Shown here piece by piece: positions 1 through 64,000 of a DNA stretch of 64,000 bases (position 1 is its first letter; each line of letters begins with the position of its first letter). The translations under genes were made by a program, and so were the position numbers. Source of the stretch: an uncultured Lachnospiraceae bacterium (GTDB taxonomy: Bacteria; Bacillota; Clostridia; Lachnospirales; Lachnospiraceae); NCBI GenBank assembly GCA_947588675.1, contig CANPYY010000012.1, positions 1 to 64,000 of the forward strand. Direction: 5' to 3'. The notes below the pieces were generated by a model. That model made no database searches and was not told where the DNA came from. It saw nothing but the letters and a program-made list of their open reading frames with translations.

Positions 1-79
1 ATTGTCAAATTTCTTTCCAATGTCTGATTAGGTGGTCATATTTACAACTTTTAATCATTCGTTTCGCAATCGACTATTT

Positions 80-120
80 AAAAATAAAACCACCTGAGCT
101 AACAAATGCTGCCCAGGCGG
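80..120 (-). terminator. Intrinsic terminator in the ZTP riboswitch
   Basis: Minus: CCGCCTGGGC-N11-GCTCAGGTGG (two G-U pairs) followed by TTTTATTTTT. The left arm is the conserved CCGCCUGGGC core. Confidence 0.75.
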
Positions 121-180
121 TCGGCTTTTAATAACATCTGTACTCCCTGTGGGTAATCCCACGTATCCGCCAGTCGTACA
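90..180 (-). promoter_or_regulatory. ZTP (pfl) riboswitch, terminator type
   Basis: Minus strand reads TGTACGACTGGCGGATACGTGGGATTACCCACAGGGAGTACAG...AAAGCCGACCGCCTGGGCA, matching pfl/ZTP hallmarks (CUGGCGGA, GUGGG..CCCAC, GGGAG, CCGACCGCCUGGGCA). The regulated gene lies left of the window. Confidence 0.82.
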
Positions 181-252
181 AATCTATAATCAGAATACAT
201 TATCTGACAGATAATTTCAACGTATAAATAGAAAATTAATAATTTAATTACT

Positions 253-729
253 TTACATTCTTATTATCTGCCAATCCCTTATAAGTCTTTCAACGCTCCA
301 TGCTGCATTTGCCGGACTTGTGGACGGAAGGCAGAGCGCTTCTCTTTTAGTTTGCGGAAATATATATTTTTTATACAATTCTTCCGCTTTTCTGCCATTA
401 ACATATATTTTCTTTATATCTGCCGCAGCTAATATCAGGCTTATGTCATTTGCAGTAACATTTCTAATACTGCTGTCAGACGAGCCTGTAATATCGCAGT
501 ATTTTATAACATCCCATACTGCGATATGATGCTTTAAAAGAAACTTTCTTTTTTCATCCGTCGTCTGCGGCACATCATCTTCATATACGGCAGCAGTCAC
601 TGTCCAGAACCTGTTTCTGGGATGTCCGTAAAAAAACTTATTTTCTCTTGACTTAACCGATGGAAATGAACCAAGTATAAGTATTTCCGAATATTCATCA
701 TATACAGGTTCTATATTATGCTCTGTCAC
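253..729 (-). CDS. DNA-deoxyinosine (hypoxanthine) glycosylase, UDG superfamily
   Basis: Protein has LILGSFPSVKSRE..FFYGHPRNRFW, AVWDVIKYCDITGSSDSSI, LPSTSPANA. GTG start overlaps the upstream stop (GTGA). Confidence 0.8.
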   Translation of the reverse strand: MTEHNIEPVYDEYSEILILGSFPSVKSRENKFFYGHPRNRFWTVTAAVYEDDVPQTTDEKRKFLLKHHIAVWDVIKYCDITGSSDSSIRNVTANDISLILAAADIKKIYVNGRKAEELYKKYIFPQTKREALCLPSTSPANAAWSVERLIRDWQIIRM

Positions 730-2264
730 AGATTATTAACCTCCCCGGCAAACAGTATCATTTCCGACACAGTGTCACGTATCATAAGAATGAACGGCCG
801 GTTTACAATAAAATCAATCTCTGAAGGTTTATCCTGCAGGTTGGCTGAAGCATTTTTTACACCGACATAAGTTGCCGCAGCAGCTTTACTTCCCGTTTCG
901 TCAACTTCAAGAGCCGTTTTATGTATAATCTCACCGACAAACAGTCTTTCTCCATATTTACCTGTTCCTATTTTTGAGAAGTCCGCACTGTTTTCATAAA
1001 ATGATGTTTTTATTCCAAGATTTATAAGCAGCTCCTTTAATGTATCGCTCGAACTATAATCAAGCTTAAATTTCGGAACTTTTAACGTTCTTATTTTTAC
1101 CGGGGAATTAATATCTGAAAGGGCGGCTGTGATTCCATCACGTTCCCCGGTGGTAAGAGAATCCCATATATCCCCCGTTCTACTGTCCGCATCTGCGGAC
1201 ATAATGATATCCATGGCATATTTCCCTGAAGAATAAGGCATCTCAATAGCAGTAACTTTATCATTCTTAAAATATCTGCAATAAGAATCCTTTTGGGTCA
1301 TCATTTGAACGTTTTTTTCAGATACGGAACCATAAAACGGTTCAGAAACAGTATTACCCGTATAAAATGTATTTGCCCACCTTCCTTCAAAATATATTGC
1401 ATTTATAAGAGCAAGCGACATATTTGCAGGAAACGCTGTAACAATACTGTCAATCATTTTATTTGTATTGTTGTATACCCATTTATTTACCTCTTTTACC
1501 GTAGAATCATCAAACAATACATTTCTGTATACTTCCGCATTATAATAATTATTAACAGGAACTATAAAACCATTATCAGCGCCGGGCGCAAGTTTAAGAT
1601 TCTTTCCAAGCCATAACGAATCCGCTATACTAAGCGTCACCATTTCATCAATACTTCCGTTTATATAACCGCTTATTGCATTATTCCAGCCGTTAATATC
1701 AGTTATTCCAAGCGTTTTCACAAGTTCATTGTACGTATCGCCTAAAGCCCCGTTAGCAAGCATTGACAGCGCAATATATATACTCGCAGGCGATATAAAA
1801 GTATTCTTATCATTTGACTTTAACCCGTCAAAAACTTTATATCCAAATGAATTTACTGCCTTTGAATACGGATTTAATGCTGTTGCCGCTGCTATAACTT
1901 CATCAGGCGATTTTGTCGGCTTATTAACAGCAGGCTTTTTTTCTTTTACCGTAACTTTAATTACAGCCTTCTTTTTCCTATATAAGACTTTAATCTTAGC
2001 CTTGCCTTCTTTTATACCTTTTATTACTATATATTTCTTTTTACGTACTGCTTTTGCAATCTTTTTATCAGATGTTTTTAACTTTACTTTGCCTGCCGAT
2101 GTATACTTGACTTTGACCTTTTTACCCGCATATACCGTTACCTTTTTCTTTGCCACCTTAAAGGCGGCACTTCTTTTGGCTACCACAGCATATGAACCGG
2201 CACCTGTATATGTAAGTATAATTGCCATAAACAGCGCTGTAATCTTTAAAATTTTACCTTTTAT
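726..2264 (-). CDS. Secreted serpin with N-terminal Lys-rich Ig-like domain
   Basis: Serpin motifs (NTFISPASIYIALSMLANGA, LINAIYFEGRW, FIVNRPFILMI). ORF track starts at 2228, but SD and signal-peptide coding continue in frame to about 2264. Confidence 0.85.
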   Translation of the reverse strand: MKGKILKITALFMAIILTYTGAGSYAVVAKRSAAFKVAKKKVTVYAGKKVKVKYTSAGKVKLKTSDKKIAKAVRKKKYIVIKGIKEGKAKIKVLYRKKKAVIKVTVKEKKPAVNKPTKSPDEVIAAATALNPYSKAVNSFGYKVFDGLKSNDKNTFISPASIYIALSMLANGALGDTYNELVKTLGITDINGWNNAISGYINGSIDEMVTLSIADSLWLGKNLKLAPGADNGFIVPVNNYYNAEVYRNVLFDDSTVKEVNKWVYNNTNKMIDSIVTAFPANMSLALINAIYFEGRWANTFYTGNTVSEPFYGSVSEKNVQMMTQKDSYCRYFKNDKVTAIEMPYSSGKYAMDIIMSADADSRTGDIWDSLTTGERDGITAALSDINSPVKIRTLKVPKFKLDYSSSDTLKELLINLGIKTSFYENSADFSKIGTGKYGERLFVGEIIHKTALEVDETGSKAAAATYVGVKNASANLQDKPSEIDFIVNRPFILMIRDTVSEMILFAGEVNNL

Positions 2265-2353
2265 ATTAATCCCCTCCTATATATTTTTTCATATGATTAT
2301 TTTATCATAAATCTATTTTAAAACAAATATTTTTATACAAATTAATTATATAA

Positions 2354-2400
2354 AAACCCCTGATACGGTACGCTGTAAAAACATGCCGTATCAGGGGTTT
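2354..2400 (-). terminator. Terminator of hsp20
   Basis: 15-bp perfect stem AAACCCCTGATACGG / CCGTATCAGGGGTTT followed by T-rich sequence on minus. Confidence 0.85.
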
Positions 2401-2429
2401 AAGGTGTGAATCCGGTATCTTATTAATTA

Positions 2430-2864
2430 TTATCCTTCAATAGCAATATATTTAGCTTCTTCTACTTCCGGTTTACTTTCCTTCTTAGGAATAGAAAGTT
2501 TCAAAGTACCGTCTTCAAATCTGGCTTTTATATCTTCCTGGGTTACATCATCGCCAACATAAAAACTTCTGCTGCATGTTCCCGAATATCTTTCTCTCCT
2601 GATATATCTGCCGTCTTTGTCTTTCTTTTTCTCGTCAGTATTGGTAGCCGCCGTTATAAGAAGATAGCCGTCTTTAAGTTCAGCCTTTACATTTTCTTTT
2701 TTAAATCCCGGCAGGTTCATTGTAACTTCATATCCATTCTCATGCTCCGAAATATCCGTCTGCATAAGACCTGATGTGTTATTCATTCTCCTGTAGCTGT
2801 CCTTTACAGGAAATCCAAAAAAGTCATCAAAAAAGTTTTCTCCAAAAATACTAGGCATTAACAT
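2430..2864 (-). CDS. Hsp20/alpha-crystallin small heat shock protein
   Basis: GYEVTMNLPGFKKENVKAELKDGYLLITAAT and FEDGTLKLSIPKKE. Confidence 0.92.
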   Translation of the reverse strand: MLMPSIFGENFFDDFFGFPVKDSYRRMNNTSGLMQTDISEHENGYEVTMNLPGFKKENVKAELKDGYLLITAATNTDEKKKDKDGRYIRRERYSGTCSRSFYVGDDVTQEDIKARFEDGTLKLSIPKKESKPEVEEAKYIAIEG

Positions 2865-2954
2865 AAGTCATCTCTCCTTTCAAAACATTTCACATTAACT
2901 TTGCCAATTACCTCGCAAGCTCTCGCTTGTTCTATAATTGTTATAACACTATTA

Positions 2955-2981
2955 TTAGCACTCGTCAAGAGCGAGTGCTAA
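2955..2981 (-). promoter_or_regulatory. CIRCE element (HrcA operator)
   Basis: Exact TTAGCACTC-N9-GAGTGCTAA upstream of hsp20. Confidence 0.95.
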
Positions 2982-3081
2982 TAATTTTTGTGAAAATTTT
3001 GTGAACTTTCTCTTTTATACTTTACTGAGATAAATTTGAAAGTTCACACTATATTTTGTACAATTATTTTATTTTTATTCA

Positions 3082-4263
3082 TTACATATCATTATGCTCC
3101 TGCAGCCATCTGACTGCACTGTGCGCCAGACAGGCTGCGCCAACGCAAAGAACATCTTCATTAAACTGCACTTTCGGATTGTGGGCAGGATAATCGCCGC
3201 GTTCATCCCCATAACCGGCAGACAGATACATAAAAGCGCTTGGAATACGCTCTGCAATAATAGAAAAATCTTCTGAAGCGCTGGCTGCCACACCTGAATA
3301 ACCTGCCATATTCGGAATTGGAAGCTCATTCATATAGCCCGCAATCTCCTTAGTAAGCGTGCTGTCGCATACTAATGTCGGCACACTGCATATAAACTCC
3401 GTTTTTGCAAAACCACCATACACGGCTGCTACAGATTCCGGTACTTCCTCCAGCCGGCGAACCAGTTTTTTACGCGCCTCTTTATTGTTAGTACGCATAG
3501 TACCTTTAAGCACTGCCGTATCAGGAATGATATTTGCCGCAGCGCCTGCAGTAAACTGCCCCACTGTAAGAAGGCACGCATCGCTTGGATTGCTCTCACG
3601 GGCAATAAGCTCCTGTAATGCCAGATAAATATGCACCCCGATATTAATAGGGTCAACTGATAAATGCGGGTAAGCTCCATGGCTTCCCCTTCCCTTTATA
3701 TTAATTTCAAAAGTATCTACAGAAAACATCATAGTACCGGAATCGTTATAAAGATAGGTTCCGACAGGAAGCTTTCCGGGACTGACATGATATGCAAGAG
3801 CAACATCCGGTTTTGGCGATTCCAGTATACCATTATCTATCATATTACGGCTGCCCTCAAAGGTTTCTTCGGCAGGCTGAAACATAAATTTTACAGTTCC
3901 CTGCAAATTTGCTTCATCTTCTTTTAGCATTTTCGCCGCCGTAAGAAGCATTGCGGCATGAAAATCATGTCCGCAGGTATGCGCCTGTTCTTTCGTCGGG
4001 CAGGCAAAAGGCAGTCCGCTTTCTTCGGGCATAGGAAGCGCGTCCATATCTGCGCGAAGAAGAATTACCCTGCTTCCATGTCCTACCGTAGTTGTAACCC
4101 CTTCTCCACACTCACGTGGTTCTAATCCATATTCGTTAAGCTTTTTCATTACATATTCTTTAGCTTTTGGCATATGAAGTCCGACTTCCGCATTTTCATG
4201 AAAATAACGGCGGTTTTCAATTAACTCATTACGCAGACTCTGCGCACGTTCAAAATAATCCAT
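3082..4263 (-). CDS. M20-family amidohydrolase (N-acyl amino acid/hippurate hydrolase type)
   Basis: RRYFHENAEVGLHMPKAKEYV, LRADMDALPMPEESGLPFAC, HTCGHDFHAAMLL, FQPAEE. Start set at MDYFERAQ (4263). Confidence 0.88.
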   Translation of the reverse strand: MDYFERAQSLRNELIENRRYFHENAEVGLHMPKAKEYVMKKLNEYGLEPRECGEGVTTTVGHGSRVILLRADMDALPMPEESGLPFACPTKEQAHTCGHDFHAAMLLTAAKMLKEDEANLQGTVKFMFQPAEETFEGSRNMIDNGILESPKPDVALAYHVSPGKLPVGTYLYNDSGTMMFSVDTFEINIKGRGSHGAYPHLSVDPINIGVHIYLALQELIARESNPSDACLLTVGQFTAGAAANIIPDTAVLKGTMRTNNKEARKKLVRRLEEVPESVAAVYGGFAKTEFICSVPTLVCDSTLTKEIAGYMNELPIPNMAGYSGVAASASEDFSIIAERIPSAFMYLSAGYGDERGDYPAHNPKVQFNEDVLCVGAACLAHSAVRWLQEHNDM

Positions 4264-4279
4264 TTTCCCATCACCTTTT

Positions 4280-4831
4280 CTATACATCTTCCTGTGTATT
4301 TCCTCTGCTGAAAAACAGCACAAATACATCCAGCACAGCCTCTACAATAAGCGAAATACCGACAAACATCCACATAACCAGTGTTGATACAAACGGATTT
4401 GAGAGAATCACACATGCGCAAACAATGGAAACAAGAGCGCTGATTGCCGGCAGAAACCACCTTCCGGTTTTCAGCCGCAGCGCATCTATCGCCCATTGAA
4501 CCTTACATAATCCCGCAAACATAATGACTATACCGTAAAGTATTGTCAGTATCGGAAAAGTAACAATAAACCATTTAGGACAAATTATACAAAAAACACC
4601 TGCAATCATCATCGCAAGACCTTTTACAAGCGTCCCCCTGAGAGCCGCTTCTACGGCGTCTGTACGGAAATATCCAACAGTACATATCAGACCTGCCACC
4701 GACAAAGCTATGCCAAAAGCGATAATAATAGCCGAGGTAAAAGCGATTGGGTCTACTAAAAGCAAAATTCCAATCAAAGCCTCAAATAAACAGAGTAAAA
4801 TAACATTTGCATTGCGTTTTAAAAATTTCAT
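4280..4831 (-). CDS. HdeD-like (DUF308) membrane protein
   Basis: About 183 aa with several paired hydrophobic helices of DUF308 style. Confidence 0.65.
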   Translation of the reverse strand: MKFLKRNANVILLCLFEALIGILLLVDPIAFTSAIIIAFGIALSVAGLICTVGYFRTDAVEAALRGTLVKGLAMMIAGVFCIICPKWFIVTFPILTILYGIVIMFAGLCKVQWAIDALRLKTGRWFLPAISALVSIVCACVILSNPFVSTLVMWMFVGISLIVEAVLDVFVLFFSRGNTQEDV

Positions 4832-4849
4832 TGGTAATCCCTCCTAAAA

Positions 4850-6370
4850 TTAAATTTTTTTCTTTAACCTGACTGCCATGTATGGCCGTTTCGGCAAATC
4901 AATTTTGAATTTTCCTTTAAAAATACCGACTTTTTTTATTGTCATATTCCAGGTATCAATAACCTCTGCTTCATACTCGGTTTCATCATCTATATGAAAA
5001 ATTTTATACGACGGCTGCATGAAACTGTAATAATATATAAAATAAGTGTTATTATTCCTTTCCGTATCATCCTGTGGCACTGCAGTCACACCCATATAAT
5101 CCATTTTAGCATCAGAGGTAAGACCAAGCCCTGGAGTTTCACACATAATCCTATGAAGAAATTTCACGCGTTTCCAGCTTTCTCCACGAAGTTTTCCTCC
5201 ATGCGACCACCACAAAACCTTTTCTTTATTCTCATAAGTTTCCCCGTGTCCCGGATATCCGCCTCGCATCGCACATTCCCAAAAACGTCTAACCATTTCT
5301 TCGGCTGTAATATTTCCCCAGAAATGAGGGATATCACCCTCGTATGCCATTTCATCTATAACTACGGGTTTCTGATACTTTTTACGCCACTCATTCGTAC
5401 ATTCTGCAGTTTTATATATATCCTGTCTTTGTATGGAGCAATGCGTAATCCACGGGCGCGTATAATCATAAAACGGAATACAGTTATGTATTGAACGCAG
5501 ATGCCCGTAGGGGTCTTTCTCACATATTATCTGCGCATATCTTTCCCAGTCATCTATCGTCTTATCAAGAATATCGTACTCATTCGCAAGCGACCACCAT
5601 ACATTATGATAAGCTGCAAACCTTGCTACAATATAATTTATATACAAATCATCCTCATATGCACTCATTTTTGAAAATCCCCACCTGTCATATGGGTGCA
5701 TTATGATAATGTCGGCTTCTATTCCAATATCGCCAAGCTCTTTAATACACTTTTCAATATGCCTGAAATGCACAGGATTAAATCTTGTAAAATCCCACTC
5801 ATTATTTTCCTTTGGATTATTCGTATATTCCCAAAAATTATCATCTGTCAGTACAGAATTATCCATTGGCGTACCTTCATACGGATATGATCTGGGCTCG
5901 TTAAAATTATAATCATAATGTTTAGGGAAAATACAGAAACGTATTTTATTAAATCCTGATTCAGAAAGACTTTCCAATGTTTCTTTAATCCTGTCATCGC
6001 TCTGCAGTTCCCATACATAACACGTTGTACCTACAGAATAATACGGCGTATTATCCTCATATTTAAAATGATATGTATCAGAAACCCTAACAGGACCATG
6101 ATTGCCATCTTTTGCAGGAAATACTTCAAATTCTCCACTGACAATACCGGCATCCGAATAGTTTCCTGTTATCTCATAATTGTAAATCCCTTCATATGAC
6201 GGCATAAACCTTACTTTATATATACCGTCGCCATCGTAAAAGCCATCAACCTTTATTTCCTCATCCGCACATTTAAACACGCCACGGATAGTATAGTCCG
6301 TAAACGGATTACCTGCTGTATTACCACTAAGCGCAATTTCAAAAATATCCCATTTGAATACTTTATCCAT
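4850..6370 (-). CDS. DUF5060/DUF4038/DUF5605-type putative glycoside hydrolase
   Basis: N-terminal beta domain (KWDIFEIALSGNTAGNPFTDYTIRGVF), TIM-barrel-like DUF4038 region (VGTTCYVWELQSDDRIKETLESLSESGFNKIRFCIFP) and C-terminal beta domain. Confidence 0.75.
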   Translation of the reverse strand: MDKVFKWDIFEIALSGNTAGNPFTDYTIRGVFKCADEEIKVDGFYDGDGIYKVRFMPSYEGIYNYEITGNYSDAGIVSGEFEVFPAKDGNHGPVRVSDTYHFKYEDNTPYYSVGTTCYVWELQSDDRIKETLESLSESGFNKIRFCIFPKHYDYNFNEPRSYPYEGTPMDNSVLTDDNFWEYTNNPKENNEWDFTRFNPVHFRHIEKCIKELGDIGIEADIIIMHPYDRWGFSKMSAYEDDLYINYIVARFAAYHNVWWSLANEYDILDKTIDDWERYAQIICEKDPYGHLRSIHNCIPFYDYTRPWITHCSIQRQDIYKTAECTNEWRKKYQKPVVIDEMAYEGDIPHFWGNITAEEMVRRFWECAMRGGYPGHGETYENKEKVLWWSHGGKLRGESWKRVKFLHRIMCETPGLGLTSDAKMDYMGVTAVPQDDTERNNNTYFIYYYSFMQPSYKIFHIDDETEYEAEVIDTWNMTIKKVGIFKGKFKIDLPKRPYMAVRLKKKI

Positions 6371-6475
6371 AATTTTCTACCTTTTATTTTATATATACTA
6401 TTTATTAAGATACTTTAGCAGGAAATGCTATATCAGTCAAGTTTGAAAGTCAAACGCAAAGTTTTTGAATTACAC

Positions 6476-6505
6476 TTGACAAATATCCCAAATGTCATAT
6501 ATTAT
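6476..6505 (+). promoter_or_regulatory. Sigma-A-type promoter for the glutamine amidotransferase gene
   Basis: TTGACA-18-TATTAT upstream of the ATG at 6584. Confidence 0.55.
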
Positions 6506-6583
6506 TATATATGGACAAAGATGTTTCAGACGAGATATTTTGTCTTTTTTTATTGCATAAATAAATAGAAAAGAGGAATATAT

Positions 6584-7288
6584 ATGAAACCATTAATCGG
6601 ATTATTACCGCTAATAGATTATCAGAAAAAAAGCTACTGGATGCTTCCAGGATATATGCAGGGAATAGAAGCCGCAGGTGGTATTCCGGTAATGCTTCCC
6701 CTTACAGACTGTAACGAAGATATCAATATGCTTACAAGCATGTGTGATGGATTTTTATTCACCGGAGGGCAGGATGTTTCTCCTGAAATATATAATGAGA
6801 AAAAACTTGAAAGATGCGGTGAATGTTCGCATACCCGTGATAAAATGGAACTTATACTCCTTAATGAACTTCTCGCTATTAACAAACCAGTTTTCGGAAT
6901 ATGCCGCGGCATACAGTTTATCAATGCGGCTCTCGGCGGTACGCTTTATCAGGATATTCCTTCACAGACTGATTCGAATATTAACCATCATCAAAAGCCC
7001 CCTTACGACATTCCTGTACATAAGGTGATTTTGGAAAAAGAATCTCCTATACATAATTTATTGAAAAAAGATATTTTATCCGTCAACAGCTATCACCATC
7101 AGGCAATTAAAAATCTTGCCCCACCTTTAAAGATAATGGCAACAGCTACAGACGGTATCATCGAAGGCGTGTATCTGCCTGACAAAAAATTTTTCCAGGC
7201 TATACAGTGGCATCCTGAATTATCATATAAAACTGATGAGGATTCTGCAAAAATATTCATAGAATTTGTAAAAGCCTGTATTACCTGA
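6584..7288 (+). CDS. Class I glutamine amidotransferase-like, PuuD/gamma-Glu-GABA hydrolase family
   Basis: FLFTGGQDVSPEIYNE, FGICRGIQFINAALGGTLYQDIP, QAIQWHPELS. Confidence 0.88.
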   Translation: MKPLIGLLPLIDYQKKSYWMLPGYMQGIEAAGGIPVMLPLTDCNEDINMLTSMCDGFLFTGGQDVSPEIYNEKKLERCGECSHTRDKMELILLNELLAINKPVFGICRGIQFINAALGGTLYQDIPSQTDSNINHHQKPPYDIPVHKVILEKESPIHNLLKKDILSVNSYHHQAIKNLAPPLKIMATATDGIIEGVYLPDKKFFQAIQWHPELSYKTDEDSAKIFIEFVKACIT

Positions 7289-7290
7289 AA

Positions 7291-7325
7291 CAGCCGCTCA
7301 GTTTGTCAGACCGGGGCGGCTATTT
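7291..7325 (+). terminator. Putative terminator after the amidotransferase
   Basis: AGCCGC...GCGGCT hairpin just after the stop codon. Confidence 0.4.
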
Positions 7326-7449
7326 CTGTGTTTTTGTTTTTCCATGATGAGAGCCTATCGTATATCCTGTTCCGAAGCATGTACCGCAAAGAGCCGGTAC
7401 TTTTGGTTTTTAATATTTTCAGTTACCGGCCTTTATATTCGCTTACATG

Positions 7450-9153
7450 CTATTTTTTAGTCTTTACTTTTTTAATATTACTCCAAGCACCGGACACCTT
7501 ATACTGAATTTTTCCAAACTTAAAGGCTCTGACTCTGATATAATATTTTTTCTTTGATTTCAGAACTAGTCTTTTCTTATTCTCAAGTTTACTGTATTCA
7601 TATTCCTTTGTTTTTTTCTTGAAATTCTTATTCCTTGAATATTGAATCTCATAACCATCGGCATCCTGAACTTTACTCCATTTTATTTTTACTACACCAT
7701 ATTTCTTTGCTTTGCATGATTTTAAATATACTGCTGCCGGCACCGAAACTTCCTGTTTAGTAAAATTATTATCCGGCAATGATTTGCTTGCCGGTATTCC
7801 TGTTGACTTTGCCGTTGGCTTTGCTGATGGTTTTGCTGATGGTTTTGCTGATGGTTTTGCTGATGGTTTTGCTGATGGTTTTACCGTCGATTTTACTACC
7901 GGCTTATATGTCGGAACCGGCGCCGGCGTACTTTTAACCTTGTTTGCATCTATAACTTTATAACACCGCCAGTTACCTCTGCCATCATAAGCATATATAT
8001 GTGTAGTATACAATCCCTTATAATTATCAAACGTTGAATAATTGATTCTGCAAGTCCATGTATTACCTGTGCCTGACCCATCAAGCCATGGACAGCCTTC
8101 ACTTGATTTATTTGAAGGCCACGTTGGAAACTGTACACGGCTGATATCCACATTATCAGTAACTTCACATGATATAGTATATCCGGTATTATCTATGTCA
8201 TATACCTGAATGTTTGACACGGTCGGCGGTTCATTATCATTTGCCCAGTTGACATTATAGCATGTAGAATTTCCCGCCTTGTCATAAGCATAAATATGTG
8301 TATGATATAATCCCTTATAATTATCAAATGTCGCATAGCTTATACGGCATGCCCAGGTGTTGGCTGCATTTCCTCCCACAGGCCATGGACACCCTTCGCT
8401 CGATTTATATGCAGGCCACGTCGGAAACTGTACTCTGTCAACGCCTACGTTATCAGTCACTTCACAATATACCGAATATCCGCTATCATCTATTTCGGTA
8501 ACTCTTACATTTGATATAACAGGCGGTGTAGTGTCTGTAACTGAAGAACCATATGTCGCAGCCCATGGAGCTGAGTATATTGTATATGACGACATACTGT
8601 TGGTGTTAATGGTCTTTCCCCAGTTAATCCTACAATTTCCGTTATAATTACATTCACCTAATGTCAGAACAGTTCCACTACGCCCTATTATCATTGCCCA
8701 ATGGGTGCCAATTGCATCTCCGCCGGTATATTTGATTACATCCCCTGCTTTTGCATTACCTACTGTAGTCTGTCCCCATGACGTATGAGTAGAGCCATAC
8801 AAATCATATGCCAGTTTTTTTGCAAAACCACAACATTGTATTGCACTTTGAAAACTATTACAATCATGTCCTCCTATACCCGCATTTGCAGTATGAGTAT
8901 CGCACGGTGTCCACGTATAACCGTCAGGATTATTACATGGGCCAACATGATCATAGCCTGAATATCCATGACCACTCTGAACCACATGATTCCAGTAAGC
9001 ACCATGCGGAAATTTTTTCTGCAGGTCAGTGATTGTTGCAGCTTTTGAGGTTACTGAATATACCGCTAACGTATATACAAAACCAAGAACTGTTAAACAT
9101 AATAGTTTTGCAGCAAATTTTCTTATTAAATATAAATATACATCTCTTTTCAT
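7450..9153 (-). CDS. Secreted cysteine-peptidase-like (NlpC/P60 or CHAP-like) protein with two GBS Bsp-like repeats, (SAKP)n linker and C-terminal FN3-like domain
   Basis: Signal-like N-terminus; QCCGFAKKLAYDLYG and THWAMIIG suggest a Cys/His fold; two tandem ISNVRV..DDSGY/ SNIQVYDIDNTGY repeats; C-terminal VKIKWSKVQDADGYEIQYS. Confidence 0.7.
   Translation of the reverse strand: MKRDVYLYLIRKFAAKLLCLTVLGFVYTLAVYSVTSKAATITDLQKKFPHGAYWNHVVQSGHGYSGYDHVGPCNNPDGYTWTPCDTHTANAGIGGHDCNSFQSAIQCCGFAKKLAYDLYGSTHTSWGQTTVGNAKAGDVIKYTGGDAIGTHWAMIIGRSGTVLTLGECNYNGNCRINWGKTINTNSMSSYTIYSAPWAATYGSSVTDTTPPVISNVRVTEIDDSGYSVYCEVTDNVGVDRVQFPTWPAYKSSEGCPWPVGGNAANTWACRISYATFDNYKGLYHTHIYAYDKAGNSTCYNVNWANDNEPPTVSNIQVYDIDNTGYTISCEVTDNVDISRVQFPTWPSNKSSEGCPWLDGSGTGNTWTCRINYSTFDNYKGLYTTHIYAYDGRGNWRCYKVIDANKVKSTPAPVPTYKPVVKSTVKPSAKPSAKPSAKPSAKPSAKPTAKSTGIPASKSLPDNNFTKQEVSVPAAVYLKSCKAKKYGVVKIKWSKVQDADGYEIQYSRNKNFKKKTKEYEYSKLENKKRLVLKSKKKYYIRVRAFKFGKIQYKVSGAWSNIKKVKTKK
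7823..7882 (-). repeat. Five perfect 12-bp tandem repeats encoding (SAKP)n
   Basis: GCTGATGGTTTT x5 without interruption on the + strand. Confidence 0.95.
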
Positions 9154-9173
9154 ATCAATCCCAATCCTTTCAA

Positions 9174-9917
9174 TTACATATTCCAAATTGCAATCGCAGA
9201 ATAATTATCCATATTTTTCTCTTTTCCATTATCTGCTACTTCCTTTTCCATCCTGTCAAGCCAATCTTTAACATTTTCGGAAACATTAAGCAACTCGCAC
9301 ATTCTGTCTTCATTTATTAATTCCCAGAATCCATCTGAACACAATAAAAACGCCTGATATTCCGATACATTTAACGGTCCTTCAATTGAACTCATACCTA
9401 TTTTCTCAACACCTCCCAAAGCATTTAAAAGCTTATTCCTGTCAGGATGATTTCTTATTTCTGACTCTGATATTTTCCCGGCGCGGAAAAGCATTTCTAC
9501 AACACTGTGATCATGCGTTCTGGAACTGACTAACGAATTACTGAATGTATATACCCGTGAATCTCCTATATGCCCTATGTACGCATATTCCTTATCCATT
9601 ATAAGTACCGCCGCCGTTGTCTTTAATTTATTTGGACAATTCATACTTTTTTGCATGTACATAAGTTCTGACTGCACATTATCAAAAAATTTTTCAATTA
9701 AAGAACTATTTAATATGTTATTATTTGATATAAGATAATCTTCTGGTATTTTTTCAAATAATTCAGTTGTTTTTAGCGAAGCCAAATCACCAAAACCGTG
9801 TCCCCCCAGTCCATCACACACTATGAAACCATAACAGTTTTTATCAGAAAAAAAACCTATGGAATCCTCATTTACGCTACGACTGCCTCTATCCGTCAGG
9901 TATGCATATTTAATCAT
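9174..9917 (-). CDS. PP2C-type Ser/Thr phosphatase
   Basis: DRGSRSVNEDSIG, FIVCDGLGGHGFGD, YIGHIGDSRVY, LLCSDGFWELI. Confidence 0.9.
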   Translation of the reverse strand: MIKYAYLTDRGSRSVNEDSIGFFSDKNCYGFIVCDGLGGHGFGDLASLKTTELFEKIPEDYLISNNNILNSSLIEKFFDNVQSELMYMQKSMNCPNKLKTTAAVLIMDKEYAYIGHIGDSRVYTFSNSLVSSRTHDHSVVEMLFRAGKISESEIRNHPDRNKLLNALGGVEKIGMSSIEGPLNVSEYQAFLLCSDGFWELINEDRMCELLNVSENVKDWLDRMEKEVADNGKEKNMDNYSAIAIWNM

Positions 9918-9946
9918 AATAACACCACTCAAAATAAAATTTTTGA

Positions 9947-10828
9947 TTATCTTTTGTCATAATCTACACGTTTTAAAAATAATATTCCGATGAATCCATA
10001 GGCTGCGCTGTACCAAATCAACACAAGCCATGACATTGCAATATGCTGAACTGATGAATCATACTCCATTTCATATTCCTGCTCTAACCCCAGTTCTTTC
10101 CAACTGCTTATATTTTCATCTGACTCTGAAGCTTCGTTATATTTTTCTATAGTATCTTTTGTCGGAATTTCGTTAATATCTGCTGAACTTAATATCGCAG
10201 TCTGTCCCCATTTACTTATAGTAAGCTGTTTCAATGCTTCTGCCCCTCCGGAAAGCGGAAACATCATGCCTGCCATAACAAGCTGTACTATAAGTACAAA
10301 AGGCATTACCGTCATTGCTGCATTTTCTGTCTTTACAATACATGACACCATGAGTCCAAGTGCATCTGAGCAGAATATAACCAAAACAAATGATATAAAA
10401 AACTCAAAACCAACCCACACAAATACAACCCCTCGGTTTGGAAAATCCCTGAAAATATCAAATACCACGGTAAGGATAACTGCCTCACAGACGCACAACA
10501 CAAATTCATATATCATATGTGCAACAATATAAGAGGAAATATGAAGTCCCGTCCTGTGTTCTCTTTTTATAATATCCCTTTCCCTGCATACAGACTGTAT
10601 TGAATTAAACAATCCGACCCAGATACATCCGCAAATCATTGCAAATACTCCCGTCTTGGTGCTTTCATTTACCGAAAACGTATTATCACCAATGACCCAT
10701 GCAAGTATTGTTGATATTATCAATGTGCTTACAAGCGATTTCCAGCCTTTTTCATTTATAAAAACCCTGAAACATTTACCAACATATATTTTTATCTGTC
10801 CTATTCTTCCAATACGTGATTCATTCAT
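9947..10828 (-). CDS. ABC-2 type transporter permease
   Basis: Multiple TM helices, DIIKREHRTGLHISSYIVAHMIYE, immediately downstream of the cognate ATPase. Confidence 0.82.
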   Translation of the reverse strand: MNESRIGRIGQIKIYVGKCFRVFINEKGWKSLVSTLIISTILAWVIGDNTFSVNESTKTGVFAMICGCIWVGLFNSIQSVCRERDIIKREHRTGLHISSYIVAHMIYEFVLCVCEAVILTVVFDIFRDFPNRGVVFVWVGFEFFISFVLVIFCSDALGLMVSCIVKTENAAMTVMPFVLIVQLVMAGMMFPLSGGAEALKQLTISKWGQTAILSSADINEIPTKDTIEKYNEASESDENISSWKELGLEQEYEMEYDSSVQHIAMSWLVLIWYSAAYGFIGILFLKRVDYDKR

Positions 10829-10830
10829 TT

Positions 10831-12384
10831 TTATTCTCCAATATTTATAGAATTATATTTGTCTATATAATAATCCGACAGGCCCTCTCCGTTTTCATCT
10901 TTGCGGTTTATCCTCTTAACAATCCCTGAAAAAGATGAAACTTCAAAAAACTTAAATGCGTCATTAACAGTTCCGTAAAAAGCCAGATGTCCGCTATTAT
11001 CCAAACTGCTTTTAGCCAATACTATTACTTTATCAAACAAGTCTGACGCGCGTTCCGGACTGTGCGTAATAACCATAACGATTTTACCCCTGTCTGCAAT
11101 TCCTCTTAAATTTTCCATAAGTCCCCGTCCCATAATGTCATCCAGCCCGGAATCAGGTTCATCCAGGAAAAATAAGCTGGGATTTGCTATAAACTCAACT
11201 GCAATACTAAGTCTTTTTCGCTGTCCGCCGCTGAGTTTTGAAACAAGCGAATCTCTTTCCCTCGATAGCCCAAATTCATTCAATATATTATTGATTCTTT
11301 CTTCACGTTTTTCATCTTTCATTCGTTTTGGCAATTTCATTCTTGCGGCATTCGACAGTGTATCGTAAACCGTATCACTATTACGTAGAAGGTCCTGCTG
11401 CGGTACAAACCCTATCTCATACTTCATCTGCTCATATTCCTCATAAATATCGGTATCACGATATGTGATTTTCCCATCTGCCTTTTCATATCCCATTACC
11501 GCATTGATAAAAGTAGTTTTTCCCGCACCTGACCCGCCAAGGATAAGAACCATTTCTCCATTATTTACAGTCATTCTGATATCCTGCAAAAGCATCATTT
11601 TTTTGAATCTTTGAACAACGCTGCGTTCAACTATATTTATGCTAAGCTGTCCTCCGGAAGTCTGTCTGCTTGAAACAGCTTCTTTGCAAACAGCAGGCGC
11701 ATCGGAAACCATACAGCCGCCGGAGCAAATAAGTTTGTCGCCAAGAAATATAAAATACACATCCGCAATCCTTATCACATCAAATACGGACAAATAACGC
11801 GGACTTGTTATCCTTTTCCCATTTAACAACACTCCATTTGTACTTTTATGGTCTATAACAGCCCATCCGCTGCCTGAAAGAAAAAATGAAACATGTTTTT
11901 GCGAAATAAATTCATTATCAATTGCCACACCTGAAGCAACTGTTCTTCCAACGGCAAGTTCTGCCATAGTATCCGAAAGCGTGATACTATGCCAGTTAAA
12001 CTTTACTTTACTTTTGGTAAACAGAGCTATTGTTTTATCCCGTCCTACAATTTCTGACTGCCTGACCTCAAAGGAAATAATATCTCCGTCACTTAGCTGT
12101 ACTGCCTGTTCATTTGTTTTCCCATATAACTTACCATTTACATATGTACCATTTGTACTCCCAAGATCTCTGTATAAATAGCGGTCTTCTGACAGAACAA
12201 TTTCTCCGTGTCTTCTTGATACTATTGGTGAATTAATCATAATATCGCATTGGCTCTGTGTTGAATATCTTCCGATAACCGTAATATATTTTAGAGCATA
12301 TGAACCTGCAAGTCCGTCTCTGTTAAATAAATGCACTACAGCTTCACCATCAGAATCAGGTGAATACAATACCGTCTTATCCAT
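10831..12384 (-). CDS. Dual-FHA-domain ABC transporter ATPase
   Basis: Two FHA domains (SPIVSRRHGEIV..DLGSTNGTYVNG; NEFISQKHVSF..DHKSTNGVLLNG), Walker A GGSGAGKTT, signature LSGGQRKRL, Walker B LFFLDEP. Start at 12384 overlaps the upstream kinase stop. Confidence 0.92.
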   Translation of the reverse strand: MDKTVLYSPDSDGEAVVHLFNRDGLAGSYALKYITVIGRYSTQSQCDIMINSPIVSRRHGEIVLSEDRYLYRDLGSTNGTYVNGKLYGKTNEQAVQLSDGDIISFEVRQSEIVGRDKTIALFTKSKVKFNWHSITLSDTMAELAVGRTVASGVAIDNEFISQKHVSFFLSGSGWAVIDHKSTNGVLLNGKRITSPRYLSVFDVIRIADVYFIFLGDKLICSGGCMVSDAPAVCKEAVSSRQTSGGQLSINIVERSVVQRFKKMMLLQDIRMTVNNGEMVLILGGSGAGKTTFINAVMGYEKADGKITYRDTDIYEEYEQMKYEIGFVPQQDLLRNSDTVYDTLSNAARMKLPKRMKDEKREERINNILNEFGLSRERDSLVSKLSGGQRKRLSIAVEFIANPSLFFLDEPDSGLDDIMGRGLMENLRGIADRGKIVMVITHSPERASDLFDKVIVLAKSSLDNSGHLAFYGTVNDAFKFFEVSSFSGIVKRINRKDENGEGLSDYYIDKYNSINIGE

Positions 12385-14962
12385 TATTTTCCTCCGTTTC
12401 GTCAGAATCATATGCCATAGGGGCATCAAAGGTATATGCATCAAAGCCCATTCCACGCAGAGTTTCTACCTGCTGTTCATTTACCCCGTAAATACTTACT
12501 CTTACGCCGTCTAATTTTAATGTCTGCCAGTCAATCATTTCATTATAACTGATATCAAGTCTTGCTATTCCTTTATAACCATATTCAGGATGTAGCGAAA
12601 TGCCTGAAAAATCATAAACAGGATTACCAATTAAATCTAAATTACATAATCTTGTATTAGAAGCAAGCGGCGTGATATCTGATATATCGTTATCGCTCAA
12701 ATCCAGATTCCATAGTTCTGTCTTATCTGCTAATGCAGATATATTGCTAATATTATTTTTGTTCAATATAACATCGCTTAAAGGACAACCTGCAAGAATT
12801 GAAATATCCGAAATCTTATTTTGTCCTGCATGAAATGTTTCCAACCTGGCAGCGCCTGATAAGAAGCTTACGTCATCAATACCATCATTCATACATGAAA
12901 GAGCTGTAACTGATTCAGGAATAGTAATGGTCTGCGTATTAAGCCCCGAAACAGAATCCATATCCAAAATTATAAGATTTTGATACGTCCCGATTATACT
13001 TATATCAGAAACATTGGTTTCATTAATATGTAAAAAGTGAAGTCCCGTAAGGTTGTTTAAACATGATATGTCCTTTGTCTTTGTCTTATTCAGATTCAGC
13101 GTGGTCAGATTCGTAAGATTATTCAACGGTGAAACATCTGTAATATCGGTATTTCCCTCAAGAGATAATTCTTTTAATTTAGTAAGCTCACCTATAACCT
13201 TTACATCATTATCATCCATAAAACAATTTTTTATAATAAGCTTTTCAAGATTTTTAAGTTCTTTTAATTTGGCAATATCATTATCATTTACGATATCATA
13301 AGAAATTGTTACACTATCTGCATTTTTCGTTATATGTTTATCCCCGATAGTAATAGTATTAAAACTTTTAAATATAACTAAAATGATAGCCATAACAAGC
13401 AATGCCGCAATAACGCAACCGCATATTTTTAATCTCCGTAAAAGTTTTTTATGTTCCAGACGAGGATAATAAAAATATCCCATAAAAGCCGCAATGGCAA
13501 GAGCATCTATTATACAAATCATCTGAATATCATAATTATAAACAATTAAAATATCATTAATCCCACTATTAACAACAATATCAAGCAGCATAGACGATAC
13601 TATCCATGCCACTATAACAATCATTACAACACTGATTGCAAAGCAAACCTTATTTGGTTTTCTTTCTTTATTATTGATATAAGGGTAATACTTTCTTCCT
13701 GACAAAAAGGTCACGCCAACAAATATTGCTAGTATTATAAAACAAATAAATAAAAATACTCCCCCGGTAAAAGCCTGAGCCTGGATTCCAAATAATATAA
13801 ACGACAACATAAAAAGTGAAATCAATCCCGTAATTGTTGAAATCACCAAACCCGACTTTTGAGGCTGCATTAAGGGTTCTTGATTTTCCCGCACAGGCGC
13901 TTTTCTCTCCGGAGTTTCTGCAACCGGTTTTTCTGTTTTATTTACCGGCTTATCGGCATTTGGTGTCTGCCTGCTTATCTTCTGCATGTCAGGATTATTA
14001 CTAAAATACATATCGCCTGAAACCGTAACTTCACTGTCATCAAATTCGGTTTGCACATTATTTTCCGTATTTCCTTCCATACACGCTTTCTGCAAATCTT
14101 CTATTGATTGGAAACGGTTTTCCTGTTGTATCGCCATGCCTTTTAAAACAATATTATCCTGCTCTTTTGATATATCAGAATTTATGGATGACGGAGCTGC
14201 AAGTTCATCTTTAAATATTCTGTTCATTGCATCATCAGGAGTAACACCTGTAATAAGCTTATACATAGTAGCCGCTAAGGCATATACATCTGTCCATGGT
14301 CCCTGTCTGCCTTTTGTCCTGTATTGTTCTTCCGGGGCATAACCCGGCTTTAACATAATAGACAGGCTTTTTTCATCCGTTCCTACTACATTTCTTGCCG
14401 CTCCAAAATCAAGCAATTTTACAACGCCGTCACTAAGAACCATAATATTGGATGGACTTATATCACGGTGAATCAATCCCTGCTCATGTATTTTAGATAA
14501 AGCGCTCATTATCGGCGAAAGCATTTCAAACGCTTTTTCAAAAGACATAACACCCTTTTGTTCCAGATACTCTTTCAAATCAATTCCGCAAAGATATTCC
14601 ATTACAATATATGCCGTATTATTTTCAGAAAAAAAATCCCGTACTGAAACAATATTCGGATTGTTTGCAAACTTAGCTAACGTTCTGGCTTCTTTAAGGA
14701 AATTTTCTTTACCTTTTTCAAAATCTGCCTGGGCATTCCCAACATTAACCGTAACTTCCGCAGAAACAGCACTGTTTCTGTTTACAATGCCTGACGGAAA
14801 ATATTCCTTAACTGCTATTTTCATATCCAGATTAATATCCTGCCCTATGTATGTAATTCCAAATCCACCTTCACCTAAAACCGCGCCTATCTCATATTTA
14901 CCATTTAAAACCGTGCCCGGGCTCAAATGGTGCGGTGCATACATGTATTCATGTTGTTCCAT
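12377..14962 (-). CDS. Membrane Ser/Thr kinase with C-terminal leucine-rich repeats
   Basis: Kinase motifs GEGGFG, IAVKEYFP, HRDISPSNIM, LLDFGAAR; about five TM segments; C-terminal SDS22/internalin-like LRRs. Confidence 0.92.
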   Translation of the reverse strand: MEQHEYMYAPHHLSPGTVLNGKYEIGAVLGEGGFGITYIGQDINLDMKIAVKEYFPSGIVNRNSAVSAEVTVNVGNAQADFEKGKENFLKEARTLAKFANNPNIVSVRDFFSENNTAYIVMEYLCGIDLKEYLEQKGVMSFEKAFEMLSPIMSALSKIHEQGLIHRDISPSNIMVLSDGVVKLLDFGAARNVVGTDEKSLSIMLKPGYAPEEQYRTKGRQGPWTDVYALAATMYKLITGVTPDDAMNRIFKDELAAPSSINSDISKEQDNIVLKGMAIQQENRFQSIEDLQKACMEGNTENNVQTEFDDSEVTVSGDMYFSNNPDMQKISRQTPNADKPVNKTEKPVAETPERKAPVRENQEPLMQPQKSGLVISTITGLISLFMLSFILFGIQAQAFTGGVFLFICFIILAIFVGVTFLSGRKYYPYINNKERKPNKVCFAISVVMIVIVAWIVSSMLLDIVVNSGINDILIVYNYDIQMICIIDALAIAAFMGYFYYPRLEHKKLLRRLKICGCVIAALLVMAIILVIFKSFNTITIGDKHITKNADSVTISYDIVNDNDIAKLKELKNLEKLIIKNCFMDDNDVKVIGELTKLKELSLEGNTDITDVSPLNNLTNLTTLNLNKTKTKDISCLNNLTGLHFLHINETNVSDISIIGTYQNLIILDMDSVSGLNTQTITIPESVTALSCMNDGIDDVSFLSGAARLETFHAGQNKISDISILAGCPLSDVILNKNNISNISALADKTELWNLDLSDNDISDITPLASNTRLCNLDLIGNPVYDFSGISLHPEYGYKGIARLDISYNEMIDWQTLKLDGVRVSIYGVNEQQVETLRGMGFDAYTFDAPMAYDSDETEENNG

Positions 14963-15003
14963 ACCTATTATCCCTTCTCATAGCTGATTGGTTTTTATTT
15001 GTT

Positions 15004-15501
15004 TTATTCTACTTTTCTCCACACATCAGATACATATTGACTTCCATCATCCGCAGTACGTTTCCAAGTCATTATAGAATCTGATATTTCTATAGAAAAT
15101 TCATCAACATTTCCATATCCATATTCACTATTATAAAACATTGTTAAATTATTTCCTGATAATTTATATGTACCAATATTTTCATCTTTCCAACTATTAA
15201 TATACCACCCTCCATTACTGTCAAATGTAATGGTTCCATCTCCTTCCCAGGTACCTACTATTCTGTTTTTATGTTTACCAATAAAAATTACTGCTATAAT
15301 TATCAGAATAATAATTATTACTGCTATAATTCCTGCCTTTGGAATCTTTCTCTTTAACCTGACTGCCTGTTCAGGTGATGCAACAGTTCCCATTCCGCCT
15401 ACTGCAGAAGCAGATAAAGGTTGTCCGCACCTGTTGCAGAACCCTGCGCTGTCAGCATTAGCAGCTCCACATGATCTGCAATATTTTGACATTTTAATCA
15501 T
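15004..15501 (-). CDS. Zinc-ribbon, single-TM protein with lipocalin-like outside domain
   Basis: KYCRSCGAANADSAGFCNRCG, one TM, then IVGTWEGDGTITF..WKR. Confidence 0.7.
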   Translation of the reverse strand: MIKMSKYCRSCGAANADSAGFCNRCGQPLSASAVGGMGTVASPEQAVRLKRKIPKAGIIAVIIIILIIIAVIFIGKHKNRIVGTWEGDGTITFDSNGGWYINSWKDENIGTYKLSGNNLTMFYNSEYGYGNVDEFSIEISDSIMTWKRTADDGSQYVSDVWRKVE

Positions 15502-15510
15502 CCTTTCGCT

Positions 15511-16176
15511 TTAATTAGTAAACATATGTTTACGCTTATTAAAATATATGTAACTTAAAACTACTAATACTATAGTTCCCATCCAAATACCCGTCATTTG
15601 TGAAAAACCACTACTTCCTAAATCAGAAAAAGACACCTCAAGCACACTCATTTGTATTATAAAATGTAATGTATTTATAACGGGACTTACTATATAATAA
15701 GCCAGTAATAATACAATTGAATTAGACTTAAATCCTGCCAGTTGTTTGCGTACATACAATACTCCAAACAAAGCATATGCAATCCAAATAATACCAACAG
15801 TTATGTCCGTTCCTTTTAAAGCAGGAACTGTTTCATATAAAACCGATGCATCAATTTCAAGCCCATATATATCTCCTGTCATGGTTCTTATTGCCGTAAT
15901 TACTGCAAAGAAACCTGAAAAAAACAATTGAAAATATATTACGAATTTATACCATTTCATTGACAGATTCGGTTGAAAATTATTATAATTCTGCGAATAA
16001 TTATCAGTTTCACTTTGGTAATTAGTTTGTTGTTGGTAATTATTCATTCCCGATGAATAATTACTTGTTGCCTGCGAGTTATACCTTTCACTTTGACTAT
16101 CTAAAACGGCGCCACACATAGGACAAAACTTTGATTGTGGATTTTCTATTTGCTTACCACAGTTTGAACAATACAT
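15511..16176 (-). CDS. Zinc-ribbon multi-TM protein
   Basis: MYCSNCGKQIENPQSKFCPMCG, Gln/Asn/Tyr-rich linker and about five TM helices. Confidence 0.65.
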   Translation of the reverse strand: MYCSNCGKQIENPQSKFCPMCGAVLDSQSERYNSQATSNYSSGMNNYQQQTNYQSETDNYSQNYNNFQPNLSMKWYKFVIYFQLFFSGFFAVITAIRTMTGDIYGLEIDASVLYETVPALKGTDITVGIIWIAYALFGVLYVRKQLAGFKSNSIVLLLAYYIVSPVINTLHFIIQMSVLEVSFSDLGSSGFSQMTGIWMGTIVLVVLSYIYFNKRKHMFTN

Positions 16177-16230
16177 ACATCTCTCTCCTATTCTTTTTTT
16201 TAATTTATAATAATATAGTTATCCTATACA

Positions 16231-17073
16231 TTACCGCATCCATTTGCTTAATTGATTCAGTTCATCCAGTCCGCTCCGTATGTACCCTTTTATTTCATCT
16301 GAAACATACGATGTACATACTACCCTTGCAAATATAATAAAAATCAATATAGACAATAGCAGCATTGCCAAAAAAATGTATACACGCTTATTTTTATCTA
16401 CTCCTGATACAGAGTAGATTGAAACATTCTGATACACTATACCAATCAAATAACTTATAACATATAAAGCAAGTCCATATAACTCATTGCATTTAAATAA
16501 CAGACAACTAACCAATATAACAGGCGCCAATACAACGACCCTCATAGATGTAGCTGCCAAAGCCTCTTTAAAATTTATAGCCCCTTTTCCTATTTTTATC
16601 AGTACAAACAACAATGCCGTACTTATCATATAAAGTATACCTGAATATATAATTGTCAAAACAAAAGCCTGCAATACGGGAATAATTTTATAATCTCCGC
16701 CATCCAAAGAATTAATTCTTAATGCAAAAATCACAGCAAAAACAGCAGAAACCAACGCCTGAACACACATAAAAATTATTATAGTCAGCATATCAGTATT
16801 TTTGATATACGCACTTCCGGCGTCAAATGGTTTAAGTAAAATATCTAAATATGTTTTTGCAATAAATCCTGTTTTTTTCTTAATATCTTCTCCGTTATAC
16901 TGCCGCTGTCTGTAATCAGGCTGTGAATAACCGGTATATTGATAATTTACTGATGCATTCTGTTCAATATTAACGGGGTTTCCAAAATTGCCATTCAAAG
17001 CTTTTCCACATTTTGAACACAATGTTTCTGAATCAGCATTCGCTGTACCACAAAACATACAATATTTTGCCAT
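16231..17073 (-). CDS. Zinc-ribbon, Yip1-like multi-TM protein
   Basis: MAKYCMFCGTANADSETLCSKCG, then a multi-TM domain. Confidence 0.65.
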   Translation of the reverse strand: MAKYCMFCGTANADSETLCSKCGKALNGNFGNPVNIEQNASVNYQYTGYSQPDYRQRQYNGEDIKKKTGFIAKTYLDILLKPFDAGSAYIKNTDMLTIIIFMCVQALVSAVFAVIFALRINSLDGGDYKIIPVLQAFVLTIIYSGILYMISTALLFVLIKIGKGAINFKEALAATSMRVVVLAPVILVSCLLFKCNELYGLALYVISYLIGIVYQNVSIYSVSGVDKNKRVYIFLAMLLLSILIFIIFARVVCTSYVSDEIKGYIRSGLDELNQLSKWMR

Positions 17074-17107
17074 TTCAATCAGCTCCTTATTATAATATTT
17101 ATATATG

Positions 17108-17926
17108 TTACTGAATTTTTTCCATATCAGTAATTCCACAATCAGGATTTAAAATAAAATAAGTTTCAAATGCACCTTTCAAAAATAATCTAACTTCCCC
17201 AGGATTGCAAAATACTGTTCCATTAATATTGCACATTTTATCTTTTGTAATTTCTACTGTAGCTCCCAATGTTTCAGTAAACCAGTCACCGCCTATGACA
17301 GTAGCTATATATCCATCACCGCTTTTTTCAATACTTATAGCCCTTGGTGTCATCCACGAGTAACTATTATCTTTTTCCTCCCAAACGCCTTCTATATCAT
17401 GATAATTCCAATCTTCTGTTATACTTAAATTTTTATTAACGTATATCCACTCCCTATTTACATATTCAAGCGGATAAGCTATTGTTACCGTACAGTCTGC
17501 ATATGTATAATTTGCAGATATCGTATATGTAACCGTAGCATTTTCGCCTTCTGATGATATTTCAGGTTCTGTTATTTGAATAGTCCTGTTTGTATTATTT
17601 TCATCATATGAACTTTCCAATGCAGCTATATATTGTTCGTTACGTCCAGTTAATAATTGTGTTACTTCTTCCTTTGTAGGTGCTTTTATGTACATACCCT
17701 TTGAGTAAAATATTGCACCTCCCGCAACTAATATTAAAACAATTAAAATAAATGCTGCCCATACTCCTTTATTAGATTTCTTTATCGACGGTTTCATTGG
17801 TGCGGCAGATATTGGTGATTTTGGAAACGTTGACATCATTCCCTGTTGCAGCCTTGCCCTGCAGCTAACACAATACTCCGTCCCATCTCTGTTAAAAGCT
17901 CCGCATGAGATACAGTATTTTGCCAT
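17108..17926 (-). CDS. Zinc-ribbon single-TM protein with outside domain
   Basis: MAKYCISCGAFNRDGTEYCVSCRARL, TM VWAAFILIVLILVAGGAIFY, about 190-aa outside domain. Confidence 0.65.
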   Translation of the reverse strand: MAKYCISCGAFNRDGTEYCVSCRARLQQGMMSTFPKSPISAAPMKPSIKKSNKGVWAAFILIVLILVAGGAIFYSKGMYIKAPTKEEVTQLLTGRNEQYIAALESSYDENNTNRTIQITEPEISSEGENATVTYTISANYTYADCTVTIAYPLEYVNREWIYVNKNLSITEDWNYHDIEGVWEEKDNSYSWMTPRAISIEKSGDGYIATVIGGDWFTETLGATVEITKDKMCNINGTVFCNPGEVRLFLKGAFETYFILNPDCGITDMEKIQ

Positions 17927-18014
17927 TTTAATTATCCTCCTCTGAAAATAATATGTCCGGATTCTTCCTATATCCTGTGTTGTCCTTCATATCCCGCCCT
18001 GTTATAGTTTACTC

Positions 18015-19490
18015 TTAATTCTTTTCCGTTTTAATATATTCTGAATCATATGAAGATTTTATTGTTTCAGTTTCACCAATATTATTATCCGGTTTTTCTG
18101 TTACTTTTGGTTTTTCTGTACTATTCGTTTTACTGTTTTTCTTATTTGATGGTGTAGATGCAGGTTTTTCCGTACTGCTTTCAATTTGTTTCAACTTATC
18201 TTTATAAGATTTAAGTACGTTCTGTGAGCCATTATAAATATGTAGCGTTATAAAAACCATAATTAACGAAATAACGCCAACGGCTAATGATGTCATGGCT
18301 ATTACCCTGTATTTTGCTGCTTTCCGTTTTAAATCAGCCATTCTTTTATGTAATATATAATTTTCCTGTCTTAATTTCCCATAATCCTGTTCCTGCAAAT
18401 TATCACCTGATTTAATTTGAGGTTCTTCCTTTGCGGTTCCATTAATAAGTTCCTCGACAGATTTTCTTACAGGTTCATCCGGAAGCTGTTTCCCATATAA
18501 AAATGCCTGATAACATTCCTGTTTCCACTGCCAGTCAGCCTCACGGTAATAATAAATATCCTGAGGCGTAACTTTAGCTTTTTCATTTATAATGCACACA
18601 ACAGATTTATCATCTGTTACATTTTCTATTGCTCTTACCGCGTAATCATATTCTTTTATTTCCTCACATATCACTCCTGCTTTCTGTACTCCAAACATTT
18701 TAACGTAAGCATGTTTTATACAATCCATAAATGTATTTTCTGCCGAATCGCCAAAAATTCCCTCTACAAATTTTTCAATAAAATTATTCTTGTCCTTTAT
18801 ATTTTTATTCAAGTAAACTGAATACGGATTCATAAAAAATTCTGATGCTGTAATATAAGCATTATTTTTCGGAAAATTTCCTCTTGCCAATGCAATTTTA
18901 TCCTTGGGAAGATTTAAAAGCACAGGTTGGAACACTCCGTCAAGCATACCGTCAGTAGCCAAAAGTACGGACGCAGCTTTTGCTTCACATATTCCAAACT
19001 TCCATGTCCTGTTTCCTCCCCTTAATGGAATAACAGAACTTCCATCAGCTCCTTTTTGCCTCTGCGTAATTGGTTGAATTATTCCATTATATAAACGTAC
19101 AAGAATCCCGCCGTCTCCTGCATGTCCATATATTACTTTTTCTCCGTCATACAATATTGAAGATAACGTCGTATCATAACTTTCTATAGAATTTCCTGTT
19201 TTCCCTGCACATAGTTCTATTTGTTTGAAAGCATATTCATAACCGTCTTCAAGCATTTCCCGGAGTTTGGAAACAGACATATTACGACTAATATTTTCTT
19301 TACAATACTCATACAGTGAATTGACTGCTGTTTTGGAGCCTATATCTGCATTTGCGGCGCTTCCTACTCCGTCTGCAACCACTCCCAGATACCAGCCGCC
19401 ATTTAACTGTACTGCTTTACTTGCGTCCTGACATACAACGCCTCTGCTTTTATGCGATTTACCTTGAATAGAAAATCCATACGTTATCAT
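18015..19490 (-). CDS. PP2C-like phosphatase with C-terminal TM and TEKP-rich tail
   Basis: GVVCQDASKA, LGVVADGVGSAANADIGSKTA, YGHAGDGGILV, LLATDGMLDGVF, TM AMTSLAVGVISLIMVFITLHIY. Confidence 0.82.
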   Translation of the reverse strand: MITYGFSIQGKSHKSRGVVCQDASKAVQLNGGWYLGVVADGVGSAANADIGSKTAVNSLYEYCKENISRNMSVSKLREMLEDGYEYAFKQIELCAGKTGNSIESYDTTLSSILYDGEKVIYGHAGDGGILVRLYNGIIQPITQRQKGADGSSVIPLRGGNRTWKFGICEAKAASVLLATDGMLDGVFQPVLLNLPKDKIALARGNFPKNNAYITASEFFMNPYSVYLNKNIKDKNNFIEKFVEGIFGDSAENTFMDCIKHAYVKMFGVQKAGVICEEIKEYDYAVRAIENVTDDKSVVCIINEKAKVTPQDIYYYREADWQWKQECYQAFLYGKQLPDEPVRKSVEELINGTAKEEPQIKSGDNLQEQDYGKLRQENYILHKRMADLKRKAAKYRVIAMTSLAVGVISLIMVFITLHIYNGSQNVLKSYKDKLKQIESSTEKPASTPSNKKNSKTNSTEKPKVTEKPDNNIGETETIKSSYDSEYIKTEKN

Positions 19491-19521
19491 TATATTTCCT
19501 CCAATACATCTCCGAATATGT

Positions 19522-20232
19522 CTAATACCAGTCTTCGTCTATACGTCTGCCTCTTTCGGCTTTTCTTACATTTTCAGGTAAAGTTCCAAATTCAACATCT
19601 TCACCCGGACGGCTCTGTGAAATTACTGCCATACTTTCGGAAAGCCAGTCAAATACACCTCTGAAATCCTGATTCCTTAATTCAATAACCCGCTTTGTAA
19701 GTGAAAAAAGTTCATCCTGGTCATAATCACCTGTACCTAACGCCCAAAAACTCAGATGTCCATTTGAACCCTTTGATTCTGCCATTTTTATTTTCTGCGC
19801 AGCCTGCATCATTGCGCTTTCCGAAGATGTAGACAACCCGTCAGTAATCATAAATATCCATGGTTTATGACACGGCGTTCCCAGATTATGATATAAACCG
19901 GTACGTTCCTTTACCATATCAACAGCCTTGTCTATACCTGCCGCCATATCAGTCCTTCCACCTGCCCTAAGTACCGGTACAGGCATTTCTGTAACAGGCA
20001 TAAAATCACTGACAACTTTAACTTCAGAGCCAAATGTAATTAATGCAACATCTACTCTGTTCCTTGCAACCGGATCGTCAGACACATTATACTTAAACTG
20101 TTTAATACTGTTATTCAAACTGTTTATTGCATCTCCTGCCATAGAACCTGACACATCTAACAATAATGCACACGCCAGATGCGGTTCGCCACATGATTTT
20201 ATAAAATCGTCCATATTAAATTGTTTTGCCAT
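19522..20232 (-). CDS. VWA-domain protein, TerY-like
   Basis: MIDAS motif LLLDVSGSMAGDAI; LITFGSEVKVV; AGGRTDMAAGI; FMITDGLS. Confidence 0.86.
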   Translation of the reverse strand: MAKQFNMDDFIKSCGEPHLACALLLDVSGSMAGDAINSLNNSIKQFKYNVSDDPVARNRVDVALITFGSEVKVVSDFMPVTEMPVPVLRAGGRTDMAAGIDKAVDMVKERTGLYHNLGTPCHKPWIFMITDGLSTSSESAMMQAAQKIKMAESKGSNGHLSFWALGTGDYDQDELFSLTKRVIELRNQDFRGVFDWLSESMAVISQSRPGEDVEFGTLPENVRKAERGRRIDEDWY

Positions 20233-20255
20233 AATATTTATCCTCTTTTCTTTTA

Positions 20256-21569
20256 TTATTTATAAATAAGCATATCTGCTTCATCATGCAATTCTCCAAC
20301 TGTCATATCAGTAATAGCCGACTGGCTGATTGTACCATTACAGGCTTTTATACACACTGCCGCAAATAATATAATAAATATCAATACTAATGCTATAATT
20401 CCATTACTATCATGCTGTTCTTTCTGCTGCGATGTCTGAGAACCGGCTTTATATGATGTTAATGGCTCTAAATTATCATTTTGCGGCAGTATAAGTATTC
20501 CTCTCATTCTTTCTTCAATCCCGCAAAACGGACAATATTTATTATGATTAAAGTATTCATGACCTTTTACACATTTAATAATATTTGAACAATTTACACC
20601 TGCGCATTCCTGTAACGTATCTATCCATTCCTGTGTTCCTGCTCTTTTTTGCGGATTATCATATCCGTCTGTAAATGTTCTTACAAATAAATTACAGATT
20701 TTCTCAGGCAACGCTTCAAATGAAGGCGCATATACCGGATATGTAATTCCTTCTTTTTTATGATAAAAAGGAAAAAATCCATCCTTAATATTATCTATAG
20801 GCTGCGGCGTTACAACTGAATTTTTATCAAATGAATCATTTATCTGCTGTATTGTATTATCCTTTGCACACGCAAATGGATGACATCCATTCATCAAAAG
20901 AGTAAATATATGCACCGCCAGAGCAAATAAGTCGCTTTCTTTAGTATAAGTAGGGAGTTTTGCATTCTTTAATGTATATCCCTCTGACAGTTTTTTCTGA
21001 ATTTCAGGAGCAATATATTCTGCCAGTCCCACTTCACATCTGTATGTTTTTCCATCAGCCGAAATATGATATGAATCTGCATCTACCATCGTAATGTGAA
21101 ATACATTTTTTCTGTCATTTTCATCCAGATTTATACAGATATTCTGTGGATTAAGGTCACCGCATACCTGTCCCATTTCATGTATATTCTGCACTGCTAC
21201 ACACAGATTCATGGCGGTAAGCAGTCTTTTCTTACAATCATATGTAACCCCATTTTCATTATTGTAAACAGCAGTAATGACATCTGTACTCTTTAGTTTT
21301 GGCATAATATACCCTGCAAAACCCATACTGTCATATATAACATCCTGCGGCCATGTTATCTGTTCCAATAAATCTTCTGACATTTTAGTCTGTACCATTA
21401 ATATAAGTTTTTCTTCTCTTTCCCTGTTCCTGTACTCAGTTTTAAATATTTTAGCAACCTGCGTTACATTATTTTGTATGTTATGAATACTTCCTTCTCC
21501 GCCCCTGGCAATCTTTTCTTCATCAATTACATATACTGTACCTGATATTCCTTTATACTCAATCTTCAC
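20256..21569 (-). CDS. COG4248-like protein kinase with zinc-finger-like segment and C-terminal TM
   Basis: QVAKIFK, VCGDLNPQNICI, MVDADSYHI, YIAPEIQ, YFNHNKYCPFCG, C-terminal TM. Confidence 0.82.
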   Translation of the reverse strand: MKIEYKGISGTVYVIDEEKIARGGEGSIHNIQNNVTQVAKIFKTEYRNREREEKLILMVQTKMSEDLLEQITWPQDVIYDSMGFAGYIMPKLKSTDVITAVYNNENGVTYDCKKRLLTAMNLCVAVQNIHEMGQVCGDLNPQNICINLDENDRKNVFHITMVDADSYHISADGKTYRCEVGLAEYIAPEIQKKLSEGYTLKNAKLPTYTKESDLFALAVHIFTLLMNGCHPFACAKDNTIQQINDSFDKNSVVTPQPIDNIKDGFFPFYHKKEGITYPVYAPSFEALPEKICNLFVRTFTDGYDNPQKRAGTQEWIDTLQECAGVNCSNIIKCVKGHEYFNHNKYCPFCGIEERMRGILILPQNDNLEPLTSYKAGSQTSQQKEQHDSNGIIALVLIFIILFAAVCIKACNGTISQSAITDMTVGELHDEADMLIYK

Positions 21570-21586
21570 AAAACATCCTCCAAATA

Positions 21587-22543
21587 CTATATCTTTGATA
21601 ACTGCTCACAGGCATAAGCATTGCCGCATTCAGCAGCCATCTTATAATATTCGTACGCATTATTCCGATTGTAATTAAACGCATTCCCAATGCCATCCAA
21701 TATCAGGTCTCCTATCATCTGACACACATCACCTTTTTCTTCTTTAGCCAGCCGGGAGTTATTCGATACTGCTACCAATAACTGCAAATCCTGCTGCAGC
21801 ACATTCTGCGGAGCCTGTGTAATTCTATGAGCAATTGCTTTAAGATACGCTCCCCACGGATGTAATGCTATAACATCATCCTGTGCCAGATATCTATCCA
21901 TATCAGCAAACTGCTGTTCATTATATGCAGTAAATGCAAGCGTCCAGTATGCGTTTATTTTTAAATTGTCAATCTCATCTTTTTCGTTTTCCCGTATAAT
22001 TATGTCAGTTCTTCTTAAAGTAGCATCAAGCTTATTTATTGTATTATTACAAAGCTCCTTTGCCCGGTAATAATCTCCCTGCTTTCTTGCTTCTTCAGCC
22101 GATATATTACATTTTTCTGCATCTGCTATTATAAACGCAGCCGCATCCCCGGATGCAGGCATTGGCCCCGGATTTGGCGATGCCCCTGGATTTGGCATTG
22201 GTCCCGGATTTGGCATTGCTCCCGGATTTGGCGGTGGCGTCATTTGCAGGCTTAACGGATTTGGCGGCGGATAGGCTATCCCTGCCATATTACAATATTC
22301 AGCCGCAAGTTTTTGATTTCTGGCTAAATATATACCATACTCATACATCGAAGCTAAACCTTTATAAGCTTCGTTAAGTCCCATTTTTTCTCCTTTATGG
22401 TACAACTGATAAGCACGCGTCAGATTCTTTTCGTGTCCTTTACTTCCCAAAATACAACGCTCTGCCAATTCACATATTGCATATCCATCCTTATTATTTA
22501 CCAATTGTTCAAGCTGTTCATTAGTCGCGTTTGAATAATCCAT
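21587..22543 (-). CDS. Sel1-like repeat protein with PNPG-rich linker
   Basis: AYQLYHKGEKMGLNEAYKGLASMYEYGIYLARNQKLAAEYCNMAG and NAYEYYKMAAECGNAYACEQLSKI. Start set at MDYSNATNE. Confidence 0.72.
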   Translation of the reverse strand: MDYSNATNEQLEQLVNNKDGYAICELAERCILGSKGHEKNLTRAYQLYHKGEKMGLNEAYKGLASMYEYGIYLARNQKLAAEYCNMAGIAYPPPNPLSLQMTPPPNPGAMPNPGPMPNPGASPNPGPMPASGDAAAFIIADAEKCNISAEEARKQGDYYRAKELCNNTINKLDATLRRTDIIIRENEKDEIDNLKINAYWTLAFTAYNEQQFADMDRYLAQDDVIALHPWGAYLKAIAHRITQAPQNVLQQDLQLLVAVSNNSRLAKEEKGDVCQMIGDLILDGIGNAFNYNRNNAYEYYKMAAECGNAYACEQLSKI

Positions 22544-22566
22544 TATCATCACTCCTGTAAAATTAA

Positions 22567-23934
22567 TCATAAAATTCCAAAATATATACATAACTTTGAT
22601 ACTACGTAAGATACTCCTGACGCTATAAGCATATACAGTATAACCTTTAAGACAGTAAGTATCTGGCTGCCTGTCCCATTTTGCTGTGGCGGATATTGTG
22701 AAGGATTTGGAGGAACATAGGGCGGTGTCTGCGGCGATACCGGCGGCGGAACAGTATTATGCTTCTGTGACGGCGTAGTATTGACCTCGCTTCTGTTTTG
22801 CTGTTTTGGCGGCGGTGGCGGCACTTCAGACGAAGCGTTCAAGTACCTCATCATCCTTTCTTCCATTGCACATAATGGGCAACACGTGTTATGCCTGAAA
22901 AAGTAATGTGATTTATTTTTCGTACACGACACAATATTTGAAGTCCCAGTACCCATACAATGTATCAATGCGTCTATCCATTCCTGCGTATCTGCTCTTT
23001 TTTCCGGCTCATGATATCCCTCTGTAAATGTTCTCACAAATAACGTATATATCTCATATGGCAACGACTCAAAAGCCGGTGAATACAGAGGATATGTTAT
23101 ACCATCTTTTTTATGATAAAATGGGAAAAAACCATTTTTAATATTATCTATCGGCTGAGGTGTAACTACGGACGGTTTATCAAAAGATTTATTCATCTGC
23201 CCCATTGTATGTTGATATGAACCATTAATATCCTGTGCGCACGCAAACGGATGGCATCCGTTCATCAAAAGAGTAAATATATGTACCGCAAGAGCAAATA
23301 AATCTGTTTCTTTTGTATAAGTAGGTAACGGTATTGATTTCAATGTCCTCCCGCCGCCGAATTTCTTTTGCAGTTCAGGGGCAATATAATCAGCCAGTCC
23401 CACTTCACATCTGTATGTTTTCCCTTTGGCTGAAATATGATATGAATCGGTATCTACAAGCGTAATATGAAATCCTTCACTGCCCGTACTATCCAAATTA
23501 ACACATATATTCTGTGGATTAAGGTCACCGCATACCTGCCCCATTTCATGTACTGTCTGTACCGCTATACATAAATTTATTGCAGCAATTACTCTGTACC
23601 TGAGGTCATATTGATTATCTCCATTGTTATAAATGGACGTAATAGAATCTAATGCATTTAATTTTGGCATAATATAACCGACAAACCCATTCTTATCATA
23701 TATAACATCCTGAGGCCATGTAAGAGTCTGGTACTGTTCGTCGGTTAGTTTATAACTGACCATTAAACGAAGTTTTTCTTCTCTTTCGGGATTTCTGTTA
23801 TTAGCTTTAAATATTTTGGCAACCTGTTTATAGTTGCTTTGTATTTTATGTATACTGCCTTCTCCACCCCCTGCAATCTTCTTTTCTTCTACAAAATAGA
23901 CTGCACCGGACAATCCCTGATACTGCACCCACAT
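22567..23934 (-). CDS. COG4248-like protein kinase, paralogue of 20256-21569
   Basis: QVAKIFKANNRNPEREEKLRLM, VCGDLNPQNICVNL, LVDTDSYHI, CCPLCAMEERMM, C-terminal TM. Confidence 0.82.
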   Translation of the reverse strand: MWVQYQGLSGAVYFVEEKKIAGGGEGSIHKIQSNYKQVAKIFKANNRNPEREEKLRLMVSYKLTDEQYQTLTWPQDVIYDKNGFVGYIMPKLNALDSITSIYNNGDNQYDLRYRVIAAINLCIAVQTVHEMGQVCGDLNPQNICVNLDSTGSEGFHITLVDTDSYHISAKGKTYRCEVGLADYIAPELQKKFGGGRTLKSIPLPTYTKETDLFALAVHIFTLLMNGCHPFACAQDINGSYQHTMGQMNKSFDKPSVVTPQPIDNIKNGFFPFYHKKDGITYPLYSPAFESLPYEIYTLFVRTFTEGYHEPEKRADTQEWIDALIHCMGTGTSNIVSCTKNKSHYFFRHNTCCPLCAMEERMMRYLNASSEVPPPPPKQQNRSEVNTTPSQKHNTVPPPVSPQTPPYVPPNPSQYPPQQNGTGSQILTVLKVILYMLIASGVSYVVSKLCIYFGIL

Positions 23935-23991
23935 TTTTGTTATCTCCTTGCGTAAAATACTGATTGTCTTAAAAGATATTTTTATTAAATA

Positions 23992-24030
23992 ATTTTACAA
24001 AATTCACTCTCCGAAAATCTTTCAGATTTT
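23992..24030 (-). promoter_or_regulatory. Promoter of signalling operon B with 17-bp palindrome
   Basis: Minus: AAAATCTGAAAGATTTT-N16-TAAAAT. The same palindrome and spacing occur at 34813-34851. Confidence 0.6.
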
Positions 24031-24107
24031 TTCTTTTTTATGGTTTTTTTGTCATTTTTCACTATATATTGCTTTTTTAATAAAAATTTAATAATTAAAA
24101 TAAAAAA

Positions 24108-24137
24108 ATGCTCCGCAAAATTTCAATTGCGAAGCAT
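24108..24137 (-). terminator. Terminator of signalling operon A
   Basis: Minus: ATGCTTCGCAA-N8-TTGCGGAGCAT followed by TTTTTTTATTTT. Confidence 0.8.
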
Positions 24138-24162
24138 CAGATTCCTTTATTTAAGATATATG

Positions 24163-25572
24163 CTATTTTCCCTCATCTCCCCACACACCCAGCAAATCAC
24201 TGTAACTGTACATTTCCTCCTTTGTAAATAAAGCAAGCAAAATATAATCTATTTCATACTCCTCGCTGATTAACGGCATATTACATGCATTAAGCGTTGA
24301 ATCCGCCAAATCTATGAACATCTGCCGCGCTATGTCCTCATGATAATCATTTTCATATTCTTCCAGATATCTCTGTTGCGCTACAGTATGTATAAGAGGA
24401 AGCAAATCTTCCCTCTGTATCATAAGGCATCGCTGCTTATTATCAAGTCCGGACTGCCTTAATACTTCTTTGGCTTCCTTTACGGTATTGATTTTAACCG
24501 GTTTCAGATATATTTCTTTAAGCAGTACATATACCCAGTTTGGTACTTCTTCATCGTCAGGCATCTCATTTAATTTCTGTATTCCCCATTTAATTCTTAA
24601 TGACATTTCCCAATGCGACGGTATATTATAGAGATATGACAGATATTTTTCCGTAACCGGTTTTACAAAACCCAAATGTGTTTTTTTACCCTTGTCTTTC
24701 CAATCGTCCGAAGCTGTAAATACTTCCGATACAAGCCTTGAATTAGTTATTTTATCTGAATATACGTCTTTGGCAAGTTCAATTATCATATTACCCAGAT
24801 TTTCAGATACATTATATAAAGCAGACTTGCGATGGCTCATAATAAACTTTTCTATTGTTTCACGACAATCCGGATTAGCTATATCCTTTTTTTCCGCAAT
24901 CCATTTGTCGTATCCTGTCCCGTTAAGGAGCAGATTCATCTGTTTCTTTTCTTCACGCCGTATTTCTTCTATTATGTTATGCTTATATATTAAAAGATAG
25001 TCGAGCATAGTCTGGCTGTAACCTTTAAACCATTCTGCATTGTCACACATCCACATAATGAAATCTCCCGCAGCCATTCCCTTTTTACTTTCATATTGAT
25101 TAAGTAACTCTCTTGTACTGTTAGTTTTTATAGTAGAAAATGAAATATCCAGACTTGCCTCAAATTTTTCCATCATGCTGATACAGTCGTCATAAGATAT
25201 ATTGTTTTCCAATCCATATAGAAATATAATTTCCCGGTAATCATTAATCTGGAAGGAGGGCTGCCCGAGTCCTTTCGTCAGATACTCCTCCGTTTCCTCT
25301 TTACCAAGTTCCATCGCAAAACACATCTCATAAACGGCGTCCCTTGATGGTTTGGCATAACCATGTATTCCAAACCACCTCCGTATGGTAGGCATAGTTG
25401 CAATATTTCTTCTGTTTGTCCTTTTTCTAAATTCTTTCAGGGCAAGGGTTCTGTTTCCTTCGCCTTTTTCTCCTTCTTCATACTGATATCCCATTTTTTC
25501 AATGATAAAAGCATCAAATCTGATAAAATTACGTTTCCCGGCTACTTCATGTATATAGTCTGCAAATATCAT
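24163..25572 (-). CDS. Uncharacterised protein with possible N-terminal HTH-like region
   Basis: 469 aa. TMPTIRRWFGIHGYAKPSRDAVYEMCFAMELGKEETEEYL resembles an XRE-type HTH by eye. No confident family. Confidence 0.5.
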   Translation of the reverse strand: MIFADYIHEVAGKRNFIRFDAFIIEKMGYQYEEGEKGEGNRTLALKEFRKRTNRRNIATMPTIRRWFGIHGYAKPSRDAVYEMCFAMELGKEETEEYLTKGLGQPSFQINDYREIIFLYGLENNISYDDCISMMEKFEASLDISFSTIKTNSTRELLNQYESKKGMAAGDFIMWMCDNAEWFKGYSQTMLDYLLIYKHNIIEEIRREEKKQMNLLLNGTGYDKWIAEKKDIANPDCRETIEKFIMSHRKSALYNVSENLGNMIIELAKDVYSDKITNSRLVSEVFTASDDWKDKGKKTHLGFVKPVTEKYLSYLYNIPSHWEMSLRIKWGIQKLNEMPDDEEVPNWVYVLLKEIYLKPVKINTVKEAKEVLRQSGLDNKQRCLMIQREDLLPLIHTVAQQRYLEEYENDYHEDIARQMFIDLADSTLNACNMPLISEEYEIDYILLALFTKEEMYSYSDLLGVWGDEGK

Positions 25573-25589
25573 TTCTGTACTCTCCTGTC

Positions 25590-26999
25590 CTAATCAATTA
25601 TTCCTATAAAACCATCTGACCTTTTAGTTTTTTTACTGCTTTTTGGCGCCTCGGTTTTTTTCGGTTCCTGAGTTTTTTTAGGCGCATAAGTTTTCTGAGG
25701 CGCCTCGGTTTTTTTCGGCTCTTGAGTTTTGGTTTCTTTTTTCTTTGGTTTAGCCGTTTTTTTCGGTTTTTCAGTTTTTACCGGTTTGTCCGTTTCTTCA
25801 GCCTGTGGTATTATTGTCGGCTGCACCGGCTGTATCGGCTCCTCCGTTATATATGGTGCAGAACTTGCGTATGGCGTTATTTCAGGTATATTCTCTTTTT
25901 CTGTTTTGTTGCTCTTTTTGAAAAATCCCATTATTATTCCTGCAAATATAAATACCATAAACAAAAAACATATAAGCATTGCCGTTTTTCTGTTTTTACC
26001 GTATTTATAAGATTTAACTGCAATTTCCTGACCATCATATATATCCGACATAAGCTCGCTTACGGTTTGATACCTGTCAGACGCCTTGACATTAAGGCCT
26101 TTCATTATGGCTTCTTTTGCCTTTATGGGAATATTTATATCGGGCATATCTGCAAGCGGTTTTAAAATTTCCCCCGCCATACGTTCAATAGCGTCTAAAG
26201 GCACTTTACCCGTAAGCATGAAATACATTGTTGCGCATATTGCGTATATATCTGACCACGGGCCCTGTTTTCCTCTCGGGCGGTACTGTTCTTCAGGTGA
26301 AAATCCCCGTTTAAACAATACGGTCATGCTCTTTTGCTCTACCGCATCCTGTACCCTTGCCGAGCCAAAATCAATAAGTACCAGTTTTTCTTCTTCCTGA
26401 AATAGAATATTATCAGGGCTTATATCCCTGTGCAAAAGTCCTGTACTATGTATTTTACACAATGAACCCAGAATAGGTTTCATAAGCCTCAATACTTCCT
26501 GACCGTCCATTTTACCTTTTGCTTTTACATATTTTTTTACGCTGTCGCCTTCTATATATTTCATAATAATATAAGCGGTATTATTGGCATAGAAAAAGTC
26601 CTGAACTGAAACTATACCGTCCAGATTGCTGAACCGCGCAAGACATCTTGCCTCTTTTATAAATTTATTAAGCTTTTTATCATATTCTGTTTTATCATTT
26701 ACATATATATTAAGGTCCGTTCCGCGTATTATATCCCTGCTCACTATATCAGCCGGATAATATTCCTTCACTGCTACAGGCACTAACAGTATCTTGTCCC
26801 ATGCCAGATATGTTATTCCGAAATTGCCTGAACCAAGCGATTTTCCAAGTACATATCTTTCAGCCAGAACAGTACCCGGGAGCAGATATCTAGGACCCGG
26901 CTTGTAATTTTTAATACGCATATGACAGTATGGGCATTCATCGGAATCATCCAATATATGCATACACCCTATACATAAGTTCATACCATCAACGTTCAT
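25590..26999 (-). CDS. Zinc-ribbon Ser/Thr kinase with one TM and Lys/Pro-rich tail
   Basis: CIGCMHILDDSDECPYCHMRI, GSGNFGITYLAWD, VAVKEYYP, HRDISPDNILF, LIDFGSAR, TM AMLICFLFMVFIFAGIIMGFF. Confidence 0.9.
   Translation of the reverse strand: MNVDGMNLCIGCMHILDDSDECPYCHMRIKNYKPGPRYLLPGTVLAERYVLGKSLGSGNFGITYLAWDKILLVPVAVKEYYPADIVSRDIIRGTDLNIYVNDKTEYDKKLNKFIKEARCLARFSNLDGIVSVQDFFYANNTAYIIMKYIEGDSVKKYVKAKGKMDGQEVLRLMKPILGSLCKIHSTGLLHRDISPDNILFQEEEKLVLIDFGSARVQDAVEQKSMTVLFKRGFSPEEQYRPRGKQGPWSDIYAICATMYFMLTGKVPLDAIERMAGEILKPLADMPDINIPIKAKEAIMKGLNVKASDRYQTVSELMSDIYDGQEIAVKSYKYGKNRKTAMLICFLFMVFIFAGIIMGFFKKSNKTEKENIPEITPYASSAPYITEEPIQPVQPTIIPQAEETDKPVKTEKPKKTAKPKKKETKTQEPKKTEAPQKTYAPKKTQEPKKTEAPKSSKKTKRSDGFIGIID
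25645..25745 (-). repeat. Imperfect 54-bp tandem repeat encoding the (KKT[EQ][AE]P)n kinase tail
   Basis: GGCGCCTCGGTTTTTTTCGG recurs at 25645 and 25699. Confidence 0.7.
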
Positions 27000-27022
27000 A
27001 CTACATTATCTCCTTCAGTAAC

Positions 27023-30000
27023 TCATGTGACTATTTTCTTAACAGAAGAATAACGGCTGTATATCTTTTCTTTTCCTTTAACCCGGTATGTCCGTATTTT
27101 AATCTGTATCTTTTGCTTTCTTTTTTTATACCGGAGCTTAAATATTCCCTTATATTTCTTTATTTTTACTTTGCCAACAGATACCTTTTTAAAATGCTTT
27201 TTCTCATTTTTAACATATACCCCAATATATTCTCCATCGTACTTTTTAAGTTTTATTTCAATATATTTTATTGCGCCCTCTCTTTTTTTCTTTAATGTAA
27301 ACGTCGGTTTGATCAATAACCGCTTATTATTTTCCGTAAGAGGCGGCGCTATACCCGGTGAAGGAAGTACGGCGTCATTTTCTAATTGAAATTTCTGTAC
27401 GCTTTTATTCTCCGGTTGTAAGCTGACTACAGGCGAATTTTCTGAAAGAAGCGGGCTGTTTGTGGCACGCGGAACTAATGTGGCATAAGGCGGTTTTGTA
27501 GGCGACGGTCTTTTTGTAGCGCCAGGAGTCGGGGTCGGCAGCGGATAATCTTTATCAGAATACAGTTTTATATAATCAAACCCAAAAGAAGTGTACATAT
27601 CTGAAAGTTCCGTACCTGAGTTTGGTACCGTAGTATATATTTCTATCTTCGAAAGATATCCTTCCCATCCTCCCAGTGAATACAAATCTATATTACAGAC
27701 AGCCATTCCCTTATAGTCCTTAAAAATACCTGTTCCTATATCATATCTGGCTCCATAGGCGTCATAAAGTATAAGTCCATAAGTTTCATCAAGTTCATCA
27801 TAAGCCAGTTCAAGCCATCTGTAATACCCTTTCTCATGCGTTGTTTCGGGAGTCCAAATCGTCATCTGAACACCCGCGCGGTCATTAATTATACTATACC
27901 ACATTGTTTCTTCCATCACATAACAGGAAAACGCATCCTGCGGCCACGGTTTTTCCTGCTCAGGCTGTGGTTTTTCTGAATCAGGCATCGGGGTCGGAGT
28001 TGGAAATTCCCTCATGATATCCATATCAGATACGCTTATCTTTCCGGCATGTCTGTATGTATCTGACTCCAAATCAATATATATTACCGGTCTTATAAGT
28101 CCTTTATTATCCCAAATCACTCCGTATACCATACTACCTTCAACAAATACGCGGTTCAATTTATAATCCATAATCCACCACATGCTGCTTCCTGCCCATG
28201 GTCCCGTATCTCTTACATATATACCCGACTGTTTTGCATAATCGCTTCCCCTGCATGTTCTGGTACCGGTTGAAACATCATAAGCCATAGACGCAAAACC
28301 ATAACTGTCTTTATACAGATATCGTCCCAAAGGAAGTGTAACTTTATCCGAATTATCAAGCATCTTATTTATAATAATTGTATCTTTTTCTTCACTGTTA
28401 AACGCTTCATTATAAAAATCATTATTAAGCCATTCTCTTATACTGCTATCCTTCCATTCTGCCGTTTCTTCTTCCGCAGTGTAAAGACCCGTATCCGACA
28501 TCAGACACGCTGTATCTCCATCTACCGAAAGTACGCGCCATCTTATCGGCGTCTTTTTATCTTTAGTATCGGCCCTGCCATCTTTATTTGTATCCTCCTG
28601 CCAGTAGTTTCCGAAATATATACTGTCCCACTCGCTTCGCTCAATCCCTGTCTTTACCGTTTCTTCACTTTTAAGGGGAAATACAGATGTATCTACATGT
28701 ATTACAGGATGTACCTCATCTTCAAAACCGCTTACACTGGCAAAGCCGGTATTTACTTCTCCATATATTGTAGTTGCAATATCAGTACCCGACCTTCCGG
28801 GAGTACGTGTCCAATAACCGTTATAACCATCCATACATCTTCTCTGGTCGCTGTAAACATTTGGGCTGAAACCATAATCCTCATTTGTAAGCTCCTGAAC
28901 AGACGGCAGATATACTTTATCTATCGTATCATTTCCACCGTCGGTTCCGTATATCGGATTATCCTCGTTTACCACATAAGTATACTTCACCGCATGTTTT
29001 TCAATGCTGTTAAAAGCATCATTATAAAATTCTTCATTCAGCCATTTACGAAGACTGCAGGTTTCCCATGTCACATCTTCTTCCTTGTCATTATAAACCC
29101 TTTTTGCAACTTTACATTCGGACATAAGGAACATATCATCTCCGTCTTCTTTTAACACACGCCATTTAATCGGCTGCGGTTCATCTTCTTCGTCTATTTT
29201 ATAATCATTGTTTGTATCAATATATCTGTAATTTCCAAAATATACTATATCAGATTCCGTATAAGTTACTTTCGGAGCAGCAACTGAATCATTAGTATAA
29301 TAATCATAATCACCGGTCTGTACACTTTTTGCCTTTTTCCAGACTGACTTGGATAAATCTATATGCAGAACGGGACGCACCCCGTATTCATTAGTCATAT
29401 CGTATTGACTGTAGTCGTTGGAAAACAGTTGCCCTCTTTTATATGCTACTCTGAATACATCATTTGAATCACTGTCGCAAAAACGCAGCCACCAGATTTC
29501 CTCCGGATTCATTGAAATACTGCCGTCAGTCGCAATTCTTGTGTTTGTACTTTGGTCATTTTTACCAAAACCATATTTTATATTAACTGCTTCCTCCCCT
29601 GAAAGAAGATATATTTTTTCTGTTGTTTCATACATCCCGGTTTTTACTTTTGTTTCTGTTATTGCAGCTTTTTCACCGGCATTAAACGCTTCATTATAAA
29701 ACTCATTATTAAGCCACTTACGCAGGCCGCAGCCTTCCCATGTTACATTATCATCCTCCGTATCATTATACCGACGTTCTGCAAGTATATTATCCGCCAT
29801 TATAAAGGCATCATTTCCGGCAACGGAAAGAACTCTCCACTTAATCGGTTTTTTCTCACCATTTTCCTGTTCATAATTTCCAAAATATATACAGTCCCAA
29901 CTGCTGCGTTTTATACCGACTTCTATACTGCCTGCATCCTTATACTCTATTTTAGACAAATCAACATGTACGACAGGTCGTACTCCATATTTGTCAGTTT

Positions 30001-32044
30001 CATTGGCAGCATTGACAGATGAGGTTCCGTATGAACTCATTGTATAAGCGCCGTTTTTGTTTTCGTATGGTCTTACCCAGCAATTGAAGTATGTGGAATA
30101 ATTAGTTTCTTCTACATATTCCGTAGTATATGCTTCCAAGATTCCCGATATATATATTGTGTCACCATACGCGTTTTCTTTCTTCGATTTTATGTATTTT
30201 TCAATATCATACATTGAAAGAATGCTCGCCTGATTTCCTATTATCGCTTTCTGCTCGTTATAATTAAATGCATCGTCGTAAAATTCATCTTTAATCCATT
30301 TATACAGCGAACTGTCTTTCCATTTTACATCTTTTTTTTCATTGTACTGACTAACATACAGAATTTTATCAGATATAAGGAATGCATCGTTTCCGTCAAT
30401 ATCTATTATTTTCCATTTTATCGGAGTTTTTATATCTCTCTTATTTGTCTTTCCGTCAGCATTTACATCCTCCTGCCAGTAATTTCCAAAATATATACTG
30501 TCTATCGTTTCCAACGTTGTCTGCGGATTGCCGATTCCCCATTTACCCGGTTCTTCCGGCGCAGGCTCCTCATCAGCCTCCGAAATGCCGTACATATCTT
30601 TTATTCTGTAATCAGATGCCTGTACTGTTCCTGCTTTTTTTACATTACAGGAGGAAAGGTCAATATGCAGAACCGGACGTATCGCATAGGAATTGTTCCA
30701 TATATTACATTGTCCTACCATTCCTTTATTGCTGCACTGATAATTACTTTTTGTGCGTAAAAGCATATAAAAGTTATCTTCGCCAAATATGTTCTTCGTA
30801 TATTCCGTATGTCTTGCGCTCCGTGTGTCTGTATCCGCCGTCCTGCAGCCCAGAAATCCGTATCCGGTATTAACGGCTTCCTCTGCCGACATCAGATATA
30901 TCCTGTCTTTGGTATTATTTTCTTCTGTATTTATCACATTTGTTTCTTTTATTGATTTTTTATCATCATTACTAAACGCTTCATCATAAAAATCCTTATT
31001 AAGCCACTCCCTTATACTGCTCTTTTCCCATCCTTTACTTATATCTCCCGCAATTTCTTCATTACAACAATCAAGTATTTTATCTGACATAAGGAATGCA
31101 TCGTTTCCATTTACCGAAAGAACTCTCCAGCTTATCGGAGTCTTATCATCATTTTTATCCGAAACGCCGTCGCCATTTGTATCTTCCTGCCAGTAATTTC
31201 CAAAATATATAACGTCCCACTCGCTTCTGGCTATTCCAAGTTCTGCCACATCTGCTCCCTCGCATGGAAAAACAGATAAATCCAACCAAAGCGCCGGACG
31301 CACCGCAAATACTTCGTCGAGATAAGTATAATTATTCGATAACGATCCCTCCGGGTCAACTATATCCGCATATCCAAATCCTTTCGGCGTCCTAAGATAC
31401 CATTCAACATATCCTTCATCATTAATATAACTATCATACTTTTCTTTAACATAATCTGTAGCTTTAGCTTTTCTCGTCATGCTGCGTATGTAATAATCAT
31501 TTTTAAATCCGTAGTCCGGATTTTCTATTTCCCCCTCAGATAAAAGATATATTTTATCCTGAGTATCATAATTTCTCATTCCGCCGCTTAAATAATTGGA
31601 CATATAATTTTCTATTACGGTTTCTTTAATTGCCTGTTTTTCATCATCATTAAACGTATTTTCATAAAAATCATTATTTAACCATTTTCTCAGACTGCAA
31701 TTTTCCCATATTATATCCTCTTTTCCTGAATCATTATAGGGCATACATTCAATTGCTTCTTCTGAAAGCAAAAATACTTTATTTCCTTCCCTGCTTAATA
31801 TCCTCCATCTTACAGGAGTTTTATCGTCATTCTTATCTGCAACGCCATCGCCATTTGTATCTTCCTGCCAGTAACTTCCGAAATATATGCAGTCCATCGT
31901 ATTAAGGTTAACCCTTGGATTTTTCAGTTTATTCTCATCTGCTTTTACCGGACTGCCGGTAATCATCCACGACATAAACGTATGAACCCACAATATTAAA
32001 ATTAATGCTATCGAAATAAATCGTTTACCCTTTATCTTTATCAT
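27023..32044 (-). CDS. Secreted protein with six DUF6273-like repeats, jelly-roll-like domain and Lys-rich C-terminal domain
   Basis: Six IYFG[NS]Y..W[RK][IV]L..CSLRKWLN[ND][ED]FY..F repeats; N-terminal signal; PTPTPG linkers. Confidence 0.78.
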   Translation of the reverse strand: MIKIKGKRFISIALILILWVHTFMSWMITGSPVKADENKLKNPRVNLNTMDCIYFGSYWQEDTNGDGVADKNDDKTPVRWRILSREGNKVFLLSEEAIECMPYNDSGKEDIIWENCSLRKWLNNDFYENTFNDDEKQAIKETVIENYMSNYLSGGMRNYDTQDKIYLLSEGEIENPDYGFKNDYYIRSMTRKAKATDYVKEKYDSYINDEGYVEWYLRTPKGFGYADIVDPEGSLSNNYTYLDEVFAVRPALWLDLSVFPCEGADVAELGIARSEWDVIYFGNYWQEDTNGDGVSDKNDDKTPISWRVLSVNGNDAFLMSDKILDCCNEEIAGDISKGWEKSSIREWLNKDFYDEAFSNDDKKSIKETNVINTEENNTKDRIYLMSAEEAVNTGYGFLGCRTADTDTRSARHTEYTKNIFGEDNFYMLLRTKSNYQCSNKGMVGQCNIWNNSYAIRPVLHIDLSSCNVKKAGTVQASDYRIKDMYGISEADEEPAPEEPGKWGIGNPQTTLETIDSIYFGNYWQEDVNADGKTNKRDIKTPIKWKIIDIDGNDAFLISDKILYVSQYNEKKDVKWKDSSLYKWIKDEFYDDAFNYNEQKAIIGNQASILSMYDIEKYIKSKKENAYGDTIYISGILEAYTTEYVEETNYSTYFNCWVRPYENKNGAYTMSSYGTSSVNAANETDKYGVRPVVHVDLSKIEYKDAGSIEVGIKRSSWDCIYFGNYEQENGEKKPIKWRVLSVAGNDAFIMADNILAERRYNDTEDDNVTWEGCGLRKWLNNEFYNEAFNAGEKAAITETKVKTGMYETTEKIYLLSGEEAVNIKYGFGKNDQSTNTRIATDGSISMNPEEIWWLRFCDSDSNDVFRVAYKRGQLFSNDYSQYDMTNEYGVRPVLHIDLSKSVWKKAKSVQTGDYDYYTNDSVAAPKVTYTESDIVYFGNYRYIDTNNDYKIDEEDEPQPIKWRVLKEDGDDMFLMSECKVAKRVYNDKEEDVTWETCSLRKWLNEEFYNDAFNSIEKHAVKYTYVVNEDNPIYGTDGGNDTIDKVYLPSVQELTNEDYGFSPNVYSDQRRCMDGYNGYWTRTPGRSGTDIATTIYGEVNTGFASVSGFEDEVHPVIHVDTSVFPLKSEETVKTGIERSEWDSIYFGNYWQEDTNKDGRADTKDKKTPIRWRVLSVDGDTACLMSDTGLYTAEEETAEWKDSSIREWLNNDFYNEAFNSEEKDTIIINKMLDNSDKVTLPLGRYLYKDSYGFASMAYDVSTGTRTCRGSDYAKQSGIYVRDTGPWAGSSMWWIMDYKLNRVFVEGSMVYGVIWDNKGLIRPVIYIDLESDTYRHAGKISVSDMDIMREFPTPTPMPDSEKPQPEQEKPWPQDAFSCYVMEETMWYSIINDRAGVQMTIWTPETTHEKGYYRWLELAYDELDETYGLILYDAYGARYDIGTGIFKDYKGMAVCNIDLYSLGGWEGYLSKIEIYTTVPNSGTELSDMYTSFGFDYIKLYSDKDYPLPTPTPGATKRPSPTKPPYATLVPRATNSPLLSENSPVVSLQPENKSVQKFQLENDAVLPSPGIAPPLTENNKRLLIKPTFTLKKKREGAIKYIEIKLKKYDGEYIGVYVKNEKKHFKKVSVGKVKIKKYKGIFKLRYKKRKQKIQIKIRTYRVKGKEKIYSRYSSVKKIVT

Positions 32045-32074
32045 CGCATGTTCCCTCTTTTTAACAAAATAAAG

Positions 32075-34732
32075 TTATGTAACTATTTTCTTTACAGATG
32101 AGTACCGGCTGTATATTTTTTTATTTCCTTTAATTTTATATGTACGGATTCTTAAATAAAGCTTCCGGTTCTTTTTATTATATTGAATTTTAAAAATTCC
32201 ATTGTATTTCTTTATCTTTACCTTTTTAAAAGATACCATTTTGAATCTTTTTTTACCGTTTTTTACATATACCTGAATATATTCTCCTTCATATTTTTTC
32301 AACTTTATTTCTATATATCTTATACCGCCCTGTTTCTTTTTCTTTAATGAAAATACGGGTCTTGCCATAAGCTTTTCTTCGTCGTCGCCTGACCGTACGT
32401 CCGATTGCCCGGGCGTATATTCCTGTTTTATATTAGTATCGGGAATTTCCGTCTGCAAAGGGACTGCGGCTGCCGGTGACTGAGAGGCTTTAGGTGATGG
32501 CAAAGGCGATGGCTTTATTCCTGTTTCAGGTGATGGAGATGGCGAAGGCTTGATTCTTGCCGTAGGTATAGGTCTTGTCGTATACTTAGGTTTTGCCGTC
32601 GGAGGAGGTTCAACAGTATCGGCATACAGTTTTATTGATTTTATTGTAATTCTTCCTCCTTTAGAATATCCTTCGTCGCCCCATGTAGGCGCCCAAACAT
32701 CTATCTGGGTTATATAATCATCCCAATTATTCAGTGAATATAAATCAATAACCTTAACGCACTCTCCCGCATACTCAGGGAGAGTTTTATACCCTAAATC
32801 ATACTTTGTATCAGTCCCGGACTCCCACGGGCGTTCTTCGTCAATAAATTTATCATATACCGACACACCCCTGCTTTCGTCCAAATCGCAATATACTATC
32901 TCAACCCACCTGTAATAATCATCTATTCTCTGTTTATCAGGTATTACATAACACATATCCGGGAAGTTTCCTTTGAATATAACAGTTACGCTTCCGTCAG
33001 AATTTTTCACATATCGCGAACCTCCTCCTGTATTTCCTGTATCCAGGTCAATTTCATAGCAGTAGGCATCCTTTGGCCACGGTCTTACTTTTTCGTCCGG
33101 AGGCTGGGTCGCAGGATTGCGTGTCGGGTTCGGAGTCTGAGAAGGCTCAGGTTCTGCTGTAGGTTTAATTGTAGGCTTAATTTCAGGCTCATAAGTTACA
33201 GCAGGAGTCGGTAATGCGGCAGGCGTTTCTGAAGGGACTGCCGAAAGATCTTCTTTTTCAGAAGCATCAATATCTGATATTCTGACGCTTCCCGCATAGC
33301 TATAACACTCTTTAGACAAATCAATATGTAAAACAGGTCTTATGCCAATTTTTTCATCCACTGAACCGCCTTTAATTATATTTCCGTCACTATTAATAAT
33401 TACCTCGTTATCGTCTATACCATTCCTCAAAAGCCAGTATTCTTTATTCGAGAAATTATATTTGGCTCTCAGTCCATTTACATAATCCGTATCATGTACA
33501 CGTCTTATATGCGTACTTGCATACATATACTCAGGAAAACCATACTCAGGGTTTATTGCTTCATCGACGGATAACAGATATATCCTGTCCGTCGTATTTT
33601 CTTCGTTTTTCAATACAGTATCAGGATTTACTGAATTATTTACATAAGTAGTCCTGATTGCTTCTTTTTCCGCTTCATCAAAAGCTTCATTATAAAATTC
33701 ATTATTCAGCCAGTTACGTATATCGCATGTCTGCCAAGTAACATTTCTGTATATATTATTATACTCTCTGTAATCAAGATTTTTATCGGCCATAATAAAA
33801 GCATCATTTCCATCTGCCGATAATACTCTCCATTTTACAGAAGTCCTGTCGTCATTTTTATCTACGATTCCATCATTGTTCGTATCCTTCTGCCAATATT
33901 TCCCAAAATATATGCAGTCATATACACAGTTATCTATTCCTGCGTTCACGCTTTCTGTATCTTCATATGATATAAGTGAAAGGTCCACATGCAGCACCGG
34001 ACGGACATATTTGCGTATACTTGCAGCATAAGCCATACACAATTCTCCCGCCTGGGTTATGTAATAATCATAGCTGCCATCATCCCTAATCCACCAGCCT
34101 ATGTATTTTTCATCACAAATCATATCGTTTGCATAACTGTCGTCAATGGCATAATCGGTTGCAGTCGCCTGGCTCATCATATTAGGAGTATCGTCAGAAA
34201 AAGCATAATACGAACTGTTAAATCCATAATCGTTGTTTGTCAAATCTTCTTTATCAAGAATATATATATAATCCAACATATATATATTATTGTCCATCAA
34301 TTTCGTCTTTTTAACTGCCTTTTTTTCCGTATCGCTAAAAACCGCATTATAAAAATCATCATTTAACCACGTTCTTAGTGTACTGTCTTTATATTTTACG
34401 GTATTAATATATAAATCAACATTATCATAATATGGCTGAATATCCAGACACTTGTCTGCCATAAGCAAAGCATCGTTACCATTTTTTTCAAGTATTCTCC
34501 ATTTAACAGGAGTCTTATCATCTTTTTTATCCGCAGTTCCGTCACCATTAGTATCCTCCTGCCAGTAATTGCCAAAATATATACTATCATACATTTTATA
34601 CTCTATTTTTGGATTTTTTAAATCACAGCCGGTATTTTCCGCTTTCGTGCTATTACCGCTAAACGACATTGAAACAGATAAGAAAACTGCCGCAATAAGA
34701 ATAATTGCTATTAATCTCCTGTACATTACCAT
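32075..34732 (-). CDS. Secreted protein with two DUF6273-like repeats, paralogue of 27023-32044
   Basis: Two repeats, same C-terminal jelly-roll-like and Lys-rich domains. Start set at 34732 because the promoter -10 is at 34813-34818. Confidence 0.76.
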   Translation of the reverse strand: MVMYRRLIAIILIAAVFLSVSMSFSGNSTKAENTGCDLKNPKIEYKMYDSIYFGNYWQEDTNGDGTADKKDDKTPVKWRILEKNGNDALLMADKCLDIQPYYDNVDLYINTVKYKDSTLRTWLNDDFYNAVFSDTEKKAVKKTKLMDNNIYMLDYIYILDKEDLTNNDYGFNSSYYAFSDDTPNMMSQATATDYAIDDSYANDMICDEKYIGWWIRDDGSYDYYITQAGELCMAYAASIRKYVRPVLHVDLSLISYEDTESVNAGIDNCVYDCIYFGKYWQKDTNNDGIVDKNDDRTSVKWRVLSADGNDAFIMADKNLDYREYNNIYRNVTWQTCDIRNWLNNEFYNEAFDEAEKEAIRTTYVNNSVNPDTVLKNEENTTDRIYLLSVDEAINPEYGFPEYMYASTHIRRVHDTDYVNGLRAKYNFSNKEYWLLRNGIDDNEVIINSDGNIIKGGSVDEKIGIRPVLHIDLSKECYSYAGSVRISDIDASEKEDLSAVPSETPAALPTPAVTYEPEIKPTIKPTAEPEPSQTPNPTRNPATQPPDEKVRPWPKDAYCYEIDLDTGNTGGGSRYVKNSDGSVTVIFKGNFPDMCYVIPDKQRIDDYYRWVEIVYCDLDESRGVSVYDKFIDEERPWESGTDTKYDLGYKTLPEYAGECVKVIDLYSLNNWDDYITQIDVWAPTWGDEGYSKGGRITIKSIKLYADTVEPPPTAKPKYTTRPIPTARIKPSPSPSPETGIKPSPLPSPKASQSPAAAVPLQTEIPDTNIKQEYTPGQSDVRSGDDEEKLMARPVFSLKKKKQGGIRYIEIKLKKYEGEYIQVYVKNGKKRFKMVSFKKVKIKKYNGIFKIQYNKKNRKLYLRIRTYKIKGNKKIYSRYSSVKKIVT

Positions 34733-34812
34733 GTTCACAACTCCATTCCGTATAAGGCAAATTATTACCCCTTTTCCTACCCCATAACATGCTGACAGGC
34801 ACACACTGTTTT

Positions 34813-34851
34813 ATTATATCAGATACACCCGTAAAAAATCTTTCAGATTTT
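34813..34851 (-). promoter_or_regulatory. Promoter of signalling operon A with 17-bp palindrome
   Basis: Minus: AAAATCTGAAAGATTTT-N16-TATAAT. Confidence 0.65.
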
Positions 34852-35017
34852 TTCTGTTTTTTTCTGCATAATATAATATTATATCATAAATATACTATAA
34901 AATCTTCTTTTTTTATGTTTAGTATTTTTTTACAAAAATGTGTTTAGTCTAATTTATGCCATAATCTGCGTGTATATTTTATCCGAACATAATTATAAAG
35001 GGTGATGATTACATATT

Positions 35018-36277
35018 ATGAAAAAATATTTTCTCTTTTTTACACTGATTTTAATGACATTATTATCTTTTAGAAACGAAAAGCAGGCTTCTGCCTCTTC
35101 CATGAGAGGCATGTGGATATCATACGTTGACTTTGAAGATGCAGGTTTGTATAACAAAAGCGAAGCTGATTTCATAAAGAACTCTGATACAATATTTAAG
35201 AATCTTAAAAAATATGGATTTAATACCGTATATTTTCATGTACGGCCTTTTGATGATTCAATATATCCTGACAGCTCTTTTAAATGGTGTACCAGCCTTG
35301 CAGATGAACCGCTTAAATATGACGCCCTGAAAATACTTACTGATGCGGCGCACAGATACAATATATCATTTCACGCCTGGATTAACCCGTACCGGATAAC
35401 CCTTGATAAAATATATGATCCTTCTAAAGAATCCACAACAGAACGCATAGTTCGGGGCGTAAAAGAAATTATAGAAAATTATCCCGTTGACGGAATACAT
35501 TTCGACGATTATTTTTATCCCGCCGCCAAACCGGGAAATCAGTTTTATGATGTTCCTGAAAAAGAACGCATGGAATATGTAAACAAAATGGTAAAGCGCG
35601 TATACAATACAATTAAAAGTTACAATCCCGACATTACATTTGGAATAAGTCCGTCAGGCAATATTAAATATGCAGAAAGCATCGGCTGCGACCTTAATAC
35701 ATGGCTTACCGAAGACGGTTATATTGACTACATCGCCCCGCAAATATACTGGTCGGACAATTATAAGCCCCACAAAAAAGTTAAAACCCTTTTTTCAGAC
35801 AGACTGGAAAAATGGTCAAATCTGGGTCTTGGCAATATTCCGGTATATCCTGGACTTGCGTTATACAAAGCGGGCGTCATAAGCAGTACGGACCGTGGAT
35901 GGAGAAATACCGACAATATTGCAAAGCAGGTAAAACTAAGTGATTTTTACGACTGTAACGGATATATTATGTTCAGTTACAAATATCTGTTTACAAATTC
36001 CGGCAAAAAAGAACTTGCATCATATATGAAATATATTTCTTCACTTAATATAAAAAAGACGACCCTGAGAATAAAAAAAGGAAAACGCTATAACATATCG
36101 AAACTTGTTTCCGTTAGCGGGCAGTATTCTTCATACATAAAATATTCTACTTCTTCCAAAAGAATTGCGTCTATATCACAAAATGGCGTGTTAAAGGCAA
36201 AACGTAAAGGGTTTGTAAAAATATATGTTAAAGGAATCGCCGGTTCAAAAACGGGCTGCCTGGTAAGAGTCTACTAG
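35018..36277 (+). CDS. Secreted GHL10-like (YngK type) glycosyl hydrolase with C-terminal Ig-like domain
   Basis: MRGMWISYVDFEDAGL, FNTVYFHVRPFDDSIYPDSSF, FHAWINPYRIT, VDGIHFDDYFYP. Confidence 0.85.
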   Translation: MKKYFLFFTLILMTLLSFRNEKQASASSMRGMWISYVDFEDAGLYNKSEADFIKNSDTIFKNLKKYGFNTVYFHVRPFDDSIYPDSSFKWCTSLADEPLKYDALKILTDAAHRYNISFHAWINPYRITLDKIYDPSKESTTERIVRGVKEIIENYPVDGIHFDDYFYPAAKPGNQFYDVPEKERMEYVNKMVKRVYNTIKSYNPDITFGISPSGNIKYAESIGCDLNTWLTEDGYIDYIAPQIYWSDNYKPHKKVKTLFSDRLEKWSNLGLGNIPVYPGLALYKAGVISSTDRGWRNTDNIAKQVKLSDFYDCNGYIMFSYKYLFTNSGKKELASYMKYISSLNIKKTTLRIKKGKRYNISKLVSVSGQYSSYIKYSTSSKRIASISQNGVLKAKRKGFVKIYVKGIAGSKTGCLVRVY

Positions 36278-36285
36278 GCAGCCCG
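36252..36285. terminator. Hairpin spanning the stop codon; putative bidirectional terminator
   Basis: Perfect 10-bp arms CGGGCTGCCT / AGGCAGCCCG with 14-nt loop, between convergent genes. Confidence 0.65.
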
Positions 36286-36299
36286 GCTGTCATTTTAAA

Positions 36300-39200
36300 T
36301 TATTTTTTTATCACTACGCTCTTTTTACCGCTCCATTTACTGTAACTCTTTGTTTTTCCGCTCTTTTTAAAGCTTCTTGCCTGGACGTAATATTTTTTAC
36401 CCTTATTAAGTCCTTTTATTGTTTTTTTAAGCATTTTTGCTTTATTTAACGTAACCTTCACCGAAGCCTTCATATTCTTTTTCATGGAATATCTTATATT
36501 GTATCCTGACGCTCCTTTTATTTTCTTTTTAAGAGTTACTATGATTTTTCTTCCTTTAACATTTTTTACGCTTTTAATCTTAGGCGCTTTTGGAGCTTTT
36601 GAAGTTTTTACTCCTTGTACTGTCTGTCCGTAAACATTTTCATTTACGGTTACCGGTTTATCCGTACCTGTTACTGTGCCTGTTATTGTGCCTGTTTCCG
36701 TATCTGTCTGTGTATCATTTACATTTTCAAGTACGGGCATATACATAGATATAATGTATGTATTCCCTGCCTGCGTTGCAAATGATATCGTATCGGCATC
36801 AATTATTTCAGGAGTAACCTTCTGTCCCGTTGTGATATTGACTACATTATAAGCGGAAACTCCGCCGTACCTTACGGAACACTTATTGCCGCTGTTCGAC
36901 ACAATTGTTATATCGTCTGCCGTTCCGCCCGACCACGATGCGCTAACATCAAAATTTCCTCTTGCTTTTAATCCGCTGTAACTTCCGTCATTCCAGTCCC
37001 AGGGAAGCGCCGCCAGCGGTTCAATATAATCTCCCTGGCTCTGCAAAAGCATTTCAGCCACTCCTGAGGTAGCGCCAAAGTTACCATCTATCTGGAACGG
37101 AGGATGCGTATCAAAAAGGTTGTTTAAAGTCGAACCGGAAAGCTGTTCGCCAAGAAGTTTTAATGCCCTGTCGCCATCACGCAGACGCGCCCACATATTT
37201 ATTTTCCATGCCTTACTCCATCCTGTTCCTCCATCGCCGCGTTTCTCAAGGGTAATCCTTGCCGCATCCATGAGAGCATCATCTTCCGCGCTTCTTCCGG
37301 CAATAACATATGTACCCGGATGCAATACATACAACTGGTTCTGATGTCTGTGATTATCATAATTCGTTACTTCAAGATTAGTTTCATCTTTCCATTCGCG
37401 GTATTGTCCGCCAAGAGTATCCGCTTTCGGCATATACAGTTTTTCCTTTGCAGCCTTCACTTCAAGCACTTCGGAGTCATTGCTTTTACCCAGTATTTCA
37501 CTTGCTTTTTCTACTTCATCAAATAATTCCCATATTATCGCCTGGTCTGAAGTACAACCTATAGAATACCAGCCGTGCTCCGGAGAATATGACGGATTTG
37601 CAACCAAAGTGCCGTCTCTTTCGTCCACCCAAAGATTATCTACCCAGAATAACGCCGCTTCAAGCATAGTATCATAATATTTTTCAAGAACCGATATGTC
37701 GCTGTTAAACTGATACGCTTCCCATATATCCTGACACTGCCAGGCTGCCGCCGCCGGAAAATAAAAAGCAGTAGTATAATTACTCGGGCTTGTATTTCCC
37801 CAGATATTATTCTCGTGATGTATGACCCATCCCCTTACGTCCGAGCCATCCTGTTTGCAATAATATTTCTTTGCTGTTTCTTTTCCTTTCTCAACCATAT
37901 CATTTATATAGTCAATAACTACCGTATGACATTCCGCAAGGTTTGTCTGTTCGGCAAGCCAGTAATTCATCTGGAGATTGATATTGGTATGATAATCCGA
38001 ACTCCATGCAGGAGAAAGTCCCTGCGCCCATATACCCTGCAGGTTGGCGGGAAGCTTGGAGTTTTCTCTTGAACTTGAAATCAGAAGATATCGTCCATAT
38101 TGGAAAAACAATGTTTCAAGATATCTGTCTTCCTCTGCCGAATTGTTTTTCCCGTAATCTTTAACAAGCTCGTCCGTCATTTTATCAGGAACCTGCGTTG
38201 CTCCTATATTAATTACGCAGCGGTCAAAAAGTTCGCTGTAATCCGAAACATGCTCTCTGTACAATTCATCATATCCTTTATCTACAGCAGCATTTACCAG
38301 ACCGCTCACCTTATCAATCGGAGCGCCTTCTTCAAAATAATCATATCCGGTAGTTGCATCGCTTTTATAATTAGTACCAACGCTCATAATAATTATTATG
38401 CTGTCGGCGCCGTTTACGGAAAGCGTAGTATCATTACCTTTACTTATCTGGCCTCCATCTGCCAACACTTTAAGATATCCTGCAAATTTAAGTCCTTCCT
38501 CGCTCTGGTCAGACGGACGTCCTTCCATGGTAATCGTCCCTTCTTCTGCATCAACGCTCACCTGTTTTCTGCTCTGCTCCGATTCAATTGAAATATCCTT
38601 TGACAGCATACCCTTTTTATCCGCCGTAAATTTGCAGACAATTACATTTGAAGGATTATTCGCAAAATATTCCCTCAAATATTCCACTCCATCCTGCGTA
38701 TAACTTACCGTTTCCACCGCACGGTCTATATCCGAAGTCCTCATATAATCACTGTATGGCGCAGATACCCTGTCCTTAATCATAAGATTGCCAAATGTCT
38801 GATATGAACCGAAACTGTCCTTCTCGCCCTTCAGTTTATCCAGATTCGACGCAAACTGCGAATCATTAAGCAAATCTTTATAATCGCCCGCAACTACATT
38901 TGAGCCATTCATATAAGCCGCATTATTCTCGGAAAATTCCGTCACCATATCCTGAAGGCTTTCCCTGACTTTTGTAAGCGCATCATGCACCTGTTCCTTA
39001 CTGTAATTATTATCTCCACCGTCATAATTGCTGTTTGCGCCGGGTCCTCCGCTCCATATTGAACTCTCGTTAATCTGGATTTTCTCGGTATCAACACCGC
39101 CAAAAACCATGGCTCCTATATTACCGTTTCCAATCGGCAGCGCTTCGGATTCCCAGTCAGATGCAGGTTCATCATAACACAGCCTGAGAACGGGTTTATC

Positions 39201-39329
39201 GCCTTCTTTTATCCCGGCGGATACGACGTCTGCACATCCCGTTTTGTTATATATCCCCATTGATGTTACTAACATTGACACAACAGCCATAATACTTATA
39301 ACTCTCCTCTTTCCTTTTGTTATCTTCAT
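36300..39329 (-). CDS. GH95-family alpha-L-fucosidase-like enzyme with C-terminal FN3-like domain
   Basis: YDEPASDWESEALPIGNGNIGAMVFGGVDTEKIQINESSIWSGGPG; NLQGIWAQGLSPAWSSDYHTNINLQMNYW; HPPFQIDGNFGATSGVAEMLLQS. Confidence 0.9.
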   Translation of the reverse strand: MKITKGKRRVISIMAVVSMLVTSMGIYNKTGCADVVSAGIKEGDKPVLRLCYDEPASDWESEALPIGNGNIGAMVFGGVDTEKIQINESSIWSGGPGANSNYDGGDNNYSKEQVHDALTKVRESLQDMVTEFSENNAAYMNGSNVVAGDYKDLLNDSQFASNLDKLKGEKDSFGSYQTFGNLMIKDRVSAPYSDYMRTSDIDRAVETVSYTQDGVEYLREYFANNPSNVIVCKFTADKKGMLSKDISIESEQSRKQVSVDAEEGTITMEGRPSDQSEEGLKFAGYLKVLADGGQISKGNDTTLSVNGADSIIIIMSVGTNYKSDATTGYDYFEEGAPIDKVSGLVNAAVDKGYDELYREHVSDYSELFDRCVINIGATQVPDKMTDELVKDYGKNNSAEEDRYLETLFFQYGRYLLISSSRENSKLPANLQGIWAQGLSPAWSSDYHTNINLQMNYWLAEQTNLAECHTVVIDYINDMVEKGKETAKKYYCKQDGSDVRGWVIHHENNIWGNTSPSNYTTAFYFPAAAAWQCQDIWEAYQFNSDISVLEKYYDTMLEAALFWVDNLWVDERDGTLVANPSYSPEHGWYSIGCTSDQAIIWELFDEVEKASEILGKSNDSEVLEVKAAKEKLYMPKADTLGGQYREWKDETNLEVTNYDNHRHQNQLYVLHPGTYVIAGRSAEDDALMDAARITLEKRGDGGTGWSKAWKINMWARLRDGDRALKLLGEQLSGSTLNNLFDTHPPFQIDGNFGATSGVAEMLLQSQGDYIEPLAALPWDWNDGSYSGLKARGNFDVSASWSGGTADDITIVSNSGNKCSVRYGGVSAYNVVNITTGQKVTPEIIDADTISFATQAGNTYIISMYMPVLENVNDTQTDTETGTITGTVTGTDKPVTVNENVYGQTVQGVKTSKAPKAPKIKSVKNVKGRKIIVTLKKKIKGASGYNIRYSMKKNMKASVKVTLNKAKMLKKTIKGLNKGKKYYVQARSFKKSGKTKSYSKWSGKKSVVIKK

Positions 39330-39521
39330 TATGTTACACCCCTTGATTTTTTTATAATCGTAGCACATATACGTATGTTCTGCAATTATAAAATTTACTT
39401 TTACATATCCATTTACATTGCAAAATCCTGATAAACATGCTAATCTTATTTTGTATATACGGTCCCGTATATTACTATTAATTATAACTAATTGTATATT
39501 AATGAATAGGAGAATGGTATT

Positions 39522-41315
39522 ATGAAAAATAATTTTGTAAAAAAGCTTACTTCTGCTTTACTTCTTACTGCGCTTATTATAGCTTCATGCGGAAAAACTT
39601 CGTATGCAAAACCGCAAAAACTGCCCGGTCTTAATATAAAAAGCGCACAGACGCTTAAAATCGGCGACACAAAAAAATTTAAGATAAAAAAGAACGGCGT
39701 GGCAAAAATTGTAAAGGTATCGTGGAAAGCATCCACGAACAGAATAAAATTAAGCAAAAAAACCGGCGTTTCAACTAAAGTTACCGCTGTCAAAGCAGGC
39801 GCTTCAAAAATAACCGCCACCGTCAGATACAAAATTTCCAAAAACTCTAAAATCAAGTCAAAGAAACTTAAATGCAAAATAACCGTATCGGGAGCAGATT
39901 CATACATACAGCAATCCTCTCCACAGACTGATTCAAATACGAAAAACATAACGACAGATAAACCATCTGATAACAACAACCCTGAGCAGACAAAAACTCC
40001 CGGCAATTCAGAGCCGGACACTTCTGCGACGCCCGCACCATCGCCCTTGCCATCAGGTACTCTGCTCTCAGCATTGTCACCGTATGTACATAACGTAGGC
40101 ACCTGCGTATCATACAGTTCATGGGGCAATAACCCATGGGGCGGTTTCGGCGGCGGTTTCGGCGGCTGGGGCAATAACAACCAGAACGACACGGCATCAC
40201 AGCTTTTTGACACACAAACTACCGAATTTATAAAAGAAAATTATAACAGCCTGACAGCCGAAAACCAGATGAAGTCAAGTTATATACTCGGAAATTCAGC
40301 TAATCTTATAAGCGTATCTGAAGCAAAGTCGCAGGGTTACTATATACCGGACGGATATACGGAAAATAACGTGCCCGTGCTTAACTATACCAATATAGAC
40401 TCTCTCATGAAATTTGCCTCAGAAAACGGACTCCGTATAAGATATCACGGACTTTTATGGCATGAACAGGCTTCCAACTGGTTTTTCAGGAACAATTACA
40501 GCGACAACGCAGGTTTTGTAACTCCTGAAATTATGGATAAACGTATTGAATATTTTATTAAAAATGTAATGAACCACGTATATAACAGCGAATACAAAGA
40601 CGTTGTGTACTGCTGGGATGTCGTAAACGAATATTTCCATATGACTGAATGTATATCGCGTATAGGCGACGATAAAAACGATGATGTAAAATGTTTCTAC
40701 GAAGTATATGGCGACAGCATATTTGAAAATCCGTCAGACCCGGCAACTTCACCGGTAAAAACAAATCCCGCCTATGTAAAAAAGGCATTCAGGTATGCCT
40801 ATGACGTACTTAAAAGTTTTGGTCTTGAAAATACAGTCGAACTAGTATACAACGATTACGATACCGATTTTCCTGAGGTACGCGAGTGTATGCTTAAAGT
40901 TGGGGAATATATTAATTCCAAAGACGATATCAATCCCGACGGTGCAAAAATGCTTACCACCTTCGGTATGCAGGGCCATGACAAAATGGGCGTGCATACA
41001 ATCGAAGGACACAAAGCTACAATAGAAGCCGTAAAAGCTGCCGGTTATAATCTTCAATATACTGAAGTTGACCTTGCAAGAAAAAGCCATACGGCCGACG
41101 AACAGCTAAAATACTGGAACGACTGGATTTCACTTGTAGTAGACGAATGTAAACAGGGAGCGCAGTTTACCTGTTTTTCCTGGTGGGGACTTTCAGATTC
41201 CAATTCATGGCTTGGTTCAAGTGAAAGCCCGCTATTGTGCGGTTCATCCATATCCGATAAAAAACCGGCATATTATACTGTAATAAGCGCTGCTTTAGAT
41301 AATACGACGAGGTAA
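39522..41315 (+). CDS. GH10 endo-1,4-beta-xylanase with N-terminal Lys-rich Ig-like domain
   Basis: SLTAENQMKSS, YHGLLWHEQASNWF, YCWDVVNEYF (acid/base Glu), LQYTEVDLA (nucleophile Glu), FTCFSWWGLSDSNSW. Confidence 0.92.
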   Translation: MKNNFVKKLTSALLLTALIIASCGKTSYAKPQKLPGLNIKSAQTLKIGDTKKFKIKKNGVAKIVKVSWKASTNRIKLSKKTGVSTKVTAVKAGASKITATVRYKISKNSKIKSKKLKCKITVSGADSYIQQSSPQTDSNTKNITTDKPSDNNNPEQTKTPGNSEPDTSATPAPSPLPSGTLLSALSPYVHNVGTCVSYSSWGNNPWGGFGGGFGGWGNNNQNDTASQLFDTQTTEFIKENYNSLTAENQMKSSYILGNSANLISVSEAKSQGYYIPDGYTENNVPVLNYTNIDSLMKFASENGLRIRYHGLLWHEQASNWFFRNNYSDNAGFVTPEIMDKRIEYFIKNVMNHVYNSEYKDVVYCWDVVNEYFHMTECISRIGDDKNDDVKCFYEVYGDSIFENPSDPATSPVKTNPAYVKKAFRYAYDVLKSFGLENTVELVYNDYDTDFPEVRECMLKVGEYINSKDDINPDGAKMLTTFGMQGHDKMGVHTIEGHKATIEAVKAAGYNLQYTEVDLARKSHTADEQLKYWNDWISLVVDECKQGAQFTCFSWWGLSDSNSWLGSSESPLLCGSSISDKKPAYYTVISAALDNTTR

Positions 41316-41323
41316 CAAAGTAT

Positions 41324-43180
41324 ATGAAAAAAATTAAAATTACGGCATTATTAACCGCCACAGCTTTGCTTTTAAATTTTTCCCCCTGCTCATCCGTACA
41401 GGCAAATGCAGAGGCGAACCTGTCAGTAAAAAATAAAATTTTAAAAACAGGAAAAAGCTTTACATTAAAAGTAAAAAACGCAAAGAAAAAGGCTGTTTTT
41501 AAAACTAACAAAAAAGGTATCGTAAAACTTTGCAAAAAGAAAAAATATTCTGTTAAAGTAAAAGGCATTAAAAAAGGCACGGTAAAAATTACGGCAATAA
41601 CCGGAAAGAAGAAATTATTTTGCAGGGTAAAAGTAAAAGCAGACTCTGCAGCTAAATTACCTGACCGGTCTGCGGCTCCTGAGGCAGTTGTTACAGACGC
41701 AGAAGTTACGTCTCCTGCTTCCACTATACCCGCGGCTGACGTTCCGTCTACCGCTCCCACGGCAACTGTTACAGAAACTCCCGCTTCCGCCGTACCTGCG
41801 ACTGACGCTCCGTCTACCGCTCCTACTCCTATTGAAGACGGAAACATTACATATGCAGGAAGCGTTTCACCTGAAATGTGCAAGGCCTCCTATTGGATTA
41901 ACAAAAGTTCAAACCCTGATAACATAATGCTTACCGAATCCGAAATAATAAAGCTGAACCAAAATATAATCGAAACACCGGGAACCAACATGTACGACCT
42001 TGCAGGTATGGAAGACACATACAATTCCATTTCCCTGAGAAATAGTCTGGCAAACGCTTCTACCCCTTCCCGATGTAATTTTATAAATGGCAGGGAAATG
42101 GAGGACAAAGAGGCGTATTATGAAGCCATGCGTGAAAATATACGCGGCGCAAAAGCTTCTGAAAATGATACAGTCCGCTATGCCCTGTGCGTCAGACGCG
42201 CAGACCACAAAGCATGGCCTACAAATGATTGCATCGGCAACAGCGCTACCGATACAGACGATGAACTTCAAAGTTCTGCCATTGTTGTAAATGAACCGAT
42301 AATCGTAAAACTTATAACTGCAGACGGCAAATACAGTTATGCGGTCAGTTCAAATTGTACGGGCTGGGTAGAAACTGATTCTATTGCATTCTGCCGCTCA
42401 AAAGAAGAATGGCTTGAAGCATGGCAAAAAACAGGAAAAGATTTTCTGGTTGTAACAACCGACAAAATCACACTTGAACCATCTTACAGCGAGCCTGAAA
42501 CATCAAAAGTTGAACTGTCACTGGGATGCAAACTTAACCTTGTTCCCAAAAATGAAATTCCGTCTGCCCTTGCTGAACGCGGAACCTGGAATAACTACGT
42601 AGTTTATATACCGACGCGTGACATAAACGGCAATTATATTAAAAAAGCCGCACTTATATCACAACATTATAACGTAAGTATAGGATATCTTCCTTTAACC
42701 GAGCGAAGCCTGCTAAATACCGCATTTGAATGCCTTGGCAACCGCTACGGATGGGGAGGCATGTTAGAAAGCATGGACTGCTCAATGTATACCCGGAGCA
42801 TATACCGTTGCTGCGGTGTGGAGCTTCCAAGAAATACTACATGGCAGACGGCAATACCAACACAAAACTATGATGTTTCTTCCATGAGCCGGAAAGACAA
42901 AGAAGAACTTCTTGATAAGCTTCCGGCGGGAACTCTGTTAATGTTCAATGGACACATTACTATGTATATTGGTAAAGATAATGGAAAATATTATGTCATA
43001 AGCTCTCTGGGAACTGTTTATGATGAAGAAAATACATCCGAAAACGAAAATGTAAAAAGCATATATTCAGTTGTAATAAATACGCTTGACGTACGCAGAG
43101 GCGCCACAGCCTCTGATGGCAGCCGCACATGGCTTTCGCATATGATTTGGTTTATATGTCCATGGTCAGTGACAAAATAA
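41324..43180 (+). CDS. Secreted SH3-domain NlpC/P60 (C40) peptidase with N-terminal Lys-rich Ig-like domain
   Basis: CLGNRYGWGGMLESMDCSMYTRSIYRCCGVELPRNTTWQ; LLMFNGHITMYIG. Confidence 0.87.
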   Translation: MKKIKITALLTATALLLNFSPCSSVQANAEANLSVKNKILKTGKSFTLKVKNAKKKAVFKTNKKGIVKLCKKKKYSVKVKGIKKGTVKITAITGKKKLFCRVKVKADSAAKLPDRSAAPEAVVTDAEVTSPASTIPAADVPSTAPTATVTETPASAVPATDAPSTAPTPIEDGNITYAGSVSPEMCKASYWINKSSNPDNIMLTESEIIKLNQNIIETPGTNMYDLAGMEDTYNSISLRNSLANASTPSRCNFINGREMEDKEAYYEAMRENIRGAKASENDTVRYALCVRRADHKAWPTNDCIGNSATDTDDELQSSAIVVNEPIIVKLITADGKYSYAVSSNCTGWVETDSIAFCRSKEEWLEAWQKTGKDFLVVTTDKITLEPSYSEPETSKVELSLGCKLNLVPKNEIPSALAERGTWNNYVVYIPTRDINGNYIKKAALISQHYNVSIGYLPLTERSLLNTAFECLGNRYGWGGMLESMDCSMYTRSIYRCCGVELPRNTTWQTAIPTQNYDVSSMSRKDKEELLDKLPAGTLLMFNGHITMYIGKDNGKYYVISSLGTVYDEENTSENENVKSIYSVVINTLDVRRGATASDGSRTWLSHMIWFICPWSVTK

Positions 43181-43215
43181 TAATGAAATGATATTTATAT
43201 GGTTATTAATTATTT

Positions 43216-43252
43216 GCCCTATGCTTCACAGACTTTCTGTAAAGCATAGGGC
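43216..43252. terminator. Terminator between convergent genes
   Basis: GCCCTATGCTT / AAGCATAGGGC arms with inner ACAG/CTGT, followed by T-rich sequence. Confidence 0.85.
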
Positions 43253-43256
43253 GGCT

Positions 43257-44078
43257 TTATTTTACATCTTTTAACGTTTCATTCATACTTCCGGTACGAT
43301 ATCCCGACAAATCCATACTGACATATGTAAACCCATAAGATTTCAGTTTTGCCGCAATTTCTTCTCTCATATCTTTTTCAATCAGCTTTTCAAATTCTTC
43401 CGGCATGATTTCAATCCTTGCCATTTTATCATGAATACGCACCCTAACCTGAGTAAAACCTTTATCCAATAATAATTGCTCCGCATTCTCCACCATAGCC
43501 AGTTTTTCCTCAGTAATTTTCTCTCCATAAGCAAATCTGGAGGACAGACATGCAAAGGAGGGTTTCTCCCATGTAGGAAGTTTCAGCTCTTTCGACAATT
43601 CACGGATTTCTTCTTTATATAATCCGGCCTCGCGCAAAGGACTCTTTACATTTAATTCCGCCACTGCTATAAGTCCCGGACGGTAGTCGCCATTGTCATC
43701 TATATTGGAGCCTTCAGCAATATAATTCATATTTTGTTCTTCTGCAATATCAATAATCTTATTAAACAATTCTTTTTTACACAAATAACATCTGTTTGGC
43801 GGATTGTCACTAAATCCCTCTATTTCCAATTCTTCCGACTCGCATATAAAATGCCGTATGCCTTCTCTGTCACAGAACGCTTTCGCTTCCTCAAGTTCCC
43901 GTTTCGGAAAAGAACAGGATTTTGCCGTCACAGCAATTACATGATCTTTTCCCAGCACATCATAGGCTGTCTTTAATAAAAACGTAGAGTCTACCCCACC
44001 GGAAAATGCCACGGCTACACTTCCAAGATTTCTTAAATAATTTTTCAAATTTACAAGCTTTTCCTTTGCATCCGACAT
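43257..44078 (-). CDS. larE: LarE-type ATP-dependent sulfur transferase
   Basis: VAVAFSGGVDSTFLLK, NPPNRCYLCKKELF, KPSFACLSSRFAYGEKI. TAATG overlap with upstream gene. Confidence 0.9.
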   Translation of the reverse strand: MSDAKEKLVNLKNYLRNLGSVAVAFSGGVDSTFLLKTAYDVLGKDHVIAVTAKSCSFPKRELEEAKAFCDREGIRHFICESEELEIEGFSDNPPNRCYLCKKELFNKIIDIAEEQNMNYIAEGSNIDDNGDYRPGLIAVAELNVKSPLREAGLYKEEIRELSKELKLPTWEKPSFACLSSRFAYGEKITEEKLAMVENAEQLLLDKGFTQVRVRIHDKMARIEIMPEEFEKLIEKDMREEIAAKLKSYGFTYVSMDLSGYRTGSMNETLKDVK

Positions 44079-44815
44079 TATTTTCCCCTCCTGTCCTGCA
44101 TACACAACGGCAGTTCCATATCATGTTCTTCCAGTAATTCTTTATTTTTTAATATATCTTCCGTCTTTCCTTTACAAATTAATTTTCCCTCGGACAGAAG
44201 AATTGTTTCTTCACAGGTATCTAAAATCATATCCAGGTCATGACTTGCAATAATTTTTGTTTCAGACATTCCGTTCAGAACTCCTATTAAATTTCTGCGG
44301 TTCTTTGGGTCCAGCGCAATAGTAGGTTCATCGAACAAAACTATTTCCGGTTCCATAGACAAAATTGTCGCGATGGAGGCCAGTTTCTTCTGTCCTCCCG
44401 ACATACGGTAAATCTGACGGTCCTTTAAATTCTCAATATTCACTTTATGTAAGGCTTCCATAACCTTTTTTTGTACTATTTCTTCTGAATATCCGTAATT
44501 TCTCACTCCAAAAGCCACATCCTCATACACCGTAGACATAAAAAGCTGGCTTTCAGAATCACAAAACACATACCCTACTTTTTTTCGTATATCCGTCAGA
44601 TTCTTTTTCTCCACAGGCTGTCCCAATACTTCGATAGTTCCCTTATAACCATTAATCAACCCCACCAGAAGTTTTAACAGCGTAGATTTTCCCGCTCCGT
44701 TAGCTCCGATTAAACCTGTAGATTTTCCACGTTCAACCGATATATTTATATCATATAATACCTGTCTGCCCTTTTGATAAGAAAAATTCACATCTTTCAT
44801 CTCAATATCTGCCAT
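44078..44815 (-). CDS. ECF (nickel/cobalt) transporter ATPase
   Basis: GLIGANGAGKSTLLKLL, MSGGQKKLASIATILSMEPEIVLFDEPT. Confidence 0.9.
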   Translation of the reverse strand: MADIEMKDVNFSYQKGRQVLYDINISVERGKSTGLIGANGAGKSTLLKLLVGLINGYKGTIEVLGQPVEKKNLTDIRKKVGYVFCDSESQLFMSTVYEDVAFGVRNYGYSEEIVQKKVMEALHKVNIENLKDRQIYRMSGGQKKLASIATILSMEPEIVLFDEPTIALDPKNRRNLIGVLNGMSETKIIASHDLDMILDTCEETILLSEGKLICKGKTEDILKNKELLEEHDMELPLCMQDRRGK

Positions 44816-45573
44816 ATTGCCACCTCCGCCATTTTAAATATGGGAAAAAGCCGCATCGTCAAAATGGCGGCGCCCCATACTATTAAATAAACAATACTGC
44901 CTATATGACTATATTTACCGGAAAACATTTGAAAGGTACCATTAAATCCTCTCAGTTTCATACTTTCATATACCTCTCCCGCCCGGTCCATGCTCCTTAG
45001 AAGCAATAATCCTACAAAAGACCCCCAGGTTCTAAAATGCAGTCCTCTGTGTCCCGGCGCCCTGAGTTTATATGCAAGCTGCATACGCTCCAGTTCCTTC
45101 AGCAGAACTATCAGATACCTGTGCATAAGAAGTAAAACCGTAACGATTTCCTTTGGAAGTCGCATAATGTGCAGCGCATAACAAATCTGCCTTATACCTG
45201 TCTGAACAACCAGAATATATGACGCTGCAACACAGAATATCCCTTTTAATACAAGCGTCGCCATGGACAGCACTCCGGCAGAAACCGTCCTGTCAAAAAA
45301 AGGATTTGCGATTCCAAGCAATACCGTAAACAAAAACACCGGCCATATTCGTTTTATCATACCCGTTACAGATATTTCATACCATATGCACTGTATCAAA
45401 ATATACAGTACCATTCCTGCAAGCCCTATAATATTATATTTTGAAAACGATACTACCGCTATAATGTATACAATCGTTACTAAAAGCCACGAAATCGGAT
45501 GGACGCCTTTCTTTCCGTCATCCGCATTATCCGTTATATGTATATCCTTTATTGCCCGATTAAGCTTTACCAT
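44797..45573 (-). CDS. ECF transporter T component, CbiQ/NikQ type
   Basis: Hydrophobic CbiQ-like protein with ERMQLAYKLRAPG and ESMKLRGFNG. Confidence 0.85.
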   Translation of the reverse strand: MVKLNRAIKDIHITDNADDGKKGVHPISWLLVTIVYIIAVVSFSKYNIIGLAGMVLYILIQCIWYEISVTGMIKRIWPVFLFTVLLGIANPFFDRTVSAGVLSMATLVLKGIFCVAASYILVVQTGIRQICYALHIMRLPKEIVTVLLLMHRYLIVLLKELERMQLAYKLRAPGHRGLHFRTWGSFVGLLLLRSMDRAGEVYESMKLRGFNGTFQMFSGKYSHIGSIVYLIVWGAAILTMRLFPIFKMAEVAIWQILR

Positions 45574-46579
45574 TATTATTCTTATCTCCAAATCTGCGGC
45601 GCAGATATCTCAGAACGAAACATACGGCCACACATAACGCAACAACCGCCGCACCGCCAATTATTCCGGAAAACGCCGTGCCGCCGGCAAATCCGCTCTC
45701 CCGCCAGTTATAATCAGGCAAAAGCGACGTAACAGACTGAATACCATCCGCCAGTGCATATATGCCGCCCTCAGCTTCCGGTTCCGTCGTCCCTGCCACC
45801 TGTTTTACGGACCACTCCAGCCCATCAGGAGCAGATGAGGCAAACCCGGATAAAAGACCGCCTATTACCACTGCCGATACCGCAAGCACGGCAATAATTC
45901 CTTTATAGGAGAAACGGTTTTTCCTTTCATCCTTCTCATTATAATTCCACAAAATTTCCGGTCTGGTTTCATATAAAAATATTAAAACGGCAGCCGTAAT
46001 AAGTCCCTCTACAAGACCGATTGCAAGATGGATTGGCTGCATGGCTGCAAGAAATACTAAAAAAGGCAGTTCCGTAATACCCGACGCCAGTGTTTCCAAG
46101 GTAACGGAGAAAGCTCCCAACTGCAGCGTCAGAATACATCCAAATATGGACGCCGCCGCTATTTTCCCTCTTGACATACCATTTCGCGTCGCATATTTCC
46201 AGATTACCATTCCTCCAATAAAACAACCGTAAAACGCCATATTCCATATATTAGCGCCCAAAGCTAACAGTCCTCCGTCTGCAAAGAGCAGACACTGTAC
46301 TAAAAGGACTCCAATCATTGTAATAAACCCCGCTTCCGGTCCTAAAACCGCCGATAACATCATACTGCCGCACAAATGTCCGGAAGACCCTGTTCCGGGT
46401 ATGGAAAAATTAATCATCTGTGATGCAAACACAAAAGCCCCCATAACTCCCATAACAGGTATTTTTTTCTCGTCATTTTCTAATCGTATTTTATGTACGG
46501 AATAACCTGCCGCCACAGCAGAACAGGCATACATCGTACCTGCTGTTACCGGTGAAAGAAGCGCATCCGCCATGTGCAT
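45560..46579 (-). CDS. ECF transporter NikM/CbiM fused to PDGLE (NikN/CbiN) domain
   Basis: MHMADALLSPVTAG N-terminus, HLCGSMMLSAVLGPEAGF, C-terminal SSAPDGLEWSVKQ. Confidence 0.88.
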   Translation of the reverse strand: MHMADALLSPVTAGTMYACSAVAAGYSVHKIRLENDEKKIPVMGVMGAFVFASQMINFSIPGTGSSGHLCGSMMLSAVLGPEAGFITMIGVLLVQCLLFADGGLLALGANIWNMAFYGCFIGGMVIWKYATRNGMSRGKIAAASIFGCILTLQLGAFSVTLETLASGITELPFLVFLAAMQPIHLAIGLVEGLITAAVLIFLYETRPEILWNYNEKDERKNRFSYKGIIAVLAVSAVVIGGLLSGFASSAPDGLEWSVKQVAGTTEPEAEGGIYALADGIQSVTSLLPDYNWRESGFAGGTAFSGIIGGAAVVALCVAVCFVLRYLRRRFGDKNNNGKA

Positions 46580-46689
46580 GATTAAAACCCCCATTCGATA
46601 ATCTTTCAATTGCCATTTTAAACTATTACTTGATTTTTGTCTAATTATTTTCTAATCACGCTTTGCACACTGACATTTTATATGAGAAA

Positions 46690-46726
46690 AAGGGCTGTGC
46701 AATAATTTCTTACTGCAACAGCCCTT
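46690..46726 (-). terminator. Terminator of the GH2 gene
   Basis: AAGGGCTGT / ACAGCCCTT arms followed by TTTTTC on minus. Confidence 0.75.
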
Positions 46727-46747
46727 AGATAAATTTATAATATTAAA

Positions 46748-49700
46748 TCATTTATAATTTACCTTTACTGCTTTTGTCCATTTACCATATGTCTTTCCAC
46801 TGCCATCATTTACATAGGCACGTATTCTATAATAATAAGTCTTCTTTTTCTTGACTTTCTTATCAGTATATTTTATGACGTTATTTTTTTTGATAAGAAC
46901 AAGTTTTTTAAAGCCGCCTTTTTTCTTAACCGACCGCTGAAGTTCATAACCTGTCACCTTACTGTTTTTCTTCCAGCTAATAACAACTTTTCCTGATTTT
47001 TTCTTAACTTTAAATGATTTAACAGGTGCAGGAGTAGTACTTACGACCGGTTCTTCCGGCTGCGTTATAACAGAAGTATTTGCAACAGAAGTGTCAGACG
47101 GCGCGGGCGCATCCGTTATAACAGGCGAAGGCGCAGGCTCCTGTGTCGGCCTTGGGTCCGGGATTTCATCATCCGTTACTTCTGCAAAGTCAAAGTTATC
47201 TGCTTCCGCTCTGTACTGCCTTGTAATATCTGATACATACCCTGTCATATCTCCCCAGGCATTAGTTACAGTATAAGGTACAATCGTAAATGAATAGTCA
47301 AAATTATTTCTATCAGCGTATATTCTGTACTCATCGAGTACGTCAGGTCTGAAACATGCGTTACCTGCGCCCTGCGACGCGCTGTTAACTGAAAGATAGG
47401 TTTCACCATGCCTTTCAAGGTCATATACATGTCTGGCAGCCGTAAGCTCATCAGCCGTGTAATGAAGCGCTGATGCTTCAAATTCCCCTTCGCTTGCAAT
47501 TGCAACGGCTGCTTTCTTTGCAGGGTCTGTTACCGTAAACCATTTTACGCCCAGCATATTGCCTGTATCCTGCGGTTCGACATACGGGTAAAACATTTCA
47601 TCAACGGTTGTTTCAAATGCGCCGTATGTGGCTCCAGAACATCTGTCGTTCATTGTTTCATATCCGCCTTTACCAAACCAGTTTACATTTTCAAACCCTT
47701 CCGGAAGCACAAAGTTACTGCCGACACGAAGAAGTCTCTTATTACTTACCGAAGCATTGGCAATATCATATGATATATCAATTCTTACTGCCCCGCTTCC
47801 GTCAACCGTATATGTAATTTTTTCATACGCATTCTGCAACTGGTCAAATGACAACGATACTTCAAATACATTCTGGTTCATATCGTTTACCGTTACATTT
47901 ATCGAATCGGCGCGGGCGCTTGCCCCTGCTGTCTGCCATACTTTACTGTAATCCCTGTCATTATTTAGTGGAGCCCTCCAGAAATTCGGCACAGGTCCTC
48001 TTTCAAGTACGAGTTCCCCTTTATATACATATTCTTCGATAGCTCCCGTATTCTTCATAATCCTGAAACTGAATAAATCTCCGCTTATCTCGTAACAGTC
48101 TCCCGTCTCGTTAACATTAACTGCATTTGTTGCAATAGTTCTCGTTACACCTAAAGCTGTCTCGGGAATTTCAAACTGCTCATATGCCATTACATGTCCT
48201 TTTGGCATAAGTATCTCCTTTTTCCCATCTACATCAGCGTATATATCTTCTTTTACATTAGCAGAAATATTGAGATAATATTTGCTTCCTTCTTTAAGCT
48301 CCTTCGGCATAAACTGTCTGTACGGAACATATAATTCTCCTTCTTCTCTAGGTCCTATATCAACATCTGCAACCTTTCCTGAACCTAACAGCTTACCGTC
48401 TTCGTATACTTCATATACAACATCAAACTTATTCAGGTTATCAAAGCTCGATTCGTTATATACATATACCCTTTCGTCAGCAATATCATCTTCTGTCGTC
48501 TTATTAAACCAGAAATTCTGATATTGATATTTAACTTCATTAAGCTCAGGCTGGACATCACGGTCCGGTGATACAAAACCGCACACACAGAAATTGGTCT
48601 CTGTCGTAATGTCTCCATTGTCGCCGCCATAACTGAAAAACATACCGTCATTTTCATCTTTATAAAGGTTCTGGTGAGCATAGTCTTCCGCATAATAGTC
48701 GTATCTGTTGCCTGTCACAAGTTTATCGGGAAGAATATCATCCAGCGAACGGAACCTGGACTGGTCGGCCCATACCCACAAGAATCCGCCGAGGATATTA
48801 TTGTTTTTAGCATTGCGGATAGAATCCCAGTATTCTTTTACGCTTCCTGCCGCATTACCCATTGCAAGGTGATATTCGCACATAAGATACGGCATCGTAA
48901 CATTTCCCTTATTTACAACGCCTTTTATATCCCACGGATACATTTCACTGTCTACGTCAACTCCATTTTGCGAACCGGAACTTTCGGAATGTACGGGTCT
49001 TGTGCCATCATGCTCCTTAAAATACCATATAAGGTCGTAGAACATCCTGTCGCAATAATCCCTGTTATCATTATAATAGCACTCGTTACCGGTTGACCAC
49101 ATTATAATGGCCGTTCTGTTCTTCAGCCTTTCAAATGCCGTAATCGTTCTGTCCATTACAAGCTTTTTAAAAGGCGTTTTAAGCTTTTCATCGGAATTTT
49201 GAAGCGCATGACATTCAATATTAGTTTCCGCCATCATATATAAACCGTATTTCTCGCACAGATAATACAGGTATTCGTCATTGCTGTAATGCGATGTACG
49301 GATTGAATTGATATTATACTGTTTCATGAGTTTAATATCCTCATACTGAACTTCGTGAGGACAATATTTGCCATACAGCGGGTCCGTGTCGTGACGGTTT
49401 GTTCCCTTAATATAAAACGGCTGTCCGTTAATAGTCATCTGCTTATACGCATTGACATCTGTCGCACGTTTACCGTTAGCATCGACTTCAGTTGAAGTAA
49501 ATTCTATTTCCCTGAATCCAAGGTTCTGTGAAACAGATTCAATAAGCGAACCCGTTTTTTTATTGTACAATGAAAGAACCATTACATAAAGATTCGGTTC
49601 TTCGCATGACCAGAGTTCAGGCTCATAAACCATATAATCCGATTCAGGCACTTCTGTTACCGAAGCCTTTCCGTCAGCACCTGCCGCAAGCGAAGGAACA

Positions 49701-51205
49701 TCAATGCTCCATCCGTTCATGAACGGCACTCCGTCTTCATGATAAAGCGCAACATTAATTGCATACTCTCCGTCGGGTATATCCGATGTACTATAATTAG
49801 ACACTGTTATATCTTTAAGAATAAGATTTGCATCCGTATAACTGTCATCAAGATCTACATTAACAAAATAATCTTCAAGATGAATAAGAGGCGTAGCATA
49901 CAGGTATACATCCCTGAAAATACCTCCGTCATATAAAAAGTCCTGGTCCTCCATCCATGTTCCGTCGCAGAACTTATGTACCTCTACCGCAAGAAGATTA
50001 TCCGCGCCGGTATCAACGCTTCCGTCACTGTTCTTATATAGATAATCAGTAATATCAAAACTGTGCGGACTGTACGAATCTTCACTGTAACCTACTTCCT
50101 GTCCGTTTACGTAAACGTAATAACAGGATTCAACACCCTGAAAGCTTATATTTATTCTACCTTTGGAATCTGCAAGTCCCTTATTAACCTTGAAGCTTTT
50201 TCTGTACATACCTACAGGATTATAGTTGACAGCACATTTGGGCGACTGTACATTTTCAGACTGCCATGGCATGTCTACGTTAGTATAAATAGGAAAATCA
50301 AAGCCATAATGCGTCCAGCTTGCAGGCAGGGTAAGGTCGTTCTTCCACTCACCCTTTTCTTCATAATCCGGTTCATAAAATCCCTCATAATCCGGCTGCT
50401 GCGCCTCTGTATGATTACGTACTACCGCAAGTGACCAGTCTGTTACGGAACTATCCTTACCCGTAAGAAATTGCACATATTTGGATTCATCCTTCCTGTA
50501 ATCACGCGCACCTGTAATAGCAGCTTCCACAGAATCATAAGATACAGCGGAAGTAGATGTTATAGACGCATTTTTCATATTAATATTATAAACTTCAGCG
50601 CCTGTCACCTGATTTCCCTTTGTATCGGTATAATCTATTCCCATCCATTCCTGATGCGTGAATTTAACCGTATCATTTACACTCGCATCTTCTATGGAAG
50701 TAAGAGCAGGTAATGTACTGTTATTAAACGGTTTCCAGCCTTTTACCAAATTAATTCCGGTCACTTCAGGCGTTGGCTGCACAGGCAAATCAGTTTCCTC
50801 TGCCGGCGGTACTGCTGTCTGAGTAGGCTGCACAGGCATGACAGTTTCCGATGCAGTTGTCGGTTCCGCTTTCTTTTCGTAAACCTTAACTGATACTTTG
50901 CCGAGTTTTCTGATTTTCTTTCCCAATATTTCTTTTACCGTAATTTTGGCATTACCTTTTCTTTTACCTGTCACAACACCTTTAGAATTAACCGTAGCGA
51001 CAGATTTTTTGGAGGTTTTAAATTTGTACTTAGCTTTTTTAGCTTTATTAGCTATTTTAATCACCTTCTTTTTCTTTACTTCTACCGATATTTTTTTCGT
51101 CTTTATAGACGCCTTCTTAGCCGCGTCTGCATAAAGGAATCCACTAAATACCGTAACGTAAACCACGGAAAATGCAAGAATAAAACTAATAACCCGCTTA
51201 AACAT
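46748..51205 (-). CDS. GH2 LacZ-type beta-galactosidase with N-terminal Lys-rich Ig-like and C-terminal FN3-like domains
   Basis: [74 protein letters not shown]. Confidence 0.9.
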   Translation of the reverse strand: [1485 protein letters not shown]

Positions 51206-51249
51206 TTATATTCTCCTCTCTATTACAATATATTTACAGTTCCAATTTC

Positions 51250-51346
51250 AATATGAGTATAAAACATTTTAACAAAATACACATTGCAATATACTGACAA
51301 CATATTGTACAATAATGATATATTGCAAAATAAGCATCTCAATATA
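51250..51346. promoter_or_regulatory. Putative operator array between GH2 and AraC genes
   Basis: Five CAATAT/ATATTG half-sites; 10-bp IR TTGCAATATA (51285-51294) / TATATTGCAA (51320-51329). Confidence 0.45.
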
Positions 51347-51398
51347 TCATTAATTTACTGTATAATAATGATATAAATAATGAAAAGGGGATGTTATT

Positions 51399-52241
51399 AT
51401 GGAAGACTATGCCAGATACCGCGAAGAAAACGGCCGTCCTACAAGCGGATTTATGTTTTCTAAATATACCTTATACGCAAACCCCGGACTCAACGTTCCA
51501 CTGCACTGGCACGAAGAAATTGAAATTTTGTTCACCAAAGCGGATGGAATATTGATACTAGACGGTAAAAAAATAGACTACCGCGCCGAAGATATTCTTT
51601 TTATTAACTCGCGTCAGCTTCACAGCACTTATCATACAACCGCAGGATGGGCATACCATATTCTGGTACACCCTGAACTTTTCTGTATCCGGAATATATT
51701 AAACGATAAAAACAAAAGGTTTCATTTCCCCGAAAAAATAGAATCTGATAGCGCATTGTGCAGACAAATACTCGAAGATATCATAAAAATTCCCGCACCA
51801 ATATCAGATACCGACAAACTATTGATTATGAGTAAACTTTTTGAAATGCTGTTTCACCTCATGGACGCCGGATACCCCATAATACAAAATTATATGGAAA
51901 GTACGGCTCAGACAGAATATATAAAATCTACTATTAAATATATCAGCCAGAACATCAGACATAAAATTTCAATTCAGGAAATCGCTGATTATGTTGGAAT
52001 TTCCAAAGAATACCTCATGCGCCTTTTTAAACTATATACAGGAAAGACAATTAACTCATACATACAGACAACCCGTCTTGAAGCCGCCAGAGATGATCTT
52101 TCCGGCGGATACAGTCTTACAGACATAATTTATAAATACGATTATTCGGATGTTGCATACTTCTGCAGATTATTTAAAAAGCATTACGGTATTTCACCCG
52201 GTCACTACACCAATTTACCAGGCGGCTCACATAGAATCTAA
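51399..52241 (+). CDS. AraC-family transcriptional regulator with cupin N-terminal domain
   Basis: HWHEEIEILF; IADYVGISKEYLMRLFKLYTGKTINSYIQTTRLEAA; YDYSDVAYFCRLFKKHYGISPGHY. Confidence 0.92.
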   Translation: MEDYARYREENGRPTSGFMFSKYTLYANPGLNVPLHWHEEIEILFTKADGILILDGKKIDYRAEDILFINSRQLHSTYHTTAGWAYHILVHPELFCIRNILNDKNKRFHFPEKIESDSALCRQILEDIIKIPAPISDTDKLLIMSKLFEMLFHLMDAGYPIIQNYMESTAQTEYIKSTIKYISQNIRHKISIQEIADYVGISKEYLMRLFKLYTGKTINSYIQTTRLEAARDDLSGGYSLTDIIYKYDYSDVAYFCRLFKKHYGISPGHYTNLPGGSHRI

Positions 52242-52413
52242 TAGAGAATATATGGGTTTACACAGGCAGCAAGAAGCTTATGTACTAATTTTTCCATTAG
52301 TTAATATTCCTGATGGACTTGACAGATCTGACATAGAAAGCGGCATTGGAAATTATCTTATTTCAAAAAATGTACCTATCCTTGATTTCTATTCCCATAA
52401 TTACTGACTTTCA

Positions 52414-52968
52414 CTAATCAAAAACTAATATATCACTTATTACTTTAGATAGTATTTCCTCTGCATCATTGCCTTCAATATCCAAATATTCGGCGTAAAT
52501 TAATTTTGTTTCCTTAATGCCAAACATATTCTTTACCAGATAATCTATATAGTCAAAACTAAATCTTGGATTATACTCTCCACCTGCCGTAGTAACATAA
52601 TACAGTTTCTTTGCTTTACACAAACCCTGCGGACGTCCATCTTCATCATATTTAGTAACAATGCCTATAGAATAAATATTTTCAATATATGTTTTCAAAA
52701 CAGCAGGGAACTGACCGTCCCAATACGGGGCTGATATTACTATCAAATCAGCTTCTGCAAACTGTTTTGACAGTTCAAAAATACTATCATTATAATTTTG
52801 CTTTTCAATTTGAGCAGTACGATAATCCAATCTTTCTTCATTAAGCGGCTTAATATCAATATCGGTTAATTTAACTTCTTCAAAATCTCCGAACTTATTC
52901 AATAAGGCTTTTGCTAATCTATTTGTTCTTGATTCTGTTCTTACACAGGCATTAATATATAAAATCAT
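52414..52968 (-). CDS. NAD(P)H-dependent flavodoxin-fold oxidoreductase
   Basis: ILYINACVRTESRTNRLAKALL; ADLIVISAPYWDGQFPAVLKTYIENIYSIG; YVTTAGG. Confidence 0.82.
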   Translation of the reverse strand: MILYINACVRTESRTNRLAKALLNKFGDFEEVKLTDIDIKPLNEERLDYRTAQIEKQNYNDSIFELSKQFAEADLIVISAPYWDGQFPAVLKTYIENIYSIGIVTKYDEDGRPQGLCKAKKLYYVTTAGGEYNPRFSFDYIDYLVKNMFGIKETKLIYAEYLDIEGNDAEEILSKVISDILVFD

Positions 52969-52999
52969 ATTTCATCCCTACTTTTCTCCACTATATTTT

Positions 53000-53626
53000 T
53001 CATTTGCCATCCGGAAAACTGGTAAATGAACCATTCTCCGTTTCCGGGTAACCATACTTATTCTTAGCATCAGAAAATGCCTTTATCATAAAACTCATGT
53101 TTCTGGCAAGATTTCTCATAGTCTGCAGACCTTCCAAATCCTTCTTTACATCCTCAGCAGTAAAACCATGCACCTGATTCCAATATGTTGAAGAAGCCAC
53201 AGGCATACTGCTTATTGTGAAATACTTGTTCAATACGTCAAAGCTTGCAGTATTACCGCCTCGTCTGCAACTAACTACTGCAGCACCTACTTTCATGTGC
53301 TTTGAAAAATGCGTACTGTAAAACAGTCTGTCCATAAAGGATAAAATATTTCCGTTCGGAGAGCCATAATATACCGGGCTTCCTACTACCAAACCATCCG
53401 CCGCTTCAAACTTCGGCGCCACTTCATTAACAAGGTCATCAAACACGCACCTGCCTGTTTCACTGCATGTGTTACAAGAGATACATCCACGTATATCCTT
53501 TGTTCCCACCTGGATAAGCTCGGTTTCTACACCTTCTGTTTCAAATACCTTAATCATCTCATCAAGCGCCGTAGCCGTACATCCGTGCTGGTGAGCACTT
53601 CCGTTCAACAGAATAACTCTACTCAT
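53000..53626 (-). CDS. NADPH-dependent FMN reductase / iron-sulfur flavoprotein-like
   Basis: VILLNGSAHQHGCTATALDEM; GCISCNTCSETGRCVFDD; GLVVGSPVYYGSPNGNILSFMDRLF. Confidence 0.82.
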   Translation of the reverse strand: MSRVILLNGSAHQHGCTATALDEMIKVFETEGVETELIQVGTKDIRGCISCNTCSETGRCVFDDLVNEVAPKFEAADGLVVGSPVYYGSPNGNILSFMDRLFYSTHFSKHMKVGAAVVSCRRGGNTASFDVLNKYFTISSMPVASSTYWNQVHGFTAEDVKKDLEGLQTMRNLARNMSFMIKAFSDAKNKYGYPETENGSFTSFPDGK

Positions 53627-53951
53627 TGTTCAACCTCCATTTCATTTCTTCATAATTTTTCAGTTTTAATTACAGGAGCAAAAAAAGCGAACAGCAAGTT
53701 AGCAATGTTTTTGCTCCAACAGTTATATGATACATTTATTGAAAGAACCGCAGGCGCTAAAACACCTTTGCTCAATTTTACCACTAATCATTACAAATTG
53801 AAAACCTTTTCTTTCTGCACAACAAAAAACAAATAATTTTCTTGACGCCATGTCATTTACGTAATAAAAAAGTAATCCACGTACATATTATTGTCATCCC
53901 GTAAGTTATATGCTATATTAACAATTATAATATTTTTAAGGAGATACATCC

Positions 53952-54936
53952 ATGGACATTAATTATTTACTTATGCTTCAGAATTTTCGCGACGCAACCG
54001 GAGGCGTTCTGAATAATTTTTTTTGAATACATAACAAAACTTGGCGAAACTTCAATACTTATGTTTGCAATTGGCCTTATATACTGGGGAATTGATAAAC
54101 GAAAGGGAATTTTTATAATGTTCTCTTTCTATACCAACCGTATTATTAACGGATTTATCAAAATTACCGCATGTGCATACCGCCCATGGATAAGAGATTC
54201 ACGAATCATGCCTGTTCCCGAGGCACAGGCAGACGCTACAGGTTACTCTTTTCCAAGCGGACATACGGCAAACGCTGCAAGTTACTGGGGCGGTCTTGCC
54301 ATCAATACAAAAGACCGTTTAAAACCACAGAAAGTGCTACAGGCGCTTCTTATAATACTGGTACTTCTTATAGGATTCTCACGTAATTATCTGGGCGTAC
54401 ATACTCCGCAGGATGTAATAGTTGCGCTTGTAATAGGATTTGCAGTATTATTCGCTATGGCAAAGCTTTTGCCTGCTATCGATAAAAATCCACGTGCCGA
54501 CATTTATGTAATGCTTGCCGGAGTAACACTCTGCGTACTGTTAATTATATATGCGGCTTTCAAATCTTATCCCGTAGACTATAATGCAGATGGTTCCATA
54601 GTAGTCGAAGGTTCCAAAATGGCAATAGACTCTTACAAAAATGCCGGTATCGGAATAGGCTTTTTCATAGGCTGGTTTCTGGAACGCAGATTTGTAAAAT
54701 TTTCAACCGATGACAGCAAAACGGAAAATATAATAAGACTTATATTCTGTATGTTTACATATACCATACTTGATAATTTTGCAGGTTCTTCCTTTGTAAA
54801 AGATGCACTTACAAATATCGGTTTCGGCTCAGGCCTTATAAAAGCACTTACACAGGGTGTGTGCACGCTTTATTTTGTAGCAATTGCCCCGGCTATCGTA
54901 AAACTGCTTTTTAAGCTGTTTTCACGCCGTAAATAG
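53952..54936 (+). pseudogene. PAP2-family phosphatase interrupted by +1 frameshift in an 8-T run
   Basis: ATG at 53952 reads MDINYLLMLQNFRDATGGVLNNFF-stop; one T fewer gives NNFFEYITKLGETSILMFAIG..., joining the downstream PAP2 ORF (YSFPSGHTANAASYW, FSRNYLGVHTPQDV). Confidence 0.8.
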
Positions 54937-54978
54937 ATTATATGCTTTTAAACAATTATCATGTTCCACAATATTTGC

Positions 54979-55010
54979 ATATTCAACCAAGCTTACATTA
55001 CCCATCTTAT
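54979..55010. repeat. 32-bp direct repeat, left copy
   Basis: ATATTCAACCAAGCTTACATTACCCATCTTAT, identical to 58782-58813. Confidence 0.95.
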
Positions 55011-55081
55011 CTGCAGCATATACTCATTTACAAAAGTGCCATCTTTCATTTGTATCGCATCCGGTTTTACCCCTAACCTTT

Positions 55082-56452
55082 TTAATCTACACTGAAAATT
55101 GTCTCCTCGAACTCTTTTTTTGCCTGTGTGTGAAGTTTTGCAGCTTCTGTGTGCATTTTTCTTACTTGATTTCTAATATCAAAAACTTTTTTCACTATAG
55201 TTTCCTGAGTTATAACATCAGGATTATCAGAATGTATTGGTAATTTGGGCAATGTCAACATCTCAAGAAAATCTGTACCTACACGTTGCTGACCTGCTGA
55301 ACCAGTAAAATAACTCATCGCAACTTTTCTTAATCTTTTAGTTCTTAGTAGACAATATATATACTCAGGAAGAGCATTTTCGTTTGTTCTAAACACATGA
55401 AACTCTGTAGAGCCATATGCATACCCATTTTTTAAATTTGTAGCCACCGCACATTTTCCGTTTTGCATACATGGAGTTATCTTTGCCCATATAACATCAT
55501 TTTCCTGAAATGCTGTATATCCTTTACTCTTGCTCGTTTTTCCAAGCTTATGTTCGATAATTTCTCCATATATGTCAGAGACGCATCCCATTGGTATAAA
55601 CGAAACATCTTCCACATCTTCTGGATATATGGTTTTGGGGTTAAGCTCGCAAAAGAATTCTAATGGCAAATTGTCAAACTGTGATGATTTGAAAACATCT
55701 TGTGGTTTGATTGTATTGCTGTTCATTTTTGCGCCCCAACCAACCAGTTTAGAAAAACTTGTAGTTTTTAATAGTTTTAAACCATCTTTAGTTATAATTC
55801 TTTTTTCTATTTTCAATATATCAAAAATATAATCATCTATCTCTTCATTAAGCAAATCTGCCTCCTGCTCAATTGATTTGGCTTTTTTTATGCAATCATT
55901 GTATTTTTCAACTAATTTACATTGAACATCTATTAGTGGGACAGGTATATTAATATTTGATAATTTGTCATACGATAATGTCTGCCTGACTGATCCGGTA
56001 GTATTATCTTTTATCAATGTGTTAAATATTGATGTTTTTAAAACAAGATACAGATATTCTGGCAAAAGTGTTTCCTTACATTTAAAAACCACATACGCCG
56101 GGCTGATATATTTATTTAATAATTCATCAGTCTTTAATCCAATAGAACCAACATTTACCCTGTAAGGATTATATGCTAAATATCCATTCTCAACATAAAT
56201 ATAAGGTTGGTTTATGTTTTTTCCTAATTCCGTATAGGCATCAAACATACCAAATTCATTTGAAATACCTAAAATTCCAAATTTCTTTTCTGGTTCTTCA
56301 AATAGCTTTGTTTTTGATGTAATACGAATTGTATGTTTACCTATATTACTAATAGGATACTTTGAGGTAATAGATGTGGAAAAAAAGTATTTTACATTCC
56401 ACTGTTCTGTTTCTCTAAAGCGAATAGTCTTTAATAAATTGCTACTTACCAC
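55082..56452 (-). CDS. hsdS: Type I restriction specificity subunit HsdS
   Basis: Two TRD-like halves, e.g. YISPAYVVFKCKETLLPEYLYLVLKT and GSAGQQRVGTDFLEMLTLPKLP. Confidence 0.85.
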   Translation of the reverse strand: MVSSNLLKTIRFRETEQWNVKYFFSTSITSKYPISNIGKHTIRITSKTKLFEEPEKKFGILGISNEFGMFDAYTELGKNINQPYIYVENGYLAYNPYRVNVGSIGLKTDELLNKYISPAYVVFKCKETLLPEYLYLVLKTSIFNTLIKDNTTGSVRQTLSYDKLSNINIPVPLIDVQCKLVEKYNDCIKKAKSIEQEADLLNEEIDDYIFDILKIEKRIITKDGLKLLKTTSFSKLVGWGAKMNSNTIKPQDVFKSSQFDNLPLEFFCELNPKTIYPEDVEDVSFIPMGCVSDIYGEIIEHKLGKTSKSKGYTAFQENDVIWAKITPCMQNGKCAVATNLKNGYAYGSTEFHVFRTNENALPEYIYCLLRTKRLRKVAMSYFTGSAGQQRVGTDFLEMLTLPKLPIHSDNPDVITQETIVKKVFDIRNQVRKMHTEAAKLHTQAKKEFEETIFSVD

Positions 56453-58722
56453 TGCAATTCAACCTCCTTGCCATCAGAAATACGGCAAAGTTTACCTACA
56501 GAATTTATAGCATAAGAAACACTATTATCAGATTCAACCCATAGCTTATTCTTAATTCTATATTCCTTATACTTATCTTTAAGACCTGGTAACTGATTGC
56601 CTGCTGACTTTGCCCCGGTAGAGGTAATTCCGGCATCTTCCACCATCGCAATAGGAATTTCATAATCAAAATACTCTTTTACAAGCGGCTTTGCTTCTTC
56701 CGCGGCAAGTGCAGAAATATCTTCCAGTTGCTTGCGAATTGATTTAGCTTCTTTTGAACGTTCTTTTCCAGCATCGACTAACATCTGATGTTCTGCAAGC
56801 AGTTTATCACATTCATCTTTATAAGCAGCATATGTTTCCTCGTAAGCTTTTTTCTTTGCTTTGGCGTATTCATTCTCTTCTTCTTCAGTAAAACGTTTGA
56901 AAAATACAAGACTTGGTTTTACGGTAGCGCCGGCAGCAATAAACACATCTTGAGGAATTGAGCAAATTAAAATTATTTTTGCTCTTCCTTCAAAATATTC
57001 TCTAACTTTTTGAAGATTAGATGTATTTAATACTCCTTCCGGTAAAACCATACCCATACGACCACCTTTTTTGAGTAGACGCAAGCAGCGTTCCATAAAA
57101 AGAACCTCTGTAAGACTAGACATTGAACCGGTATCATACAATGAAAGCAGTTTTTTACCTATATTATCATTCACTTGTTTTAGCGCATTCTCGTAAGCCT
57201 CGCCATATTTCTCTTTATATTTTTCAATTAAGACTTCATCGGTAAACTTATCAGCTTCTGTAATCTTTTGATTTTTATCAATACGAGCACCAAAAGGAGG
57301 ATTAGTCAATATGACATCAAACCTTTCTTCAAAAATGCCATTAACATTTAACAAACCATCATGATGGTGAACTCCTCCGTGTCCATCGCCATGCATAATC
57401 ATATTCATTTTCGATGTTCTTGCCATACGTGGATTAGCGTCGGTACCATAAATACAATCGTGTGATAAATGGTACATACGGCTGCCTTCTGTTTGTGTAT
57501 CTAGCTCTTTATTTAAAATTGTTTGCATATCTTCAATACGCTTATTAATAGCGAGCTGTTCCGATTCCGAAAGGTCTTCATAATTATCCCCTTCAATTTC
57601 AGTACGCAATTTTGCTTTTTGCGTCTTTATGTCATTCTCAATCTGCTCACGTACATATTCAAATGCTTTAATTAAAAAGCCACCGCTACCACAAGTAGGA
57701 TCACAAATGACTTCGCATTCTTTCGGATCTAAAATCGAAGTCATAAAGTCTACAATAGTACGCGGTGTAAAAAATTGACCTAGTTCACCTCTGAAAGTTG
57801 TGCCAAGAAATTGTTCAAATGCGATTCCTTTGACATCGTCCTGTGTATCAGAAAGGTTATAGACCTGCAATTTTTCCAATATTTGCTCAAAACTGTTCTG
57901 ACGAATTTTTATGCTTTCATTTTCATCAAACAAACTGTCTTCTTTGAAAACATCTTTTGTATCGTTAAACAAAATTTGCATGTATGGCAAATCAACACCT
58001 CTTTTTTTAAGAGTCGGTCGGGTATATACTTCATAATCTTTTTCTAATTGCTGAAATTTTTTTAGTGTAAAAACTTCGCTGCCTCGTTTATCTCTTTCAT
58101 AGCGAATCTTCATAAACAATATTTTGCTTATTTCATCAAAAGCAGCTTCCGGAGAAAGTTTATCGTTATTTCTAATGATGTTATGGCATGTACGAAGCAT
58201 TTTAGTAAATTCTTCTCGCGTAAAAGTTTTCGTCTTTCCTAAAATCTCTTTTACCTTTTTATCAACAAGCGCCTCTTTAGCTGTTGGTATTGCAACAACC
58301 TCTACTAACTCTTTCGGCAAGTATTCTTTATCAACATTAAAATACCTTGTTTCTTTTTCGTTTGTAGTTACAAAAAAGCTTGCACCCGCCCAAGAGGCAT
58401 AATTATATCCCTGATAGTAATCTTCTTCACGGATACGCACATTTTCTGCTTTACATTCAACAACTATAAAAGCAGCTTTACTTTCGTCTTTATCCTTTTT
58501 TGATTTCCAGATAACAATATCAGCGCGTGCTTTCCCTTGGCCACGCTGAGAATTGTTGACTTTAATTTCTTGCGCCATTTGTTCAAGGGAATAACCATAG
58601 TCATCAACAAGTTTCTTTATATATTTTTGACGCACCTTTTCCTCTGGCGTTTCTATATGCCAAGAATTTGTTAACGGGCAAAATATTTTGCCATTTTCCC
58701 TTTTTATTTGCAATTCACTCAT
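56446..58722 (-). CDS. N6-adenine methyltransferase (HsdM-like) with N-terminal HSDR_N-type nuclease domain
   Basis: ARADIVIWKSKKDKDESKAAFIVVECKAE (PD-(D/E)XK-like); MTase motifs DPTCGSGGFL and NPPFG. Start set at MSELQIKREN. Confidence 0.88.
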   Translation of the reverse strand: MSELQIKRENGKIFCPLTNSWHIETPEEKVRQKYIKKLVDDYGYSLEQMAQEIKVNNSQRGQGKARADIVIWKSKKDKDESKAAFIVVECKAENVRIREEDYYQGYNYASWAGASFFVTTNEKETRYFNVDKEYLPKELVEVVAIPTAKEALVDKKVKEILGKTKTFTREEFTKMLRTCHNIIRNNDKLSPEAAFDEISKILFMKIRYERDKRGSEVFTLKKFQQLEKDYEVYTRPTLKKRGVDLPYMQILFNDTKDVFKEDSLFDENESIKIRQNSFEQILEKLQVYNLSDTQDDVKGIAFEQFLGTTFRGELGQFFTPRTIVDFMTSILDPKECEVICDPTCGSGGFLIKAFEYVREQIENDIKTQKAKLRTEIEGDNYEDLSESEQLAINKRIEDMQTILNKELDTQTEGSRMYHLSHDCIYGTDANPRMARTSKMNMIMHGDGHGGVHHHDGLLNVNGIFEERFDVILTNPPFGARIDKNQKITEADKFTDEVLIEKYKEKYGEAYENALKQVNDNIGKKLLSLYDTGSMSSLTEVLFMERCLRLLKKGGRMGMVLPEGVLNTSNLQKVREYFEGRAKIILICSIPQDVFIAAGATVKPSLVFFKRFTEEEENEYAKAKKKAYEETYAAYKDECDKLLAEHQMLVDAGKERSKEAKSIRKQLEDISALAAEEAKPLVKEYFDYEIPIAMVEDAGITSTGAKSAGNQLPGLKDKYKEYRIKNKLWVESDNSVSYAINSVGKLCRISDGKEVELQW

Positions 58723-58766
58723 ATTATTTCTCCTGTTCAATTGTAATTAAATATTACTCTATGATT

Positions 58767-60152
58767 CTAAATCATTTCTTTATATTCAACCAAGCTTACA
58801 TTACCCATCTTATTTGCCCTGTCAATGCAACTCTTTGTAAAACCTGATTTTGAGAACATGTAGTAATATTTTGTTTTATAATTAAATAGTTCGCTTCGTT
58901 TTACGAGCGTTTCCAAAACGCCAAGTTCAACCTTTTCATTTGTCCATTTACATTCCGCAAACAGAGCTGTGTTTTTATCCTGTTCACCCATAATATCAAT
59001 TTCGGCCTGGACTTTTTCCTTTGGGTCGTTGCCCCACCAACGTCCAAGAGATTTAAACTCTACCGGGCAGTTGCCGGAAATAAGCTGATTCCAAAGATAC
59101 TGTTTGCAGATTTCTTCAAAAACCTTACCCATATAGTCAGAAAGCTGAGGTTCAATACGTTTATAAGCCAAATCGGCAGCGCCGCGGGCAATGATTGAAT
59201 TGTTATTAAGCACAAACCGATACCAGAAACGAAACATATTATCCTCAATGGAATAAACTGACTTTCTGGAAGTCTTTTCGCCGTAAGGCGTTTCTTTCTG
59301 TACGATTCCAAGATTGATAAGGTTTTTAATATAATTCGTGCATACATTGGTATCTTCACCGACCTTGCTTGAAATCTCTGACATTCTTGATGACCCTGTT
59401 GCAATGGCTGTTATAATTGCCGTATAAATAGCAGGTTCACGGACTTCCTGTTTTAAGAGGTTTACCGGTTCCTCGTAAAGAAATGACATTGGATTGAGGT
59501 ATGTGTTTTTTATGTTATACTCTATGCTTAACTTGTCACTCATCTGCAAAAGATACTGCGGTGTGCCACCTGCAATGCCGTAAATAAGCGCTTTATCTTC
59601 ATCAGACAAATTTTTAAAATAAATACAGGTTTCTTCAAAGCTAAACGGCTGCAGTTTAATTTGTGCCGTTCTTCTGCCGTAGAGAGGCGCTTTATAGGCA
59701 AGCACATGTTCTTCCATATATGACATGGAAGAACCGCAAAGAATAAACATTAATTTTGATGTGTCTTTATATTTGTCAATTAAAAACTGTAAGGTAGATG
59801 CAAGACTTTTTGACGCACGCGCCACATAAGGATATTCGTCAATCGCAAGGATGATTCTTTCTTTTTCTGCTAGCTTAAATATATATTCAAATGCAGCCTG
59901 GAATGAAAGAAAAGAGGATTCCGTTTCAATACCGTTTGCAAACTCCATAATGCTTTTTGAAAAGTTCTCAAGATTCTGCTTTGCATTACTTTCAACACCC
60001 ATAAAATATATTGCTTTTTTATCGCTGATAAACTGATTGATAAGTGCAGTTTTGCCTACACGCCGTCTACCGTAGATAACCGCAAATTCAAATTTATTCG
60101 ATTTATATAAATTATCAAGAGTATTAAGTTCACGTTCTCTGCCTATAAACAT
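58767..60152 (-). CDS. AAA ATPase with DUF234-type C-terminal domain
   Basis: FAVIYGRRRVGKTALINQF; IILAIDEYPYVA; C-terminal AEIDIMGEQDKNTALFAECKW. Confidence 0.87.
   Translation of the reverse strand: MFIGRERELNTLDNLYKSNKFEFAVIYGRRRVGKTALINQFISDKKAIYFMGVESNAKQNLENFSKSIMEFANGIETESSFLSFQAAFEYIFKLAEKERIILAIDEYPYVARASKSLASTLQFLIDKYKDTSKLMFILCGSSMSYMEEHVLAYKAPLYGRRTAQIKLQPFSFEETCIYFKNLSDEDKALIYGIAGGTPQYLLQMSDKLSIEYNIKNTYLNPMSFLYEEPVNLLKQEVREPAIYTAIITAIATGSSRMSEISSKVGEDTNVCTNYIKNLINLGIVQKETPYGEKTSRKSVYSIEDNMFRFWYRFVLNNNSIIARGAADLAYKRIEPQLSDYMGKVFEEICKQYLWNQLISGNCPVEFKSLGRWWGNDPKEKVQAEIDIMGEQDKNTALFAECKWTNEKVELGVLETLVKRSELFNYKTKYYYMFSKSGFTKSCIDRANKMGNVSLVEYKEMI
58782..58813. repeat. 32-bp direct repeat, right copy
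   Basis: Identical to 54979-55010; encodes the ATPase C-terminus KMGNVSLVEY. Confidence 0.95.
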
Positions 60153-60198
60153 TTACGCAACCTCCATCTTAGGTTGTTTATATTATAGTATACAAAAA

Positions 60199-60243
60199 CA
60201 AATTAGTCAAGTATAAATGAGTAATTTACACTTGACTAATTTG
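60199..60243 (-). promoter_or_regulatory. 45-bp near-palindrome: terminator and/or operator-promoter
   Basis: Perfect outer 14-bp arms CAAATTAGTCAAGT / ACTTGACTAATTTG, extended inward to about 20 bp with one G-U pair. Contains TTGACT, 17 nt before TATAAT, for the ATPase. Confidence 0.65.
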
Positions 60244-60259
60244 AAAGGTTCATATAAAT

Positions 60260-60820
60260 TTAAATACTTTGTCCGTCATGGAACGCTTCGCCAACACGTT
60301 CCGTTACCTTGTAATAACCATGCGTATATGGATCAAAAGCGATAGCATTCACTAAGGACATATCAAGCTTTCCGTTTGGCATTACACTTTCGTTGGCAGT
60401 AACATTAACAACCTTGCCAATAACCCCGCAGCCATATTCATTATTTTGATATTCAATATATTTACATTCCAGGCAAAGCGGAAATTCATTGATAACAGGC
60501 GCATCTACACTCTCTGCCTTAGCAGCGGTAAGACCTGCTTTTTCAAGCTTATTTTCAATGCTGTTGCCGGACACAACACCAAAATAATCTGCCGCTGCAA
60601 CATGAGCGGCATCAGCAATGCTTACCGTAAACGCGCCTCTTTCTTTTATATTTTTAACCGTCTTATGCGTTTCGGTCAAATTTAGTACCACTGTGTCTCT
60701 CGCCTGCATCGTTCCCCATGCGGCGTTCATGACATTTACGCTGCCGTCTTCATTATAAGTAGCGACCATTAACACAGGCATAGGAAAAATTCCTTCTGTA
60801 ATATCTAATTTTTTTCTCAT
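60260..60820 (-). CDS. Flavin reductase-family protein
   Basis: MPVLMVATYNEDGSVNVMNAAWGT, LTETHKTVKNIKERGAFTVSI, GVVSGNSIENKLEKAGLT. Confidence 0.87.
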   Translation of the reverse strand: MRKKLDITEGIFPMPVLMVATYNEDGSVNVMNAAWGTMQARDTVVLNLTETHKTVKNIKERGAFTVSIADAAHVAAADYFGVVSGNSIENKLEKAGLTAAKAESVDAPVINEFPLCLECKYIEYQNNEYGCGVIGKVVNVTANESVMPNGKLDMSLVNAIAFDPYTHGYYKVTERVGEAFHDGQSI

Positions 60821-60915
60821 ATATAAAACCTCTTTTCTATTATTTTATCAATTAAACAACACAGAATTATATCCATCTGCAAATCTTCGTTATTTAATGT
60901 TACACCTTTTTTATA

Positions 60916-62262
60916 TTACAAACCGGTAATATCCAAATCTACTATCATCCGACCGATTTTTTGCTCCTGCAAAAGATAACACATATAAATCGGAAGATAT
61001 GTTACAACTCCTTCTGTTTCTACATTTCCGACAGAAAAAACATACGCTTTTTCAATATGATAATCCGGAATACTAATAAAATTATCCAAAGCTTTGTGCT
61101 TTTTATATGCTTTTCCTGATTTAACTTCTATCGGAACAACTTTTCCATTCATTTCTATTACAAAATCCAACTCGCCTACATTCTTTTTTTTACAAAAATA
61201 TGGCTCAAATCCATTTGCAGTTAATTGCTGTGTAACGGCATTTTCAAAATGAGCTCCGTTATTTACTTCTCCGTTTTTATTAATTAATTCAATTTTTGTT
61301 TCAGAAGGATATGCGCTTGTAAGCAAACCAATATCACTCGAAAACAGCCGGAATACATTACTGCTCTTGCTCGCCAAAAGCGGGATGACCGGCGCCGCAA
61401 CGTTATAAACCGGCAAAGCCACGCCTGCATCCTTCAGCCATAAAAAACTATTTTCATATCTATTAAACTTAAGCTCTTTATCCAGCATGGTAAAAACAAA
61501 TTTCTTATTCTGTTTATTTAATTCAGCTGGAATAAGATCATATATGGAGCGCAGCTTAAGTTTCCGATTCTCAATTTCATATTGTGAAAAATCTTCTTTA
61601 TAAAGCGTTATAATGTCTCGCTGAACTTTATCAACCTCTCTGATGTCCTTTGTTTCGATATAGGTTTTTACAGCATCCGGCATTCCCCCAACAATAAGAT
61701 ATACAAAAAACATATTTAAAAGTTTCTGATGTATGAATTCATCCACGGGGGTGCATGTTTCAAATTTCTCTTTCAGCATCTCTAACGTAGTTTTTGATAC
61801 ATTATTTGCCATCATAAATTCTTCAAAATCCATAGGGTACATCTTTAAAATGGTCAGGTACCCCACAGGCGCTGAATCTAGCCCCTTGAGTGAAACACCT
61901 AATAAAGAACCGCTCATTACATATTTAAAACTTCCTTCATCTACAAGAAATTTAATTTTTGTTACTATTTGGGGGCATTTCTGAATTTCATCAAAAAAGA
62001 TAACTGTCTCATGCGGTTTACAGTCTTCCGGCATTATCATTTTCAATTTAATTAAAAATTCTTCTGCGCTCATTTCCGCATTTAGATACTCGACCATATC
62101 CGGCTGGTCGATAAAATTTACTTCATATTTGGTGTAACCACTCTTTTCAATCTCATCTCTTATAAGCCAGGTCTTTCCTGTCTGCCTTGCTCCTGTTACC
62201 AGCAGCGCCTTATTCGAATTTTCAAGCCATTCTTCAACAATGATTGAATATTTTCTATACAT
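60916..62262 (-). CDS. AAA ATPase with DUF4143 and C-terminal nuclease-like motif
   Basis: ALLVTGARQTGKTWLIR; VIFFDEIQKCPQ; GELDFVIEMNGKVVPIEVKSGKAYKKHKAL. Confidence 0.9.
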   Translation of the reverse strand: MYRKYSIIVEEWLENSNKALLVTGARQTGKTWLIRDEIEKSGYTKYEVNFIDQPDMVEYLNAEMSAEEFLIKLKMIMPEDCKPHETVIFFDEIQKCPQIVTKIKFLVDEGSFKYVMSGSLLGVSLKGLDSAPVGYLTILKMYPMDFEEFMMANNVSKTTLEMLKEKFETCTPVDEFIHQKLLNMFFVYLIVGGMPDAVKTYIETKDIREVDKVQRDIITLYKEDFSQYEIENRKLKLRSIYDLIPAELNKQNKKFVFTMLDKELKFNRYENSFLWLKDAGVALPVYNVAAPVIPLLASKSSNVFRLFSSDIGLLTSAYPSETKIELINKNGEVNNGAHFENAVTQQLTANGFEPYFCKKKNVGELDFVIEMNGKVVPIEVKSGKAYKKHKALDNFISIPDYHIEKAYVFSVGNVETEGVVTYLPIYMCYLLQEQKIGRMIVDLDITGL

Positions 62263-62282
62263 AAATGAATACCTCCATATTT

Positions 62283-62311
62283 ATAATACATCATTTGCCC
62301 CGTTTTTTCAA
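62283..62311 (-). promoter_or_regulatory. Promoter of the DUF4143 ATPase
   Basis: Minus: TTGAAA-17-TATTAT, with GGAGG upstream of the ATG. Confidence 0.65.
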
Positions 62312-62372
62312 CCATTATTGTAATATATTGCCCCGTTTTTCTCATATTTATCCACGTGTTTTGCCCCGTTTT
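62295..62372 (-). repeat. Three 12-bp iterons at 33-bp period
   Basis: TTGCCCCGTTTT at 62295, 62328 and 62361 (minus: AAAACGGGGCAA). Confidence 0.92.
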
Positions 62373-62401
62373 AGTTCTGATTCACGAATCCTTTGTAGCA
62401 G

Positions 62402-62809
62402 TCACAGCCGTTCCAATAATTCCGACGGTTTGATTGCTGTAACCTTGCCACCGCTAAAATCCCTGATATTTCTTGTGACAATATAGTCTGCGTGTATTCT
62501 CGATGCGCAAGCGTTCTGTATGGCGTCCTCATAATCCTTAAATTTCAAATTAGCTGCTTTTTTCAGGTCGTCCGCTTTCAAGTCTGCAACATTAAAAATC
62601 AGCATCAGTTTATCCAAAATTTCTTTTATCTTTCCTGGCTCCAACTCCTTGCGCATAATATATACGATATTGGGAATGGAGAGGGCAGAAATATACCCTG
62701 ATATTTTATTTACCTCACACATCTTAAAAATCTTTTCGGATGCCTCCAAAAACTCCTGCCGGCTGCATAGAACATCGAGAATGACATTTGTATCAATCAG
62801 CACTTTCAT
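62402..62809 (-). CDS. PIN-domain toxin
   Basis: MKVLIDTNVILDVL; KFKDYEDAIQNACA; DYIVTRNIRDF. Confidence 0.9.
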   Translation of the reverse strand: MKVLIDTNVILDVLCSRQEFLEASEKIFKMCEVNKISGYISALSIPNIVYIMRKELEPGKIKEILDKLMLIFNVADLKADDLKKAANLKFKDYEDAIQNACASRIHADYIVTRNIRDFSGGKVTAIKPSELLERL

Positions 62810-63026
62810 ATTTTTTCATTCTCTCCGTTCTGATTTTTTTATCGTCATAGTTTCCCGACAACACGCCTATGAGAGAGTCCGTGAGGAAAGAAACGCTTCT
62901 TTCCTTGGAAATCAGCCTTGCTACTTCCTTACCGTTTTTCAGCACAATCACCTCTTCGCCTCTTTGAACTATAGAAAGATATTTTCCAAAATTGTTTTGA
63001 ACCTCAGTGGCAGTTGCAATTGTCAT
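62793..63026 (-). CDS. Phd/YefM-family antitoxin
   Basis: ATATEVQNNFGKYLSIVQRGEEVIVLKNGKEVARLIS; overlaps the downstream PIN gene. Confidence 0.88.
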   Translation of the reverse strand: MTIATATEVQNNFGKYLSIVQRGEEVIVLKNGKEVARLISKERSVSFLTDSLIGVLSGNYDDKKIRTERMKKYESAD

Positions 63027-63416
63027 ACAGGTACCTCCTCGTTTTTAGCTAAAATCATTATATGTTATTTTATCTAAAACGTCAATGCAATTAACTAAAA
63101 TCCATCACTTGTATTTTCACCATTTTGAGCCTGCTTATACATAGCTGCTTTGTCCGCAGAAACTGTTAATTTAGAAAAGAAAAATCAGGGTAATTTGCGA
63201 ATAAGCGCATAAATTTAAAAATCCCCTTCAAAAAAGGGTATTCCTCTTTCAAGGGATTGTTAGACGCTTTGAAAATGTTTTTGCCGTTTTTTCCAAGGTC
63301 GCTCGCAAACCTTCAACCGTTTTACAACTACTTTTCTTCTCAACAATAGTACCGGTGAAAAAACGCCATAATAATTCCTTCCATTTCTATCAAATGGTTG
63401 TTCGGCAAAAAGGAAT

Positions 63417-63905
63417 TTACAATATAAAATTTACTATTCCATATATCGAATGACAAATAGTAAAGCAGACAGCAGGAACAACCGCTATTATGTTCTTTCT
63501 ATCAAGTGCAAAAAAGATAAATGCAAGGCAAGGCGGAAACGTCAGGAATAATATCACGAGCGGGTCTGTAATTCCATTATAATATAGCGCCCATCCTACA
63601 AAATACATGATAATGCTGATAATCGAAAATATTATCAATAGAGAAAAACGCAGTTTGTTTCTTTCTTTGTTTTGAATAACGCAAAGAGAACAAATAAAAA
63701 ATGCTTGACAAATTGCGCCTATCATATCAACGATTGCAGTTACTGACTCTTTTCTTAAAATATCATTTGGTGCAGGGATAGCAAACCAAATAAAATTTGG
63801 AATCATTACAATCAGAAAAATTGCTAAACCATAAATATCAAAACCAAATCTATATTTTTTTAGCAATATATTATCCTCCCGTAAATTCGTATTTGCCGTC
63901 CTCAT
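63417..63905 (-). CDS. Hypothetical multi-TM protein
   Basis: 162-aa hydrophobic ORF with about five predicted TM segments by eye. Confidence 0.5.
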   Translation of the reverse strand: MRTANTNLREDNILLKKYRFGFDIYGLAIFLIVMIPNFIWFAIPAPNDILRKESVTAIVDMIGAICQAFFICSLCVIQNKERNKLRFSLLIIFSIISIIMYFVGWALYYNGITDPLVILFLTFPPCLAFIFFALDRKNIIAVVPAVCFTICHSIYGIVNFIL

Positions 63906-64000
63906 TATCTCTCCGACAAATGCTGAAGTTGTATATCTGAATGTAATTACACTTCTACAACAACAGATTCACCCTCCGATTTATCTCCATTTAACCATTG

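Follow-up and report, generated by a model that had tools for sequence, protein, structure and literature searches.

What reads three direct repeats in the promoter of a DUF4143 ATPase gene, and to what effect? The repeats lie near one end of the 64,000-nt stretch of Lachnospiraceae DNA analysed here (the window), upstream of a gene of the PDC-S01 family. The reading that we consider probable is that the encoded ATPase-nuclease binds its own array and thereby keeps its promoter repressed, both steps being inferred from sequence comparisons.

The array and its gene

On the forward strand the repeat reads TTGCCCCGTTTT, i.e. AAAACGGGGCAA on the gene strand. The initial annotation had described three copies at an exact period of 33 bp, with unrelated sequence between them and the gene-proximal copy inside the spacer of a TTGAAA-17-TATTAT promoter; all of this was borne out, with the promoter on the minus strand, 20 nt 5' of the ATG (Table 1). 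Its remark that the period is near three helical turns also holds, as 33 bp corresponds to 3.14 turns at 10.5 bp per turn, and the copies therefore lie on nearly one face of the DNA. We use 'iteron' as a name for these repeats only, without implying a replication origin.

Beyond these three, the window holds no further exact copy of TTGCCCCGTTTT, and an exact 12-mer occurring three times at equal spacing was found in the window only here and in one coding repeat (7820), and in 0 of 40 Markov-simulated windows. The genome itself contains the array plus one extra exact copy, located in a coding region whose product has an HD-GYP-like C-terminus (read by eye). A regulon reading was rejected, since the motif is present just once outside the array, and this inside a coding gene.

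Table 1. Positions of the array, the promoter and the PDC-S01 gene in the window
Feature	Position	Strand	Remarks
Iteron 1, gene-proximal, AAAACGGGGCAA	62295-62306	-	within the -35/-10 spacer
Iteron 2, AAAACGGGGCAA	62328-62339	-	
Iteron 3, distal, AAAACGGGGCAA	62361-62372	-	end of the segment common with the nearest relative
Promoter TTGAAA-17-TATTAT	62283-62311	-	TTGAAA 62311-62306, 17-nt spacer 62305-62289, TATTAT 62288-62283; same layout in 22/26 close orthologues
Ribosome-binding site GGAGG	62272-62276	-	
PDC-S01 gene, 448 aa	60916-62262	-	start codon ATG 62262-62260; AAA_14 ATPase, helix/strand segment and DUF4143
AAA_14 domain, residues 17-150	61813-62214	-	Walker A GARQTGK, Walker B IFFDE
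Helix/strand (winged-helix-like) segment, residues 237-310	61333-61554	-	topology only
Nuclease-like C-terminal domain, residues 311-448	60919-61332	-	conserved E340, D366, E379, K381

The protein matches the Pfam families AAA_14 (E=3.8e-25, 88.8 bits against a cut-off of 27) and DUF4143 (E=3.5e-25, 89 bits against 28.1), and the PADLOC PDC-S01 model PDLC04792 over nearly its full length (residues 1-446, E=1.5e-186). PDC-S01 is described as an unvalidated single-gene phage-defence candidate in which an ATPase is fused to the PD-(D/E)XK superfamily (PMC12988326). Across 62 sequences D366, E379 and K381 were invariant and E340 was at least 90% conserved, as expected of a PD-(D/E)XK nuclease, making nuclease activity a putative property of the family. 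The full-length model was confident (mean pLDDT 87, pTM 0.87), and Foldseek against the PDB placed the archaeal ATPases 2qen and 2fna first, followed by AAA proteins including ORC/Cdc6, with low TM-scores; against viral structures it returned weak AAA matches, chiefly to the clamp loader and other ATPases, and phmmer against the PDB returned nothing but a Cas4 match (E=0.8). Since residues 193-312 modelled alone did not give a confident fold (pLDDT 70, pTM 0.40, no PDB match), the label winged-helix-like is a topology reading of the full-length model, which also leans on the weak matches to 2qen and 2fna.

Downstream of the gene follow a flavin reductase-like gene and then a PDC-S27 (DUF234) ATPase candidate (58767-60152), beyond which inspection of the ORF list revealed type I restriction-modification genes. 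The PDC-S27 gene has a palindromic element, ATTAGTCAAGTGTAAATTACTCATTTATACTTGACTAAT, near its promoter (60153-60260), and the best self-match lag upstream of its homologues (L212-L241) was 15 bp in 18/29 cases versus 6/109 controls. On the other side, immediately 5' of the array, are a Phd-type antitoxin gene and a PIN-domain gene whose start it overlaps (62402-63026); in L013, the nearest relative, this place is taken by other sequence.

Conservation of the period and divergence of the motif

The homologue sample consisted of 79 related loci, plus further loci from genome searches. In close orthologues (69-96% identity) the same motif recurs 5' of the start codon at 33 bp spacing, usually in three copies, sometimes in two or four; AAAACGGGGCAA arrays are present in L013-L029, L031-L033 and L035; in L034, L036 and L043 the gene is truncated or frameshifted and the copies are fewer or degenerate. 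Such disrupted or frameshifted PDC-S01 genes are common, the degenerate arrays being those of L043 and L036. A TTGNNN-N17/18-T[AG]NNNT promoter encloses the last copy in 22 of the 26 close orthologues.

More distant homologues (33-50% identity) carry arrays of 32-34 bp period with a motif unlike AAAACGGGGCAA, e.g. TTGGAAAAGCGTAAAA in L044-L051, AAATCTTGATTTGGTG in L058-L062, AAAAATCTCAAAAATGTG in L065, TTAAGGTCAGAGGAA in a Thermoplasmata MAG (L073), AATCTTGTTTTGGTG in a member of the Spirochaetaceae (L091) and GGAAAAACGGACAAA in L102, L105 and L108. Array-bearing representatives were found in Bacillota, Bacteroidota, Spirochaetota, Chlamydiota, Actinomycetota, Pseudomonadota and the one Thermoplasmata MAG, and an iteron immediately precedes a TAnnTTTG box in many loci of the Bacteroidota. 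The initial annotation had named the lack of similar arrays upstream of orthologues as grounds for its own refutation; what we found was the same motif in close orthologues, whereas most distant homologues have kept the period but not the motif. The array is thus conserved and family-wide, beyond the single locus first described, and the suggestion of an iteron-regulated promoter, with presumed cooperative binding and possible autoregulation, is supported by these comparisons.

The best self-match lag was exactly 33 bp in 77 of 105 homologue upstream regions versus 14 of 315 control segments from the same loci, the others being mostly at 32, 34 or near 66. A lag-33 score of at least 10 was reached by 89/105 homologue upstream regions versus 9/277 upstream regions of other ORFs, four of these nine (L064, L081 and L087 twice, on both strands) adjoining further ORFs that appear PDC-S01-like as judged from their N-termini; a clear 33-bp array was absent from 12/105. 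Across 110 arrays, in a count that includes some spurious distant 'copies', neighbouring copies were spaced at 33 bp 218 times, at 32 bp 19 times and at 34 bp 10 times. Most homologues from IMG/VR (20 loci) also had a best lag of 33, or of 33 tied with 66. Among plasmid-borne homologues, that of Agathobacter had a lag of 33, and those of Vibrio, Acinetobacter and Criblamydia one of 32 or 64; the lag was 66 in Parabacteroides and also in Collinsella and Glaesserella, where 33 came second, as it did behind 42 in Vescimonas. A search starting from the DNA in 391 genomes of the class recovered one other array, 5' of a 75%-identical homologue.

It is very improbable that the repeats are merely duplicated promoter segments without a dedicated binding protein. 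Each unit does contain A-tracts, and promoter-like words occur in some families; against this, the 12-16 bp core is conserved between unrelated spacers, and the 33-bp period is held over many divergent lineages despite a low background frequency of lag 33.

The period goes with the branch of the family, as seen among paralogues in G429-G433, so our statements on 33-bp arrays are confined to the branch of about 450 aa (PDLC04792/04786 type), which mostly has 33 bp, L204 having 34 and the archaeal L183 having 32. The branch with an 'MKxYKPRIAD' N-terminus (L156, L158, L161, L193 and also L207) has a 23-bp period and other motifs, and periods of about 32, 41, 45 and 50-51 bp occur in others. A clear array was not found in the RDxYL DUF4143 branch (L187, L188 and L211). 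Several further observations concern repeat layout and gene number: in a roughly 50%-identical branch (L038, L101 and L104) the core occurs in inverted pairs, e.g. GCAAAACGGGGCATTTTGCCCCGTTTTGC; L025 has a repeat of ~24 bp at 33-bp lag 5' of a flagellin-like ORF (~5330-5550); and MAGs G432, G431 and G429 (L152-L201) contain up to 29 DUF4143 matches in 2.6 Mb, an archaeal MAG 13 in 1.4 Mb.

The probable reader of the repeats

Motif similarity climbs with protein identity, from ~6-7 below 36% to 17 above 80%, a relation that was seen in the forward orientation only. With the identity of the rest of the protein fixed, the partial r was +0.22 for residues 237-310, +0.15 for residues 311-448 and -0.04 for the AAA domain, modest correlations over pairs that are not independent; residues 237-310 outranked the nuclease segment in about two thirds of half-samples, a ranking that is not firm, and single-column co-variation, with columns 303 and 277 on top, is suggestive only. 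Motif similarity thus tracks the C-terminal half, if modestly, and not the AAA domain. Such parallel change in motif spelling and protein suggests that every one of these proteins recognises its own gene and controls it.

Genomes with many paralogues point in the same direction. Of the twelve arrays called in G432, about ten belong to genes of ~430-460 aa, and their motifs mostly differ (L157/L162, L170/L173 and L164/L167 being partly similar pairs). Two motifs were checked genome-wide and formed arrays at their own gene only, the L175 motif of G432 being confined to its own array. Among orthologues the gene neighbours vary and the array stays with the gene. A separate regulator of the ATPase gene that acts through the repeats, i.e. 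a host factor or neighbouring transcription factor bound to them, would have a precedent in a defence island, where the small dedicated repressor RptR binds three direct repeats in its own promoter (PMC12255303). Such a regulator is unlikely here: the array stays with the gene through changes of neighbourhood, motif similarity follows the C-terminal half of the ATPase, and with paralogue motifs mostly different and the motifs checked forming arrays at their own gene only, one would have to invoke many unlinked regulators. The parallel divergence of motif and protein, own-gene-only arrays and the co-transfer of array and gene together favour the ATPase as the reader of its own repeats.

Evidence for co-transfer comes from genes that are 82-99% identical in different contexts. 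Their homology commonly starts 109-151 bp 5' of the ATG, approximately at the outer edge of the array, and ends between -1 and +66 bp around the stop codon, with longer common flanks in some pairs. Array and gene would accordingly travel jointly as a self-regulated unit of ~1.5 kb. Array-bearing genes are mostly chromosomal, with unrelated neighbours and period 33; plasmid copies are occasional. A flank search in the genus did not find an empty site, the flavin-reductase segment being present only in G001, which bears the gene too. A CRISPR- or transposon-like element was rejected on account of the variable boundaries and because neither terminal repeats nor target duplications were seen at the unit boundaries in the orthologue comparisons. 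Anti-defence decoys in viruses were likewise dismissed, since the exact GGGGCA array pair is absent from IMG/VR; PDC-S01 homologues in the virus collection bear their own arrays. In L017, ~110-230 bp 5' of the gene, the array adjoins a CRISPR-repeat-like sequence, GTCGCTCCTCGTATGGGGAGCGTGGATTGAAA, of which two copies are visible.

The array could instead be mainly an address for nuclease or ATPase action, by which a selfish unit of ~1.5 kb would be marked as self, maintained, mobilised, replicated or partitioned, with its promoter overlap secondary. The homology boundaries that array and gene share across different hosts, the nearly invariant nuclease residues, the AAA plus helix/strand architecture, for which Foldseek gave weak matches among archaeal ATPases and ORC/Cdc6 proteins, and the existence of arrays of up to about 5-7 copies, which exceed the needs of repression, would all agree with such a role. 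However, the boundaries vary and lack visible terminal repeats or target duplications, and a copy is located within Bacillota-type and Bacteroidota-type promoters alike, which a mere address does not require; we hold this explanation to be improbable, much as that of a separate regulator.

Promoter overlap in both the TTGNAA/TATNNT and the TAnnTTTG settings points to repression. Under the preferred reading of autorepression by the ATPase-nuclease, the three repeats would form the operator array of the PDC-S01 gene downstream, recognised through the C-terminal half of the protein, i.e. the helix/strand segment and the DUF4143 nuclease region. Occupied copies, about three helical turns apart and on nearly the same face, would probably be bound cooperatively via AAA-type self-association. 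As the gene-proximal copy is placed between the -35 and -10 boxes, its occupancy would block RNA polymerase and keep PDC-S01 expression low, and loss of occupancy would lead to derepression, e.g. if the protein or its ATP state were drawn elsewhere during infection. A private motif for each paralogue would then allow many copies to coexist in one genome without cross-talk. It is tempting to go further and speculate, tentatively, that PDC-S01 ATPase-nucleases are a large class of self-addressing units, in which the C-terminal domain reads a private array that sets regulation and paralogue insulation, and maybe sets or restrains nuclease targeting, with address and reader co-diversifying.

Significance and relation to known systems

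PDC-S01 was reported to be the fourth most common defence across prokaryotes, with about 39,500 detected (PMC12988326), and the open-access papers searched that name PDC-S01 or DUF4143 count it as an unvalidated candidate. Promoter repeats were not found to be mentioned in these open-access papers. The arrays offer each PDC-S01 protein a predicted DNA ligand together with a candidate on/off element for its expression, and a possible means of switching the gene on in phage assays. Should every protein indeed read its own motif, the family would be a large natural collection of mutually orthogonal proteins and operators, from which a recognition code could be worked out; if the self-addressing reading were true, a candidate immune system would contain this large collection of orthogonal pairs of protein and DNA.

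Close at hand in the window, PDC-S27 (AAA + DUF234) is a similar case: this ATPase-nuclease candidate, too, has a repeat element of its own close to the promoter, but a palindromic one, in which the spacing of the half-sites is mostly 15 bp.

Plasmid iterons are several direct repeats beside the gene of the DNA-binding protein that reads them, usually about 19-22 bp long, at about 22 bp spacing and within the origin. The PDC-S01 repeats resemble them as direct repeats adjoining the gene of their presumed DNA-binding reader, but their cores are 12-16 bp long, spaced at 33 bp and located in a promoter, and the PDC-S01 gene is mostly chromosomal.

The nearest published comparison to the array is the RptR operator, in which repeats of 9 bp, each holding the 6-bp palindrome TAGCTA, are bound by a small homodimer, RptR being a separate 9-kDa repressor in a type I RM/DarTG2 defence island (PMC12255303). 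An RptR-type operator was rejected for our locus, as the AAAACGGGGCAA core is without TAGCTA and the period is 33 bp. In contrast to the RptR repeats, those of PDC-S01 are non-palindromic, lie 33 bp apart and have motifs that are unlike between paralogues, and the presumed binder is not a separate repressor but the large ATPase-nuclease itself.
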